64,000 nucleotides of DNA from Streptomyces sp. NBC_01142 (lineage in GTDB: Bacteria > Actinomycetota > Actinomycetes > Streptomycetales > Streptomycetaceae): positions 1,302,001-1,366,000 of the forward strand of contig NZ_JAPEOR010000001.1 in assembly GCF_026341125.1 (NCBI RefSeq). The letters are read 5' to 3'. The position numbers were made by a program, and so were the translations under genes. The notes below the pieces were generated by a model, which was given only the letters and a program-made list of their open reading frames with translations, made no database searches and was not told the origin of the DNA. Shown piece after piece: positions 1 through 64,000 of the stretch (position 1 is its first letter; every line of letters starts with the position of its first letter).

Positions 1-886
1 CGAAGTGCGCGTCCGCGCCGGCCGTCTCGGCGTTCTGCGGAGTGCCGTCGCCCCAGATGTCGTCCGTGCCCGAGAAGAGGGTGCCGGTGCCGGAGCTGCC
101 GCGGTTCAGGTTGTACGTCTTGTGGTTGCCGCGGCCGGTGTCGGTCAGCGTGTACGAGGGGGCGGTGCCGAGCGTGACCTGCCCGCTGTACTGGGTGTTG
201 CCGGTGCCGTTGTGGACGGCCTGGCGCTCGAAGAGCTTCTTGCCGGTGGTGGCGTCGGTGATGACATGCAGCTCGTTGGGAGTGCCGTCGTGCTGGAGGC
301 CGCCCACGACGGTCTCGTACGCCAGAGTCGGCTTGCCCTGCGCCAGCCAGACCACCTTGCGCGGTGCGCGGTCGGCCTTGGTCTTCGTCGAGCCCTCCGC
401 CTTGGCCGCGCCCAGCGCCTGCTTCTCGGCGGTGGCCGGGGCGACATCGGCGCTGGTGTCCACGTTCTTGAGAGCGGCTGTGGACGCCTTGGTGACCGAC
501 TGCGTCGCGCCCGCCTTGGTCTCGGCGACCACCAGGTCGCCGCCGAGGACGGGAAGCCCGTCGTAGGTGCGCTCGTAGCGCGTGTGTGTGGTGCCGTCGC
601 GGTCCTGGGTGACGTCCCGGACGACGAGCTTCTCCTGGGCGGTGAGGCCCAGTTCCTTGGCGGTTGCCGCCGTGGTGGCGCTCGCCTTGCGTATCAGCTC
701 GGCGCGCTGGGCGGGGCTGAGATTCTTCGGCAGGGCACCGGGGTCGGCGCCCTTCGCCGCGGCCGTCGCGGCGGGTGCCGCCGGCTCGGCCGAGGATGTA
801 CCGGTCTGGAATCCGACCGCGAGGAGGGCGGCGGTGGCGATAAGAGCTCCGGTCGCGGTGGTGCGCCGGCGAGGCGTGGGTCTCAC
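1..886 (-). CDS. Secreted M4 (thermolysin-like) metalloprotease, N-terminal part
   Basis: Runs off the left edge, so only the first ~295 residues are visible. GTG start at 886 with AAGGAG five bases upstream. The N-terminus has an Arg-rich n-region (MRPTPRRR), a hydrophobic stretch and an Ala-rich region compatible with a Sec signal ending near residue 33. Next come an FTP-like propeptide segment (around residues 60-110, YERTYDGLPVLGGDLVV) and a PepSY-like segment (LAYETVVGGLQHDGTPNELHV), the usual prodomain order of M4 proteases; the mature enzyme begins near the window edge (TYNLNRG, DIWGDGT). The HEXXH catalytic motif lies outside. Inferred role: extracellular protein degradation, secreted as an inhibited zymogen. 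Monocistronic as far as visible. Confidence 0.88.
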   Translation of the reverse strand, partial: MRPTPRRRTTATGALIATAALLAVGFQTGTSSAEPAAPAATAAAKGADPGALPKNLSPAQRAELIRKASATTAATAKELGLTAQEKLVVRDVTQDRDGTTHTRYERTYDGLPVLGGDLVVAETKAGATQSVTKASTAALKNVDTSADVAPATAEKQALGAAKAEGSTKTKADRAPRKVVWLAQGKPTLAYETVVGGLQHDGTPNELHVITDATTGKKLFERQAVHNGTGNTQYSGQVTLGTAPSYTLTDTGRGNHKTYNLNRGSSGTGTLFSGTDDIWGDGTPQNAETAGADAHF

Positions 887-1084
887 GCGAACTCCTTCTG
901 CGAGGGGGGTACCGGTCTGCTGGGTGGGCAGGCCGGGCAGAGCATGCGGAGAGGTGATGCGTGGGTCGGGGGAAGAGTGGCAGCAGCGAACGCTTCCTGT
1001 CAGGAGCGCGTCAACAAAATGGCCGGAATTCGTCCGTTGTCCGAAAGGTCATGTTCGTTGAGCGGACATTTCGCCGGCCATCAC

Positions 1085-1545
1085 CGCGATGCCGTCGAGC
1101 GTTCACCGAAGCCCGCTCTCGAAGAGCGTGTTGAGGTCCGGAACGAACTCGTCCTGTTTCAGGGGCTGTTGAGCAAGAGAGGGTTCACGGCTACGGAGAT
1201 CGCCACGTACGGTGTCTCGTTCCGTGCCGCCCACTCGTTGTCCGCGATGCCCGTGTCCTGCTCAGTCCGCGTTTCCCACTCGGAGGCGATGGCCGGTCCT
1301 TGGACGTACGCGAAGAGCGTGAGAAGGGTGTGGAACATCTTCTGAAGGGAGTGGGCCGAGCGCATCCGCAGGGCGCGCAGCACCCGTTCGGCGAGGTTCA
1401 TCGCGCTCGCCGAGGCGGCCGGACGCGTCAACGACGCCGCCGGGTCGGCCGTCCAGGGGTGGCGGGCGTAGACGGCGCCCGGCCACCGCGCCCCGATTTC
1501 GACCCCGGTGCGCCAGTCGGCCGGAACCGGCCCCAACGGCTGATC
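1085..1545 (-). pseudogene. Decayed TetR-family regulator (C-terminal ligand domain only)
   Basis: Reading leftwards, one frame gives PADWRTGVEIGARWPGAVY, ARHPW, SLTRP, MNLAERVLRAL and a FAYVQG...TGIADNEW stretch, which match the usual C-terminal domain of TetR regulators (WR..VYARHPW, LTRP, FVQG, TGLTDEEW). The frame stops near 1161, but the expected ending continues in the next frame (DEFVPDLNTLFESGLR), then meets a TGA where homologues carry on with LLDGI. No helix-turn-helix is found upstream, where the sequence runs into the ABC gene. So the DNA-binding half is missing, with one frameshift and one stop. It probably once regulated a neighbour, perhaps the ABC exporter. Identification is by motif memory only. 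Confidence 0.6.
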
Positions 1546-1630
1546 GCGCGCGACGGGCGCGGCAACCTGCCGGAGGGGACCGCACTGAGGGGTCAAACAG
1601 AGGCGCTCGTACGGGCCCGCGTCACGGCCG

Positions 1631-3538
1631 TCACCCCACCACACTGTCGCGCCACGCCCGGTGCAGACCCGCGAAGCGGCCCTCCCCGGCGATCAGCCGC
1701 TCCGGCGGGCCGTCCTCCACGATCCGCCCGTGCTCCATCACCAGCACCCGGTCCGCGATCTCCACCGTCGACAGCCGGTGCGCGATCACGACGGCGGTAC
1801 GCCCGTGCAGCACCGTGTCCATCGCGCGCTGCACCGCCCGCTCGCCGGGGATGTCGAGGGAGCTCGTCGCCTCGTCGAGGATCAGCACCGCCGGGTCGGC
1901 GAGCAGCGCGCGGGCGAAGGCCACCAGCTGCCGCTGCCCGGCGGAGATCCGCCCGCCCCGTTTGCGTACGTCGGTGTCGTAGCCGTCCGGCAGAGTGCTG
2001 ATGAAGTCGTGTGCCCCGATGGCCTTCGCGGCCTGCTCGATCTCCTCGCGGGTGGCGTCAGGACGCCCGATCGCGATGTTCTCGGCGACCGTCCCGGAGA
2101 ACAGGAACGCCTCCTGGGTCACCATCACCACCCCGCGCCGCAGTTCGGCCGTGGCCAGGTCGCGCAGCTCCACTCCGTCGAGGAGGACCCGCCCCTCGGT
2201 GGGGTCGTAGAGCCGGGCCAGCAGCTTGGCCAGCGTGGACTTGCCCGCGCCGGTCGAGCCGACGACGGCGACGGTCTGGCCGGCCGGGATCGTCAGATCG
2301 AAGCGAGGGAGCACCTCGCCCCCGGTGCGGTAGGCGAAGCGGACGCCGTCGAAGACGACCTCGCGGCCCGGGTGTTGGGAGCGCAGGGCCGGCAGTTCCA
2401 CGGGGTTCTGGGCCTGCGGAACGGACGGCGTCTGAGCCAGCAGACCCGCGATCTTCTCGAGCGAGGCGGCCGCCGACTGATAGGAGTTGAGGAACATGCT
2501 GAGCCGGTCGATCGGGTCGTACAGCCGCCGCAGATACAGCACGGCGGCGGCCAGCACGCCGAGCGCCATCGTCCCGGAAGCCACCTGGTAGGCGCCCCAC
2601 AGCACCATCCCCGCGACCGCGGTGTTGGCGACCAGCCGGGAGCCGACCACGTAGCGCGCGTTCTCCAGCATGGCGTCCCCGTTGCTGCGCTCATGGCGGC
2701 GGTTGAGGACCCGGAAGTCCGCGTCGTTCGCACGCTCGCGCCGGAAGGCACGCACCGGCCGGATGCCGTTCATCGTCTCCGCGAACTTCACGATGACCGC
2801 GGCGATCGCCGTCGAGCGGGTGCTGAAGACGACCGCGGCGCGGCGCTGGTAGAGGCGTACGAGCAGATAGAGCGGTACGAACGAGAACACGGCGAGCCCG
2901 CCGAGCCCGAGGTCCAGCCAGAGCAGCATCGCCGAGATGTAGACGAAGGCGAGGACGACTCCGATCAGTTCCTGGAGCCCCTCGCTGAGCAGCTCCCGCA
3001 GGGACTCCACGTCCGTTGTCGAGCGGGAGATCAGCCGGCCGGAGGTGTACCGCTCGTGGAAGTCGACACTCAGGGCCTGGGCATGGCGGAAGATCCGCCC
3101 GCGCAGATCGAGGAGCACGTCCTGGTTGACGCGGGCGGAGACGCGAATGAAGGCGTACTGGAGGAGGCCGGCACCCAGCCCGCACAGCGCATACCCGACG
3201 GCGACGGCGATCAGCGGCCCGTAGTCGTGGGCGCGGAAGGCGGGTACGCCGCGGTCGATGGCGTACGCGACGAGGAGCGGACCGGCCTGGACGGCGGCCT
3301 GTTGGAGCAACAGGAGAAGTGCGGCGACGGCGACGCGTGCCCGCCGGGGCGCCAGGAGGGAACGCAGCAGCACCCCGGTCGCGCCCTCGGGCGCCGGGAG
3401 GGAGTCCCGGTCGAAGGGGTCGTCCCCGCGGGGCGCGGGCGCCGGCTCCGCCTCCGCTGCGGCCGGCGCGCTGCCGCCCGGGGGGCCGTCCTCGTCCTCG
3501 CCGTCGGCGTACGGCTTCGCAGTCGTCGATGACGTCAT
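1631..3538 (-). CDS. ABC exporter half-transporter B (membrane + ATPase), canonical Walker B
   Basis: 635 aa: an acidic, Pro/Ala-rich tail (1-55), a type I exporter membrane domain (about 60-360) and a nucleotide-binding domain (about 390-625). Walker A is GSTGAGKST (~427-435), Walker B VLILDEATSSLD with catalytic Glu (~556), followed by an H-loop His (AHRLS). The signature is ISAGQ (531-535) instead of LSGGQ. The ATG overlaps the stop of the upstream half-transporter (ATGA), so the two are co-translated. Together with the partner's Asp Walker B this is the pattern of a heterodimeric exporter with one degenerate ATP site (as in TM287/288 or BmrCD). Substrate not identifiable; lipid or drug export is the family norm. 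Confidence 0.93.
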   Translation of the reverse strand: MTSSTTAKPYADGEDEDGPPGGSAPAAAEAEPAPAPRGDDPFDRDSLPAPEGATGVLLRSLLAPRRARVAVAALLLLLQQAAVQAGPLLVAYAIDRGVPAFRAHDYGPLIAVAVGYALCGLGAGLLQYAFIRVSARVNQDVLLDLRGRIFRHAQALSVDFHERYTSGRLISRSTTDVESLRELLSEGLQELIGVVLAFVYISAMLLWLDLGLGGLAVFSFVPLYLLVRLYQRRAAVVFSTRSTAIAAVIVKFAETMNGIRPVRAFRRERANDADFRVLNRRHERSNGDAMLENARYVVGSRLVANTAVAGMVLWGAYQVASGTMALGVLAAAVLYLRRLYDPIDRLSMFLNSYQSAAASLEKIAGLLAQTPSVPQAQNPVELPALRSQHPGREVVFDGVRFAYRTGGEVLPRFDLTIPAGQTVAVVGSTGAGKSTLAKLLARLYDPTEGRVLLDGVELRDLATAELRRGVVMVTQEAFLFSGTVAENIAIGRPDATREEIEQAAKAIGAHDFISTLPDGYDTDVRKRGGRISAGQRQLVAFARALLADPAVLILDEATSSLDIPGERAVQRAMDTVLHGRTAVVIAHRLSTVEIADRVLVMEHGRIVEDGPPERLIAGEGRFAGLHRAWRDSVVG

Positions 3539-5448
3539 CGGGCCCCCTCCTCGGCGACAGCGGCAGCGGCAGCGGCAGCGGTGCCGGAATCGGTGTCGGA
3601 ATCGGAATCGGCCCCCGACATCAGCCATGCGTACTCCGCGTTCGTACGCAGCAGTTCCTGATGCGTCCCCACCGCCGTGATCCGCCCCTCCGACAGCAGC
3701 GCGACCCGGTCGGCGAGCATCACCGTCGAGGGACGGTGCGCCACCACCAGCGCCGTCGTGTCCTGAAGCACCCTGCGCAGGGCCGCCTCCACCAGGGCCT
3801 CCGTATGCACATCGAGCGCCGACAACGGGTCGTCGAGGACCAGAAAGCGCGGCCGGCCGACGACCGCACGGGCCAGTGCCAGGCGCTGTCGCTGCCCCCC
3901 CGAGAGGCTCAGGCCCTGCTCGCCGACCTGGGTGCCGGAGCCGTACGGCAGGTCGGCGACGAAGCCCGCCTGCGCGATGTCCAGCGCCCGGCCCAGCGCC
4001 TCTTCGTCGCGCGCGCCGTCCGCCCCCATGAGGACGTTCTCCCCGACGCTCGCCGAGAACAGCGTCGGCTCCTCGAAGGCCACGGATACCAGCTCGCGCA
4101 GTCGCTCCCGGGGCATCGCGGCGATGTCCTGGCCGTCGAGCGTGATCCGCCCGGCGGTCACCTCGTGCAGCCGAGGCACGAGCGCGGTGAGCGTGGTCTT
4201 TCCAGAGCCGGTGCCACCGACGAGCGCCATGGTCTCGCCGGGCCGCACCCACAGATCGATGCGGGCGAGCACGGGCGCGGCGTCCCCCGGCGCGTCCGGG
4301 TAGCGGAACTCGACGCCCTCGAAGGCCAGTCCGCCCCTGCCCGTCCCGCCCGTCCCGCCCGTCCCGCCCGTGTCCTCGCCCGAGCCTCTGCCCGTGCCGT
4401 CCTGCGCGCTTGCCCCGCCGGTTTCGCCCGCCCCCGCCCCACAGGAAGTCTCGCGCTCCTCCTCCGCGTCCATCACCTCGAAGTACCGCTCCGTCGCCGT
4501 CGCCGCCTCCTGGCTCATCGCCAGCAGAAAGCCCATCGATTCCACCGGCCACCGCAGCGCCAGCGCCGTCGACAAAAACGCCACCAGCGTGCCCGCCGAC
4601 AGAGCGCCGTCCGCGACCTGGACCGTGCCCAGCACCAGCGCCGCGCCGATCGCCACCTCCGGGATCGTCGTGATCAGCGCCCAGATCCCGGCCAGCAGCC
4701 GCGCCTTGCCCAGCTCCGTACCGCGCAGCCGCTCCGAGAGCCCGCGGAAGGCGAGGGCCTGGCTGCGGTGGCGGCCGAAGCCCTTGATGATGCGGATGCC
4801 GAGCACGCTCTCCTCGACGACCGTCGTCAGATCGCCCACCTGGTCCTGGGCGCGCCGCGCGACGATCGCGTACCGCGACTCGAAGAGCGAGCAGACGATG
4901 ACCAGCGGCACGACGGGCACGAGCAACACCAGTCCCAGCGTCCACTCCTGCGCCAGCAGAATGACGAACCCCACCAGGATCGTGGTGGTGTTGACCAGCA
5001 GGAAGGTCAGCGGAAAGGCCAGGAACATCCGCAGCAGCATCAGATCCGTGGTGCCGCGGGAGAGCAACTGCCCCGACGCCCACCGGTCGTGGAAGGCGAC
5101 CGGCAGCCGCTGCAGATGCCGGTAGAGGTCGGCCCGCATGGCCGCCTCCACCCCGGCCAGCGGCCGGGCCACCAGCCACCGCCGGAACCCGAAGAGCACC
5201 GCCTCCGCGACCCCCAGCAACAGCAGCACCAGCGCCCCGAGCCACACTCCGCCGGGGTCCCGGCCGGCCACCGGCCCGTCCACGATCCACTTCAGTACGA
5301 GCGGGATGACCAGGCTCAGACAGGAAGCCACGATGGCGACGAATGCCGCACTGAACAAGCGCGTTCGAATGGGCCGTACGTACGGCCACAGCCGCCGCAG
5401 CGAACGTACGGCGGACCGGTCCTCGATGGCTGCATGTGTGTCGGACAT
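3535..5448 (-). CDS. ABC exporter half-transporter A (membrane + ATPase), degenerate Walker B
   Basis: 637 aa, first gene of the two-gene exporter operon. Membrane domain about 20-320 with about six hydrophobic segments; ATPase domain about 373-605. Walker A GGTGSGKTT (411-419), signature LSLSGGQRQR (514-521), Walker B RFLVLDDPLSALD where Asp540 stands in place of the catalytic Glu, H-loop AHRPS. A Ser/Gly/Thr-rich linker (about 335-372) containing GGTGGTGGTG is encoded by a run of cccgcccgt-type repeats. The C-terminus (about 612-632) is Asp/Ser- and Ala-rich and is also repeat-encoded. The Asp-type Walker B here and the atypical signature in the partner would form the same degenerate site. 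Start ATG 5448; no strong ribosome site is seen. Confidence 0.93.
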   Translation of the reverse strand: MSDTHAAIEDRSAVRSLRRLWPYVRPIRTRLFSAAFVAIVASCLSLVIPLVLKWIVDGPVAGRDPGGVWLGALVLLLLGVAEAVLFGFRRWLVARPLAGVEAAMRADLYRHLQRLPVAFHDRWASGQLLSRGTTDLMLLRMFLAFPLTFLLVNTTTILVGFVILLAQEWTLGLVLLVPVVPLVIVCSLFESRYAIVARRAQDQVGDLTTVVEESVLGIRIIKGFGRHRSQALAFRGLSERLRGTELGKARLLAGIWALITTIPEVAIGAALVLGTVQVADGALSAGTLVAFLSTALALRWPVESMGFLLAMSQEAATATERYFEVMDAEEERETSCGAGAGETGGASAQDGTGRGSGEDTGGTGGTGGTGRGGLAFEGVEFRYPDAPGDAAPVLARIDLWVRPGETMALVGGTGSGKTTLTALVPRLHEVTAGRITLDGQDIAAMPRERLRELVSVAFEEPTLFSASVGENVLMGADGARDEEALGRALDIAQAGFVADLPYGSGTQVGEQGLSLSGGQRQRLALARAVVGRPRFLVLDDPLSALDVHTEALVEAALRRVLQDTTALVVAHRPSTVMLADRVALLSEGRITAVGTHQELLRTNAEYAWLMSGADSDSDTDSGTAAAAAAAVAEEGAR

Positions 5449-5597
5449 CAGGAGCGAGCCTACGGTTCACCACTGACAGTGTTCATCCGGATTTCCGCGG
5501 GCGCGTGGTCGTAGCCCGCCGTCAACCGATCGGCTGATGCCGTTTCGAGCGTGATGGGCGATGCCCCGCACCCCCGCCGCCCGGAACCCTCGTACCC

Positions 5598-6527
5598 ATG
5601 GCGATTATCGAAGTGAACGGCCTCCACAAGGCCTACGGCGGCCGCCCCGCCGTCGACGGAGTGAGCCTCGACGTCGAGGAGGGCGAGATCTTCGGGATCC
5701 TCGGCCCGAACGGCGCCGGCAAGACCACAACCGTCGAATGCGTCGAGGGGCTCAGGACCCCCGACTCCGGCACCATCCGGGTGGCCGGGCTCGACCCGGT
5801 CGCCGACCACCAGCAGCTCACCCGGCTGCTCGGCGCGCAGCTCCAGGAGAGCGAGCTGCAGCCCAAACTCACCGTCCGCGAGGCGCTCGAGCTGTATGCC
5901 GCGTTCTATCCGGGCCCCGCCGACTGGCGGCCCCTCGCCGAGCGGCTCGGTCTCGAGGAGAAGCTCACCACCCGGTTCGCCAAGCTGTCCGGCGGACAGA
6001 AGCAGCGGCTGTTCATCGCGCTCGCCCTCATCGGCAACCCGCGCGTCGTCGTTCTCGACGAGCTGACCACCGGCCTCGACCCGCGTGCCCGCCGCGACAC
6101 CTGGCAGCTGATCGAGGAGGTACGGGACTCGGGCGTCACCGTCCTCCTGGTCACCCACTTCATGGAGGAGGCCCAGCGCCTCTGCGACCGTATCGCCGTC
6201 ATCGACAAGGGCCGGGTCGCCGCCCTGGACACCCCGGCCGGGCTGATCAGCCGCTCGACGGCCTCCACCGTCATCTCCTTCACCCCCTCCGCCCCGCTCG
6301 ACGAGCACGAGCTGGCCGCGCTTCCGCGGGCCACGTCCGTCGACGTCGGCAGGTCACCGGATGGCCGGATCGTCATCAACGGCACCGACGAGACCGTCAA
6401 CGCAGTGATCTCGCTGCTCGCCCGCCACCGCATCACCGCCCGCCAGCTCCGCGTCGCCGACGCCTCCCTGGACGACGCGTTCCTGGACCTCACCGAGCGG
6501 AACGACCAGCAGGAAGAGAGGGTCTGA
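5598..6527 (+). CDS. ABC-2 type transporter ATP-binding protein (DrrA-like)
   Basis: 309 aa. Walker A GPNGAGKTTT (36-45), Q-loop GAQLQE (79-84), signature LSGGQKQR (130-137), Walker B VVVLDELTTGLDP (150-162), H-loop TH. The C-terminal ~90 residues are the usual DrrA-type extension. It powers the membrane protein encoded one base downstream. No Shine-Dalgarno is visible upstream of ATG 5598, so the message may be leaderless. It heads a four-gene run (ATPase, permease, histidine kinase, response regulator) with no internal gap over 30 bp, suggesting the two-component system senses or responds to the transported compound, as in drug-efflux loci. Substrate unknown. Confidence 0.92.
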   Translation: MAIIEVNGLHKAYGGRPAVDGVSLDVEEGEIFGILGPNGAGKTTTVECVEGLRTPDSGTIRVAGLDPVADHQQLTRLLGAQLQESELQPKLTVREALELYAAFYPGPADWRPLAERLGLEEKLTTRFAKLSGGQKQRLFIALALIGNPRVVVLDELTTGLDPRARRDTWQLIEEVRDSGVTVLLVTHFMEEAQRLCDRIAVIDKGRVAALDTPAGLISRSTASTVISFTPSAPLDEHELAALPRATSVDVGRSPDGRIVINGTDETVNAVISLLARHRITARQLRVADASLDDAFLDLTERNDQQEERV

Positions 6528-6528
6528 G

Positions 6529-7272
6529 ATGACCTCCGCGTCCTTCGCCGTACTCAGGACCGAGGCGCGCCTGTTCTCGCGCGAGCCCGGCAGCCTCTTC
6601 TGGATCATCGCTTTCCCGACCGTCCTGCTGACGATCCTCGGTCTGCTCCCGTCCTTCCGGGAGGTCTCCGACGACCTCGGCGGCCGCCGGGTCATCGACC
6701 TCTATGTCCCCGTCGCCGTACTGCTCGCCACGATCATGGCCGGGCTCCAGGCGATGCCGCCGGTCCTCACCGGCTACCGCGAGCGCGGCATCCTGCGCCG
6801 GATGTCCACCACCCCGGTCCGCCCGGCCTCGCTGCTCACGGCCCAGCTCACCCTGCACGGTGTGGCCACCCTGTGCTCCGCCACCCTTGCCGTCGCCGTG
6901 GGCCGTGTCGCCTTCGACGTACGTCTGCCCGAGAAGTTCGCGGGATACCTGCCGGCGCTCGTCCTCACCACGGCGAGCTCGCTCGCCCTCGGCGCGACGG
7001 TCTGCGCGGTCGCCCGTACCCAGAAGATGGCGACCGCCATCGGCTCGGTGGTGTTCTTCCCGACGATGTTCACCGCCGGCGTCTGGGTCCCCGTCCAGGC
7101 CATGCCGGACGCCGTGCAGCGCATCGTCGAGCTCACCCCGTTCGGCGCGGCGTCCGAGGCACTCGACCGGGCGGCGACCGGCGGCTGGCCGGGCTGGCTG
7201 CACCTGGGCGTGATGGCCATCTGGACGGTACTGCTCACCGCGGCGGCCGCCCGCTGGTTCCGCTGGGAGTGA
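6529..7272 (+). CDS. ABC-2 type transporter permease
   Basis: 247 aa, starts one base after the ATPase stop. About six hydrophobic segments, an N-terminal cytoplasmic segment (RTEARLFSREPGSLFW), and the conserved P-x-G-x-W-x-P-type loop of ABC-2 permeases (FTAGVWVPVQAMPDAVQ). It forms the membrane pore with the preceding ATPase, probably as a dimer, for drug or lipid export. The family placement is secure, the substrate is not. Confidence 0.9.
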   Translation: MTSASFAVLRTEARLFSREPGSLFWIIAFPTVLLTILGLLPSFREVSDDLGGRRVIDLYVPVAVLLATIMAGLQAMPPVLTGYRERGILRRMSTTPVRPASLLTAQLTLHGVATLCSATLAVAVGRVAFDVRLPEKFAGYLPALVLTTASSLALGATVCAVARTQKMATAIGSVVFFPTMFTAGVWVPVQAMPDAVQRIVELTPFGAASEALDRAATGGWPGWLHLGVMAIWTVLLTAAAARWFRWE

Positions 7273-7298
7273 CCGGGACGGCGGGAGAGACTGTGCCC

Positions 7299-8639
7299 AT
7301 GACCAAGACCGGGGCTGCGACGGAGACGGGGGCCGTAAAGGCCGGGGCCGGGAAGACGGGAGCCACGAAGACCGGGGCCGTTGCGGCCGGAGCCATGACG
7401 ACGGTCGACAAGCGCTGGCATCAGTACTACCGTCACGGCCCCTATGCCCTGCTGGGCCTCGCCACCCTGCTGGGCGTCGCCGCCGCCGATCTGTTCATGA
7501 CCCGTCCCGAGATGTACGCCACCGGGGTTCTGGTCCTGGCGGCGCTCGCACTCCAGGTCTGGTGGGGTGTCAGACGGCCCGGGCTGCCGGAACACGCGGT
7601 GCCGGGCCAGGTGTACTACGCCCTGCGCACCGTCCTCGCGTTCGCGCTCACCTGGTTCAACCCGTTCTTCGCCATCTACGCCGTCCTCGGTTACTTCGAC
7701 ACTGCGCAACTGCTGCCCAACCGCCTGGTGCGCGCCGGCCTGATCGTCACCGCCGTCACCATGGCCGGCTCACAGTCCGGCGGACTGCCGCCCCCCTCGA
7801 CAGTGAGCTGGATCGCCTTCGGCGTGCTCTTCGTCCTCAACGTCTCACTGTGTCTGCTGTTCGCCAACATCGGCATCCAGGAGGCCGAGAACGCGCGGCA
7901 GAAGGCCGCCACCATCGCCGAACTGGAGCGCACCAACGCCCGTCTCGAGCAGGCCCTCGAGGAGAATGCCGGTCTGCACGCCCAACTCCTGGTCCAGGCG
8001 AGGGAAGCAGGCGTGGCCGACGAGCGCCGCCGGCTCGCCGCCGAGATCCACGACACCATCGCGCAGGGCCTGACCGGGATCATCGCCCAGCTCCAAGTGG
8101 TCACCTCCACCGGGGACCGCGACCCGGAACTCGCCCGCGAACACCTCGCCCGCGCCGCCGCGCTGGCCCGCCACAGCCTGGGCGAGGCGCGTCGTTCCGT
8201 GCTGAATCTCAGCCCGGTCGCCCTGGAGCACGACACCCTCCCCGAAGCCCTGAAGAAGACCGTCGCCGACTGGGGCGAACGCACGGGCATACGGGTGCAG
8301 TTCACCGTCACCGGCACCGAGGAGGGGCTGCACGACGAGGTCGCGGCGACCCTGCTCCGTATCGCCCAGGAAGCCCTCGCCAACACCGCCCGGCACGCGC
8401 GCGCGACACGCACCGGGGTCACCCTCTCCTACATGGGCGACGAGGTCACCCTGGACGTCCGTGACGACGGCCGGGGCTTCGACCCGGCCGCTCTGCCCCC
8501 GCGCTCGGGCGCCGGCGGCTTCGGACTCGACGGCATGCGGGCCCGCGCCGCACGCATCGCGGGCACGGCCTCCGTCGAAACCGAACCCGGCCAGGGAACG
8601 GCCGTCTCCGCTCGCGTACCGTTGGTCCGCCATGGCTGA
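7299..8639 (+). CDS. NarL-family sensor histidine kinase
   Basis: 446 aa from ATG 7299; an in-frame GTG at 7293, better spaced from GGGAG, is an equally good start. Residues 1-32 are a low-complexity KTGA/GAVKAGA repeat. About four to five membrane segments follow (48-190), then a coiled coil (about 195-232) and the dimerisation/phosphoacceptor domain with His251 in AAEIHDTIAQGLTG, typical of HisKA_3 kinases. The HATPase domain shows the N-box (ALANTARHARA) and G-box (VRDDGRGFDP). The sensor is membrane-embedded without a clear extracellular domain, as in cell-envelope-stress kinases. It overlaps the response regulator by 8 bp. It presumably controls the adjacent ABC-2 transporter. Confidence 0.93.
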   Translation: MTKTGAATETGAVKAGAGKTGATKTGAVAAGAMTTVDKRWHQYYRHGPYALLGLATLLGVAAADLFMTRPEMYATGVLVLAALALQVWWGVRRPGLPEHAVPGQVYYALRTVLAFALTWFNPFFAIYAVLGYFDTAQLLPNRLVRAGLIVTAVTMAGSQSGGLPPPSTVSWIAFGVLFVLNVSLCLLFANIGIQEAENARQKAATIAELERTNARLEQALEENAGLHAQLLVQAREAGVADERRRLAAEIHDTIAQGLTGIIAQLQVVTSTGDRDPELAREHLARAAALARHSLGEARRSVLNLSPVALEHDTLPEALKKTVADWGERTGIRVQFTVTGTEEGLHDEVAATLLRIAQEALANTARHARATRTGVTLSYMGDEVTLDVRDDGRGFDPAALPPRSGAGGFGLDGMRARAARIAGTASVETEPGQGTAVSARVPLVRHG

Positions 8640-9276
8640 GAAGAGCATCACCCTGATCCTCGTCGACGACCATCCCGTCGTACGGAACGGCCTGCGCGGC
8701 ATGTTCGAATCGTCCCCCGGCTTCGAGGTCCTCGGCGAGGCCGCGAACGGTGTCGAGGGCGTCGAACTGGCCACCCGCCTCGACCCCGACGTCATCCTGA
8801 TGGACCTGCGGATGCCGGGCGGCGGCGGAGTGGCGGCCATCGCCGAACTCGGCCGCCGCGGCGCCCGTTCCAAGGTCCTGGTGCTCACCACGTACGACAC
8901 GGACTCCGACACGCTCCCCGCGATCGAGGCGGGCGCGACGGGATACCTCCTCAAGGACGCTCCCCGCGACGAACTCTTCACGGCGGTCCGCGCCGCGGCC
9001 GACGGCCGCACGGTGCTCTCGCCCGCGGTCGCCTCCCGCCTGGTCTCCCGCGTACGCACCCCGGGCGCCGCGGGCAACGAGCCGCTGTCCACACGCGAGC
9101 GCGAAGTCCTCGAACTGGTCGCCAAGGGCACGTCGAACCGCGCGATCGCGGCGGAGCTGTTCATCAGCGAAGCCACGGTGAAGACCCATCTCACCCATAT
9201 CTTCGCCAAACTGGGAGCGAAGGACCGTGCGGCGGCGGTGGCGGTCGCGTACGACAGGGGCGTCCTGGGCGGATAA
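8632..9276 (+). CDS. NarL/FixJ-family response regulator
   Basis: 214 aa. Receiver domain 1-125 with the acidic pair DD (12-13), phospho-acceptor Asp58 (LMDLRMPGG), Thr86 in LTTYD and Lys108 (YLLKDA). LuxR-type helix-turn-helix near 147-210 (LSTREREVLELVAKGTSNR, ISEATVKTHLTHIFAKLG). ATG 8632 lies inside the kinase gene (8-bp overlap), so kinase and regulator are co-translated. As a cognate pair they most likely act on the upstream ABC-2 transporter promoter; no operator was identified. Confidence 0.95.
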   Translation: MAEKSITLILVDDHPVVRNGLRGMFESSPGFEVLGEAANGVEGVELATRLDPDVILMDLRMPGGGGVAAIAELGRRGARSKVLVLTTYDTDSDTLPAIEAGATGYLLKDAPRDELFTAVRAAADGRTVLSPAVASRLVSRVRTPGAAGNEPLSTREREVLELVAKGTSNRAIAAELFISEATVKTHLTHIFAKLGAKDRAAAVAVAYDRGVLGG

Positions 9277-9298
9277 GGGGCGGCCCGCAGGGGAACCT

Positions 9299-11602
<2,304 letters not shown>

Positions 11603-11803
11603 CTGCCGGCCTCCCGCGGCTCGTCGGGCCCCGCTGGGGACACTCCCGGGCCCGAAGGGGTCTGGGGGAGTCCGGCTGCTCACGGCGTCCCGGCCGCGGC
11701 ACCCCACGCGTGGTCCTCCCACCTGTTCTGCCCGCACTGCTCTCATCCCAACATCGCCCCGCACACACGTTTCCCCTGGAGGGGGGTGGTCGTTGGGCGG
11801 TAC

Positions 11804-13030
11804 GTGAGACATGTACTGAAGCGGGCAGGGCACGGTACGGCCGTCGCCCTGACATGGGCAGGACTGATGGCCGGGCTGGCCGGCTGCACCGGCGGGGGGA
11901 TCGACATCGCCGGCAAGGCACGAGGATCCGAGGAAACGATCCGGGTCACCCCCGAGGACGGGGCGAGGGGGGTGCGCCCGGACGGCGAGTTCGAGGTGAG
12001 GCTGCCCAGCGGGCGGCTGGAACGGGTCAAGGTGATGCAGATCGAGGACGCGCAGCCCGTCGAGGTGCATGGGCGGGTTTCCGAGGACGGCCTGCGCTGG
12101 AACCCCGGGAAGGGCACCCGGCTCGAGCTGGCGGCGAAGTACAGCGTCGACGTAGTGGCGCTGGACGCACACGGTCGCCGCTCGGCGCGCCACACCACCT
12201 TCACCACCTACGTCCCCGAGCGGCGCTTCATCGGCTACTTCAAGCCCGAGAACCGCTCGACCGTGGGCACCGGCATGATCGTCTCCTTCGGCTTCAACCG
12301 GGAGATCGAGAACCGCGCGGCGGTCGAGCGCGCCATCCGCGTCACCTCGGAGCCGCCGGTCGAGGTCGTGGGCCACTGGTTCGGCAAGGAGCGCCTGGAC
12401 TTCCGGCCGCGCGAGTACTGGAAGCCGGGCACCAGGGTCACGGTCGACCTGCGGCTGAGGGACGTCCAGGCGGCGCGGGACGTGTTCGGCATCCAGGACA
12501 AGAGAGTGTCCTTCACCGTCGGCCGCTCCCAGGTCTCACGGGTCGACGCGGCCAAGCACACCATGGAGGTACGGCGCGACGGCGAAGCCGTGGCGACCGT
12601 GCCGATCACGGCGGGAGGGTCCAAGACGCCGACGTACAACGGAAGGATGGTGGTCACGGAGATGCACGACGTGACCAGGATGAACGGTGCGACGGTCGGC
12701 TTCAAGAAACGGGACGGCAAGGGCGAGTACGACATCAAGGACGTACCGCACGCGCTGCGCCTGACCGCCTCCGGGACGTTCCTGCACGGCAACTACTGGG
12801 CTGCGCCCGAGACGTTCGGCTCGGCGAACGTCAGCCACGGCTGCGTCGGGCTGCTCGACAACAAGGGCGGCGGCGGGGACACCCCGGCCGGCTGGTTCTT
12901 CGACCGCACGCTGATCGGCGATGTCGTCGAAGTGTTCAACTCGCGGGACAAGACAGTCGCTCCCGACAACGGTCTGGGCGGCTGGAACATGGACTGGAAT
13001 CTCTGGAAGACGGGTTCCGCGCTGGGCTGA
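11804..13030 (+). CDS. L,D-transpeptidase lipoprotein (YkuD), copy 1
   Basis: 408 aa from GTG 11804; the frame is open far upstream but antisense to glgX. Type II signal with lipobox LAGC (Cys28). Two Ig-like repeats follow (IRVTPEDGARGVRPDGEF..., then FIGYFKPENRSTVGTGM...), then a YkuD domain with VSHGCVG and catalytic Cys347. Related enzymes (LdtMt2 type) make 3-3 cross-links in peptidoglycan outside the membrane. The next gene is a close paralogue in the same orientation, so this is a tandem duplication. An alternative start is GTG 11786. No strong ribosome site precedes either. Confidence 0.93.
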   Translation: MRHVLKRAGHGTAVALTWAGLMAGLAGCTGGGIDIAGKARGSEETIRVTPEDGARGVRPDGEFEVRLPSGRLERVKVMQIEDAQPVEVHGRVSEDGLRWNPGKGTRLELAAKYSVDVVALDAHGRRSARHTTFTTYVPERRFIGYFKPENRSTVGTGMIVSFGFNREIENRAAVERAIRVTSEPPVEVVGHWFGKERLDFRPREYWKPGTRVTVDLRLRDVQAARDVFGIQDKRVSFTVGRSQVSRVDAAKHTMEVRRDGEAVATVPITAGGSKTPTYNGRMVVTEMHDVTRMNGATVGFKKRDGKGEYDIKDVPHALRLTASGTFLHGNYWAAPETFGSANVSHGCVGLLDNKGGGGDTPAGWFFDRTLIGDVVEVFNSRDKTVAPDNGLGGWNMDWNLWKTGSALG

Positions 13031-13217
13031 CCCTCGCCGCTGACCTGCAAGGCCCGCACCGTCTCAAGTGAGCCCGCCGGACAAGTTGGGACTGAACGGT
13101 GACATCCGCGGGGAGTTCACGCGACGCGCGGTGTGATTGTCTATCGCCGTGCGTGCGTGAGGCGCGCGGGGGTGCGGGCCGTGGCGGGGCCAGGCCGTGC
13201 GAGGGGAGACGACCATT

Positions 13218-14474
13218 TTGAACGGGCAGCCGATATCCGGGGCATCGGCAGGGACCACAGGCGGGGACGGCGGACGCGGGCGCCGGGGCACCGCGTTGTC
13301 GGCTCTGGTGCTGGGGGCGTTGCTGGTGCTGGTGACGGCGTGCGGCGGCGGGGGATCCGACAAGGACAGCGCCGACAAGGGCAGGAAGGACGGGAAGGCC
13401 GAGAACGCGGCCTCCCAGGCGGTGGTCACCATCGCACCGAAGGACGGCGCCAAGTCGGTCGCCACGAGCGGCGCACTCAAGGTCACCGCGGCCAAGGGCA
13501 AGCTGTCGACGGTCACGGTCAAGGACGACAAGGGCACTCCGGTCGAGGGCAAGCTCGCCGCGGACGGCGCCAGCTGGCAGCCGCTGCAGCATCTCGCGGG
13601 CTCCACCAAGTACAAGGTGCACGCCATCGCGAAGGACTCCGAGGGCCGTGAGTCGGCGAAGGACGCCACCTTCACCACGCTGGTCCCGCAGAACACCTTC
13701 ATCGGTCACTACACGCCGGAGGACGGTGCGACCGTCGGCGTCGGCATGCCCGTCTCGATCAACTTCACCCGTGGCATCACCGACCCCGAGGCCGTCGAGA
13801 GGGCCATCAAGGTCACCGCGGAGCCGAACGTCCCGGTCGAGGGCCACTGGTTCGGCAACGACCGCCTCGACTTCCGCCCGGAGAAGTACTGGGCAGCGGG
13901 CACCAAGGTGACGGTGAAGCTGAACCTGGACGGCGTCGAGGGCCGTCCCGGGGTGTACGGCGAGCAGGCCAAGACGGTGAAGTTCACCATCGGCCGCAGC
14001 CAGGTCTCCACCGTGGACGCGAGCGCGCACACCATGAAGGTCGTACGGGACGGCAAGCAGATCAAGGACATCCCGATCACCGCGGGCGCGCCGTCGACGA
14101 CGACGTACAACGGCCAGATGGTCATCAGCGAGAAGTACAAGGTGACCCGGATGAACGGCGCCACCGTCGGCTTCGGCGGCGAGTACGACATCAAGGACGT
14201 GCCGCACGCGATGCGCCTGTCCACCTCGGGCACCTTCATCCACGGCAACTACTGGGCCTCGTCCGGGACGTTCGGATCGGCCAACGTCAGTCACGGATGT
14301 GTGGGTCTGCGGGACGCGCGCGGGGCGAACGACAACGGCACCCCGGCGGCGTGGCTCTTCGACAACTCGCTCATCGGCGACGTGGTGGTCGTGAAGAACT
14401 CCAAGGACAAGCTGATCGCGCCGGAGAACGGCCTGAACGGCTGGAACATGTCCTGGGCGGACTGGACCAAGTAA
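13218..14474 (+). CDS. L,D-transpeptidase lipoprotein (YkuD), copy 2
   Basis: 418 aa from TTG 13218, chosen because GGGGAG lies nine bases upstream; GTG 13197 is in frame but lacks a good ribosome site. Lipobox VTAC with Cys42 after a hydrophobic stretch, then a Gly/Ser/Asp/Lys-rich linker, two Ig-like domains (VVTIAPKDGAKSVATSG; FIGHYTPEDGATVGVGM) and a YkuD domain with VSHGCVG, Cys361. The domain order and many blocks (HWFG.(D/E)RLDFRP, SRVDA/STVDAS, TMEVR/TMKVV) match copy 1. Predicted periplasmic-face 3-3 peptidoglycan cross-linking enzyme. A strong hairpin terminator follows. Confidence 0.93.
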   Translation: MNGQPISGASAGTTGGDGGRGRRGTALSALVLGALLVLVTACGGGGSDKDSADKGRKDGKAENAASQAVVTIAPKDGAKSVATSGALKVTAAKGKLSTVTVKDDKGTPVEGKLAADGASWQPLQHLAGSTKYKVHAIAKDSEGRESAKDATFTTLVPQNTFIGHYTPEDGATVGVGMPVSINFTRGITDPEAVERAIKVTAEPNVPVEGHWFGNDRLDFRPEKYWAAGTKVTVKLNLDGVEGRPGVYGEQAKTVKFTIGRSQVSTVDASAHTMKVVRDGKQIKDIPITAGAPSTTTYNGQMVISEKYKVTRMNGATVGFGGEYDIKDVPHAMRLSTSGTFIHGNYWASSGTFGSANVSHGCVGLRDARGANDNGTPAAWLFDNSLIGDVVVVKNSKDKLIAPENGLNGWNMSWADWTK

Positions 14475-14498
14475 CGGTCTTCTTCCGGCTGCTCCTCG

Positions 14499-14535
14499 TA
14501 CGGCCCGGTGCTGTGACACACAGCACCGGGCCGTA
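14499..14535 (+). terminator. Hairpin terminator after L,D-transpeptidase copy 2
   Basis: Perfect 17-bp inverted repeat (tacggcccggtgctgtg and its complement) with a three-base loop, 24 bp after the stop. No U-tract, as is usual in Streptomyces. Confidence 0.88.
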
Positions 14536-14563
14536 CTGCGTTAACCACCACTAACCTGCTGCC

Positions 14564-14671
14564 ATGACTGTGCTGCATCTCCCGGGGGACAACCCCCGGA
14601 CCCCCGCCAGGCTGCATCTCCCGGGGGACGACCCCCGGACCCCCGCGAGGAAAGGCAGGCGCACCCCGTGA
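14564..14671 (+). CDS. Possible leader peptide (35 aa) of repeat sequence, coupled to enoyl-CoA hydratase
   Basis: ATG 14564 opens a 35-codon frame whose TGA overlaps the GTG start of the next gene (GTGA). The peptide is almost wholly two copies of LHLPGD(N/D)PRTPAR, because the frame crosses a 39-bp tandem DNA repeat. No ribosome site precedes the ATG. It may be a translated leader for coupling, or an accident of the repeat. Confidence 0.3.
   Translation: MTVLHLPGDNPRTPARLHLPGDDPRTPARKGRRTP
14572..14649 (+). repeat. 39-bp tandem repeat, two copies, with internal hairpin
   Basis: Two near-identical 39-bp units starting at 14572 and 14611. Each contains cccgggggac(a/g)acccccgg, itself a small stem-loop. 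They sit between the terminator and the enoyl-CoA hydratase start, so they form its 5' leader. Similar GC-rich hairpin repeats are scattered in Streptomyces genomes. Confidence 0.85.
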
Positions 14672-15435
14672 CCGTTGCACTCGAGGTCTCCGAAGGCGTC
14701 GGCACCATCCGACTGGACCGCCCGCCGATGAACGCTCTGGACATCGCTGTCCAGGACCGGCTGCGTGAGCTCGCCGAGGAGGCGGCCCGCCGTGACGACG
14801 TACGGGCCGTGATCCTGTACGGCGGCGAGAAGGTGTTCGCGGCCGGTGCGGACATCAAGGAGATGCAGGCCATGGACCATACAGCGATGGTCGTACGGTC
14901 CCGTGCCCTGCAGGACTCGTTCACCGCCGTCGCCCGCATCCCCAAGCCCGTCGTCGCGGCTGTCACCGGCTATGCGCTCGGCGGCGGCTGTGAGCTCGCG
15001 CTCTGCGCCGACTTCCGTATCGCCGCGGACAACGCCAAGCTCGGCCAGCCGGAGATCCTGCTCGGCCTGATCCCGGGCGCCGGCGGCACCCAGCGGCTCT
15101 CCCGGCTGATCGGCCCGTCCAAGGCCAAGGACCTGATCTTCACCGGCCGTATGGTGAAGGCGGACGAGGCGCTCGCACTCGGTCTGGTGGACCGCGTCGT
15201 TCCGGCCGCCGAGGTGTACGAGCAGGCGCACGCCTGGGCCGCGAAGCTCGCCCAGGGGCCCGCCCTCGCGCTGCGTGCGGCCAAGGAGTCCATCGACGCG
15301 GGCCTGGAAACGGACATCGAAACCGGCCTGGCCATTGAACGCAACTGGTTCGCGGGTCTGTTCGCGACGGAGGACCGCGAGCGGGGAATGCGCAGCTTTG
15401 TCGAGGAGGGGCCGGGCAAGGCCAAGTTCCTCTGA
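14668..15435 (+). CDS. Enoyl-CoA hydratase/isomerase family protein
   Basis: 255 aa, full crotonase length. GTG start with GAGGAAAGG about 12 bases upstream. Crotonase features: VFAAGADIKEMQ (first oxyanion-hole segment), GYALGGGCELALCADFRIA (second segment and first catalytic Glu), then QPEILLGLIPGAGGTQRLSR with the second catalytic Glu. This points to syn-hydration of 2-enoyl-CoA thioesters in fatty acid beta-oxidation, cytoplasmic. No thiolase or dehydrogenase lies nearby, so substrate chain length cannot be set. Single gene with an unusual repeat-bearing leader. Confidence 0.93.
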   Translation: MTVALEVSEGVGTIRLDRPPMNALDIAVQDRLRELAEEAARRDDVRAVILYGGEKVFAAGADIKEMQAMDHTAMVVRSRALQDSFTAVARIPKPVVAAVTGYALGGGCELALCADFRIAADNAKLGQPEILLGLIPGAGGTQRLSRLIGPSKAKDLIFTGRMVKADEALALGLVDRVVPAAEVYEQAHAWAAKLAQGPALALRAAKESIDAGLETDIETGLAIERNWFAGLFATEDRERGMRSFVEEGPGKAKFL

Positions 15436-15617
15436 TCGCACCCGCGTTGGACACTTCCGAGTGGAAGGTCAATCCGGTGCGCAGCTTAGCGGAGGCTTAA
15501 AGAAGCCTTAAGGCGGAGCGGCCACATATGCTTGGCGATCATTCGCATACAAGGCGTTGGTGCAGCTCAGAATGGGTATTAGGCCCCGCGGACTGCCACC
15601 GTCATATGCCATTACCT

Positions 15618-15644
15618 GCCCCCGGAATAACTCATTCCGGGGGC
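15618..15644 (+). terminator. Hairpin between enoyl-CoA hydratase and anti-sigma-like gene
   Basis: Perfect 11-bp stem (gcccccggaat / attccgggggc) with loop aactc. It lies 183 bp after the hydratase stop and 54 bp before the next start, so it could end the first message or sit in the leader of the second. Confidence 0.55.
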
Positions 15645-15697
15645 CCTATTCCCGTGGAACGGCCCCGCAAGGCGCGTGTTACGGCCATGATGGGGGC

Positions 15698-16201
15698 ATG
15701 GCGGGCCTGGAGGGTGTGGAGCAACCGCGGCAGCGCGGCAGCGCTACCGCCGCGCGGTGGGTGCCGGCCGTCGAGGACGAACGGGCACTCAAGGCGCTGG
15801 AGTTGTTCGGCGATCCCACGGACGAGGAAATCCGCCTGCCCTCCCGCCCCGAATCCGCCGCCACCGCGCGACGGCTGACCCAGTGTGTGGTGCTGCGCCA
15901 GTGGGCGCTCTCCGCGCAGACCGCCGAGCATGCGGTCCTGCTCGTCTCGGAGCTCGTCGGCAACGCGGTACGTCATACCGGCGCGCGCGTCTTCGGTCTG
16001 CGCATGATGCGCCGGCGCGGCTGGATCCGGATCGAGGTACGTGATCCCTCGCGCGGCCTGCCCTGTCTGATGCCGGTTCAGGAGATGGACGTCAGCGGCC
16101 GGGGGCTGTTCCTGGTCGACAAGCTCTCCGACCGATGGGGCGTGGATCTGCTGCCCCGCGGCAAGACCACCTGGTTCGAGATGCGGGTCTCCGAGCGCTG
16201 A
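15698..16201 (+). CDS. Anti-sigma-factor-like ATP-binding protein (HATPase_c_2)
   Basis: 167 aa from ATG 15698; the frame is open further upstream (from 15557) but with a non-coding-looking N-terminus. Shows the small GHKL fold of SpoIIAB/RsbW-type regulators: N-box ELVGNAVRHTGA, G1 box EVRDPSRGLP, G2 box SGRGLFLVDKLSDRWG. In Streptomyces, dozens of such proteins act as anti-sigma kinases or orphan regulators. No sigma or anti-anti-sigma gene is adjacent, so the partner is unknown. Cytoplasmic. Followed closely by a terminator. Confidence 0.88.
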   Translation: MAGLEGVEQPRQRGSATAARWVPAVEDERALKALELFGDPTDEEIRLPSRPESAATARRLTQCVVLRQWALSAQTAEHAVLLVSELVGNAVRHTGARVFGLRMMRRRGWIRIEVRDPSRGLPCLMPVQEMDVSGRGLFLVDKLSDRWGVDLLPRGKTTWFEMRVSER

Positions 16202-16216
16202 AGCACCCCGGAAACA

Positions 16217-16243
16217 CAGAAGCCCCCTGAGCGGGGGCTTCTG
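16217..16243 (+). terminator. Terminator of the anti-sigma-like gene
   Basis: Perfect 11-bp stem (cagaagccccc / gggggcttctg), five-base loop tgagc, 15 bp after the stop codon. Confidence 0.88.
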
Positions 16244-16570
16244 CGGAGCGCTGTGGATCGGGGGGGTGTATCCACGGCTCGTTTCAAACGACCTGGCCCG
16301 GGTCAATGGGGGTCGCGTCATCGACTATGGCAGACGAAGGGCTCACCGCCAAAAGCCCATACTCGGGCGTAGTCGGCAAAAAGTGACGTAGCGGAAGTGA
16401 ATCGTAGGCGAACTGACCTACCGGCCTAGTAAATGCTGAGTAAATATGCTCAGTGTCGGGTGTTTCATCGATGCGTTCATCCCGGGGGGCCCGGGAGGGG
16501 CGTGACTCGAAACATCATAAATTGGGTCAATCGTTATTTTTTGCTCGCTTCGCCCCTACTGTGCATTTCC
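16244..16570 (+). other. Intergenic region with AT-rich promoter-like stretch
   Basis: About 330 bp without a convincing gene. The stretch 16420-16550 is strikingly AT-rich for this genome (aaatgctgagtaaatatg, cataaattggg, gttattttttgc). It includes a short inverted repeat ctgag-N8-ctcag (16436-16453). It is probably the promoter/regulatory region of the deacetylase-like lipoprotein gene. No exact -35/-10 pair could be fixed. Confidence 0.5.
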
Positions 16571-17356
16571 GTGACCTCGATCGACCGCCGCGGCACACTG
16601 CGCGCGGGGGTGGGGGCTGCCCTCACGGGCGTCCTCGCCACGGGCTGCACCGACGGCGGCCCCTCCCCGGCGCAGCCCGCACCGCCCGCCACACCGTCCC
16701 GGCCTTCCCGCAGACCCCGTCCCGCATCCGCACCCGGCCCCCGCCCCTTCCCGGGGCAGCCCGTCGAGATCGAGCACGGACCCCGCGACCGCGACCGGGT
16801 GGCCCTCACCTTCCACGGTCACGGCGATCCGGCCACCGCCAGGGCCGTCCTCGCCGAGGCCGAGCGGGCCGGCGCCCGTATCACCGTGCTTGCCGTCGGC
16901 AGTTGGCTCGACACGTACCCGGAGCTCGCGCGCCGGATCCTCGACGGCGGCCACGACCTCGGCAACCACACCCATCGCCACCTGAGCATCTCGACGATGT
17001 CCGCGACACAGGCGTACGCCGAGATCAGCGACTGCGCCGAACGGCTGCGGCAGCTCACCGGGTCGATCGGCACCTGGTTCCGCCCCTCGCGCACGCAGTA
17101 CGCCACCCCTCTCGTCAGCAGGCTCGCCCGCCGGGCCGGCTACCCGCACGTTCTCTCGTACGACGTCGACTCCCTCGACTTCACCTCACCCGGCGGTCCG
17201 GCCGTCGCCCGCAACGTCGTCGGGCAGACCCGGCGCGGGTCCGTGGTGAGCCTGCACTTCGGCTATGCGGACACGGTCGCCGCACTGCCGGCCCTCCTCG
17301 ACGGACTCGCCCACCGCGGCCTGCGCGCGGTGACCACCACGGAGCTGCTGATCTGA
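16571..17356 (+). CDS. NodB-like (polysaccharide deacetylase fold) lipoprotein lacking motif-1 aspartates
   Basis: 261 aa from GTG 16571 (alternative GTG 16502 with GGGAGG). Twin-arginine-like start DRRGTLRAG and lipobox LATGC, Cys26, then a Pro-rich linker (30-63). NodB-like domain follows: LTFHGHGDP (79-87) takes the place of motif 1 TFDDGP, so both catalytic/metal Asp are absent; motif 2 NHTHRH keeps the His pair; motif 3 FRPSRTQYA and a late SLHFG are present. Either a variant metal site or a non-catalytic carbohydrate-binding role. The stop overlaps the start of the beta-propeller gene by one base, so both exported lipoproteins are made together. Confidence 0.85.
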   Translation: MTSIDRRGTLRAGVGAALTGVLATGCTDGGPSPAQPAPPATPSRPSRRPRPASAPGPRPFPGQPVEIEHGPRDRDRVALTFHGHGDPATARAVLAEAERAGARITVLAVGSWLDTYPELARRILDGGHDLGNHTHRHLSISTMSATQAYAEISDCAERLRQLTGSIGTWFRPSRTQYATPLVSRLARRAGYPHVLSYDVDSLDFTSPGGPAVARNVVGQTRRGSVVSLHFGYADTVAALPALLDGLAHRGLRAVTTTELLI

Positions 17357-18543
17357 TGCACCCGACGACTCCCTTCCCCACGCGGACCACCGCGCTGCTC
17401 GCCGGCGCCCTCCTCGCCCTGCTCGCGGGCTGCGGCTCGCCCGCCGAGACGACGCAGGCGCGGGGCACCGACGCCGCCGTGCCGCCCGTCAAGCCCGAGA
17501 AGACCGTGTCGCGCGGACTGCCCGGCATGCCGCCGGTGCTCGATCCGGACGACGTCTACGCGGCCGACCGGCCGAACCTGCTCTCACCCACGGTCAGGGG
17601 CTTCCCGTCCCGGGTGTACGTCCCCAACACCAACTCCAACACCGTCTCGGTCATCGACCCCACGACGTACAGGGTCATCGAGACGATCCCGGTCGGCGCC
17701 CAGCCGCAGCACGTCGTCCCCTCCTGGGACCTGAAGACCCTCTGGGTCAACAACAACCGGGGGCATACGCTCACCCCCATCGACCCGGCCACCGGGGTCG
17801 CGGGCAAACCGGTCGAGGTGCACGACCCGTACAACCTCTACTTCACGCCGAACGGCAAGTACGCCGTCGTGATGGCCTCCCTGGACCGCGAGCTCGTCTT
17901 CCGCGACCCGCACACCATGGACCGGATCAAGAGGGTGCCCGTCTCCTGCTACGGCGTCAACCACGCCGACTTCTCCGCCGACGGCCGGTACTTCATCGTC
18001 TCCTGCGAGTTCTCCGGCGAGCTGCTGAAGGTCGACACCGAGAAGATGGAGGTCATCGGCCAGCAGAAGCTGCCGTTCGGCGGCGCGATGCCGCAGGACG
18101 TGAAGATCTCGCCGGACGGCAGGACCTTCTACATCGCCGACATGATGGCCCACGGCATGTGGGTGCTCGACGGGGAGAAGTTCACCACCCCCCGGCTGCT
18201 GCCCACCGGCAAGGGCTGTCACGGCCTCTACATCGGCCGTGACTCCCGGGAGATGTACATCACCAACCGCGGCGAGGGCTCCGTCTCGGTCTTCGACTTC
18301 AAACAGAACGAGCTGACCAGGAAGTGGCGGCTGCCGGACGGCGGCAGCCCGGACATGGGCGGTGTCTCGGCGGACGGCAACGTGCTGTGGCTGTCGGGGC
18401 GCTACGACTCCGAGGTGTACGCCATCGACACCAGGTCGGGTGAGCAGCTGGCCCGTATCGCGGTGGGCAGCGGCCCCCACGGACTGGCGGTCTATCCGCA
18501 GCCCGGCCGCTACTCGCTCGGCCACACCGGGATCTTCCGTTAG
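17356..18543 (+). CDS. YncE-like beta-propeller lipoprotein
   Basis: 395 aa, ATG overlapping the previous stop (TGATG). Lipobox LLAGC, Cys26, then a ~60-residue linker and repeated propeller blades of the YVTN/YncE type (RVYVPNTNSNTVSVIDPTTY, ETIPVGAQPQHVV, YAVVMASLDRELVFRDP, YFIVSCEFSGELLKVD, TFYIADMMAHGMWVLDG, MYITNRGEGSVSVFD, LWLSGRYDSEVYAID). These are surface-anchored seven-blade folds used for binding; no enzyme residues can be named. Co-translated with the deacetylase-like lipoprotein, suggesting a joint envelope function, perhaps in glycan handling. Ends at a bidirectional terminator facing the P450. Confidence 0.9.
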   Translation: MHPTTPFPTRTTALLAGALLALLAGCGSPAETTQARGTDAAVPPVKPEKTVSRGLPGMPPVLDPDDVYAADRPNLLSPTVRGFPSRVYVPNTNSNTVSVIDPTTYRVIETIPVGAQPQHVVPSWDLKTLWVNNNRGHTLTPIDPATGVAGKPVEVHDPYNLYFTPNGKYAVVMASLDRELVFRDPHTMDRIKRVPVSCYGVNHADFSADGRYFIVSCEFSGELLKVDTEKMEVIGQQKLPFGGAMPQDVKISPDGRTFYIADMMAHGMWVLDGEKFTTPRLLPTGKGCHGLYIGRDSREMYITNRGEGSVSVFDFKQNELTRKWRLPDGGSPDMGGVSADGNVLWLSGRYDSEVYAIDTRSGEQLARIAVGSGPHGLAVYPQPGRYSLGHTGIFR

Positions 18544-18580
18544 GCGACTGCCGGGCTCTGTCCCGGATCCCGCGACTCGG

Positions 18581-18611
18581 CCGGCGGGGCCGGACAGTCC
18601 AGCCCCGCCGG
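18581..18611. terminator. Bidirectional terminator between beta-propeller and P450 genes
   Basis: Perfect 10-bp inverted repeat (ccggcggggc / gccccgccgg) with an 11-base loop, placed between the convergent stops at 18543 and 18701. Confidence 0.8.
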
Positions 18612-18700
18612 TGATCGAGGACACGGCCGAAGGCCGTACGGGGCGGCCTCCGGTTACGGGAAGGGGCGGGCGGGGGAGCGGCCTTCGGCAGGACCCTGGC

Positions 18701-19891
18701 TCACCACAGCACCGGCAGCCGTTCCGGCAGTCGTTTGATGAACCCCGTACGCCACACCAACTGCTCTTCCGGGACGGCGAGCCGGAGCCCGGGCAGCCGG
18801 TCCACCAGCGCGGCCAGCGCCACCTCCGCGTGGGCGCGGCCGAGCGCGGAGGCCGGGCAGAAGTGCCGCCCGCCGCCGAAGGACAGATGGGGATTGTGCG
18901 TACGGTCCAGATCCAGGCGCTCAGGGTCCTTGAAGACCTCCGGGTCGAAGTTGGCGCCCTCGACCAGGACCAGTACCAACTCGCCCGCGCGGACCAGGAC
19001 GTCGCCGAGCTGTACATCGGCAAGGGCGAGGCGCGGCAGACCGTCGCCGATCGACAGGTTCCAGCGCAGCAGCTCGTCGACGGCGCGGCCCATCCGCTCC
19101 GGGCGCTCGCGCAGCGGGCCGATGAGCTCCGGACGCTGCAGCAGCGCCAGCACGGCCAGGACGAGGAAGGCGGAGGTGGAGACCGCCCCCGCACCGAACA
19201 GCGACACGGCGACCGCGCCGAGCATCTCGTCGGTCAGATGCGCCGACTCCTCGTCCTCCCGCAGTGCCGCCAACTGGCCGAGCAGGCCCGTGCGTTCGGA
19301 CTCCGGAACGTTCAGCCGCTCCACCATGTACTCAAGGTCCTTGTACCAGTTGAGCTGCGACCCCTCAAACGTGTGCGGGCTGGTCATGAAGGCGATGTCC
19401 AGACCGGACATCAGCCGTCGCCAGTCGCCGAACGGCACCCCGATCACCTTGCAGTGCAGCGCCGCCGAGAAGGGGTCGGCGAACCCCGCACGGAGGTCGA
19501 ACGGCGGGCCCTCGGCGAGCATCTGGCCGATCAGCTCATCGGCGGTGGCGCGCAGCCAGCCGTGCAGCCCTTCGCCCGCACGCGGGCTGAGTGCCTTCAT
19601 CACCGCCTGGCGCAGCCCCGCGCTGTTGATGTTGCCCATGTTGTTGACGACCTCGGGCGGGATCGTCAGCGCGTACTGCCGTGGCGCACCCGGGGCGGCC
19701 GTGTCCTTGAGGCTGAACCGTTCGTCCCCCAGCACCTGTTTGGCCAGCGGGTAACTGCTCACCAGCCAGGCGCTGTCCCCGGTGAGGGTGCGCACCCGGG
19801 CCACCGGCTGCTTCTCGCGCAGCCGGGCGCACTCCGCGGGGAGGACATCGCCTCGCCGGGAGAGCGGGAAGTCAAGCTGCTCGACGGTCAT
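18701..19891 (-). CDS. CYP121-like cytochrome P450 (predicted cyclodipeptide coupling enzyme)
   Basis: 396 aa from ATG 19891 (GGAAGGA upstream), exactly the CYP121A1 length as I recall it. ATG 19933 is an alternative. Heme ligand Cys345 in FGGGRHFCPASALGR. The I-helix reads FGAGAVSTS: Ser where most P450s have the proton-relay Thr, and no acidic residue before it, as in CYP121 (Ala233, Ser237). Other shared blocks are WLVSSY, VVNNMGNI, ALHCKV, RLATADIQVGDVLVR-like ALADVQLGDVLVR, LVLVLVEGANFDPE, QLVWRT and the ending PERLPVLW. CYP121 joins the two Tyr rings of cyclo(Tyr-Tyr) to form mycocyclosin. Pocket changes: Leu61 (Met62), Ile385 and Lys386 (Gln385, Arg386). Overlaps the cyclodipeptide synthase by 20 bp. 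No ferredoxin gene is adjacent. Confidence 0.93.
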   Translation of the reverse strand: MTVEQLDFPLSRRGDVLPAECARLREKQPVARVRTLTGDSAWLVSSYPLAKQVLGDERFSLKDTAAPGAPRQYALTIPPEVVNNMGNINSAGLRQAVMKALSPRAGEGLHGWLRATADELIGQMLAEGPPFDLRAGFADPFSAALHCKVIGVPFGDWRRLMSGLDIAFMTSPHTFEGSQLNWYKDLEYMVERLNVPESERTGLLGQLAALREDEESAHLTDEMLGAVAVSLFGAGAVSTSAFLVLAVLALLQRPELIGPLRERPERMGRAVDELLRWNLSIGDGLPRLALADVQLGDVLVRAGELVLVLVEGANFDPEVFKDPERLDLDRTHNPHLSFGGGRHFCPASALGRAHAEVALAALVDRLPGLRLAVPEEQLVWRTGFIKRLPERLPVLW

Positions 19892-20663
19892 CGTCCGCGG
19901 TCCTTCCGACGGATTCGGGTCGTACGACGGCATAGGCCTGGTTGCGGGCGGCGCGCAGTCCGCCGCCCTTTGCGTAGAGCAGTTCCGTGAGCGGCATCAG
20001 GTGGTGATAGCAGGACACGGAGCTGGGGACGTCGAGAATTCCCGGAGTATCGAGAAAGAAAGGGAGTTCCGCGGCGATGTAGGCGAGACAGGCGGACCGC
20101 TGCCGGGCGGTCATGGGCAGGCCGCCGGGCAGTCTCGCGCCCAGGAAGTGTTCCACCATCGCATCGCAGCTCTTGCGGAATTCCTCGTCGGTGGCGAGGA
20201 AGTGCTGCACGCGGCGGTGCAGGAGTTGGTACACCGGGTTGCCGGAGAATTCCGACAGCGCCCGCACGTGGACGGTGAGGCCGTGCGGTGCGGCCGCCTC
20301 GACCCCGGCCAGGATGCGCCGGCGCACGGCCTTGAGCTCCTTGGCCGCGCGCCGGGCGGCATGGTCGTCGGTGTGGCCGAGGGCCGCGAACATCTCGGCG
20401 ACGTGCAGATCGGCGTAGACGAAATCCACCGCGGTGAAGTGTGCGGCTGCCCAGCGGGTGAGTTCCGCGATGCGCCGGGCATTGAAATAGCTGTTCCCGG
20501 GGGAAACCCCGATCAGAACGTGGTCGCCCTCGTCCCAGGTGATGTGGCAATGGGGGCTGTAGGGCTGGAACGTGAATGTGGCGGTAGTGATCGTCACTGT
20601 GAGAACGCCCTCGCGTCGCTTGTCCCTGGGAGCCCTGCGCTCCTGGTGTGGCGACGACGCCAT
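19872..20663 (-). CDS. Cyclodipeptide synthase, Rv2275-like (predicted cyclo(Tyr-Tyr)-type)
   Basis: 263 aa from ATG 20663, preceded by GGAGA seven bases away; the open frame reaches 20795 but that part holds a palindrome. These enzymes take two aminoacyl-tRNAs and form a cyclic dipeptide. Nucleophile Ser54 in IGVSPGNSYF with Asn57 three residues on, Tyr195 and Glu199 (AYIAAELPFFLDTP), Tyr219-His220 (SCYHHLMPL): the full NYH-subfamily pocket. Spacings Ser-Tyr 141, Tyr-Glu 4, Tyr-Tyr 24 equal those I recall for Rv2275 (Ser88, Tyr229, Glu233, Tyr253). Other Rv2275-like blocks: VDFVYADLHVAE, LRA(A/S)RNQ. First gene of a two-gene operon with the P450; not part of the conserved core order, so accessory. 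Confidence 0.95.
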   Translation of the reverse strand: MASSPHQERRAPRDKRREGVLTVTITTATFTFQPYSPHCHITWDEGDHVLIGVSPGNSYFNARRIAELTRWAAAHFTAVDFVYADLHVAEMFAALGHTDDHAARRAAKELKAVRRRILAGVEAAAPHGLTVHVRALSEFSGNPVYQLLHRRVQHFLATDEEFRKSCDAMVEHFLGARLPGGLPMTARQRSACLAYIAAELPFFLDTPGILDVPSSVSCYHHLMPLTELLYAKGGGLRAARNQAYAVVRPESVGRTADDDRRAA

Positions 20664-20738
20664 GAAGTTATCTCCGGGCGGCGGAGAGTGACGAAGGGCC
20701 TCGAGTGATTTGGCGCGAACTCGGCCCAACGGGGCGGA

Positions 20739-20769
20739 AAATACCCTTCCGTAATACGGAAGGGTATTT
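20739..20769. promoter_or_regulatory. Perfect 14-bp inverted repeat in the leader of the cyclodipeptide synthase
   Basis: Arms aaatacccttccgt and acggaagggtattt separated by aat. It lies 75 bp upstream of the synthase ATG and 177 bp from the divergent EF-hand gene. Its AT-rich ends and near-odd symmetry suit a dimeric repressor operator; a hairpin in the transcript is the alternative. The regulator is not encoded adjacent. Confidence 0.7.
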
Positions 20770-20945
20770 GAAGCCTTTTCTGTCGCCCGGCTCACCGGCC
20801 TCCGGGGTCACCATCCTTCCGGGGCGCGCGACACCCCCGGCTCACCCGGCGACGAGCGGCGCCTCCGACAGCCCGCGCAGGTGCGGCGGCGACCGGGCCG
20901 TTAATCTGACTGCCGTCAGTAATGCACCAAGAAGGGGCGGAAGCA

Positions 20946-21161
20946 GTGGCGGACATCGAAGAGGCGCGCAGGGCGTTCGAGCGCTACGACCTGAACGGCG
21001 ACGGGCTGATCACCGCGGCCGAGTACAAGAGCGTGATGGCGCAGCTGGGCGACTTCAATGTCACCGAGACGGTCGCCGAAGCAGTGATCAAGACCAAGGA
21101 CGCCAACGGCGACGGTCAGCTGACCTTCGACGAGTTCTGGGCCTCGCTGAACAAGGCCTGA
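20946..21161 (+). CDS. Small EF-hand calcium-binding protein
   Basis: 71 aa from GTG 20946 (ATG 20922 would add eight residues). Two EF-hand loops: [12 protein letters not shown] (residues ~17-28) and [12 protein letters not shown] (~53-64), with Asp/Asn ligands and the -12 Glu. Mostly helical otherwise. Streptomyces encode several such calerythrin-like proteins, some tied to aerial growth and calcium binding; the target of this one is unknown. Divergent from the cyclodipeptide synthase, convergent with sdaA. Confidence 0.92.
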
Positions 21162-21170
21162 TCCACCGAA

Positions 21171-21226
21171 GCGGCTCCGCGGCCCCCAGAACTCCCGTCA
21201 TTGGGCCGGGGGCCGCCAGGAGCCGA
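21171..21226. terminator. Terminator between EF-hand gene and sdaA
   Basis: Nested inverted repeats: cggctcc/ggagccg outside and gcggccccc/gggggccgc inside, 10 bp after the EF-hand stop. Can serve the convergent sdaA message too. Confidence 0.75.
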
Positions 21227-21302
21227 CCCTCACCGGCTCGGCAGGCGCCGGCGCCCGGCCCTCGCTGACACGGCAGAAGGAGACCGCGCCCGCGCGAGGT
21301 GC

Positions 21303-22685
21303 TCAGCACTCGATGATGTTCACCGCGAGGCCGCCGCGCGCGGTCTCCTTGTACTTCACCGACATGTCCGCGCCGGTCTCCTTCATGGTCTTGATGACCT
21401 TGTCGAGGGAGACCTTGTGGCTGCCGTCGCCGCGCATCGCCATCTTCGCGGCCGTGACGGCCTTGACCGCCGCCATGCCGTTGCGCTCGATGCAGGGGAT
21501 CTGGACCAGACCGCCGACCGGGTCGCAGGTCAGACCCAGGTTGTGCTCCATGCCGATCTCGGCGGCGTTCTCGACCTGCTCGGGGGTGCCGCCGAGTACC
21601 TCGGCGAGCGCGCCCGCCGCCATCGAGCAGGCGGAGCCGACCTCACCCTGGCAGCCGACCTCGGCGCCGGAGATCGAGGCGTTCTCCTTGAAGAGCATGC
21701 CGATCGCGCCGGCGGAGAGCATGAAGCGGACGATGCCCTCCTCGTCCGCACCGGGCACGAAGTTCATGTAGTAGTGCAGGACGGCCGGGATGATGCCCGC
21801 GGCACCGTTGGTGGGGGCGGTGACGACGCGGCCGCCGGCGGCGTTCTCCTCGTTCACGGCCATCGCGTACAGAGTGATCCACTCCATCGCGCGGGCCAGC
21901 GGGTCGCCCTCGGCGCGCAGCTGGCGGGCCGAGTTGGCCGCACGGCGGCGGACCTTGAGACCGCCGGGCAGGATGCCCTCGCGGGACATGCCGCGCGAGA
22001 CGCAGGCCTGCATGACCCGCCAGATCTCCAGCAGCCCCTCGCGGATCTCCTCCTCGGTGCGCCAGGCCTTCTCGTTCTCCAGCATCAGGGCGGAGATGGA
22101 CAGGCCGGTCTCCTGGGTGAGCCGCAGCAGCTCGTCGCCGGTGCGGAAGGGGTACTTCAGCACGGTGTCGTCGAGCTTGATCCGGTCCTCGCCGACGGCG
22201 TCCTCGTCGACGACGAAACCGCCGCCCACCGAGTAGTACGTCTTCTCCAGCAGCGGGGTGCCGGAGCCGTCGTACGCGAAGAGCGTCATGCCGTTCGCGT
22301 GGTAGGGCAGGGCACGGCGCCGGTGCAGGATCAGCTGGTTCGGCTCGTCGAAGTCGATCTCGTGAGCCGTCCCTATCTCCGCGCCCATCAGACGCAGCCG
22401 GCCGGTCTGCCGGATGCGCTCCACCTCGGCGTCCGCCGTCTCGACGTTGACCGTGCGGGGAGAGTGGCCCTCCAGACCGAGCAGTACGGCCTTGGGCGTC
22501 CCGTGACCGTGACCCGTCGCACCCAGTGAGCCGAAGAGCTCGGCGCGGACCGAGGCCGTCTGGGCGAGCAGTCCGTCCTTCTTGAGGCGGCCGGCGAAAA
22601 TGCGGGCCGCCCGCATCGGGCCGACCGTATGCGAGGACGACGGGCCGATGCCGATGGAGAAGAGATCGAAGACGGAGATGGCCAC
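21303..22685 (-). CDS. sdaA: L-serine ammonia-lyase (iron-sulfur type)
   Basis: 460 aa from GTG 22685 with GGGAG about nine bases upstream. Single-chain enzyme: beta domain at the N-terminus ([30 protein letters not shown]) and alpha domain at the C-terminus ([48 protein letters not shown]) with cysteines for the 4Fe-4S cluster. Converts L-serine to pyruvate and ammonia in the cytoplasm. It lies next to the glycine cleavage/glyA operon in the same orientation, but a terminator and 225 bp separate them. The leader has two 12-bp direct repeats. Serine formed from glycine by GlyA can be drained here. Confidence 0.96.
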
Positions 22686-22718
22686 GGTGACGGACTCCCT
22701 TGTCTGCTCGTGGTGGGC

Positions 22719-22750
22719 GGTGCGGTAAGGAGAGCTTTGGTGCGGTAAGG
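22719..22750 (-). promoter_or_regulatory. 12-bp direct repeat pair upstream of sdaA
   Basis: ggtgcggtaagg occurs at 22719-22730 and 22739-22750, a 20-bp period (two helical turns), 34-65 bp upstream of the sdaA start. A 12-bp palindrome actcgatcgagt sits further up (22774-22785). The arrangement suggests a tandem activator or repressor site; no regulator identified. Confidence 0.5.
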
Positions 22751-22854
22751 CGTATTTGTAGAAGACGAGCGTAACTCGATCGAGTGACAAGACCGGCTCG
22801 GAGGGGTGTCGGGCGAGACTCGACTCACAGCCTGGGCGGCAGAACGGCACGGGA

Positions 22855-22889
22855 CGGGCCCGCACCCCTTGTGGCGGGGTACGGGCCCG
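22855..22889 (-). terminator. Terminator at the end of the gcvT-gcvH-glyA operon
   Basis: Stem cgggcccg-N2-cccc paired with gggg-N2-cgggcccg, with a seven-base loop, starting 22 bp beyond the glyA stop. It separates glyA from sdaA. Confidence 0.8.
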
Positions 22890-22910
22890 GGCCCTGCGAC
22901 GCCCGTTCGC

Positions 22911-24170
22911 TCAGAGCGACGGGTACAGCGGGTGCTTCGCGGCGAGCGCCGAGACGCGCGCCTTCAGTGCCTCGGTGTCGTACGTCGGCTTCAGTGCCTC
23001 GGCGATGACGTCCGCGACCTCGCGGAAGTCCTCCTCCTCGAAGCCGCGGGTGGCCAGCGCCGGGGTGCCGATCCGCAGACCCGAGGTGACCATCGGCGGC
23101 CGCGGGTCGTTCGGGATGGCGTTGCGGTTGACCGTGATGCCGACCTCGTGGAGGCGGTCCTCGGCCTGCTGGCCGTCCAGCTCGGAGTTGCGCAGGTCGA
23201 CGAGGACCAGGTGGACGTCCGTGCCGCCGGAGAGGACGGAGACGCCGTGCTCGGTCACGTCGGCCTGGACGAGGCGCTCGGCGAGGATGCGGGCACCGTC
23301 CAGCGTGCGCTGCTGGCGCTCCTTGAATTCCTCGGAGGCCGCGATCTTGAAGGAGACCGCCTTCGCCGCGATGACGTGCTCCAGCGGACCGCCCTGCTGA
23401 CCGGGGAAGACCGCGGAGTTGATCTTCTTGGCGAGCTCCTGCGTCGACAGGATCACACCGCCGCGCGGACCGCCGAGGGTCTTGTGCGTGGTGGTGGTGA
23501 CGACATGGGCGTGCGGCACCGGGTTGGGGTGCAGACCGGCGGCGACGAGACCCGCGAAGTGGGCCATGTCGACCATCAGGTACGCGCCGACCTCGTCCGC
23601 GATCCGGCGGAAGGCGGCGAAGTCCAGCTGACGCGGGTACGCCGACCAGCCGGCCACGATCAGCTTCGGGCGGGACTCCTTGGCGAGGCGCTCGACCTCG
23701 GCCATGTCGACCTGACCGGTCTCGAGGTCCACGTGGTACGCGACCACGTTGTAGAGCTTGCCGGAGAAGTTGATCTTCATGCCGTGGGTCAGGTGCCCGC
23801 CGTGGGCGAGGTTGAGACCCATGATCGTGTCGCCCGGCTTGAGCAGCGCGAACATCGCGGCCGCGTTCGCCTGGGCGCCCGAGTGGGGCTGGACGTTGGC
23901 GTGCTCGGCGCCGAACAGCGCCTTGATGCGGTCGATGGCGATCTGCTCGACGACATCGACGTGCTCGCAGCCGCCGTAGTAGCGGCGGCCCGGGTAGCCC
24001 TCGGCGTACTTGTTGGTGAGGACGGAGCCCTGGGCCTCCATGACCGCGACCGGAGCGAAGTTCTCCGAGGCGATCATCTCGAGGGTGGACTGCTGACGGT
24101 GGAGCTCGGCGTCGACAGCAGCGGCGACATCCGGGTCCAGCTCGTGGAGCGGGGTGTTGAGAAGCGACAT
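22911..24170 (-). CDS. glyA: Serine hydroxymethyltransferase
   Basis: 419 aa, normal length. Start [15 protein letters not shown]. Fold-type I PLP enzyme: ENFAP near the start, [16 protein letters not shown], and the PLP lysine in [16 protein letters not shown]. Interconverts serine and glycine with tetrahydrofolate, supplying one-carbon units in the cytoplasm. Third gene of gcvT-gcvH-glyA, 25 bp after gcvH, so under the glycine riboswitch upstream of gcvT. The pairing lets excess glycine be split by the cleavage system and condensed into serine. Confidence 0.97.
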
Positions 24171-24195
24171 CTCGATCCCTGTCGTGGTCGTGGGC

Positions 24196-24573
24196 TCAGT
24201 TACCGGAGAACTCGGAGTACTCGTCCGCGGAGAGCAGATCCTTCGGCTCCCCGCTGACGCGCACCTTGAAGAGCCAGCCGCCCTCGAAGGGGGCGGAGTT
24301 CACCAGCGACGGGTCGTTGACGACGTCCTCGTTGGCTTCGGTGATCTCACCGCTGACCGGGGAGTACAGATCGCTGACCGACTTGGTCGACTCCAGCTCA
24401 CCGCAGGTCTCGCCCGCGGTCACCGTGTCGCCGACCACCGGGAGCTGGACGTACACGACATCGCCGAGCGCGTTGGCCGCGTGCTCGGTGATACCGACCG
24501 TCGACACGCCGTCCTCGGCGGCCGACAGCCACTCGTGCTCCTTGCTGTAGCGCAGCTGCTGGGGGTTGCTCAT
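24196..24573 (-). CDS. gcvH: Glycine cleavage system H protein
   Basis: 125 aa from ATG 24573; the frame is open to 24618 but the usual start is [16 protein letters not shown]. Lipoyl domain with the modified lysine in [15 protein letters not shown] and the downstream VNDDP-like block VVNDPSLVN. Carries the aminomethyl group between P, T and L proteins. Sits between gcvT and glyA. The P protein (gcvP) is not in this window. Confidence 0.97.
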
Positions 24574-24634
24574 GAGCTGAATTCTCCTGTACGCGGGGGA
24601 GTGCTGGGAAACGGGCAAGGGAGAGTACTGAAGG

Positions 24635-25759
24635 TCACTTCTGGCGCTTGTAGAACGGCAGCGCGACGACCTCGTACGGCTCGTGGGCGCCGCGGATGTC
24701 GACGCCGACGCCCTCGCTGCCCGGCGCGGCGTGCGCCGCGTCCACGTATGCGATGGCGATCGGCTTGCCCAGCGTGGGCGACGGCGCGCCCGAGGTGACC
24801 TCGCCGACGACCTGGCCGCCGGCGACGACCTGGTAGCCGGCGCGGGGAACGCGGCGCCCCTCGGCGATCAGGCCGACGAGCTTGCGCGGCGGGCTGGACT
24901 CGGCGCGCTCGGCGGCGGCCGTCAGAGCCGTACGCCCGACGAAGTCGCCTTCCTTCTCGAACTTGACGACCCGGCCGAGACCGGCGTCGAAGGGCGTCAG
25001 CGCGGTCGTCAGCTCATGCCCGTACAGCGGCATGCCCGCCTCCAGGCGCAGCGTGTCGCGGCAGGAGAGGCCGCAGGGGATCAGACCGGCCGGGGCGCCG
25101 GCCTCGGTCAGCGCCACCCAGAGCTTCTCGGCGTGCTGCGGCTCGACGAAGAGTTCGAAGCCGTCCTCGCCGGTGTAGCCCGTACGGGCGATCAGCGCGG
25201 GAACTCCGGCCACCGTGCCGGGCAGACCCGCGTAGTACTTCAGCCCGTCGAGGTCGGCGTCGGTCAGCGACTTCAGGATGCCGGGGGACTCGGGGCCCTG
25301 GACGGCGATCAGCGCGTACGCGTCACGGTCGTCGCGGACCTCGGCGTCGAAACCGGCCGCCCGCTCCGTGAGGGCGTCGAGCACCACCTGGGCGTTGCCC
25401 GCGTTGGCGACGACGAGGTATTCGGGGGTCTCGCTCCCGCCGAGGCGGTAGACGATCAGGTCGTCGAGGATTCCGCCGTCCGGGCGGCAGATCATGGTGT
25501 AGCGGGCGCGGCCGACGGCGACGCCGCCGATGTTGCCGACCAGCGCGTAGTCGAGCAGCGCGGCGGCCTGCGGTCCGGTGACGGTGATCTCACCCATGTG
25601 GGAGAGGTCGAAAAGACCGGCCTTGGTACGGACGGCGTTGTGCTCGTCGCGCTCGCTGCCGTACCGCAGCGGCATGTCCCAGCCCGCGAAGTCGGTCATG
25701 GTCGCGCCCAGCGAACGGTGCACGGCATCGAGGGCGGTCAGACGGGGGGCGTTGCTCAT
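24635..25759 (-). CDS. gcvT: Glycine cleavage system T protein (aminomethyltransferase)
   Basis: 374 aa from ATG 25759 ([18 protein letters not shown]). Conserved [59 protein letters not shown] and the C-terminal [17 protein letters not shown]. Moves the methylene from the H-protein lipoyl arm to tetrahydrofolate, releasing ammonia. First gene of the operon. The leader holds a tandem glycine riboswitch ending about 40 bp before the start. Confidence 0.97.
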
Positions 25760-25800
25760 AGATGTGACTCCCAGGGCAATGGCCGGCGAGGACAATCCTC

Positions 25801-25996
25801 CCCATCTGTCATCGGAACCTGAGAGGTTCGCCGCGACCACACGTCATGATGGTCGTGACTTGCACCTTGGGTGGAGCCACTCGACAGCGGCTCGCTTTTC
25901 AGATCTGCCTCATCACACGCGGTACGGGGCCTGAGAGATTCAAGGGAGGGACTTGCTCCTTCGGCGCCCGGCGCACACAGTGGCCAGGACTCTCCC
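25801..25996 (-). ncRNA. Tandem glycine riboswitch upstream of gcvT
   Basis: On the minus strand, two aptamers of the gcvT class follow each other. The first begins GGGAGAGUCC (25996-25987), has GGAGCAA and ends in GAAUCUCUCAGGC. The second has AAGGUGCAA and ends in GAACCUCUCAGGUU. The two CUCUCAGG motifs are 112 bp apart, joined by a linker with CAGAUCUGAAAAGCGAG. Tandem glycine aptamers normally turn on gcv operons when glycine is in excess. A GGGGAGGAUUGUCCUCG hairpin just downstream may be part of the expression platform. Confidence 0.95.
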
Positions 25997-26167
25997 GCGT
26001 GGATTCAAGCGGCCGGTATGCAGTTGGCGCGCACATCATTGCACGCATCGTGGGGGAGTGGGGTGTCCGGCCCACGGTCGAGCCTCAGCCGCAAAACGGT
26101 TGTGCTGTATTACCGTTTCTTTACACTTCATGGGCAAGGGTGGGATGACCCGACATGGGGGAGGCTG

Positions 26168-26818
26168 ATGACGTTGCAGCGGCCCGAGGCTTACGCAACG
26201 ACCGCGGGGGTGCCCGCCCGGCGGCTGTTCGGGGCGCCCGCGCCCGTCCTGCGCGACCTGAGGGACCGGTCCGGGCGCAGCCCGCGCAGCCTGGACTTCG
26301 CCGCGGGTGACGTGGTGGTCGTCTCCGGCCTGCCCGGCAGCGGGAAGTCCACCCTGATCCGGCGGGCGGCCAGCAGCCGGGGAATCGACTCGCAGGACAC
26401 CCGGGACCGGTGGGGCGCGCGGATGCCGCGGCTGCTGCCGTACGCCGTCTACCGCCCGCTCGTACGGATCGCGCACTACGCCGGACTGCGACGCGTACTG
26501 CGCTCGGGCGAGAGCGTCGTCGTGCACGACTGCGGCACCCAGGCGTGGGTACGGCGGTGGCTGGCCCGTGAGGTCCGCCGCCGCGGGAGCGGCCTTCACC
26601 TGGTGCTGCTCGATGTCACCCCCGCCGTCGCCCGTGAGGGCCAGCGCGAGCGCGGCCGCGGAGTCTCCGGCTACGCCTTCGCCCGGCACCGCCGCGCGGT
26701 GGGCCGCCTGATCGCCGACGCGGAGTCCGGCAGCCTGCCCAAGGGCTGCGCCTCGGCAGTCCTCCTCGACCGCGACGCGGCGGGCACGCTGACCCGGATC
26801 GGCTTCGAGGGCCCGTAG
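26168..26818 (+). CDS. AAA/zeta-toxin-like P-loop ATP-binding protein
   Basis: 216 aa from ATG 26168, with GGGGGAGG just upstream (short spacing). Walker A SGLPGSGKST (53-62, Lys60). Later DTRDRW, HDCGTQAWVRRWL, and LHLVLLDVTPAVAREGQRERGR with an Arg-rich lid, as in small kinases of the adenylylsulfate kinase/zeta-toxin type. Likely a small-molecule or nucleotide phosphotransferase, cytoplasmic; the substrate cannot be read from the sequence. Divergent from the riboswitch-controlled gcvT operon, and single. Confidence 0.8.
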   Translation: MTLQRPEAYATTAGVPARRLFGAPAPVLRDLRDRSGRSPRSLDFAAGDVVVVSGLPGSGKSTLIRRAASSRGIDSQDTRDRWGARMPRLLPYAVYRPLVRIAHYAGLRRVLRSGESVVVHDCGTQAWVRRWLAREVRRRGSGLHLVLLDVTPAVAREGQRERGRGVSGYAFARHRRAVGRLIADAESGSLPKGCASAVLLDRDAAGTLTRIGFEGP

Positions 26819-26935
26819 GGGCCGCGTCCGGCGTGCCGCCCGCAGCTTGGGGGCCGTCCCGCTCTCGGTGCGGCTCCACGGCGGCGTTAGGGTCGGAGCG
26901 CGAGACCGTGGGAAGCAGGGGGAGAAGGACAGCAC

Positions 26936-27706
26936 ATGGAGACACCGGAGCACGCCCATCCGTATCCGCACGGCGGCTGGCCGGGGAACGAGCTCGAAGA
27001 GGTGCTCGGCGCCTCGCTCGGCAACCCCTCGGCCGGCGGGCGGCTGGTCGAGGTGCTCGGGCGCAGTCATGTCTGGGTGCCACTGCCCAACGGCGGCGGG
27101 CCCGACAGCCCCGCCCTCGATCTGCCCACGATGGAGATCGACGGGGCTCCCTACGTACCGGTCTACAGCTCCGAGCAGCAGTTCCTGCAGTGCGTCGGCA
27201 GCCATATGTCCTTCACCGTCGCCCCCGCCCGCGAGTTCGCCCGCGGACTGCCCCCGCAGCTCGGCATCGCCGTCAATCCGGGCGGCACCGTCGGCACCCC
27301 GCTGCCCCCGCCCGCCGTCGCCGAACTGTGCCGGGTGGGGCGCACGCTCCTCGACGGACCCGCGAGCGGCGGCAGGGTGCGGCTCTTCGAGCCCGACTGG
27401 CAGGAGGAACCCGTCGACTTCCTCGCCGCCGCGGCAGGCGAGTTCGAGGCCTGTGGCGTCGTACTGACCGCACGCCGCGCGCTCGCCTCCATCGAGGGCG
27501 ACTCGCCGACCCTCTTCATCGGCGTCCAGCTCTCCTCCTGGGAGGGCGCCGACCGCAACGCCCCGATGGACGCGCTGGGTCGCGCACTGGGCCGGGCGCA
27601 GGTCGGCTGGCCGGTCAGCCTCGTTCTGCTGGACGTGACACAGGACCCCGTCGGCGCATGGATGCTGGAGCGGGTCCGGCCCTTCTATCAACGACAGCAC
27701 GTGTAG
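26936..27706 (+). CDS. SseB-domain protein 1 (enhanced serine sensitivity family)
   Basis: 256 aa, ATG 26936 with GGAGAAGGA upstream. Shows the SseB N-terminal domain pattern: LEEVLGASLGNPSAGGRLVEVL, VWVPLPNGG, PVYSSEQQFLQCV, FARGLPPQLGIAVNPGG. The C-terminal part (about 150-255) resembles the SseB C-terminal domain, ending in RVRPFYQR. The family is named after an E. coli gene linked to serine sensitivity; the molecular function is unknown. Followed 113 bp later by a second SseB-type gene, and the serine/glycine enzymes lie just upstream on the other strand. Confidence 0.85.
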   Translation: METPEHAHPYPHGGWPGNELEEVLGASLGNPSAGGRLVEVLGRSHVWVPLPNGGGPDSPALDLPTMEIDGAPYVPVYSSEQQFLQCVGSHMSFTVAPAREFARGLPPQLGIAVNPGGTVGTPLPPPAVAELCRVGRTLLDGPASGGRVRLFEPDWQEEPVDFLAAAAGEFEACGVVLTARRALASIEGDSPTLFIGVQLSSWEGADRNAPMDALGRALGRAQVGWPVSLVLLDVTQDPVGAWMLERVRPFYQRQHV

Positions 27707-27819
27707 TCGTCAAGTCGGTGTCAGCTCTGCCGATTAAGCTGGTTTCATGGCTTTACCGCCGCACCGTGTGCCCGGTGGGGGCACCTCCCACGCCGCAGGC
27801 TGTGGGGAGGTCGTGCTGA

Positions 27820-28638
27820 ATGGTCGATCGAAGAGGGGCGGAACCCAGGGTGAGTGCGTCAGGCACCGCGGCGGCCGGGCAGGTCGAGCACATGCTGCGC
27901 CAGGTGACTCCCGGACGCTATGACGCGTACGAGGCGCTGCTGCACGCGATCGCCGACCCGTCGAGCGGCCAGATCTGGATGCTCCTGTGGCACGGCCAGG
28001 CCGGCTCGCCCGACGCCCAGTACGGGAACATGGAGGTCGACGGCGTCGGTTACGCCCCCTGTGTGACCTCCGCCCAGGAACTCGCCGTCTCCGGCTGGAC
28101 CCGCGCGCACGAAGTGGTCACCGGCCCGGACATCGCCCGCGCCCTGTACCCGGACCGCTGGGGAATCTGGCTCAACCCGCACGCCCCGGGCGGCGGCGTC
28201 GGCATTCCCTGGCTGGACCTGCGCCGTATCGCCACCGGCCTCGACCGGATGCCCGCGGGCCCCCTGCGGCTGTCCGAACCGGCCATCGAGATTCCGCACT
28301 TCTACGCCCTGCTCTCGCAGAACGCCCACCGCACGCCCGCGGTCCGCTCCCTGCGCCGCGCCTGGGTGCAGCCTGTGCTCGGTGCTCCCTATCTCGCCAT
28401 CGGGCTCGATCTGTACGACACCAGCAGGCAGTCCGTGGAGGCGGTGCGCGCGATGATGCAGCAGTCGATCGCCGCCGTCCCGGACGGGCTGCCGGTCTCC
28501 ACCGTCGCCATGTCCGACGACTACGACCCGGTGTCGATGTGGCTGCGGACCAATGCCCGGCCCTTCTACGACCGTGACGCCCACGGCGGCGCTCCCGCGG
28601 CCGGCGGCTACGGCTACCCGCCGCCCCACGGCCGCTGA
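27820..28638 (+). CDS. SseB-domain protein 2
   Basis: 272 aa from ATG 27820, favoured by a perfect GGAGGT eight bases upstream; GTG 27850 (VSASGTAAAG) is the other option. Repeats the SseB layout: YDAYEALLHAIADPSSGQIW, MEVDGVGYAPCVTSAQEL, ARALYPDRWGIWLNPHAPGG, and a C-terminal domain with LRRAWVQPVLG and WLRTNARPFYDRD. The same ending motif as protein 1 (R.RPFY) marks the two as diverged paralogues. Cytoplasmic, function unknown. A weak hairpin (ggggag/ctcccc, 28641-28660) follows. Confidence 0.85.
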   Translation: MVDRRGAEPRVSASGTAAAGQVEHMLRQVTPGRYDAYEALLHAIADPSSGQIWMLLWHGQAGSPDAQYGNMEVDGVGYAPCVTSAQELAVSGWTRAHEVVTGPDIARALYPDRWGIWLNPHAPGGGVGIPWLDLRRIATGLDRMPAGPLRLSEPAIEIPHFYALLSQNAHRTPAVRSLRRAWVQPVLGAPYLAIGLDLYDTSRQSVEAVRAMMQQSIAAVPDGLPVSTVAMSDDYDPVSMWLRTNARPFYDRDAHGGAPAAGGYGYPPPHGR

Positions 28639-29183
28639 TCGGGGAGCAGCCGATCTCCCCGGGCCGCCCTCCGCGATGAGTTGAGGGCTTGACTCTTCAC
28701 GACCGCACCCGATCCGGGGCGATCGTGAGGATCTCAACCCGCCCTGCCTGGGCGCGCCTACCCGGGCCACCTTGGCGTATCCGCTGCGCGGCACGCGTCG
28801 GCCTCACACGTATCTCGGCTTTGCAAAGGAACGACAGCAAACCTTGCCGAAGGTGAGGGCCGGGAGACGGTGTTGAGCCCACGTCGGTGGCCGCCAAACC
28901 CGTTCAGTCGATCACGATGTCCGCATTACGGATCGAGGCTGGCCACATCACGGTTGCGCATCCATTCCCCGTGGGGACTGGCAGGTGATCGCGAGAGCGT
29001 TGAAGACTCCCGGCAAGCGGGGGGCGTCGGACGTGTGTGCAGTTGAGGTCAATGACTCGACGCCTCACCTGTCAGAACCACCCGAACACCGGTAATACGG
29101 CAGCAAATCGACCGCACCGTCGACCCGGAGCGGGCCGCCAACGCACCGTCGGCAACCGCCGGCACGGGCAAGCACGAGGGACG
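28639..29183 (+). other. 545-bp gene-free leader of the peptide ABC operon
   Basis: No convincing reading frame. It starts with a weak hairpin (cggggag/ctccccg, 28640-28661) that may end the SseB message. The rest, with AT-richer patches near 28910-28970 and 29060-29110 (e.g. ggtaatacggcagcaaatcg), is probably the promoter and a long 5' leader of the transporter operon. No known riboswitch was recognised. Confidence 0.5.
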
Positions 29184-30185
29184 ATGACCGCACCCATTGA
29201 GACCACTGGATCGCAGACCGACGTTGCGCCCGAGGCTGTGCTGAAGGGCGTCAAGTCCCAGCAGATCGAGGGCCGTTCGCTCGGGCAGATCGCCTGGACG
29301 CGCTTCAAGCGCGACAAGGTGGCCGTCGCCGGCGGCATTGTCGTGGTGCTGCTCATCCTGATCGCCGCCTTCTCCAGACCGCTCCAGGCGCTGCTCGGGC
29401 TCGACCCGAACCAGTTCCATCAGGACCTCATCGACCCGAACACGACCCTGCCCACGGGTGATTTCGGTGGAATGAGCTGGGATCACCCGCTTGGTGTGGA
29501 GCCGAAGTTCGGCCGTGACATCCTCGCCCGCATCCTCGAGGGCTCCTGGGTGTCGCTGGTGGTGGCCTTCGGTGCGACGGTGCTCTCCAACGCGATCGGC
29601 ACGGTCCTCGGTGTGATCGCCGGGTACTACGGCGGGCGGGTCGACATGATCATCAGCCGCCTGATGGACACTTTCCTGGCGTTCCCGCTGCTTCTCTTCG
29701 CCATCGCCATCTCCGCCACCCTGCAGGGCGGCGCCTTCGGCCTCGAGGGCTTGCCGCTGCACATCCTGGTGCTGATCTTCGTCATCGGCTTCTTCAACTG
29801 GCCCTATATCGGCCGTATCGTCCGCGGCCAGGCGCTGGCGCTGCGTGAGCGGGAGTTCGTGGACGCCGCGCGCGGGATGGGGGCACGTGGCCCGTACATC
29901 CTGTTCAAGGAGCTGCTGCCGAACCTCGTCGCGCCGATCATCGTCTACTCGACGCTGCTCATCCCGACCAACATCATCTTCGAAGCGTCGCTCAGCTTCC
30001 TCGGTGTCGGGATCCAGCCGCCCCAGGCCTCCTGGGGCGGAATGCTCGACCAGGCAAAGGACTCCTTCGAGGTCGACCCGCAGTACATGGTCGTGCCCGG
30101 CCTTGCCATCTTCGTCACCGTGCTGGCGTTCAACCTGCTCGGTGACGGCCTCCGGGATGCGCTCGATCCTCGCAGCCGCCGCTGA
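29184..30185 (+). CDS. Peptide ABC transporter permease (DppC/OppC type)
   Basis: 333 aa from ATG 29184 (GAGGGACG upstream). OppC-type N-terminal cytoplasmic segment, a first membrane helix (VAVAGGIVVVLLILIAAF), the DPLG-like loop WDHPLGVEPKFGRDILARI, and an EAA loop EREFVDAARGMGARGPYIL that docks onto the ATPases. Five further helices. First gene of the operon permease C - binding protein - permease B - ATPase D - ATPase F, an unusual order, since the two permeases are normally adjacent. Imports oligo- or dipeptides. Confidence 0.93.
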   Translation: MTAPIETTGSQTDVAPEAVLKGVKSQQIEGRSLGQIAWTRFKRDKVAVAGGIVVVLLILIAAFSRPLQALLGLDPNQFHQDLIDPNTTLPTGDFGGMSWDHPLGVEPKFGRDILARILEGSWVSLVVAFGATVLSNAIGTVLGVIAGYYGGRVDMIISRLMDTFLAFPLLLFAIAISATLQGGAFGLEGLPLHILVLIFVIGFFNWPYIGRIVRGQALALREREFVDAARGMGARGPYILFKELLPNLVAPIIVYSTLLIPTNIIFEASLSFLGVGIQPPQASWGGMLDQAKDSFEVDPQYMVVPGLAIFVTVLAFNLLGDGLRDALDPRSRR

Positions 30186-30242
30186 CGTCTGCCGGGCTGA
30201 GTCCCAATCAAAGTTTCCGACAACGAAGGGGAGCCGACCATC

Positions 30243-31994
30243 ATGCGAAGGTCAGCAGTGGCCGCAATCGCGGTCATCAGCAGTGCGAGCATCCTGCTCG
30301 CCGGCTGCAGTAAGGCCGAGGACAAGGACGGCGGCGACGCCAAGGGCGCCGGCGTCAATGCCGCCACGAAGGGGGTCGTCAACGCCTCCGACAAGAAGGG
30401 CGGCACGGTCACCTACGCGATGGCCGACGCCCCGGAGTCCTTCGACCCGGGCAACACGTACTACGCCTTCATCTACAACTTCAGCCGGCTCTACGCCCGC
30501 CCGCTGATGACCTTCAAGCCCGCTGCGGGCGAGGCGGGCAACGAGCTCGTCCCCGACCTGGCCGCGTCCAAGGGCACGCCGACCGACGGCGGCAAGACCT
30601 GGACGTACAAGCTCCGCGAGGGCGTCAAGTACGACGACGGCACCGTGGTGACCTCGAAGGACGTCAAGTACGCCGTCGAGCGCTCCAACTTCGCGCGTGA
30701 TGTGCTGTCCCTCGGTCCGAACTACTTCCAGCAGCTGCTGGACGACCCGGACAAGTACAAGGGTCCGTACAAGGACAAGAGCGACAAGGGTCTGTCGTCC
30801 ATCCAGACCCCGGACGACAACACCATCGTCTTCAAGCTCAACAAGCCCTTCGCGGACTTCGACTACCTGGTCAGCGCCCCGCAGACCGCCCCGGTGCAGA
30901 AGGCCAAGGACAAGGGCGTGGACTACACCAAGTCCATCGTGTCCTCGGGCTCGTACAAGTTCGAGTCCTACCAGGAGGGCAAGCAGGTCACCCTGGTCCG
31001 CAACCCGAACTGGGACGCCAAGACCGACCCGCTGCGCAAGCAGTACCCGGACAAGATCGTCCTGAACCTGAAGGTCGCGCAGTCGACCATCGACAAGGAC
31101 CTGATGGCGGGCACCACGCACATCGACCTGGGCGGCAAGGGTGTCGACACCCAGACCCAGGCCCAGGTGCTCGGCAAGCCCGCGCTCAAGGCGAGCACCG
31201 ACAACACCGCCGGTGGCCGTCTCGTCTACGCGGCGATCAACACGAAGGTCGCGCCGTTCAACAACGTCGAGTGCCGCAAGGCCGTGCAGTACGCCATCGA
31301 CAAGGTCTCCACGCAGACCGCGATGGGTGGCCCGATCCGCGGTGACATCGCCAGCACCGTGCTGCCGACCGACATCAAGGGCTACGAGAAGGCCGACGCC
31401 TACGCCACCCCCGACAACAAGGGTGACACGGCCAAGGCCAAGGAGCACCTGAAGGCCTGTGGCCAGGAGAAGGGCTTCAAGACGGTCATCTCCGCGCGCA
31501 GCGACCGCCAGACCGAGGTCGACGCGGCCACCGCGATCGTCGAGTCCCTCAAGAAGGTCGGCATCGACGCGAGCATCAAGCAGTACCCGTCGAGCAAGTA
31601 CTTCTCGGACTACGCGGGTGTCCCGACCTTCACCAAGAAGCAGGGCATCGGCCTCATGATGATGCAGTGGGGTTCCGACTGGCCCACCGGCTACGGCTAC
31701 CTGCAGCAGATCGTGCACGGCAAGGCCATCGGTCAGTCCGGTAACACGAACCTGTCCGAGCTGGACGACCCGGCCGTCAACAAGCTCCTCGACGAGGCCA
31801 TCGCGAACACCGACGAGTCGGCCCGCAACACGGCCTACACCGAGGTCGACAAGAAGGTCATGGAGCAGGCGGTCATCGTCCCGCTGACCTACTTCAAGAT
31901 CCTTCTGTACCGCTCGCCGACCGCCACCAACCTGGTGTCCACGGCTGCCTTCAGCGGTCAGTACGACTACCTCAACATCGGCACCACGAAGTAG
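30243..31994 (+). CDS. Peptide ABC transporter substrate-binding lipoprotein (DppA/OppA type)
   Basis: 583 aa, ATG 30243 with GGGGAG nine bases upstream. Lipobox LLAGC, Cys22, then a short linker and a family-5 solute-binding domain: GGTVTYAMADAPESFDPGNTY, WTYKLREGVKYDDG, VTSKDVKYAVERS, and a late VPLTYFK. Tethered outside the membrane, it delivers peptides to the permeases. A 14-bp hairpin 27 bp after the stop may stabilise this message, giving binding protein in excess over the membrane parts. Similar Streptomyces proteins import signalling peptides (BldKB); that role here is only a possibility. Confidence 0.95.
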   Translation: MRRSAVAAIAVISSASILLAGCSKAEDKDGGDAKGAGVNAATKGVVNASDKKGGTVTYAMADAPESFDPGNTYYAFIYNFSRLYARPLMTFKPAAGEAGNELVPDLAASKGTPTDGGKTWTYKLREGVKYDDGTVVTSKDVKYAVERSNFARDVLSLGPNYFQQLLDDPDKYKGPYKDKSDKGLSSIQTPDDNTIVFKLNKPFADFDYLVSAPQTAPVQKAKDKGVDYTKSIVSSGSYKFESYQEGKQVTLVRNPNWDAKTDPLRKQYPDKIVLNLKVAQSTIDKDLMAGTTHIDLGGKGVDTQTQAQVLGKPALKASTDNTAGGRLVYAAINTKVAPFNNVECRKAVQYAIDKVSTQTAMGGPIRGDIASTVLPTDIKGYEKADAYATPDNKGDTAKAKEHLKACGQEKGFKTVISARSDRQTEVDAATAIVESLKKVGIDASIKQYPSSKYFSDYAGVPTFTKKQGIGLMMMQWGSDWPTGYGYLQQIVHGKAIGQSGNTNLSELDDPAVNKLLDEAIANTDESARNTAYTEVDKKVMEQAVIVPLTYFKILLYRSPTATNLVSTAAFSGQYDYLNIGTTK

Positions 31995-32020
31995 CAGCCC
32001 CGGAAGGCAGGTGAAGGCAT

Positions 32021-32054
32021 TGGTGCCCGCGGGCTTCGCAGCCCGCGGGCACCA
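32021..32054 (+). terminator. Intercistronic hairpin after the binding-protein gene
   Basis: Perfect 14-bp stem (tggtgcccgcgggc / gcccgcgggcacca) with a six-base loop, inside the 72-bp gap before permease B. Expected to act as a partial terminator or 3'-end stabiliser. Confidence 0.85.
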
Positions 32055-32066
32055 GCGCCGGTCCCC

Positions 32067-33074
32067 GTGATTTCGTACATCCTCCGCCGGACAATCGCAG
32101 CAGTGATCCTGCTCCTGGTTGTCACCGCGGTCACCTTCGCCATCTTCTTCCTGCTGCCGAGGATGGCCGGCCAGACCGTCGACCAGCTGGCACAGCAGTA
32201 CATCGGCAAGAACCCCACGCCCGAGGACATCGCGGCAGTCAAGCGGAACCTCGGCCTGGACCAGCCCATCTACACCCAGTACTGGGAGTTCATCAAGGGG
32301 ATCGTCGTCGGTGCCGAGTACGACCTCGGCCCCACCACCGCGCACTGCAACGCACCCTGCTTCGGCTACTCCTTCAAGGACCACCTCGAGGTCTGGCCCC
32401 AGCTGACCGACCGCCTGCCGGTGACCATCTCGCTGGCCAGCGGCGCAGCGGTGATCTGGCTGCTCTCCGGAGTGACCGCCGGTGTCATTTCCGCGCTCAA
32501 GCCCGGCTCGATCTTCGACCGCGCCGCCATGAGCGTCGCGCTCGCCGGCGTCTCGCTCCCCATGTTCTTCACCGGCCAGCTGGCCCTGCTGCTGTTCAGC
32601 TACAAGCTGGAGATCTTCGGCAGAACCTACGTTGCTTTCACCGAGAATCCCGCGCAATGGGCCAACACCCTGTTCCTGCCGTGGTGTTCGCTCGCGCTGC
32701 TCTACTCGGCGATCTACGCCCGGCTCACCCGCTCCGGCATGCTGGAGACGATGAACGAGGACTTCATCCGTACCGCACGTGCCAAGGGCCTGCGGGAGCG
32801 GACGGTCGTCGGCCGGCACGGACTGCGTGCGGCGCTCACCCCGATCATCACCGTCTTCGGCATGGACGTCGGTCTGCTGCTCGGAGGTGCGCTGATCACC
32901 GAATCGGTGTTCTCGCTGCACGGAATCGGCGAATACGCGGTCCAGGGAATCACGGCCAACGACCTGCCGCCGATCCTCGGCGTCACCCTCGTTGCCGCCT
33001 TCTTCGTCGTGATCTGCAATCTCCTGGTGGACCTGCTGTACGCCGCCGTCGACCCGCGGGTGAGGCTCTCGTGA
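32067..33074 (+). CDS. Peptide ABC transporter permease (DppB/OppB type)
   Basis: 335 aa, GTG 32067. N-terminal helix YILRRTIAAVILLLVVTAVTF, an extracytoplasmic segment with a Cys pair (HCNAPCFGYSF), EAA loop FIRTARAKGLRERTVVGRHG, and about six helices ending in [16 protein letters not shown]. Forms the membrane pore with the DppC-type subunit two genes upstream. Its stop overlaps the start of the first ATPase (GTGA). Confidence 0.94.
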   Translation: MISYILRRTIAAVILLLVVTAVTFAIFFLLPRMAGQTVDQLAQQYIGKNPTPEDIAAVKRNLGLDQPIYTQYWEFIKGIVVGAEYDLGPTTAHCNAPCFGYSFKDHLEVWPQLTDRLPVTISLASGAAVIWLLSGVTAGVISALKPGSIFDRAAMSVALAGVSLPMFFTGQLALLLFSYKLEIFGRTYVAFTENPAQWANTLFLPWCSLALLYSAIYARLTRSGMLETMNEDFIRTARAKGLRERTVVGRHGLRAALTPIITVFGMDVGLLLGGALITESVFSLHGIGEYAVQGITANDLPPILGVTLVAAFFVVICNLLVDLLYAAVDPRVRLS

Positions 33075-34171
33075 CCGAACTTTCCAAGACCGGTGCCGCT
33101 GTGGGCGAGCCGGTGAAGTCCGGGGACTCACCCGCTCCGGACGCCTTCCTCGAGGTCCGCGACCTCAAGGTGCACTTCCCGACCGACGACGGCCTGGTCA
33201 AATCCGTCGACGGGCTCACCTTCCAGCTGGAGAAGGGCAGGACCCTCGGCATCGTCGGCGAGTCCGGCTCCGGCAAGTCGGTGACCTCGCTCGCCGTGAT
33301 GGGACTGCACCGCCAGGGCGCCGCCGGCAAGAACGTGCGGATGTCCGGCGAGATCTGGCTCGGCGGCAAGGAACTCGTCGGCGCGGACCCGGACGAGGTA
33401 CGGCGGATGCGTGGCCGCGAGATGGCGATGATCTTCCAGGATCCGCTGTCGGCGATGCATCCGTTCTACACGGTCGGCAACCAGATCGTGGAGGCGTACC
33501 GCGTCCACCACGACGTGAGCAAGAAGGTCGCCCGCAAGCGCGCGATCGAGATGCTCGACCGGGTCGGCATCCCCGAGCCCCACAAGCGTGTGGACAGCTA
33601 CCCGCACGAGTTCTCCGGCGGTATGCGCCAGCGCGCCATGATCGCGATGGCGCTGGTCAACAACCCCGAACTGCTCATCGCCGATGAGCCGACCACCGCC
33701 CTGGACGTCACCGTGCAGGCGCAGATCCTCGACCTGATCCGGGATCTGCAGAAGGAGTTCGGCTCCGCGGTCGTCCTGATCACCCACGACCTGGGCGTGG
33801 TCGCCGAGATCGCCGACGACATTCTGGTGATGTACGGCGGCCGCTGCATCGAGCGCGGGCCGGTCGACGACATCTTCTACGCTCCCCAGCACCCGTACAC
33901 CTGGGGCCTGCTGGGCTCGATGCCGCGCATCGACCGCGACCAGACCGAACGCCTCATTCCGGTCAAGGGCTCGCCGCCCAGCCTCATCAACGTCCCCTCC
34001 GGCTGCGCCTTCAACCCGCGCTGCCCGTACGCGGACGTGCCGAAGGACGGGATCACCCGTACCGAGCGCCCGGAGCTCCGCCAGGTCGGCAGCCGGCACT
34101 ACTCCGCCTGCCACATGTCGCAGGAGGACCGCACGCGGATCTGGACCGAAGAGATTGCGCCGAAGCTGTGA
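33071..34171 (+). CDS. Peptide ABC transporter ATP-binding protein (DppD/OppD type)
   Basis: 366 aa, GTG 33071 overlapping the permease stop by four bases. Walker [10 protein letters not shown]-loop [10 protein letters not shown], signature FSGGMRQR, Walker [14 protein letters not shown]-loop THD. C-terminal oligopeptide-type region with clustered cysteines ([17 protein letters not shown]), seen in this family. Pairs with the DppF subunit to drive import. Its stop overlaps the next start (GTGA). Confidence 0.95.
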
Positions 34172-35562
34172 GCGAAACGAAGAAGACGGCCGCGGACACG
34201 ATCCCGGAGCAGGCAACCGCCTCGCCCGAGCCGCTGCTCAGGGTGCAGGGCCTGGTCAAGCACTTCCCCATCAAGAAGGGGATCCTGCAGCGCCAGGTCG
34301 GCGCGGTGAAGGCCGTCGACGGCATCGACTTCGACGTCCGTCCCGGTGAGACGCTCGGCGTTGTCGGCGAATCGGGCTGCGGCAAGTCGACGATGGGCCG
34401 GCTCATCACCCGGCTGATCGAGCCCACGGGCGGCAAGGTCGAGTTCGAGGGCAAGGACATCACGCATCTCGGCACCCGCGGGTTGCGGCCGATGCGCCGC
34501 GATGTGCAGATGATCTTCCAGGATCCGTACGGCTCGCTCAATCCGCGCCACACGGTGGGTTCGATCGTCAGCGCGCCGTTCCGGCTTCAGGGCGTCGAGC
34601 CCGAGGGCGGGGTCAAGAAGGAAGTCCAGAACCTCCTCGAGCTGGTGGGGCTGAGCCCCGAGCACTACAACCGCTACCCGCACGAGTTCTCCGGCGGCCA
34701 GCGCCAGCGCATCGGCATCGCGCGTGCGCTCGCGCTCAAGCCGAAGCTGGTCGTGGCGGACGAGCCGGTCTCGGCGCTGGATGTCTCCATCCAGGCGCAG
34801 GTGGTGAACCTGCTCGACGACCTCCAGGACGAGCTGGGCCTCACGTATGTGATCATCGCCCACGACCTGTCGGTGATCCGCCATGTGTCGGACCGGATCG
34901 CGGTGATGTACCTCGGCAAGATCGTGGAGCTGGCGGACCGCAAGTCGCTGTACGAGGCGCCGATGCACCCGTACACCAAGGCGCTCATGTCGGCCGTGCC
35001 GGTGCCGGATCCCCGGCGGCGCGGGGCCAAGAGCGAGCGCATCCTGCTCACGGGTGATGTTCCTTCACCGATCTCACCGCCTAGTGGCTGCCGGTTCCAC
35101 ACACGGTGCTGGAAGGCGACGGAGATCTGCGTGAAGCAGGAGCCGCCGCTGCTGGCGCTGAAGAGCGGTCACCAGGTGGCCTGCCACCATCCGGAGAACG
35201 CGGAGGACCAGGCGCCGGACGATGTGGTGCCGGCGTCGGCACGCGGGGTGATCGAGATCACCACGATGCCGCCGGTCAAGGCCACGGCCGCGGAGGCCAA
35301 GGCCGCGGAGACCGAAGCTGTCCCCGCCGGGACCAAGGGTGCCGAAGCCGTGTCCGCCGAGAGCAAGGCCGCCGAGGCCGGGCCCGCCGCGGGCAGGACG
35401 GACCTCGCCGAGGGCGAAGTCCAGGCTGCTGCCGACGGCGACGGCGACGGCGAAAGCAATGGCGACGCCGCGGGCGAGGAGGCCCCGGCCGGGGCTGACG
35501 CATCCGATGCCGAAGGTGGCGCGGCTGCCTCCGAGACCTCGGGGGACATCTCCAAGAAGTAG
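34168..35562 (+). CDS. Peptide ABC transporter ATP-binding protein (DppF/OppF type) with long acidic tail
   Basis: 464 aa, GTG 34168. Walker [11 protein letters not shown]-loop [15 protein letters not shown], signature FSGGQRQR, Walker [13 protein letters not shown], and the C-terminal GCRFHTRCW with further cysteines. The domain ends near residue 345. The last ~115 residues are an Ala/Glu/Lys/Gly-rich, low-complexity acidic tail ([29 protein letters not shown]) not found in typical DppF proteins; it looks disordered. Last gene of the operon. Confidence 0.94.
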
Positions 35563-35580
35563 AACCGGCACAATCGTCCG

Positions 35581-36240
35581 GTGCTCCATGAACTGTTCAC
35601 GCCCTCCGTCCAGCATGCGCTCGAGCTCGTCGGGATCTTCGTTTTCGCGATCTCCGGCGCACTGCTCGCCGTACGCAAGAATTTCGACGTCTTCGGCATC
35701 GCGGTGCTCGCCGAGGTGACCGCGCTGGGCGGAGGGATGTTGCGTGACCTGATCATCGGGGCAGTCCCGCCGGCCGCCTTCACCGATCTCGGGTACTTCG
35801 TGACGCCGCTGGTGGCGGCCGTCCTGGTGTTCTTCCTGCATCCGCACGTCGAGCGCATCCAGGTCGGTGTCAATGTCTTCGACGCGGCGGGCCTCGGACT
35901 GTTCTGCGTCACCGGCACCACCAAGGCGTACGAGTACGGGCTCGGCCTGACCGCATCGGCGGCGCTGGGTCTGGCCACCGCTGTCGGCGGCGGTGTGCTG
36001 CGCGACGTACTGGCCAATGAGGTGCCTTCGCTGCTGCGCTGGGACCGCGATCTGTACGCCGTCCCCGCGATCGTCGGTGCCGGGATGGTGGTGCTCTGCA
36101 TCCGCTTCGACGTACTGAACTCCGCCACCAGTGGAGTCGCCGTGGTGACGGCGTTCGTGCTGCGGCTGCTGGCGATGCGCTTCCACTGGCGGGCCCCGCG
36201 CGCCTGGAACCGACGCTCGGCGGCCGCCGAGGAGGGGTAG
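35581..36240 (+). CDS. TRIC (trimeric intracellular cation) channel family protein
   Basis: 219 aa, GTG 35581, 18 bp after the ABC operon. Seven hydrophobic segments in two internal repeats, each with the family motif GGG(M/V)LRD (TALGGGMLRDLIIG and TAVGGGVLRDVLANEVPS). The old name is UPF0126. Bacterial TRIC proteins are homotrimeric potassium/cation channels of the inner membrane. May be read through from the transporter operon; no functional link is evident. Confidence 0.92.
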   Translation: MLHELFTPSVQHALELVGIFVFAISGALLAVRKNFDVFGIAVLAEVTALGGGMLRDLIIGAVPPAAFTDLGYFVTPLVAAVLVFFLHPHVERIQVGVNVFDAAGLGLFCVTGTTKAYEYGLGLTASAALGLATAVGGGVLRDVLANEVPSLLRWDRDLYAVPAIVGAGMVVLCIRFDVLNSATSGVAVVTAFVLRLLAMRFHWRAPRAWNRRSAAAEEG

Positions 36241-36297
36241 CCCGCCCCCGGGAGAAAAAAGCTACCGCTCAGTAGTGTTCTGTTGTACCGTGCCGCC

Positions 36298-37170
36298 ATG
36301 GCACAGGCAGCAGAGGTGGCGCAGACAGCGCAGGCAGTACAGGCGACGATCGGGGACAGCGAGTTCGACCGGGACACCGCTGTCACCCCGCGCGAACCGG
36401 GCGTCTACGACGCGGAGCTCTCGGCGGGCTGGACGATCATCCACGCCGTCAACGGCGGCTACCTCCTGGCTCTGCTCGGCCGCGCCCTCGGTGACGCCCT
36501 GCCGCACCCCGACCCGTTCACGGTCTCGGCGCACTACCTCACGGCGTCCCAGCCGGGCCCCGCGGTGATCCGTACCGAGGTCGTACGCACCGGCCGCACC
36601 CTCTCGACCGGCCAGGCCTCGCTCTTCCAGTACGCGGAGGACGGCACCGAGGTCGAGCGCATCCGCGTGCTCGCCTCGTACGGAGATCTGGACACGCTCC
36701 CGGATGACGTGCGAACGACGGCAGAGCCCCCGGCCATCCCGCCGTTCGAGCACTGCTTCGGGCCGTCCGACGGTCCCGCGCCGAAGATCCCCGGCAGTTC
36801 GGCGATCACCGACCGTCTGAACATCAAGCTCGACCCGGCGACCCTCGGCTGGGCGATCGGCGCGCCCTCCGGCAAGGGCGAGATGCGCGGCTGGTTCGGG
36901 CTCGCGGACGGCCGCGACGCGGACCCCCTCTCGCTGCTGCTCACGGTCGACGCGCTGCCGCCGACCTCGTTCGAGCTGGGCCTCAAGGGCTGGACCCCCA
37001 CGGTCGAACTCACCACCCACATCCGCTGCCGCCCGGCCCCGGGTCCGCTGCGTGTCTCCATCACCACCCGCAACCTGGCGGGCGGCTTCCTGGAGGAGGA
37101 CGCGGAGGTCTGGGACAGTGCGGACCGTCTGGTCGCCCAGTCCCGCCAGCTGGCGAAGGCGCCGCGCTAG
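36298..37170 (+). CDS. Acyl-CoA thioesterase-like double hotdog protein
   Basis: 290 aa from ATG 36298. Double-hotdog (4HBT_3/TesB-like) layout: first hotdog WTIIHAVNGGYLLALLGRAL then FTVSAHYLTASQPGPAVI; second hotdog GWTPTVELTTHIRCRPAPGPL then RVSITTRNLAGGFLEED. Predicted to hydrolyse acyl-CoA thioesters in the cytoplasm. The upstream region contains ctaccgctcagtagtgttctgttgtacc, an AT-richer promoter-like stretch. A WYL regulator follows after 41 bp and may share the transcript. Confidence 0.85.
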   Translation: MAQAAEVAQTAQAVQATIGDSEFDRDTAVTPREPGVYDAELSAGWTIIHAVNGGYLLALLGRALGDALPHPDPFTVSAHYLTASQPGPAVIRTEVVRTGRTLSTGQASLFQYAEDGTEVERIRVLASYGDLDTLPDDVRTTAEPPAIPPFEHCFGPSDGPAPKIPGSSAITDRLNIKLDPATLGWAIGAPSGKGEMRGWFGLADGRDADPLSLLLTVDALPPTSFELGLKGWTPTVELTTHIRCRPAPGPLRVSITTRNLAGGFLEEDAEVWDSADRLVAQSRQLAKAPR

Positions 37171-37211
37171 CCGCTGCTGCTCCGTTCCTTTGCCCCGGAG
37201 ACGCCCACACC

Positions 37212-38192
37212 GTGAAGTCCGACCGGCTGCTCTCGATCCTCCTGCTCCTGCAGACCCGCAGCGTCGTTCCCGCCGGTGAGCTCGCCGAGCGGCTCGAAGT
37301 CTCCGTACGCACCATCTACCGCGACGTCGAGGCGCTCTCGGCGGCCGGCGTCCCCGTCTACGCCGAGCGCGGGCGGCACGGCGGGATCGCCCTGCTGCCC
37401 GGGTTCCGTACCGACGTCACCGGGCTGACCGCCGACGAGTCCCGCGCCCTGTTCGTCCTCGCCGCCCAGGGCGCTCATTCCGCGCTCGGCCTCGACCAGG
37501 CCCTCGGCTCCGCCCTGCGCAAGGTCATGGCCGCACTCCCCGAACCCCATCGCCCCGCCGCCGAGTTGACGAGCCGCCGGATCCTGGTGGACCCGGCCCG
37601 CTGGATGCGGGTACCGCGGCCGGCCGTCGACCTGGACGTACTGAACTCCGCCGTCTTCAGCGACCGGCGGCTGCGACTGCGCTACCGGCACAGCGGGACG
37701 ACCGAGCCGCGTACATACACCCTCGATCCGTACGGCCTCGTCGTGAAGGCGGGCGTCTGGTACCTGATCGCCGACCACCGGGCGGTCCCCCGGCTCTTCC
37801 GCGCGGACCGGGTGGTCGCCGCCGCCCTCACCGATGCGCCGGTCCGGCGGCGCGCCGGTCAGGAGCTGGCGGACGTCTGGCAGGTGCTGCGCCGCCAGGT
37901 CGAGGACCGTCAGGCGGACGTACGCGTGACGGCGCGGGTGAGGGCCGACCGCCTGGAGCTGTTTCTGCGGATCCAGGAGGGCCAGGTCACGGCCGAGCCG
38001 GTGACCGAGGGGGAATGGGCGCACGTGGAGCTCGCCTTCCCGTCGGTCGTGGCGGCCCGCTCCCTGCTGGCCTTCGGCGAGAATCTGGAGGTGCTCTCGC
38101 CGCCCGAGGTCCGCGAGCTGCTGGCCCGTTCGGCGGCCATGGTTGTCGAGCTGTACGGCCTCAGTCCAGCCAGTGGCGGCGGCCGAGACTGA
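37212..38192 (+). CDS. HTH/WYL-domain transcriptional regulator
   Basis: 326 aa, GTG 37212. N-terminal DeoR/HTH_11 winged helix (LLSILLLLQTRSVVPAGELA; VSVRTIYRDVEALSAAGVPV) and a WYL domain (about 135-220: RLRYRHSG, YTLDPYGLVVKAGVWYLIA) with the C-terminal WCX extension. WYL proteins bind nucleic acids or small ligands and act as local or global regulators. Runs in series with the thioesterase, and its 3' end overlaps the convergent TetR gene by 32 bp. Confidence 0.92.
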   Translation: MKSDRLLSILLLLQTRSVVPAGELAERLEVSVRTIYRDVEALSAAGVPVYAERGRHGGIALLPGFRTDVTGLTADESRALFVLAAQGAHSALGLDQALGSALRKVMAALPEPHRPAAELTSRRILVDPARWMRVPRPAVDLDVLNSAVFSDRRLRLRYRHSGTTEPRTYTLDPYGLVVKAGVWYLIADHRAVPRLFRADRVVAAALTDAPVRRRAGQELADVWQVLRRQVEDRQADVRVTARVRADRLELFLRIQEGQVTAEPVTEGEWAHVELAFPSVVAARSLLAFGENLEVLSPPEVRELLARSAAMVVELYGLSPASGGGRD

Positions 38193-38781
38193 CCAGTCGC
38201 AGCTGACGCCGGGCGACCGAGCCGACCCGCTCCTCGCCCTCGGGGCCGGCCTCCAGGAACGCGGAGGCCGTCATCACCATGTGGTCGACATAGACGCCCG
38301 CGAGCATCCGCAGATCCGCCTCGCTCCACCCCGCCGACTCGGGATCGTGCGCGAAAGCCGCCGCCACCTCGTCCGCGAACAGGCGCAGTTGCGCGCCTAT
38401 GGCCTCGCGCACGGGCTGTACGCCGCCGTGGCGCTCGCGGGCGACGAAGCGGACATGGGCGGGGGACGTACGGACCAGGGCGGCGATCAGGGCGACGGTC
38501 CGGTCGATGCGTACTTCGTCGCCGGTCTCGGCGAGCATCTCGCCGATCGTGGCGTGCAGGCTGCCGAGCGTCTCCTCGACGAGCGCGACCCCGAGGTCGG
38601 CCGTGTCCCGGAAGTGACGGTAGAACGCGGTCGGCGCCACACCCACGGCCCGGGTCACCTCGCGCAGGCCGAGACTGCTCAGACTCTGCTCCTCGAGCAG
38701 CTGGAGCGCGGCATCCAGCAGGGCCTGACGGGTCTTCTGCTTCTGGGCCTGGCGGATCCCGGCGGTGTGACTGTGACTCAT
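38161..38781 (-). CDS. TetR-family transcriptional regulator (FabR-like)
   Basis: 206 aa. N-terminal helix-turn-helix: KTRQALLDAALQLLEEQ, LREVTRAVGVAPTAFYRHF. C-terminal ligand-binding helices carry FVARERHGGVQPVREAI and LAGVYVDHMVMTAS, features resembling fatty-acid-responsive repressors. Divergent from a small membrane-protein operon; the 100-bp gap holds a GTGAACA-N14-TGTTCAC inverted repeat that could be its operator. Its end overlaps the WYL gene end by 32 bp. Confidence 0.9.
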   Translation of the reverse strand: MSHSHTAGIRQAQKQKTRQALLDAALQLLEEQSLSSLGLREVTRAVGVAPTAFYRHFRDTADLGVALVEETLGSLHATIGEMLAETGDEVRIDRTVALIAALVRTSPAHVRFVARERHGGVQPVREAIGAQLRLFADEVAAAFAHDPESAGWSEADLRMLAGVYVDHMVMTASAFLEAGPEGEERVGSVARRQLRLVSLGRRHWLD

Positions 38782-38820
38782 GCCATTCAGTAAACAACCG
38801 TTCTCCGGATAAGGGAACTG

Positions 38821-38863
38821 TAGACTCAGTAGTCAGTGAACAGTCGTACTCACAAGTGTTCAC
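38821..38863 (+). promoter_or_regulatory. Promoter/operator between TetR gene and small membrane-protein genes
   Basis: tagact (38821-38826) resembles a Streptomyces -10 box for the rightward genes. Just downstream, gtgaaca (38836-38842) and tgttcac (38857-38863) form a 7-bp inverted repeat with 14-bp spacing, well placed for the adjacent TetR protein to block transcription. Confidence 0.55.
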
Positions 38864-38881
38864 CCAAAATTGGAAAGGAAG

Positions 38882-39037
38882 ATGATGCTCGCCCTCGTCG
38901 CAGCGCTCCTTCTGTTGGGGATCATGCTGGGCGCCGTGGTCCAACTCCCCTTCTCCGTGTCCCTCGTGGCCGGTGCCGCCATCGGCGGCTGGCTGGTCGT
39001 CTTCGCCGTGCGCGAGCGCCGCGCGCGTCACCACTGA
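38882..39037 (+). CDS. Small single- or two-helix membrane protein
   Basis: 51 aa (MM start; ATG 38885 gives 50 aa), with AAAGGAAG directly upstream. Two hydrophobic segments, LALVAALLLLGIMLGAVV and VSLVAGAAIGGWLVVFAV, end in a basic tail RERRARHH. Likely an inner-membrane peptide with the tail in the cytoplasm. No family recognised. Lies 23 bp before the DUF4190-like gene, so they are probably co-transcribed under the TetR protein. Confidence 0.75.
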   Translation: MMLALVAALLLLGIMLGAVVQLPFSVSLVAGAAIGGWLVVFAVRERRARHH

Positions 39038-39059
39038 ACCGGAAGGAGCCGAACCCACC

Positions 39060-39461
39060 ATGCAACTCACCGCTACCGCACGCAGCGAGAACCGCCTCGA
39101 CACGAGCACGAGTACCAGCGCGAGCCCGAGCTCGAGCTCGAGTGCCGGAACCGGCAGCCGTCCGGCGGGCGAGCGCCCCGGCACGGGCCGGGACGCCGAC
39201 CGGGACACCGGCCGGGACGGGGACCCGCACGACGCCGACGGCATGGCCGTGGCCGCCTTCGTCCTCGGCCTCGTCGGCCTGCTCGTGATGAACATCGTGC
39301 TCGGCCCGATCGCACTCGTCCTGGCCGGCCTCGCCCTCTGGCGCGGCACCGCACGCCGCGCCCGCGCCCTGCTCGGACTTGCCCTCGGCCTGGCCGACCT
39401 CGCGGTCCTCGCCGTACTCGTCACCATGAACGGAACGGTCGTCTGGGGCTTCGGCAACTGA
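39060..39461 (+). CDS. DUF4190-type membrane protein
   Basis: 133 aa from ATG 39060, AAGGAG upstream. Residues 1-60 are a Ser/Thr- then Arg/Asp/Gly-rich disordered tail (STSTSASPSSSSS; GTGRDADRDTGRDGD) encoded by short repeats. Two membrane segments follow (AVAAFVLGLVGLLVMNIVL and ALAVLAVLVTM-like region) with the GxxALxxG spacing of DUF4190 proteins (IALVLAGLALWRG). Function unknown. Second gene of the TetR-linked small operon. Confidence 0.8.
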   Translation: MQLTATARSENRLDTSTSTSASPSSSSSAGTGSRPAGERPGTGRDADRDTGRDGDPHDADGMAVAAFVLGLVGLLVMNIVLGPIALVLAGLALWRGTARRARALLGLALGLADLAVLAVLVTMNGTVVWGFGN

Positions 39462-39559
39462 CCCTGCCGAGCCCGTCCGCGGCGCCCCTGCCCGCACCAG
39501 GGGCGCGCGCCGAACGCCCGTGCACCCCTGCGCCGCGCCCGCGCCCCCGCCACGCCTCG

Positions 39560-39565
39560 TAGAAT
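39560..39565 (+). promoter_or_regulatory. -10 box of a probably leaderless cysteine desulfurase message
   Basis: tagaat ends 10 bp before ATG 39576, with no Shine-Dalgarno between them; that spacing places the start of transcription at or next to the ATG. No clear -35 box. Confidence 0.55.
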
Positions 39566-39575
39566 CGTGGCCACC

Positions 39576-40739
39576 ATGGCTTACCTCGACCACGCCGCGA
39601 CCACTCCGATGCTGCCGGAGGCCGTCGAGGCGATGACCGCCCAGCTCACCGTCACCGGCAACGCCTCCGCGCTGCACGCCGCCGGGCGCCGCTCCCGACG
39701 CGCCGTCGAGGAGGCCCGCGAGACGCTCGCCGAGGCGCTCGGCGCACGGCCCAGCGAGGTGGTTTTCACCTCCGGTGGCACCGAGGCCGACAACCTCGCC
39801 GTGAAGGGGCTGTACTGGTCGAGACGTGATGCCGACCCGGCCAGAACCCGGGTGCTGGCCAGCCCCGTCGAGCATCATGCCGTCCTCGACGCCGTGGACT
39901 GGCTCGGCGAGCACGAGGGTGCGACGGTCGAGTTCCTGCCGGTGGACGCCTACGGGCGAGTGCATCCCGAGGCGCTGCGCGAAGCCATCGAGCGCAATCC
40001 CGACGATGTGGCGCTCGCCACCGTGATGTGGGCCAACAACGAGATCGGCACCATCCTGCCGGTGGCCGAACTCGCTGCCGTGGCAAGGGAGTTCGGCGTC
40101 CCGATGCACGCCGACGCGGTGCAGGCCTTCGGGCAGCTCGAGGTCGACTTTGCCGCCTCTGGCCTCGCCGCCATGACCGTCTCCGGGCACAAAATAGGCG
40201 GTCCGTACGGCATCGGCGCGCTGCTGCTCGGCCGTGAGTACAGCCCGGTCCCGGTTCTGCACGGCGGCGGCCAGGAGCGCCACGTACGCTCCGGCACCCT
40301 GGACGCTCCCGCGATCGCCGCCTTCGCCGTGGCCGGCCGCCTCGCCGCCGAGCGCCGCGAGGACTTCGCCCGTGAGATCGGCGCACTGCGCGACGAACTG
40401 GTCCGCGCGGTGCGCACCGCCGTCCCGGACGCGATCCTCGGCGGCGACCCGGACGGCCGCCTCCCCGCCAACGCCCACTTCACCTTCCCCGGCTGCGAGG
40501 GCGACTCCCTGCTTCTGCTCCTGGACGCCCAGGGCATCGAGTGCTCCACGGGCTCCGCCTGCACGGCCGGCGTCGCCCAGCCCAGCCATGTGCTCCTCGC
40601 CACCGGTACCGACCCGGACCTGGCGCGTGGCACGCTGCGCTTCAGCCTCGGCTCCACCTCCACCAAGGCCGATGTGGACGCGGTTGCCGAGGCCATCGGT
40701 CCGGCGGTGGAACGGGCCCGTACGGCCGGTCTGGTCTGA
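39576..40739 (+). CDS. Cysteine desulfurase (NifS/IscS type)
   Basis: 387 aa from ATG 39576 ([16 protein letters not shown]); GTG 39567 would add three residues. Class V aminotransferase fold: [39 protein letters not shown] lysine Lys206 ([10 protein letters not shown]), and the catalytic loop [10 protein letters not shown] with Cys329. Removes sulfur from L-cysteine as a persulfide. The nearby mnmA, the tRNA thiolase that needs this sulfur, lies about 1 kb downstream in the same direction, suggesting it is the donor. Confidence 0.95.
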
Positions 40740-40780
40740 TCCGCTCCCGACCGGACGGAGGGGGCGCACGCACAAGCGGA

Positions 40781-40897
40781 ATGCCGTCGTATACGTCACA
40801 AGGCGTATGGCTCGAACTCGACTTCAAAGGCAAGAAATGGGAAGTACGAGAAGAAGCGGGCGGTGAAGGCCGAAGAGAGCCCGACGGCAGGCGGTGA
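40781..40897 (+). CDS. Possible 38-aa peptide of unusual base composition
   Basis: ATG 40781 to TGA 40897 encodes a short peptide beginning MPSYTSQGVWLELDFKGKKW. Its codons (TAT, CAA, AAA, GAA, GTA, AGA) are far less GC-rich than neighbouring genes. No ribosome site. It could be a remnant of foreign DNA or a real small protein; nothing else explains this 250-bp gap. Confidence 0.25.
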   Translation: MPSYTSQGVWLELDFKGKKWEVREEAGGEGRREPDGRR

Positions 40898-40988
40898 GCG
40901 CGGGCCCGGTGCCGGCCGTCCGCCGGGCAGGCCCCCGGCCGCCCGCCCCTAGCGGCCCCGGGTGCGCCCGGGGGGGTGGTGAGGCGGG

Positions 40989-41669
40989 TTACGAGGCGGC
41001 GACGCGGGCGTCCCGCACCAGCTTCATGTAGCGGTTCCAGTTCCAGTGCGGCCCCGGATCGGTGTGATCCGTCCCCGGCACCTCCACATGCCCGATGACG
41101 TGCTCGCGGTCCACCGGTATCTCGTAGCGCGCGCAGATCCCCGCCGTCAGCCGCGCCGACGACCGGTACATCGCATCCGTGAAACCGGCCGGCCGGTCCA
41201 CGAATCCCTCGTGCTCTATACCGATGCTGCGCTCGTTGAACGAACGGTTCCCGGCGTGGAAGGCCACGTCGAGCTCGCGGATCATCTGCGCCACGTGCCC
41301 GTCCTTGCGGACGACATAGTGCGTCGCGGCGCCGTGCCCCGGGTTCTTGAAGACCTTGAGCGCCGTCGGATAGCTGCCCTGGACAACATGGATGATCACG
41401 CGGTCGATGCCGTAGTCGTCGGGCCGGTCCGCGAGCCGCCAGTTCGCCCGGGAGGCGGCCGTCCACTCCGCGCCCGAGTGATCGAGCTCACCCTCCTTGC
41501 GCGGCTTCGCCATCCCCGGCAGCCGCCACCAGGCGCGCCTCAGCTCGTCCTGCGCCAGGACGCCGCCGCCCACCAGCACGGCTCCGCCGCCGATCAGCGC
41601 GGCACGCCGGCTGATGCGCCGCTCAGTGTCCCGGCCTCTGCGGCCCCCGTGCTCCGATTTGCTGCCCAT
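40989..41669 (-). CDS. Tat-exported N-acetylmuramoyl-L-alanine amidase (amidase_2)
   Basis: 226 aa from ATG 41669 (GTG 41678 also possible). Twin-arginine signal [13 protein letters not shown] with a hydrophobic stretch ending near GVLA. Amidase_2 zinc site: [10 protein letters not shown] (first His), [17 protein letters not shown] (second His and Cys/Asp-type ligand), and [10 protein letters not shown]. Cuts the amide bond between MurNAc and the stem peptide outside the cell. Divergent from mnmA, 61 bp apart. Confidence 0.92.
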
Positions 41670-41730
41670 GCGATCCACAACGCTTACTCGCGAGCGTTCG
41701 GTTCCCCGGGCCCCTTACCCTGGTAGGGCT

Positions 41731-42855
41731 ATGACTCAGACTTCCCAGCGCCCCCTCCGTGTGCTCGCCGCCATGTCGGGCGGCGTGGACTCCGCCGTCG
41801 CCGCCGCCCGCGCCGCCGAGGCCGGGCACGATGTCACCGGTGTGCACCTGGCACTCTCCGCGAACCCGCAGTCCTTCCGGACGGGTGCGCGGGGCTGCTG
41901 CACCATCGAGGATTCGCGCGACGCCCGCCGCGCCGCGGACGTCATCGGCATCCCCTTCTACGTATGGGATCTCGCCGAGCGCTTCCGCGAGGACGTGGTG
42001 GAGGACTTCATCGCGGAGTACGAGGCGGGCCGCACCCCCAACCCCTGTCTGCGGTGCAACGAGAAGATCAAGTTCGCTGCGCTGCTCGACAAGGCGCTCG
42101 CGCTCGGCTTCGACGCGGTCTGCACCGGCCACTACGCCACGGTCGTGATGAGCGAGGACGGCAGCCGCGAGCTGCACCGCGCCAGCGACATGGCCAAGGA
42201 CCAGTCGTACGTCCTCGGGGTCCTCGACGAGCGCCAGCTGGCGCATGCCATGTTCCCGCTCGGCGACACCCTCACCACCAAGGACGAGATCCGGGCGGAG
42301 GCCGAGCGCAGGGGACTCGCGGTCGCCAAGAAGCCCGACAGCCACGACATCTGCTTCATCGCGGACGGCGACACCCAGGGCTTCCTCGCCGCACGGCTCG
42401 GCACGGCCGAGGGCGACATCGTCGACGAGTCGGGTACGAAGCTGGGCAGCCACGACGGAGCGTTCGGCTTCACCATCGGCCAGCGCAAGGGCCTGCGGAT
42501 CGGCCACCCCGCGCCCGACGGCAAGCCGCGCTACGTCCTGGACATCTCCCCGGTGAACAACACGGTGACGGTCGGACCGGTCGAGGCCCTGGACGTCACA
42601 GGCCTGACGGCCATCAAGCCGCGCTGGTGCGGGGCGCCTCCGGCGGGCCCGGGGACGTACACCGCTCAGCTGCGCGCGCACGGCGGCGAGACCGAGGTGA
42701 GTGCCGAAATGATCGACGGCACCCTTCAGGTCTCCTTCGCCGAGCCGGTGCGGGGCGTGGCGCCCGGCCAGGCGATCGTGCTGTACGACGGCACGCGGGT
42801 GGTCGGCTCGGCAACGATCGCAACGACGGAGCGGGCGGCCGCGTCGGTCGCCTAG
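41731..42855 (+). CDS. mnmA: tRNA 2-thiouridine(34) synthase
   Basis: 374 aa from ATG 41731. PP-loop [13 protein letters not shown] (13-25) activates U34 of tRNA with ATP. Catalytic cysteines Cys106 (TPNPCLRCN) and Cys208 ([12 protein letters not shown]), plus [10 protein letters not shown] and [14 protein letters not shown]. The C-terminal domain ends in [11 protein letters not shown]. Sulfur is passed from a cysteine desulfurase such as the one encoded upstream. The tagggc just before the ATG hints at a short or leaderless message. Confidence 0.97.
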
Positions 42856-42981
42856 ACGCGGCGAGCAGCCGGACCGAGGTGGGGGTGTCCTGGCCCGCTG
42901 CCGGTTCCGTTGGTGAAGAACTCCGCCGGCAGCGGGGCCGGCACTGTGCCGACTCATCGCTCGGCCACAGGACTTCCCCGG

Positions 42982-43404
42982 TCAGGCCTGGACGACCTCG
43001 GTGTCGTAGAAGCAGAAATAGCCCTTGATCCGCGCCACTTGGTCCTTCGGCTCGGGATATGACCACACCAGATCGGGTGCGCCCGCCACCGACCAGTAGT
43101 CGGCGTCACCCTTGAACGGACAGTGCGTGTGGGTGTCCGAAGGCTTGAGGAGTTCGATGCGTACGTCGTCGGGCGGGAGGTAGTAGCGGACCGGCAGACC
43201 CGACTCGTGCAGCAGCAGGGGCCGCCGGCTTTCGGCGAGCAGCTGCCCGTCCCGCACGACCCGTACATGGTCAGTGCCCTGCTCCACCGTGATGCGGTGT
43301 CCCTTGGGCCCGTTGCCCGGCTGTCCGTGCTGTGGCTGCCCGTGCTGCGGCTGCCCGTGCTGCGACTGTCCGTCGTGCGTCTGTCCGTTGTGCGCCTGTG
43401 TCAT
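42982..43404 (-). CDS. DUF427 protein with His/Gln/Pro-rich repeat tail
   Basis: 140 aa from ATG 43404. Residues 1-33 are a low-complexity tail with HGQPQ-type pentapeptide repeats encoded by 15-bp DNA repeats (about 43318-43380). The DUF427 domain follows: HVRVVRDGQLLAESRRPLLL, PVRYYLPPDDVRIELL, CPFKGDADYWSV, VWSYPEP, KGYFCFYD. The fold is a small beta-barrel of unknown function. Convergent with mnmA. Confidence 0.88.
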   Translation of the reverse strand: MTQAHNGQTHDGQSQHGQPQHGQPQHGQPGNGPKGHRITVEQGTDHVRVVRDGQLLAESRRPLLLHESGLPVRYYLPPDDVRIELLKPSDTHTHCPFKGDADYWSVAGAPDLVWSYPEPKDQVARIKGYFCFYDTEVVQA

Positions 43405-43565
43405 GGCGGTCGGATCCCTTCGGTGAGGCCTTCTCCGGTACAGCGTCCGAGGCATCCTTGTTCTTCCGGATCCTGGCTCCGAATCCGTCCGGATGCCGCC
43501 CGGGTTCGCCGGCCCCGGCCCACCCGGACGAGCCTGCCGGGGTGCAGGAGTGCGAGCATGGCGGC

Positions 43566-44255
43566 ATGGCTACACACCTGATCACCGGGGCAGGCTCCGG
43601 CATCGGCGCGGCCGTCGCGCGCCGGCTGCACGAGCGCGGAGACGACCTCGTGCTGCTGGCGCGCGACGCGGGACGCGCCAAGGAATTCGCGGGGCAGTTC
43701 CCCGGAGCCCGTACGCTCGTCGCCGACCTGGCGGACCCGGACCGCATCTCCTGGGCGCTCGGCCATCAGCCGATGCCGGACCGGCTGGACTCCCTGCTGC
43801 ACATCGCGGGCATCGTCGACCTCGGCCCGATCGTCGAGCTGCGCCCCAAGACCTGGCACGAGCAGCTCAACGTCAACCTCATCGCCCCGGCAGAGCTGAC
43901 CCGCCTCTTTCTGCCCCAACTCCGCGCCGCCCAGGGCCAGGTGCTCTTCGTCAACTCCGGCGCGGGCCTGAACGCCCATGCCGAATGGGGTGCGTACGCC
44001 GCCTCCAAGCACGGACTGAAGGCCCTCGCCGACTCGCTGCGCCACGAGGAGAAGCCGAACGGCCTGCGGGTGACCTCCGTCTACCCGGGGCGTACGGCCG
44101 GCCCGATGCAGGTCAAGGTGCACTCGCAGGAGGGCAAGGAGTACGACGCGTCCCGCTGGATCGACCCGGAGTCGGTCGCGACGACGATCCTGACCGCGCT
44201 GGATCTGCCGCGCGACGCCGAGATCAACGACCTGACGGTCCGGCCGGGCCACTGA
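43566..44255 (+). CDS. Short-chain dehydrogenase/reductase
   Basis: 229 aa, ATG 43566. Rossmann start HLITGAGSGIGAAVARRL (TGxxxGIG), NAG-like HIAGIVDLG, active-site Ser in VNSGAGLN and YxxxK in GAYAASKHGLKAL. Classical NAD(P)-dependent oxidoreductase; substrate unknown. Divergent from the DUF427 gene. The stop lies inside a 16-bp tandem repeat. Confidence 0.92.
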   Translation: MATHLITGAGSGIGAAVARRLHERGDDLVLLARDAGRAKEFAGQFPGARTLVADLADPDRISWALGHQPMPDRLDSLLHIAGIVDLGPIVELRPKTWHEQLNVNLIAPAELTRLFLPQLRAAQGQVLFVNSGAGLNAHAEWGAYAASKHGLKALADSLRHEEKPNGLRVTSVYPGRTAGPMQVKVHSQEGKEYDASRWIDPESVATTILTALDLPRDAEINDLTVRPGH

Positions 44256-44276
44256 GAGACCGGGCCACTGAGAGAC
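44245..44276 (+). repeat. 16-bp tandem repeat across the SDR stop codon
   Basis: Unit cgggccactgagagac at 44245-44260 and 44261-44276, with a partial third copy. The first copy contains the SDR stop codon, so the duplication did not alter the protein. Confidence 0.8.
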
Positions 44277-44427
44277 CGGGCCAGGACCGGCCTGCGGAGG
44301 CGAACCGGCATGATCGCCCCGTCGGGAATCACCGGTCGTGCCGCTGATACCCTGCCGCCCTCGCCCTGCGGTGTCCTGTCTCTCCCGCGGGAGGTTCTCT
44401 CCGATCCGTACAACGCAAGAGGTATGC

Positions 44428-45241
44428 ATGAAATCAGGCAGACCCGGCCCAATGGCCGTGCTCGTGGGCGCCCTGGCCATGACGGCGCTCACCGCCGCTC
44501 CGGCGCAGGCCGCGTCCACCGGCATCACCGTGTCGGACGTCGTGGTCAACGGCGGCAGGCCCATCGTGGTGGGGACGGCGGACGCGAAGGAGCCGCCCGT
44601 CTCTTTCCGTATTGCGCTGCCCGCCGGCTACAGCACCGCCGATCCGTCCCGCTACGACGCGTCCCCCTTCCTGTACCACGACACCACGGCCGCCAAGGGA
44701 GCCGACACCGGCGGCCTCCACATGGGGTCGTACACCCTGCTACGAGGAGAGCGCCCGGGCGGCGCGCTGCGAGGGCAGCCTCTCCATCGACCCGCGCTAT
44801 GACCTCGACTCCCACAACGACGCCACCACGTGGAAGATCGGCGTCAGCAAGCGTCTGTGGAATGCCAACGACACCCTCAAGGCCGAGGAGTACACCACGG
44901 CCCCCGGCAGCGTCCGGGTGCAGCGCTGGGCGAAGGTCAGCGTCAACGCCTCCCCGGAGCCGGTGACGAAGGGCAAGACGATCACCGTGACCGGCAGCCT
45001 CACTCGCGCGGACTGGGTGAAGCACACGTACACCGGCTACGCCGGCCAGTCGGTCAAGCTCCAGTTCCGTAAGGCAGGGAGCTCGGCCTACGCCACCGTC
45101 AAGACCGTGAACTCCTCGTCCACGGGCGCGCTGAAGACCACCGTCACGGCATCCGTCGACGGCTACTGGCGCTACACCTTCGGCGGCACGTCCACCACGG
45201 GCACCGCCACCGCCACCGGCGACTTCGTCGACGTCCGCTGA
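44428..45241 (+). pseudogene. Secreted protein with a single-base frameshift
   Basis: ATG 44428 (AGAGG five bases upstream) opens a Sec signal peptide (MAVLVGALAMTALTAAPAQA) and reads to TGGLHMGSYTL, then hits out-of-frame sequence. Dropping one C in the ccc run at 44735-44737 restores CYEESARAARCEG and the rest: DLDSHNDATTWKIGV, VTVNASPEPV-like SVNASPEPVTKGKTITVTG, a YTGYAG...LQFRK repeat, and the ending TATGDFVDVR. The two halves together look like one ~270-aa secreted Streptomyces protein of unknown function with a bacterial Ig-like end. Either a real null allele or a sequencing error in the short C run. Confidence 0.8.
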
Positions 45242-45380
45242 CGGCACGCTGCTGCCGGACCGCACCGCCAGCACCCGATCGCCGGGCGGGTACCCGTTCC
45301 CCACGAGGTGACGCCGCCGCGCCGACGCCCGGGCCCGGACGCCGTACGGCGCGCCCCGGCGCGCCACGTACGCTTCCTGA

Positions 45381-46385
45381 GTGAGCGAGAAGAGCGAGTT
45401 CAGCTGGGGCCCGGCCACCGGTGTCGGGTCGATGCCCGGCGGCGATGCGCGCGAGGCCGCGAAGACCGTCGCAGGATCCTTCGAGGACTTTCCGTATCTG
45501 GCCGAGCTGCCCGCGCGCGGGCCCGGCGCCGACATGATCGGGCGGACCATCGGGCTGCTCGTCGAGATGTACGCGCATGTCGAGCCCAGCGGCTGGCGGA
45601 TCAGCGACCGGCCGGGGCGCGACACCCGGCGCGCGCGCTCCTGGCTCGGGGAGGATCTCGACGCGCTGGAGGAGTTCACCCAGGGCTTCGAGGGTCCCCT
45701 GAAGGTGCAGGCGGTGGGGCCGTGGACGCTGGCGGCCGCCCTGGAGCTGCGGAACGGTCAGGCGGCGCTGGGTGATCCGGGAGCCGTCCGGGATCTGGCG
45801 GGATCGCTCGCGGAGGGGCTGCGCGCCCATCTCGCGGAGGTACGCCGCCGGGTGCCGGGCGCCCAGGTGGTGCTGCAACTCGACGAGCCGTCGCTCACGG
45901 CCGTACTGCGCGGACAGATCGGGACCGCCAGCGGATACCGGACCTACCGGGCGGTGGACCGCCAGATCGTCGAGTCCACACTGCGCGACGTCGCCGGTGT
46001 CACCGATGGTCCGGTCGTCATGCACTCCTGCGCGCCGGACGTGCCGTTCGCGCTGCTGCGCCGGGCCGGTGCCGCAGGAGTCTCGTTCGACTTCGCTCTG
46101 CTCACCGAGCGTGACGAGGAGTCGATCGGTGAGGCGGTGGAGTCGGGCACCCGGCTCTTCGCGGGCGTCGTGCCCTCCACCGACACGGCATTGTCAGACC
46201 CTGCCGGTAGCGTCATGGGTGTCAGGACGCTGTGGCGCAGGCTGGGGCTGAATCCGGGGACTCTCGCCGAGTCCGTGGTGATCACCCCGTCGTGCGGGCT
46301 GGCGGGCGCTTCGCCCGCCTATGCCCGGACTGTGCTCGCCCACTGCGTCCGGGCGGCGAGATCGCTCGCGGACAACCCTGAGTAA
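45381..46385 (+). CDS. Core-MetE-like (cobalamin-independent methionine synthase) protein
   Basis: 334 aa, GTG 45381, less than half the length of MetE, matching only its C-terminal barrel. GVGSMPGGDAREAAK start, LKVQAVGPWTLAAALEL, LQLDEPSL. Candidate zinc ligands: His-x-Cys in VMHSCAPD and Cys in ITPSCGLAG, as in MetE. Members of this short family are usually annotated as methionine synthase, but the methyl donor is not settled (the folate-binding half of MetE is missing). Lies 28 bp upstream of ligA and may be co-transcribed. Confidence 0.85.
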   Translation: MSEKSEFSWGPATGVGSMPGGDAREAAKTVAGSFEDFPYLAELPARGPGADMIGRTIGLLVEMYAHVEPSGWRISDRPGRDTRRARSWLGEDLDALEEFTQGFEGPLKVQAVGPWTLAAALELRNGQAALGDPGAVRDLAGSLAEGLRAHLAEVRRRVPGAQVVLQLDEPSLTAVLRGQIGTASGYRTYRAVDRQIVESTLRDVAGVTDGPVVMHSCAPDVPFALLRRAGAAGVSFDFALLTERDEESIGEAVESGTRLFAGVVPSTDTALSDPAGSVMGVRTLWRRLGLNPGTLAESVVITPSCGLAGASPAYARTVLAHCVRAARSLADNPE

Positions 46386-46398
46386 CGGGCTGAAGTAA

Positions 46399-48597
<2,199 letters not shown>

Positions 48598-48912
48598 CAG
48601 AGGGGGCTTGCGCCGGGCTTGGGAGGGGCTTGCGCAGGGCTCGGAAGGGGCGCACGGGGGCCGGAATCAGACGTCGGAAACAGCGCCGGAACACCCAGTA
48701 CAGGTCACCCGTTCAGCGCATACCAGATGGATAAGGGTGGCCGGGTCGCATTCGGGCAAGAGCTGTAGAGCGCTGCTCGTCCGAGCCTCCTGCGGCCTAC
48801 TGTTGAGATGTGCGCCTGTCGTGCACGGCTGCGTGGTGGGATTCAGTCGTGGTGGCATGACAACGGGAGCCATCGCGAGGCATCGGCACCGCCGGCTGTG
48901 AGAGGGACGGGA
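48598..48912 (+). other. 315-bp ligA-rmdB intergenic region with short tandem duplication
   Basis: No gene seen. A roughly 22-bp G-rich unit (gggcttgcgc(c/a)gggct(t/c)gg) is present twice at about 48603-48648. The right half (48700-48900) is less G-rich and presumably holds the rmdB promoter; GAGAGGGACGGG near 48900-48911 serves as the ribosome site. Confidence 0.5.
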
Positions 48913-51033
48913 ATGAAACCGACCGACAGCGCCGCCCCGGTCTCACGGCCGGGTGTATTCGCGGTTCTTGCTGGCATGACCTCGAGGCTGACCGTCGCCG
49001 TCGTGCTGGGCGCCGCGGCCGTGCTCGTGACGGGGGTCCTCCGGACCGTACGGGAGGGCCACGCGCTCTTCCCCGCCTCCACGGTGGGCTGGTCGCTCGC
49101 CGTGCTCACCGGGATCATCGTCGGCCATCTGGTCGCGCTCGGCCGCGACCGCTGGTGGGGCGGCACCGGCTCCGGCGCCGCCCTCACCCTCGCCGTCCTC
49201 CTGCTGTACGGCTGGGTGCCGGCCGGGCTGGTCAGCCTGGCCGTCGTCGTCCTGGTCGGCGTCGCCCGCCGGCACCGCTGGCGTCAGGGCGTGCTGCACG
49301 GCTCCGTGGACATCCTGGGCATCGGCGCGGCCGCGCTCGTCCTCGCCGTGGCCGGGGTGGTTCCGACCGTCGAGCGGCCCTGGGATCCCCTCGACTGGGG
49401 GATCGCGGCCGTCCCCGAACTGATCCTGGCGGCCACCGCCTATCTCTCCGTCACCCGGCTGCTCCTGTGGTACGTCCTGGCCCCGCAGGGCGGTGGACTG
49501 CCCACCGTCGCCCGTACGGCCCTGCTCAGGCAGGGTCTTGTCGCGGTCGCCCTGCTCGGCATCGCCCCGCTGATCTGCGTGGTCGCCGTGGCGATGCCGC
49601 TGCTGCTGCCCCTGTTCGCCGTGCCGCTGATCGCCCTGGACTCCACGCTCTGGATCGCCCGGGCCCGGGCGGAGGAGCAGCTGCGCGACCCGCTCACCGG
49701 GCTGCCCAACCGCCAGTGGCTGCTGGAGCGGACCTGGTCCGCGCTGGAGGACGCCGAGGGCAGCGGGGCACGATCCGCGCTCGTACTGATCGACCTCGAC
49801 CGCTTCCGGTCGGTCAACGACACTCTCGGACACCTGGCGGGCGACCGGCTGCTCCTCCAGATCGCCGACCGTCTCCGACTGGCCCTGCCCCGCGGGGCCG
49901 AGGCCGCCCGGCTCGGCGGCGACGAGTTCGCCGTACTGCTCCCGACGGCCGACTCCACCACCAGCGCCCAGCGCGTGGCCCGGCATCTGGTGGCCGAGCT
50001 CTCCTCCCCGCTCGATCTGGACGGCCTCACCCTCGTCCTGGAGGCCAGCGCAGGCGTCGCCGTCTTCCCCGACCACGCGCTGGACGCGGAGGGACTGCTG
50101 CGCCGCGCGGACGTGGCGATGTACCAGGCGAAGCGGGACCGTACGGGCGTCGAGGTGTACGAGTCCAAGCGCGACAGCAACACCCCCGACCGGCTGGGCC
50201 TGTTGGGCGACCTGCGCCGGGCGCTGGACGCCGGCGACGTGGAACTCCACTACCAGCCCAAGGTCCGCTTCGACGGCCATGTCGCCGGCCTGGAGGCCCT
50301 GGTCCGCTGGGTCCACCCGGAACGGGGCCGGGTCTCCCCGGACGAGTTCATCGCCATCGCCGAGTCCTCGGGTCTGATGCCGCATCTGACGGAGTACGTC
50401 CTCGACACCGCCCTCGCCCAGGTCGCCGAGTGGCGCGCCCAGGGGCTCGACGTCCCGGTGGCGGTCAATGTCTCGCCGCGCGATGTGCACACCCCCGGGT
50501 TCGCCGGGTCCGTCGCCGCCCGTCTCGCCCGCCACGGCGTCCCGCCGGGCTCACTCCAGCTGGAGATAACGGAGCACGTGCTGCTCGAGGACCCGCAGCG
50601 CGCCGCCGACACACTGGCCGGGCTGACCGACCACGGCGTGAAGATGTCCCTCGACGACTTCGGCACCGGCTACTCCTCGCTCGTCCACCTGCGCCGCCTC
50701 CCGGTGAGCGAGCTCAAGATCGACCGCTCCTTCGTGGCCAGGCTCGCCGTGGACAACGAGGACGCGGAGATCGTCCGCTGCACCGTCGACCTGGCCCACT
50801 CGCTCGGCCTGCTGGTGGTCGCCGAGGGCGTCGAGGACGACGAGACCTGGGAGCGGCTGCGCGACCTGGGCTGCGATGCCGTACAGGGCTGGCTGGTGGC
50901 GGCCGCGATGCCGCCGCAGGAGGCCACCGCGTGGCTGCGGGCCAGGGGCGAGCGGGGCTGGCACCGCCCGGCCGAGCTGCGTGCGGCCGCCGAGACGGAC
51001 GCGGACGAGCCGACCGGCCAGGTCGTCCCGTAG
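48913..51033 (+). CDS. rmdB: Membrane GGDEF-EAL cyclic-di-GMP enzyme
   Basis: 706 aa, ATG 48913. Residues 1-245 contain about eight to ten membrane helices with little outside. GGDEF domain ~255-415 with an intact LGGDEF motif (334-339), and the inhibitory RxxD site replaced by RGAE. EAL domain ~430-690 with intact EALVRW (461-466), NVSPRD, LEITEHVL, SLDDFGTGYSSL, KIDRSFV and EGVED. Both catalytic centres look usable. From memory the S. coelicolor gene between ligA and gatC is rmdB, reported to act as a c-di-GMP phosphodiesterase controlling aerial mycelium. Symbol assigned by position and architecture. Confidence 0.9.
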   Translation: MKPTDSAAPVSRPGVFAVLAGMTSRLTVAVVLGAAAVLVTGVLRTVREGHALFPASTVGWSLAVLTGIIVGHLVALGRDRWWGGTGSGAALTLAVLLLYGWVPAGLVSLAVVVLVGVARRHRWRQGVLHGSVDILGIGAAALVLAVAGVVPTVERPWDPLDWGIAAVPELILAATAYLSVTRLLLWYVLAPQGGGLPTVARTALLRQGLVAVALLGIAPLICVVAVAMPLLLPLFAVPLIALDSTLWIARARAEEQLRDPLTGLPNRQWLLERTWSALEDAEGSGARSALVLIDLDRFRSVNDTLGHLAGDRLLLQIADRLRLALPRGAEAARLGGDEFAVLLPTADSTTSAQRVARHLVAELSSPLDLDGLTLVLEASAGVAVFPDHALDAEGLLRRADVAMYQAKRDRTGVEVYESKRDSNTPDRLGLLGDLRRALDAGDVELHYQPKVRFDGHVAGLEALVRWVHPERGRVSPDEFIAIAESSGLMPHLTEYVLDTALAQVAEWRAQGLDVPVAVNVSPRDVHTPGFAGSVAARLARHGVPPGSLQLEITEHVLLEDPQRAADTLAGLTDHGVKMSLDDFGTGYSSLVHLRRLPVSELKIDRSFVARLAVDNEDAEIVRCTVDLAHSLGLLVVAEGVEDDETWERLRDLGCDAVQGWLVAAAMPPQEATAWLRARGERGWHRPAELRAAAETDADEPTGQVVP

Positions 51034-51247
51034 GGGCCCGGCGCGAGCCCTCAGCGGCCCCCTCAGGCCGGCACGGCCCCGGGGGCCATCTGCCCTCACA
51101 GGCGCCCTGAGGGCATGCCCCGCAGGCCCACAGGGCCCCCGGGCAGGCCACCTCAGGGACCCCGTCCCGTTAACCGTTTAGTGGGCAGAGGCCCGCGCCC
51201 CATAGGATTGGGCCAAACCACACACACTCACCCCAGAGGATCGCTGC

Positions 51248-51544
51248 ATGCCTGGCATTACGCGCGAGGAGGTCGCCCACCTCGCCCGGCTGGCGCGTCT
51301 GGAGCTGAAGGACGAAGAGCTCGACCACTTCGCCGGACAGCTCGACGACATCATCGGCGCGGTCGCCCGCGTCTCCGAGGTCGCCGACCAAGACGTACCC
51401 CCGACCTCCCACCCGCTGCCGCTGACCAATGTCATGCGCGCGGACGAGGTCCGTCCGTCGCTCACCCCCGAGCAGGCGCTCTCCGGCGCCCCGGCCCAGG
51501 AGCAGCAGCGTTTCAAGGTGCCGCAGATCCTGGGGGAGGACTAA
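51248..51544 (+). CDS. gatC: Asp-tRNA(Asn)/Glu-tRNA(Gln) amidotransferase subunit C
   Basis: 98 aa, ATG 51248 with CCAGAGGATC upstream. GatC pattern: [41 protein letters not shown]. Small subunit that clamps GatA and GatB together. First gene of gatC-gatA-small protein-gatB, the complex that turns misacylated Glu-tRNA(Gln) and Asp-tRNA(Asn) into Gln- and Asn-tRNA. Confidence 0.97.
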
Positions 51545-51549
51545 TCACC

Positions 51550-53043
51550 ATGACGGACATCATCAAGCTCACCGCCGCCGAGATCGCCGGCAAGATCGCC
51601 GCAGGCGAGCTCACGGCCGTCGAGGTCACCGAGGCCCACCTGGCCCGGATCGAGGCCGTCGACGAGAAGGTGCACGCCTTCCTGCACGTCGACCGCGAGG
51701 GCGCGCTGGCCCAGGCCCGCGCCGTCGATGCCAAGCGCGCCGCGGGCGAGAAGCTCGGCCCGCTGGCCGGTGTGCCGCTCGCGCTGAAGGACATCTTCAC
51801 CACCGAGGGCATCCCGACCACGGTCGGTTCCAAGATCCTCGAGGGCTGGATCCCGCCGTACGACGCGACGGTGACGAAGCGGCTCAAGGCCGCGGACGTC
51901 GTCATTCTCGGCAAGACCAACATGGACGAGTTCGCCATGGGGTCCTCGACCGAGAACAGCGCGTACGGTCCCACGGGCAACCCGTGGGATCTCACCCGTA
52001 TCCCCGGCGGTTCGGGTGGCGGCTCCAGCGCCGCCCTCGCCTCGTTCGAGGCCCCCCTCGCGATCGGCACGGACACCGGCGGCTCCATCCGCCAGCCTGC
52101 CGCCGTCACCGGCACGGTCGGCGTCAAGCCCACCTACGGCGGGGTCTCCCGCTATGGCATGGTCGCCTTCTCGTCCTCCCTCGACCAGGGCGGCCCCTGC
52201 GCCCGTACGGTCCTGGACGCGGCGCTCCTGCACGAGGTCATCGCCGGTCACGACGAGCTCGACTCGACGTCCATCGACGCCCCGGTCCCGCAGGTCGTCG
52301 AGGCCGCGCGCAACGGCTCGGTGGCCGGGATGCGCGTCGGCGTCGTCAAGCAGTTCTCCGGTGAGGGCTACCAGGCCGGTGTCGTCCAGCGCTTCAACGA
52401 GTCGGTGGAGCTCCTCAAGGAGCTCGGCGCGACGGTCGTCGAGCTGGACTGCCCCTCCTTCGACCTGGGACTTTCGGCGTACTACCTGATCGCGCCGTCC
52501 GAGTGCTCGTCCAACCTCGCCCGTTTCGACGCCATGCGCTACGGCATGCGGGTCGGCGACGACAAAACGAAGTCCGCCGAGGACGTCACCGCGCTGACCC
52601 GTGAGGCCGGCTTCGGCGACGAGGTCAAGCGCCGCATCATGCTCGGTACGTACGCGCTGAGCTCCGGCTACTACGACGCGTACTACGGCTCCGCCCAGAA
52701 GGTGCGGACCCTGATCACCCAGGACTTCGAGAAGGCCTTCGAGCAGGTCGACGTGATCGTTTCGCCGACCACGCCCACCACCGCCTTCCCGATCGGTGAG
52801 CGCGCCGACGACCCGATGGCGATGTACCTCGCCGACCTGTGCACGATCCCGACCAACCTGGCCGGCAACGCCGCGATGTCGCTGCCCTGCGGCCTCGCGC
52901 CGGAGGACGGCCTGCCGGTCGGGCTGCAGATCATCGCCCCCGCCATGAAGGACGACCGGCTGTACAAGGTCGGCGCTGCCGTCGAGGCCGCCTTCGTGGA
53001 AAGGTGGGGGCACCCGCTGCTTGAGGAGGCTCCGTCGCTGTGA
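51550..53043 (+). CDS. gatA: Asp-tRNA(Asn)/Glu-tRNA(Gln) amidotransferase subunit A
   Basis: 497 aa, ATG 51550, 5 bp after gatC. Amidase-signature enzyme with the Ser-cisSer-Lys triad: Lys in PLALKDIF, cis-Ser and Ser in [13 protein letters not shown] and [13 protein letters not shown]. Releases ammonia from glutamine and channels it to GatB. Stop overlaps the next small gene (GTGA). Confidence 0.97.
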
Positions 53044-53282
53044 GTGCCATGGCCAAGAAAGCCAAGAACTTCAAGAAGTCCAAGTCCGGTCTGTACGTGT
53101 CGCTCGCGACCACCGCGTTCGGCGCCATCAGCGTCGCCAAGCAGGCCAAGATTGCCCGCAAGGACAACGACGTGCTCCGGCTGGTCGATGCTGCCGTGTC
53201 CGCCGCGGCCATCGCCACGGGCCTGGCAATCCTCTATCGCGAGCTGAAGCGGCTCGGCGACGACGACGTTCTGCTGGGCTGA
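53040..53282 (+). CDS. Conserved small basic membrane-associated protein between gatA and gatB
   Basis: 80 aa from GTG 53040, chosen because GAGGAGG lies ten bases upstream; ATG 53049 ([12 protein letters not shown]) is the other start. A Lys-rich N-terminus, then [20 protein letters not shown], a hydrophobic [16 protein letters not shown] and a charged end [14 protein letters not shown]. Fused by overlap to gatA and 16 bp before gatB, a position I recall as conserved in Streptomyces. A role with the amidotransferase is implied only by position. Confidence 0.85.
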
Positions 53283-53298
53283 GAGGGAAAGTTTCACC

Positions 53299-54807
53299 GT
53301 GACCGTCACTGAACTGGTGTCGTACGAGGACGCGCTCGCGTCCTACGACCCCGTCATGGGCCTCGAGGTCCACGTCGAACTCGGCACCAAGACCAAGATG
53401 TTCTGCGGGTGTTCGACCGAGCTGGGCGCCGAGCCCAACTCGCAGACCTGCCCCACCTGCCTCGGCATGCCCGGCGCGCTCCCGGTCGTCAACGCGATCG
53501 GCGTCGAGTCGGCCATCAAGATCGGTCTCGCGCTCAACTGCGAGATCGCCGAGTGGTGCCGCTTCGCCCGGAAGAACTACTTCTATCCGGACATGCCGAA
53601 GAACTTCCAGATCTCGCAGTACGACGAGCCGATCGCCTTCAACGGCTATCTGGACGTCCAGCTGGAGGACGGCGAGGTCTTCCGTGTGCAGATCGAGCGT
53701 GCCCACATGGAGGAGGACACCGGCAAGTCGACGCACGTCGGCGGCGCCACCGGCCGTATCCACGGCGCGTCCCACTCCCTGCTCGACTACAACCGCGCCG
53801 GCATCCCGCTCATCGAGATCGTCACCAAGCCGATCGAGGGCGCGGGCGAGCGTGCGCCTGAGGTCGCCAAGGCGTACGTCGCCGAGCTGCGCGAGCTCAT
53901 CAAGGCGCTCGGCGTCTCCGAGGCCCGGATGGAGATGGGCCAGATGCGGTGCGACGTGAACCTCTCGCTGCGTCCGCACGGCCGGGAGAAGTTCGGCACG
54001 CGCTCCGAGACGAAGAACGTCAACTCGCTCCGCTCGGTCGAGCGCGCGGCCCGCTTCGAGATCCAGCGGCACGCCGCGGTCCTCAACAGCGGTGGCACGA
54101 TCATCCAGGAGACCCGCCACTTCCACGAGGAGGACGGCTCCACGACGTCCGGCCGTGTGAAGGAGGAGGCCGAGGACTACCGGTACTTCCCGGAGCCCGA
54201 CCTCGTGCCGGTCGCCCCGTCCCGTGAGTGGGTCGAGGAGCTCCGGGGCGTTCTGCCCGAGCTGCCGCGTGTCCGCCGGAACCGGCTCCGCGAGGAGTGG
54301 GGCGTCTCCGAGCACGACATGCAGTCGATCCTCAACGCGGGCGCGGTCGACCTGATCGTCGCCACGATCGAGGCGGGTGCCCCGGCCGACCAGGCCCGTA
54401 AGTGGTGGATGGGCGAACTGGCCCGTAACGCCAACGAGTCCGGCCGTGCGCTGGACGCGCTCCCGATCACCCCGGAGCAGGTAGCCCGGGTGACCGCGCT
54501 GGTCGCTTCCGGTGATCTGAACGACAAGCTGGCCCGTCAGGTCATCGAGGGCGTGCTCGCCGGTGAGGGCGACCCGGACACGGTCGTCGACAAGCGCGGC
54601 CTCAAGGTCGTCTCGGACGAGGGTGCGCTCGGCGCGGCCGTCGACGAGGCGATCGCGGGCAACGCGGCCATTGCCGACAAGATCCGCGGCGGCAAGGTCG
54701 CGGCGGTCGGCGCACTGGTGGGCGCGGTCATGAAGACCACCCGCGGCCAGGCCGACGCGGCACGCGTCAAGGAGCTGATCCTGCAGAAGCTGGGCGTCGA
54801 GGGCTGA
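53299..54807 (+). CDS. gatB: Asp-tRNA(Asn)/Glu-tRNA(Gln) amidotransferase subunit B
   Basis: 502 aa, GTG 53299. GatB kinase domain: [19 protein letters not shown] with zinc cysteines (CGC...CPTCLGMPG), [41 protein letters not shown]; YqeY-like tail at the C-terminus ([19 protein letters not shown]). Phosphorylates the misacylated tRNA and transfers the ammonia from GatA. Ends at a strong terminator. Confidence 0.97.
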
Positions 54808-54829
54808 CGGCCGACCCCGCAGGGAGGAC

Positions 54830-54859
54830 GGCGGCTCGCACCCCACGGTGCGGGCCGCC
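54830..54859 (+). terminator. Terminator of the gatCAB operon
   Basis: Stem ggcggctcgcacc / ggtgcgggccgcc with one mismatch, loop ccac, followed by ttt, 22 bp after the gatB stop. Confidence 0.88.
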
Positions 54860-54885
54860 TTTCCGTTTCGGGGTGCGTGATGCGC

Positions 54886-54948
54886 GTGATGTGCGCGGTG
54901 TCCGGCGCGACGTATGCGGTGTCCGGCGTGATGTGCTTGGTGTCCGGC
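54886..54948 (+). repeat. 21-bp tandem repeat, three units plus degenerate continuation
   Basis: Units at 54886, 54907 and 54928 alternate gtgatgtgcgcggtgtccggc, gcgacgtatgcggtgtccggc and gtgatgtgcttggtgtccggc; a looser continuation runs to about 54985. The 21-bp period keeps reading frames open on both strands, giving spurious repetitive ORFs. No gene is evident here. Confidence 0.8.
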
Positions 54949-55084
54949 GTGGCGTATGCGGACTTGGTGTGCGGCGCGACGTGCCTCGAGTCGGTGTGGG
55001 CCGATACACGGGATCGGCAGGGCGGGACGCGGCCGGTTGTCGACGTCCCGGGTGAGGGCCCTCCTCCGCTCCGCGCCCGCCCGC

Positions 55085-55984
55085 TCAGTGGCGTATCCCG
55101 AGGCCCGGCAGCCACAGCTCGCCGCGGTCCTTGCAGCTGACGTCCCTGGCCCGCAGTTCCTCCGGCTCCTGCGTGCCACGGGCCCGCAGTTCCGCGACCG
55201 CCAGCCGGGCCACCGCAGACACCTCCGCCCGCTCCGGGACCTCGAAGTCCGTCTGCCACCAGCCCCGGTCGCGGGTCTGCCAGCCGCGCGACTGCATCAG
55301 CTGCGCGCGTTCCGGGCTGTCCTCCCCGTCCCGGTCGTCGATCGAGACATGCAGCCCGTCCGCCAGGCTGAACGACACCAGCAACTGTCGGCCACGGTCC
55401 GCCCCGCTGGTCACGCAGAAGCTCGCCCAGTCCTCGCCGACCTGTACGGGAAGCTGCTCGACCCAGGCGGCGAGCAGCAACTTCAGCGCGCTCTCGAAGT
55501 GTTCGAGACTGGAGGCCATGCGGCTGCCGGGCTGCTCGATCGGCCGCTCGCCCGGCCCGCTGCGGTCCAACTGCCAGGCGTACGGCAGGAAATCGAAGTC
55601 GTGCGGCTCGTCCGCCGACCACGCGCCGCCGTACTCGAAGGTCCTGCGTTCCTCTGTCTCCAGGGCGTCGGTGTCGTGGACCGACAACTGCGCACGGTTG
55701 CCGTTCCCGGCGAGCAGCAGGAGCCTGCTGCCGTCGCGCCAGCGGACGTTGGGACCCTCCGCCGAACCGCCGTACAGCGTCGGTTCACCGATCCGGGTCA
55801 CGACCGCCTCGTACACCACCCGGAACGCCTCCCGCCGGTCCCGCAGCGAGGCGCCCGGTTCGTACGCCAGCACCTGGACAGGATCCCGGCCGAAATGCGG
55901 ATCGGGTGCGTCATGGAGCGTCCGGGCGAACTCTGCGGCGTCGGCGGGCATAAGGATCGGCTGGTTGGTCCCCGTGTTTTCCAT
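55085..55984 (-). CDS. Uncharacterised cytoplasmic protein
   Basis: 299 aa from ATG 55984; the frame is open to 56266 but antisense to the phospholipase leader. No signal or membrane segment. Visible patterns: N-terminal FARTLHDAPDPHFGRDPVQVL, a central VNVRWRDGSRLLLLAGNGNR-type strand, WVEQLPVQVGEDW, FVTSGADRGRQLL-like stretch, WWQTDFEVP and an Ala-rich helix VARLAVAELRARG. Possibly of the YbjN/TY-Chap-like chaperone group, but I do not recognise it firmly. Divergent from the phospholipase gene. Confidence 0.75.
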   Translation of the reverse strand: MENTGTNQPILMPADAAEFARTLHDAPDPHFGRDPVQVLAYEPGASLRDRREAFRVVYEAVVTRIGEPTLYGGSAEGPNVRWRDGSRLLLLAGNGNRAQLSVHDTDALETEERRTFEYGGAWSADEPHDFDFLPYAWQLDRSGPGERPIEQPGSRMASSLEHFESALKLLLAAWVEQLPVQVGEDWASFCVTSGADRGRQLLVSFSLADGLHVSIDDRDGEDSPERAQLMQSRGWQTRDRGWWQTDFEVPERAEVSAVARLAVAELRARGTQEPEELRARDVSCKDRGELWLPGLGIRH

Positions 55985-56252
55985 TCCGCCATCGTGCCAG
56001 CCGCCACCGACAACTTCCCCTGCGGACCGAGGGATAGGAACGGCGATCTTCGGCCGTTTCCGGATGCCCGCCCAGGAACACCTCCGAGCATCTGCCGCCA
56101 CCCTGGGCTTGGACTTTTCGGGGCGAACCCATGGACGTTCACGATGCGGACGGCACGGGGTCTTCTCGTCGCCATCCGCCTTCACTACCGTCCCGGCCGA
56201 ACCACCCAATGGATCGCAGGAGAACCATTGGCCGTCGACTGGGAGGTCGAGC

Positions 56253-58346
56253 TTGTCACCGGACATTTCACGCAGGCGGATGATCGCGCTCGGAGCGGGC
56301 GCCGTGGGCGCCGCCGCGGCCGGGTCGCTGCTGCCCCCGTCGCTGCAGGCCGCGCTCGCCGCCGCACCTCCTTCGGGCGGGCTGCGGGCGGTCAGGCATG
56401 TGGTGATCCTGATGCAGGAGAACCGTTCTTTCGACCACTACTTCGGAACGCTGCGCGGCGTACGCGGCTTCGGGGACCGCAACGCCATCGAACTTCCCTC
56501 CGGGAAGCCGGTCTTCGAGCAGCCCGGGCCGCTGCACACCGTGCTCCCCTTCCCTGTCCGCGACGCCGCCGAGGCGCAGAAGAAGGACCTTCAGTACATC
56601 GGCGACCTCGACCACTCCTGGGGCGGCGGGGCCAAGGCCTGGCACGACGGGTGGATGGACGGCTGGATCTCCGCGAAGACCGCCGCCACCATGGCCTACT
56701 ACGACCGGGGCGACCTGCCGCTGCACTACGAGCTGGCGGACACGTTCACCATCTGCGACGCCTACCACTCCTCGGTCCACACGTCGACGAGCCCGAACCG
56801 CAACCATCTGTGGAGCGGCTGGACCGGTTACGAGGCCGACGGCAGCCGGGCCGTGACGAACGCCGCGTACGCCGAGGGCAGCCACCCCGGCTACCCCTGG
56901 CCCACCTACGCGGAGCGTCTGGAGAAGGCCGGCCGCACCTGGAAGACGTACCAGGAGTGGGAGAACTTCACCGACAACAACATCGAGTTCTTCACCACCT
57001 TCAAGAAGATCGCGCGCAAGGCGCTGGCGAAGGCCGGCGACTTCACCTACATGGAGGCCTTCTACGCGAAGGTGCGCGACAGCGAGGACGCCGCCGAACG
57101 CGCGCGGCTGCTCGCGGCCCTCGAAGAGGGCGTGGCGACGCTGACGAGGAGCGAGCGGTCGCTCTTCGAGCGGGGGCTGCGGCGCGGCGGGACCGGCAGC
57201 CTCGCCGAGCAGTTCCGGGCCGATGTCGCCGCCGGCACACTCCCCGCGGTGTCCTACCTGGTGCCGTCCGCGATCGACTCCGAGCACCCCGGCTCCTCGT
57301 CGCCCATCGCGTCCGCCTCCCTTGTCTACAAGGTGCTCGACGCGCTCGGCTCGCACCCCGATGTGTGGCGGCACACCGTAGTCCTCATCAACTACGACGA
57401 GAACGACGGCTTCTTCGACCACGTTCCGCCGCCCGTGCCGCCCGCCGACAACACGGACGAGCGCTGGAAGGGACTGCCGACCGGGCTCGGTGTCCGCGTG
57501 CCGATGCTGGTCGTCTCGCCCTGGTCGGTGGGCGGTTACGTCTGCTCCGAGGTCTTCGATCACACCTCGGTGATCCGGCTCCTCGAAGAGTGGACAGGCA
57601 TAGAGGAGCCCAACATCACGCCGTGGCGGCGCGCCGTCACCGGCGATCTGACCTCCGCCTTCGACTTCGGGCGCGGAAGGCCGCAGCCGGAGGTGGAGCG
57701 GCCGGGGGAGATACCGCCGTTCTCGGGACGCTGGCGGCCCGTGCCGCCCGCCGTCCAGCACATGCCCGTCCAGGAACAGGGGACCCGGCCCGCGCGGCCC
57801 CTGCCGTACCAGCCCGACGCACAGGGCCGGATCGAGGGCGATGCCTTCACGGTGGCGCTGAGCAACAGCGGGCGGGCGAGCGCGCACTTCGCGCTCTATC
57901 CGTACGCCGGTGAGTTTCCCGTTCCGCAGCACAAGGATGTAAGGGGCAAGGCGCAGTGGTCGGTACCCCTTACCGGGGACGCCTACCGCTTCACGATCAC
58001 CGGGCCGAACGGTTTCCGCCGTGAGTTCGCCGGAAGTGCGCAGGGCGGCGCCGAGGTCTCCTCGTACATCGATCACCACGACCGCGATCTGCACCTCACT
58101 CTGCGCAATGAGGGCACCAAGCCGGTCACCTTCATCCTCCGCCCGCTGGGCTACGTCGACGAGGCCGACCTCGACGACTGGACCCGCCGGGTCACCGTCA
58201 AGGCGGGCCGCAGCCGCACCGTCGTGCACTCGGCCGCCGACGCGCACGGCTGGTACGACGTAGAGGTGACCGCCGACGTGGGCACCGGCTTCCGCCGCCG
58301 ACTGATGGGGCACATCGAGAACGGTCGCGCGAGCGTCTCGGGCTGA
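56253..58346 (+). CDS. Tat-exported phospholipase C (phosphocholine-type)
   Basis: 697 aa from TTG 56253, chosen because a perfect GGGAGGT lies five bases upstream. Twin-arginine signal SRRRMIALGAGAVGAAAAG. Phosphoesterase domain: HVVILMQENRSFDHYFGTL, HTSTSPNRNHLWSGW, YDENDGFFDHVPPP, and RVPMLVVSPW; two C-terminal beta domains (DUF756-like, about 500-690: FTVALSNSGRASAHFALYP). Cleaves phosphatidylcholine or related lipids outside the cell, releasing phosphocholine; often phosphate-regulated, but no PHO box was sought successfully. Confidence 0.92.
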   Translation: MSPDISRRRMIALGAGAVGAAAAGSLLPPSLQAALAAAPPSGGLRAVRHVVILMQENRSFDHYFGTLRGVRGFGDRNAIELPSGKPVFEQPGPLHTVLPFPVRDAAEAQKKDLQYIGDLDHSWGGGAKAWHDGWMDGWISAKTAATMAYYDRGDLPLHYELADTFTICDAYHSSVHTSTSPNRNHLWSGWTGYEADGSRAVTNAAYAEGSHPGYPWPTYAERLEKAGRTWKTYQEWENFTDNNIEFFTTFKKIARKALAKAGDFTYMEAFYAKVRDSEDAAERARLLAALEEGVATLTRSERSLFERGLRRGGTGSLAEQFRADVAAGTLPAVSYLVPSAIDSEHPGSSSPIASASLVYKVLDALGSHPDVWRHTVVLINYDENDGFFDHVPPPVPPADNTDERWKGLPTGLGVRVPMLVVSPWSVGGYVCSEVFDHTSVIRLLEEWTGIEEPNITPWRRAVTGDLTSAFDFGRGRPQPEVERPGEIPPFSGRWRPVPPAVQHMPVQEQGTRPARPLPYQPDAQGRIEGDAFTVALSNSGRASAHFALYPYAGEFPVPQHKDVRGKAQWSVPLTGDAYRFTITGPNGFRREFAGSAQGGAEVSSYIDHHDRDLHLTLRNEGTKPVTFILRPLGYVDEADLDDWTRRVTVKAGRSRTVVHSAADAHGWYDVEVTADVGTGFRRRLMGHIENGRASVSG

Positions 58347-58435
58347 GCCCCGGAAGGAAGCCGCGGAAGGAAGCCGAGGAAGGGGCTGGGGGGAGAGGCT
58401 GAGGGAGACGTTGAGAGAGGGCGTACGCCAGGGGC

Positions 58436-58472
58436 GCGCGGGGGCACCGGGCCCATGACCCGGACCCCGCGC
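58436..58472 (+). terminator. Terminator after phospholipase C
   Basis: GC-rich stem gcgcgggg / ccccgcgc with an inner ccggg/cccgg pairing, about 90 bp after the stop. Confidence 0.65.
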
Positions 58473-58603
58473 ATCACTGTGAGTAAGCCCACGAAAAGGG
58501 TAATCGATCACCATAGGCTGTCAGAATGCCCCTTAGCAGGTGATGAGTTCTTTGCGGGCTGTTCCCGGTCAAAGATCAACGAACCCCCCAGGGAGCAACT
58601 CCG

Positions 58604-60808
58604 GTGGCAGCCATCGCCCGCTGGTGCGTCAGGCACCGACTCGTCACCGTTCTGCTGTGGCTCATCGCCCTCGGCGGCACCGCAGCCGCGGCGAGCGTGG
58701 CCGGAGCGGCGTACTCCAACGACTACGAGGTCCCCGGCACCGAGTCCGGCCGTGCCACCGCCCTCCTTCAAGAGGGCTTCCACGACCACGGCGGCGACAG
58801 CGACACCGTCGTCTGGCACACCGACCGTGGCAGCGTCCGCGCGGCCGGTGTCGAGCACCGCCTGTCCGAGATGCTCCGCGACGTCGTGAAGCTGGACGGG
58901 ATCGCGTCCGTCACCAGCCCGTACGGCAACGAGGGCGCCGCGCAGATCAGCGCCGACGGACACACCGCGTACGCCACCGTCGTCTTCGACGAGGCGGCCG
59001 ACGACATCCCCGAGGCACAGGTGACAGCCGTCGTCGCCACCGCCAAGGCGGCCCAGGGCGACGGGGTCCGGGTCGAGCTCGGCGGCAGCGCCATCGCCCT
59101 CACCGAAGCCTCCGGCGGGCATCTGGCCGAGATCGTCGGCGTGGCCGTCGCCGCCGTCGTCCTCTTCCTCGCCTTCGGATCGCTCGCCGCCAGCGTGCTG
59201 CCCATCGCCACCGCTCTGGTGTCGGTCGGCACGGCATACGCGGGCATCGTTCTGCTCGGGCATGTGATGACCGTCGCCGACTTCGCGCCGATGCTCGGCA
59301 TGCTCATCGGTCTTGGCGTCGGCATCGACTACGCACTGTTCATCGTCACGAGGCACCGCAAGGGGCTCGGACAGGGACTGCCCGTGGCCGAGGCGGCCCG
59401 CAACGCCGTCGCCACCACCGGGCGCGCCGTCGTCTTCGCCGGCGCCACCGTCTGCATCGCCCTGCTCGGCATGCTCATCCTGCGCCTCGGCTTCCTCAAC
59501 GGTGTCGCGATCGCCGCATCCCTCACCGTCGTGCTCACCGTGGCCGCCTCCGTGACCCTGCTGCCCGCGCTGCTCTCCTGCATCGGGATGCGGGCGCTGT
59601 CCCGGCGCGAACGGCGCCGGCTGATCGAGCACGGTCCGCGGCCCGAGCTGCCGACCGGCTTCGCCGCCCGCTGGTCCGCCTTCGTGGAGCGGCACCCGAA
59701 GCTCCTGGGCGCGGTCGCCGCGGTGGTCATGCTCCTCTTGGCACTGCCGACGTTCTCTCTGCGTCTTGGCACCTCGGACCAGGGCAACGCTCCTGTCTCC
59801 GCCACCACCCGCCAGGCCTACGACCTGCTGGCGCAGGGCTTCGGGCCCGGCGCGAACGGGCCGCTGACCCTCGTCGCCGGCCTCGAGGGCGCCGACGAGC
59901 GGCTCGCCATGGACAAGCTGCCCGACGCTCTGAGGGGTGCCGAGGGCATCGAGTCGGTCGGCCCGGTCACATACAACGGCAGCGGCGACACGGCGGTGCT
60001 CACCGTCGTCCCCAAGTCCGCACCGCAGTCGCAGTCGACCAGCGACCTGGTCGACCACCTGCGCCAGGACGTCCTGCCCGCCGCCCGGAACGGAACCTCC
60101 ATGGAGGTGCACGTCGGCGGTCCGACCGCGAGCTACGACGACTTCGCCGAGATCATCGTCGGCAAGCTCCCGCTCTTCGTGGGCGTCGTCATAGCGCTCG
60201 GCTGTCTGCTCCTGCTGCTGGCCTTCCGTTCGGTGGGCATCCCCCTGAAGGCCGCCGCGATGAACGTCGCCGCCGTCGCCTCCTCCTTCGGGATCGTTGT
60301 CGCGATCTTCCAGTGGGGCTGGGGGAGCGAGCTGCTGGGTCTGGGCAGCGCGGGCCCGATCGAGCCTTTCCTGCCGGTGATCATGATCTCGGTCCTCTTC
60401 GGGCTCTCCATGGACTACCAGGTCTTCCTGGTCAGCCGGATGTACGAGGAGTGGCTGGAGACCGGCGACAACCGGCGGGCGGTACGGGTCGGCCTCGCCG
60501 AGACCAGCCGTGTGATCAACTCCGCGGCCGTGATCATGATTTCGGTCTTCCTCGCCTTCGTCCTCAGCGGTGACCGCGTCATCGCCATGTTCGGCATCGC
60601 GCTCGCGGCGGCCGTCGCCCTGGACGCCTTCGTCCTGCGCACCCTGCTGGTGCCCGCGCTCATGCACATGCTGGGCGGCGCGAACTGGTGGCTGCCGCGC
60701 TGGCTGGACCGCCGGCTGCCGCGCATCAGTATTGAACCGCCCGGCCACCGCCCGCATGCGAAGATCCGTGGGCAGCGCGCGAGCGAGGAAGAGCAGCTCG
60801 TGCCGTAA
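58604..60808 (+). CDS. MMPL-family RND transporter
   Basis: 734 aa, GTG 58604, GGGAGC eight bases upstream. Twelve membrane segments in two halves. Each half has the MMPL proton-relay motif: GLGVGIDYALFIVTRHR and GLSMDYQVFLVSRMYEE. Extracytoplasmic domains follow helices 1 and 7. In actinomycetes such pumps export lipids or antibiotics to the envelope. Its stop is 18 bp before a GNAT gene. Substrate unknown. Confidence 0.93.
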   Translation: MAAIARWCVRHRLVTVLLWLIALGGTAAAASVAGAAYSNDYEVPGTESGRATALLQEGFHDHGGDSDTVVWHTDRGSVRAAGVEHRLSEMLRDVVKLDGIASVTSPYGNEGAAQISADGHTAYATVVFDEAADDIPEAQVTAVVATAKAAQGDGVRVELGGSAIALTEASGGHLAEIVGVAVAAVVLFLAFGSLAASVLPIATALVSVGTAYAGIVLLGHVMTVADFAPMLGMLIGLGVGIDYALFIVTRHRKGLGQGLPVAEAARNAVATTGRAVVFAGATVCIALLGMLILRLGFLNGVAIAASLTVVLTVAASVTLLPALLSCIGMRALSRRERRRLIEHGPRPELPTGFAARWSAFVERHPKLLGAVAAVVMLLLALPTFSLRLGTSDQGNAPVSATTRQAYDLLAQGFGPGANGPLTLVAGLEGADERLAMDKLPDALRGAEGIESVGPVTYNGSGDTAVLTVVPKSAPQSQSTSDLVDHLRQDVLPAARNGTSMEVHVGGPTASYDDFAEIIVGKLPLFVGVVIALGCLLLLLAFRSVGIPLKAAAMNVAAVASSFGIVVAIFQWGWGSELLGLGSAGPIEPFLPVIMISVLFGLSMDYQVFLVSRMYEEWLETGDNRRAVRVGLAETSRVINSAAVIMISVFLAFVLSGDRVIAMFGIALAAAVALDAFVLRTLLVPALMHMLGGANWWLPRWLDRRLPRISIEPPGHRPHAKIRGQRASEEEQLVP

Positions 60809-60826
60809 CGGGCCGGAGGAAGAACG

Positions 60827-61390
60827 ATGTTCGCTATATCGCTGGGCGACGACGGAGCGGAAGTGCGTCCCCTGGAGCCGTGGCGCGCCGAGGAGTTCCT
60901 CGCCCACATGGACCGTGGCCGGGAGTACATCGGCCGGTACGTCGGGCTCCCCACCGTCGTCACGGACCTCGAATCGTCGCGCGCTTTCCTCCAGGCGTAC
61001 GCGAACAAGCAGGCCGCGGACGCGGGCCGGGTCTACGGCATCTGGCTGGACGGGAAGCTCGTCGGCGGGGTGATGTTCCGGATCTTCGACACGGCGGAGG
61101 GCAACTGCGAGGCCGGCTGCTGGCTGGAGCCGGCCGTCGCGGGCCGCGGCCTGGTCACGCGCGCCGTACAGGTGCTGATCGACTGGGCCGTGGAGGAGCG
61201 CGGGATGCACCGGGTCGAATGGCACGTGTCCTCCGCGAACGCCGCGAGCATCAAGGTCGCCGAGCGGCTGGGGATGAGGCGGGACGGGGTGCTGCGGGAG
61301 AGCTATCCGTACGGGGGCGTACGGCACGACATGGAGGTCTGGTCGGTGCTGGCTCCCGAGTGGCGGGAACGGTCGCAGGCCGGCCGTTAA
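60827..61390 (+). CDS. RimJ/RimL-type GNAT acetyltransferase
   Basis: 187 aa, ATG 60827, AGGAAG upstream. GNAT layout: VRPLEPWRAEEFLAHM, YGIWLDGKLVGGVMFRIF, CoA loop EPAVAGRGLVTRAVQ, RVEWHVSSANAASIKVAERLGM, and the RimL-like end VLRESYPYGGVRHDMEVWSV. Likely acetylates a protein N-terminus or a small amine in the cytoplasm. Directly follows the MMPL gene. Confidence 0.92.
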   Translation: MFAISLGDDGAEVRPLEPWRAEEFLAHMDRGREYIGRYVGLPTVVTDLESSRAFLQAYANKQAADAGRVYGIWLDGKLVGGVMFRIFDTAEGNCEAGCWLEPAVAGRGLVTRAVQVLIDWAVEERGMHRVEWHVSSANAASIKVAERLGMRRDGVLRESYPYGGVRHDMEVWSVLAPEWRERSQAGR

Positions 61391-61425
61391 GGGGACTCTC
61401 ATACAGGCCGCCTAGCGTGCGGCGC

Positions 61426-62076
61426 ATGAAGACCAGCGAGACCAAGAAGACCACCGACGTGACCGACAAGGCGGACCTGCCCGACAAGGCCACCGAGCCC
61501 GCAGACCCGGTCGAGCCGTCCGGATCGGCCGTGTCCGCCGAACCGGCTGAATCCACCGACTCGACCGACTCGACCGAATCCGCTGCGCCTGCCGAACCTG
61601 CGGCGTCCGAGGCCGACGGGCACGGTGCCGGAGAGACGACAACGGCAAGGGACGTGGAGGCGCCACGCGGCGCCGCCTCCGGCCTCGGGGCCGCCGCCGC
61701 GGGCGTCGTCGCCGCCGGTCTCGGCGTGGTCGCCCTCAGCGGGAGCTGGGTCGGGAAGATCGCTGCCGAGCGGCAGACCCTGATCGGCCAGATCGAGACC
61801 TCGCAGGGCGGCACACCCGCCCAGCAGATCGCCGCGATCTACGGCGACGCCTGGCACACCACCGCGATGGTCAACGGCATCTTCGCGCTGGTTGCGCTGG
61901 TCGTCGGCCTGGCAGTGCTGGCCTGGCCGCAGAAGGCCGGCTGGGTACGGGCCTTCGCCGTGGCGGGAGTCGTGCTCGGCGTCCTTGGGCTGATCGTCTC
62001 CGCCGGCATGTACTTCGACTTCCTCCTGGAGGTACCCAGCACCGGTGCCACTCCGGGTGCCGGAACCGGATCCTAG
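61426..62076 (+). CDS. Membrane protein with long acidic N-terminal tail
   Basis: 216 aa from ATG 61426. Residues 1-85 are a disordered tail rich in Asp, Glu, Ser, Thr and Pro (ESTDSTDSTESAAPAEPAAS). Then about three hydrophobic segments (GLGAAAAGVVAAGLGVVALSG; MVNGIFALVALVVGLAVLAW; AFAVAGVVLGVLGLIVSAG) separated by a ~35-residue outer loop (AERQTLIGQIETSQGGTPAQ). No family known. tagcgt about 10 bp before the ATG may be a -10 box. Confidence 0.75.
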   Translation: MKTSETKKTTDVTDKADLPDKATEPADPVEPSGSAVSAEPAESTDSTDSTESAAPAEPAASEADGHGAGETTTARDVEAPRGAASGLGAAAAGVVAAGLGVVALSGSWVGKIAAERQTLIGQIETSQGGTPAQQIAAIYGDAWHTTAMVNGIFALVALVVGLAVLAWPQKAGWVRAFAVAGVVLGVLGLIVSAGMYFDFLLEVPSTGATPGAGTGS

Positions 62077-62184
62077 ACACCCTGGCTCCGCGCCCTGCCC
62101 TGCCCTGCCCTGCCCTCCCCGCCCACCGGTGCCCGGCCCCGGAATCCTGTGGTGCCCGTGCCCGGCGGGTGCTGGAATGCGCGG

Positions 62185-62973
62185 ATGGATCACGACGAGG
62201 TACTCATGCTGTTCGACCGCCAGATGCGGCAGCGCACCCCCACCCGTACCCGTGCCGACGGTTCCGGGGCGCGGGTCGAACGGGTCGGTGACGTGGTGCG
62301 GCAGGTCGGTGCCGACGGCGACTGGAACGGCGTCGTCTGGTCCGGTCTGGACCCGGCCACGGCGGACGCGGCGATCGCGGAGCAGGTGCGGTATTTCTCC
62401 TCACAGGGGCGCGAGTTCGAGTGGAAGCTGTACTCCTACGACCGCCCCGACGACCTCGGCGAACGGCTGCGGGCGGCCGGGTTCGTGGCGGAGCCGGAGG
62501 AGACCGTGATGGTCGCCGAGGTCCGTGGTCTTCGCACCGCCGTCGACCTGCCCGAGGGCGTAGAGCTGCGGCCGGTGACCGGCCCGGCGGGTGTGGAACT
62601 GGTGGCGGACGTGCATGAGCAGGCGTTCGGCACGAGCAGCGCCCGGCTGCGGGAGCAGTTGCTCGCGCAGCTGACGCAGACGCCGGAGACGGTCACGATG
62701 GTCGTCGCGACGGCGGACGATCTGCCGGTCTGCGCGGCGCGTATGGAGCTGCACCCGGGCACGGAGTTCGCGAGCCTGTGGGGCGGCGGCACCCTGCCCG
62801 CCTGGCGGGGACGGGGTATCTACCGGGCCCTGATCGCCCACCGGGCCGGTATCGCCGCCGAGAGGGGCATCCGCTACCTCCAGGTCGACGCCTCCAGCCA
62901 GAGCTGGCCGATTCTGCGGCGGCTGGGGTTCACCCCGCTGAGCACCACCACGCCGTACGTGTACGGGCCCTAG
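62185..62973 (+). CDS. GNAT-family acetyltransferase
   Basis: 262 aa from ATG 62185; the frame is open to 62149. The GNAT fold is in the C-terminal half: EGVELRPVTGPAGVELVADV, MVVATADDLPVCAARMEL, LWGGGTLPAWRGRGIYRALI (CoA loop), AAERGIRYLQVDASSQSWPI, ending RRLGFTPLSTTTPY. The N-terminal half (1-120) is a second, degenerate GNAT-like or partner domain. Substrate unknown. Confidence 0.88.
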   Translation: MDHDEVLMLFDRQMRQRTPTRTRADGSGARVERVGDVVRQVGADGDWNGVVWSGLDPATADAAIAEQVRYFSSQGREFEWKLYSYDRPDDLGERLRAAGFVAEPEETVMVAEVRGLRTAVDLPEGVELRPVTGPAGVELVADVHEQAFGTSSARLREQLLAQLTQTPETVTMVVATADDLPVCAARMELHPGTEFASLWGGGTLPAWRGRGIYRALIAHRAGIAAERGIRYLQVDASSQSWPILRRLGFTPLSTTTPYVYGP

Positions 62974-63018
62974 GTGGCCGCCCCGGACGTATCCCTAGTC
63001 CGCCGGCCTTCGTGCGCA

Positions 63019-63068
63019 GGGGGCCTTAGGCCCCGGTCCTCCGCAGGGCGGTTGCGTCTAAGGCCCCC
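63019..63068. promoter_or_regulatory. 11-bp inverted repeat in the leader of the small basic gene
   Basis: gggggccttag (63019-63029) pairs with ctaaggccccc (63058-63068). The first arm also sits in a nested palindrome ggggccttaggcccc. It could be a terminator for the GNAT gene or an operator. Confidence 0.5.
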
Positions 63069-63174
63069 GCCGCCGCGAAGATGCGGCACTCTCCCGATGT
63101 GGCAGGGGCCCCTGGGAAGCGAGAGTTGAGGCATCGCAGGAAGCGATGAAGACCTCACCACCAGGGAGTACGAA

Positions 63175-63351
63175 ATGTTCGAGAACGAGATCCGGATCCG
63201 TCAGGCCGAGATGATCCGTGAGGCCGACACCCACCGTCTCGCGCGGCAGGTGCGCCAGGCCCGCCGTTCCGCCAGAAGGTCCGCCAAGAACGCAGGGGAG
63301 GACCGGGTGAGTACGGCGGCGGACAGCGCCCGCTTCGCCCGCGCCGCGTAA
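63175..63351 (+). CDS. Small basic protein of unknown function
   Basis: 58 aa from ATG 63175 with AGGGAG seven bases upstream, a strong start. Mostly helical and Arg-rich (IRQAEMIREADTHRLARQ, RQARRSARRSAKN). No family recognised, though similar short Arg-rich proteins precede LuxR-type genes in Streptomyces. It ends 46 bp before the AAA regulator. Confidence 0.75.
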   Translation: MFENEIRIRQAEMIREADTHRLARQVRQARRSARRSAKNAGEDRVSTAADSARFARAA

Positions 63352-63396
63352 ACCGGCGGACTCGGTGAACCCGACAGACCCGGCGGAAGCGGCGTG

Positions 63397-64000
63397 ATGA
63401 CCGTTGTTCCGATCAAGGGTGCCGCGTTGTCGGACCCCTGTGCGATGCTCGGCGACGTGGAGACCAGGTCTGTAAGCCCCGTGTTCGTCGGCCGCGCCGG
63501 CGAACTGACCGCGCTCACCCATGCGATCGCCCGCGCCGCTTCCGGCGATCCGCAGGCATTGCTCGTCGGCGGTGAGGCCGGAGTCGGCAAGACCCGGCTC
63601 GTGGAGGAGCTGATCAACGAGGCCTGCCGCGGCGATGCTGTCGTCGCGGTCGGCGGATGTGTGGAGATCGGCGCGGACGGACTGCCGTTCGCGCCCTTCT
63701 CCACGGCCCTGCGTACTCTGCACCGCCAGCTGCCGAAGGAACTGGCCGCGGCCGCCGCGGGCCAGGAGGACGAGCTGGCGCGGCTGTTGCCCGAACTGGG
63801 CGACACACCCCGTGGAGAGCACAGCCGGCACGACGAGGAAGGCATGGCGCGCCTCTTCGAGCTCACCGCGCGTCTGCTGGAGCGGATCGCCGCAGACCGC
63901 ACGGTGGTCCTGGTGCTCGAGGACATGCACTGGGCCGACACCTCCACCCGCCATCTCCTCGCCTATCTCTTCCGCACACTGCGCCGCGGCTGTCTCGTCG
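63397..64000 (+). CDS. AAA/LuxR-family (LAL-type) large regulator, N-terminal part
   Basis: Runs off the right edge; ~200 residues visible from ATG 63397 (GTG 63457 is an alternative). VSPVFVGRAGELTALTHAI, Walker A LLVGGEAGVGKTRLVEEL, and Walker B-like VVLVLEDMHWADTSTRH form the NTPase head of large LuxR regulators. The expected C-terminal LuxR helix-turn-helix lies outside the window, so the class is inferred. Confidence 0.85.
   Translation, partial: MTVVPIKGAALSDPCAMLGDVETRSVSPVFVGRAGELTALTHAIARAASGDPQALLVGGEAGVGKTRLVEELINEACRGDAVVAVGGCVEIGADGLPFAPFSTALRTLHRQLPKELAAAAAGQEDELARLLPELGDTPRGEHSRHDEEGMARLFELTARLLERIAADRTVVLVLEDMHWADTSTRHLLAYLFRTLRRGCLV

Follow-up and report, generated by a model that had tools for sequence, protein, structure and literature searches.

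The systems closest to the locus described here pair a cyclodipeptide synthase (CDPS) with a cytochrome P450, and their substrates are of two types. On the tryptophan side, gut5414 of Streptomyces xanthophaeus NRRL B-5414 is the source of guanitrypmycins, in which cyclo(Trp-Trp) (cWW) is joined to a nucleobase, and PtmB produces cWW adducts with guanine and with hypoxanthine (accessible portions of PMC13122648 and PMC7954767). On the tyrosine side, the gym gene cluster makes mycocyclosin and guatyromycines from cyclo(Tyr-Tyr) (cYY) in Streptomyces, and the accessible text of PMC10092475 presents it as a separate, widely distributed cluster. The specificity of such synthases can be approached through eight residues of pocket P1, which Gondry et al. 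(2018; PMC5816076, consulted in part) related to the first amino acid.

The window that we analyzed is a stretch of 64,000 nucleotides from Streptomyces sp. NBC_01142 (contig NZ_JAPEOR010000001.1, positions 1,302,001 to 1,366,000), whose genome has a single CDPS gene. We take locus L029 to be gut5414 (GutA5414/GutD5414), because the genome of NRRL B-5414 shows one CDPS. It resembles the window in its two-gene operon, Trp-type P1, leader element and neighboring genes, with a P450 76% identical to that of the window, but its P1 ends in Ala instead of Ser and the CDPSs are 60% identical. PtmB, from the PtmA-PtmB pair of Kitasatospora mediocidica (structure 8yxt), is 71% identical to the window P450 and falls in the same clade (support 100/100); for its close relative in K. 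indigofera (P450 87% identical), the window's neighbors are absent from the flanks seen. The L029 P450 and PtmB are the nearest characterized relatives found. The gym cluster shares the enzyme family, and Tyr-type loci with P450s 70–89% identical to GymB1 have the window's leader element, but P1 is there of the form VG(V/I)TMLFN, the P450 has Met385, the neighbors are others, and the window P450 is 60.5% identical to GymB1. Rv2275-CYP121 of Mycobacterium tuberculosis is also a CDPS-P450 pair, with the catalytic residues, the I-helix Ala/Ser and the Cys345 of the window; it differs in its Tyr pocket, in having Gln385-Arg386 where the window P450 has Ile-Lys, and in a P450 identity of 56%. Trp-type pairs of this kind are already published and common in Streptomyces, and as an enzyme pair the window's is an ordinary family member. 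The new part is the leader, which matters more than the enzyme pair.

Organization of the operon

An initial annotation of this DNA had described a compact operon of two overlapping minus-strand reading frames, for an NYH-type CDPS and a CYP121-like P450, set in core gene order. This description is borne out: both frames are present, and empty sites exist. Pfam and NCBIfam agree on the CDPS and P450 superfamilies (PF00067 at E = 1.3e-15 for the P450 frame), and the CDPS combines the PF16715 fold with the S, N, Y, E, Y and H of NYH enzymes (AlbC 37, 40, 178, 182, 202 and 203). The pocket residues listed in that annotation (Ser54, Asn57, Tyr195, Glu199, Tyr219 and His220) occupy invariant columns at the positions claimed in an 11-row alignment, and the heme Cys345 and C-terminal PERLPVLW are present in the 396-aa reading of the P450. 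Its choice of ATG 20663 as CDPS start has to be revised. Several close homologues start with MTITT or MTLIE, which corresponds to GTG 20597 in the 11-row alignment, while ATG 20663 falls within the leader element, upstream of where transcription probably begins, and the CDPS therefore probably occupies 19872–20597. For the P450, ATG 19891 is the most likely start, which gives an overlap of 20 nt with the CDPS, as in locus L001.

Table 1. Features of the CDPS-P450 locus, in coordinates of the window.
Feature	Position	Strand	Remarks
Beta-propeller lipoprotein gene	17356..18543	plus	left-hand neighbor kept; common in genus
Cytochrome P450	18701..19891	minus	396 aa; CYP121/GymB/GutD family, Trp-type branch
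Cyclodipeptide synthase (CDPS)	19872..20597	minus	241 aa, GTG start; PF16715 E = 4.7e-86; P1 LGVALFFS, P2 MHFAHMP; start as in close homologues
Structured leader RNA element	20604..20664	minus	61 nt, three helices; R1 75.4 bits, E = 5.5e-15 (the window is a row of R1's alignment)
-10 box TAACTT	20665..20670	minus	begins 18 nt before GCCACACC
Palindrome	20739..20769		perfect, 31 nt: AAATACCCTTCCGTA-A-TACGGAAGGGTATTT; 15-nt arms, 1-nt center; upstream of CDPS promoter
EF-hand protein gene	20922..21161	plus	small, calcium-binding type; divergent from operon; right-hand neighbor kept beside Trp-type pairs

Specificity of the synthase

We read P1 at the columns of AlbC positions 33, 35, 65, 67, 119, 185, 186 and 200. 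The positions were checked against the motifs of PMC5816076, and in the alignment they give LGVALFFS for the window CDPS and VGVTMLFN for Rv2275. In the accessible part of the same paper, VGVTMLFN is the tyrosine motif, Asn at P1 position 8 is essential for tyrosyl recognition, and a (V/I)A pair marks Trp-accepting NYH CDPSs, with one Phe-preferring enzyme sharing that pair. The window CDPS carries (V/I)A at P1 positions 3–4 within an LG-x-A-LFF-type motif, as in the cW2X group, and with this P1 and a place outside the 100/100 Tyr clade it is not a member of the Rv2275-like cYY group. Most likely it belongs to the Trp-type specificity group, and a Trp-containing cyclodipeptide is predicted.

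The two P1 types divide the relatives as follows: 48 Tyr-like and 72 Trp-like among the 120 listed of 232 CDPS homologues, and 42 Tyr-type and 38 Trp-type CDPSs in the best 80 of 236 loci. The CDPS tree separates the Trp and Tyr groups by a branch with support 100/100 and leaves the window outside the Rv2275 clade; when the distant AlbC is used as root, the Tyr clade attaches beside the window (88/90), on a long branch.

Classification of the P450

Of the best 80 of 236 loci, 78 have a readable P450, the two left out being one without a P450 and one with a partial P450, and in all 78 the P450 type goes with the pocket type. Residue 385 is Ile in 36/36 Trp-type and Met in 42/42 Tyr-type partners, and twelve P450 columns split the groups fully; the window P450, which was not among the defining sequences, is Trp-like at all twelve. 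The cues on which the CYP121 comparison had been built are spread over both types, with Cys345, Ala233 and Ser237 common to 36/36 Trp-type and 42/42 Tyr-type P450s and PERLPVLW terminating seven Trp-type and eight Tyr-type P450s. As judged from these alignments, they mark the wider family and are not diagnostic of a mycocyclosin synthase.

The P450 tree has a Trp/Tyr branch supported at 100/100, and an 84-row quick tree gives the same split. The window P450 carries the GutD/PtmB signature and falls in a 100/100 clade with the L029 P450 and PtmB, not in the CYP121/GymB clade. The expected grouping with Rv2275 and CYP121A1 is not seen, both proteins lying outside the 100/100 clade of Rv2275, CYP121 and GymB1, an outcome which the initial annotation had named as refuting its reading, but an AU test with the window P450 moved to the base of the Tyr side gives p = 0.121 and does not reject that alternative. 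Inside the Trp-type clade, the L029 P450 and PtmB sit together in one sub-branch (88/89) adjoining that of the window, and since both are in this one neighboring sub-branch we dropped the argument that the window is bracketed by two cWW enzymes.

Two names were set aside. The PDB title of 9o4d, 'Cytochrome P450 121', is a mere label and was not accepted as a function. Locus L001 of S. purpureus JCM 3172, whose P450 is nearly identical to 9o4d, was not equated with gut5737, because GutD5414 and GutD5737 are 57% identical (PMC7954767, in part) whereas the L029 and L001 P450s are 76% identical, so that either the strains or the figures disagree; none of our conclusions uses gut5737.

Predicted product

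We read the product as Trp-type because of the P1 motif LGVALFFS, the co-segregating P450, its twelve Trp-like columns, and the clade that it shares with the L029 P450 and PtmB. The CDPS would draw on Trp-tRNA for the first residue and most likely for the second as well, giving cyclo(Trp-Trp), and the P450 would oxidize the indole and couple guanine or hypoxanthine as in the guanitrypmycins, with no Tyr-Tyr biaryl closure. The expected product is thus most likely of guanitrypmycin type, both product and P450 reaction being predictions from sequence. Combined with a leader RNA that would control the CDPS in cis, via a signal shared with Tyr-type operons and a LuxR gene (see below), this cWW-to-nucleobase pathway is the account that we consider probable. 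The pocket reading changes the compound to be looked for: the masses are those of cWW-nucleobase products, not m/z 327.

The main rival, which we judge unlikely, is that the CDPS makes cyclo(Trp-Tyr) (cWY) or another cyclo(Trp-X), which the P450 then couples to a nucleobase or dimerizes. Specifically, cWY keeps this place because pocket P2 has no predictive rule and because a Tyr-type P2 appears next to LGVALFFS in the accessible table of PMC5816076, where A or H is the last letter of the Trp/Trp rows; the S. purpureus JCM 3172 CDPS, 77% identical to that of the window, has the listed pair LGVALFFS/MTFPQIP. However, the same paper gives a S. purpureus CDPS as 100% cWW, and its accessible text shows the motif table without row labels. 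The window's P2, MHFAHMP, is also nearer to the MHFSVMP found in S. xanthophaeus NRRL B-5414, a strain with a pathway that begins at cWW, and the window P450 lies in the clade of the NRRL B-5414 P450 and PtmB.

That the pair makes cYY and mycocyclosin, as first proposed, is very improbable: identities of 45.7% to Rv2275 and 56.2% to CYP121, automatic names on relatives such as cyclo(L-tyrosyl-L-tyrosyl) synthase and mycocyclosin synthase, and a 7-bit near miss of the NCBIfam model for mycobacterial cyclodityrosine synthase (293.3 bits against a cut-off of 300) speak for it, but P1 is Trp-type and lacks Asn at position 8, four more of its eight positions differ from Rv2275, and the Tyr clades exclude both proteins.

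Structure of the leader element

One strongly conserved block stands upstream of both Trp-type and Tyr-type CDPSs. In the window it sits between the -10 box and the CDPS start, 6 bases from the GTG. Of 77 leaders, 75 have a TANNNT beginning 14–26 nt upstream of GCCACACC, against 8.3 expected from base shuffles, and in 56 the distance is exactly 18 nt; from this spacing the transcription start is probably within the first helix.

The alignment of CDPS leaders uses 36 of the 79 extracted rows. Under the three-helix model 97.8% of its 464 cells are paired, 31 cells show changes at both partners, compared with 10.2 for shuffles (0/500 as high), and the covariation score is 0.195 against at most 0.080 for slid structures. 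The two measures on which relatedness has the least influence are unexceptional in this alignment: four pairs have a double change (41/500 shuffles as high), and there are ten further pair types (66/500). When the LuxR leaders and the decayed loci are included (28 rows), 92.3% of cells are paired, and the values for double-change pairs and further pair types become 26/500 and 6/500. On the CDPS tree, with some rows dropped, three pairs show at least two, three and four changes between fully paired states, and RNAalifold on its own recovers 12 of the 13 pairs. The folding of single sequences gives weaker support: against shuffles the window has a modest z of -1.23, three relatives have -3.05, -3.90 and -0.86, and four LuxR leaders have -0.20, 0.53, -3.00 and 0.50, so that several relatives are no better than shuffles. 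CACACC and GGGA are nearly invariant, and the 3' strand of the closing helix abuts the Shine-Dalgarno region. The leader thus has the conserved 5' structure and the compensatory changes by which a cis-regulatory RNA is recognized, with two of five covariation measures unexceptional.

Distribution of the leader element

Two models were used for searching, R1 built from CDPS leaders only and R2 from CDPS and LuxR leaders; the filters of the genome scans lose weak matches. With R2, each of the best 80 of 236 loci, in both subfamilies, has a single match to the element upstream of its CDPS; 19 of these loci are in the model. R1 gives 111 matches in 99 of 392 genus genomes (E ≤ 0.001): 101 directly before a CDPS, six before CDPS and/or P450 remnants, two before a small LuxR-type gene, and two (G563 and G123) at which neither a CDPS nor a LuxR-type gene was found. 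The element accompanies 99 of the best 100 CDPS matches (at least 44% identity; the exception is in G568) and none of the next ten. In wider samples the element is rare: it was found in 12 of 335 genomes of a class sample (E ≤ 0.001), 11 times before a CDPS, one of these (L210) in another family, and once before the LuxR gene, and in 5 of 396 genomes of a phylum sample (E ≤ 0.01).

One of the LuxR-type proteins, of 120 aa, matches the GerE domain, and a protein search finds the LuxR gene in 5 of 100 genomes (E ≤ 1e-20). R1 detects the element before it clearly at two of the five loci (L194 and L195), marginally at one (E 0.32) and not at the other two; weaker R1 matches precede the gene in G060 (E 0.0022) and G123 (E 0.0047). 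At five loci (L202, L204, L194, L195 and L157) a leader variant stands 6–7 bases before the start of the ~120-aa LuxR/GerE gene.

Two of the decayed loci, L148 in G128 and L198 in G560, have the leader followed by CDPS remnants and a Trp-type P450 of nearly full length, which seems to have outlived the synthase there. Genome G128 has the element four times: three copies belong to Tyr-type CDPS-P450 pairs, and the fourth goes with the Trp-type P450 whose CDPS is mostly gone.

Proposed function of the leader element

Searching Rfam 15 with the window leader gave no credible match, nor did the leader stretches of L204 and L071 under permissive settings; over these searches the best hit to a leader had E 0.041, far below its gathering score. 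At gathering scores, six loci gave only a cobalamin riboswitch in L029. The matches to P17 and HCV families are due to chance, driven by the palindrome. The whole window gave only a glycine riboswitch elsewhere (RF00504, 63.5 bits, 25910–26007, minus strand), near glyA. The open papers found on cyclodipeptides or CDPSs together with riboswitches, UTRs or structured RNA showed no description of such a leader, and the accessible parts of PMC11610984 and PMC6582537 contain none either.

The leader reads as an undescribed family of cis-regulatory RNA that would control the CDPS-P450 pathway, as suggested by its conservation, covariation and distribution. Transcription would start at, or close to, the 5' strand of a folded leader RNA of ~45 nt, which would then control translation of the CDPS (or stability of the message) in cis; the position at the 5' end and the helix at the Shine-Dalgarno region would suit a translational control element. 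Short riboswitches of this placement exist, for example of the preQ1 or SAM-II type. The window leader is like them in its small fold next to the Shine-Dalgarno region, but it has no credible Rfam family and a ligand role is only putative. The controlling signal would be common to Trp-type operons, Tyr-type operons and the small LuxR-type regulator, and is unlikely to be one specific cyclodipeptide because the element stands before operons of the cWW and cYY types and also before an unrelated regulator. We suggest tentatively, at somewhat under even confidence, that the leader founds a riboswitch-like class that ties CDPS-P450 operons for both cWW and cYY and the LuxR-type gene to one signal. 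As for the signal itself, our guess would be a purine base, the co-substrate in both known pathways, or the aminoacyl-tRNA pool that the CDPS taps.

Alternatively, the conserved block may not be a regulatory RNA at all: it could be a site on the DNA, immediately after the promoter, to which a regulator binds, or it could encode a leader peptide. Some regulators do bind just downstream of a promoter, the spacing to the -10 box is near-fixed, two covariation measures are unexceptional, and one reading frame out of three is open in all but 1 of 79 leaders. However, the helices change in a compensatory manner and the strands of the outer helix are ~35 nt apart. A peptide is further opposed by the distance from GCCACACC to GGGA, which is 26, 27 or 28 nt and thus shifts the frame (79 leaders; 15 values misread by the script), and by the lack, by eye, of a conserved start codon in the core. 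We therefore regard this alternative as decidedly unlikely and retain the regulatory RNA.

The two-gene operon has no regulator gene of its own. A related cluster, gut24283, was reported to be silent in culture (accessible text of PMC13122648), and a leader that stands before 99 of the best 100 CDPS matches from 392 genomes offers a candidate explanation for cluster silence that is cheap to test. Its presence before the small LuxR-type gene gives a second handle on the signal.

Genomic site and upstream palindrome

In 31 of the 38 Trp-type loci (best 80 of 236; E ≤ 1e-8) the pair is flanked by the EF-hand and beta-propeller genes seen in the window, and these neighbors were found at 0 of 42 Tyr-type loci in flanks of up to 4 kb. 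The propeller, which we take to be YVTN-like, is encoded in 43 of 61 genomes searched, and 28 of 30 propeller loci fetched are without the CDPS-P450 pair; in five of these 28 the EF-hand gene follows the propeller gene within ~140 bases. From the kept flanks and the empty sites, the pair is an accessory cassette that occupies a fixed site.

The inner 19 nt of the palindrome have no further exact copy in the genome. We consider it a possible operator, a role that the comparison supports only in part as a conserved one: a loose TTCCG-N5-CGGAA-like pattern occurs in 17 of 39 Trp-type leaders, namely the window and, in a similar place, 16 others with shorter forms, and in 0 of 42 Tyr-type leaders.
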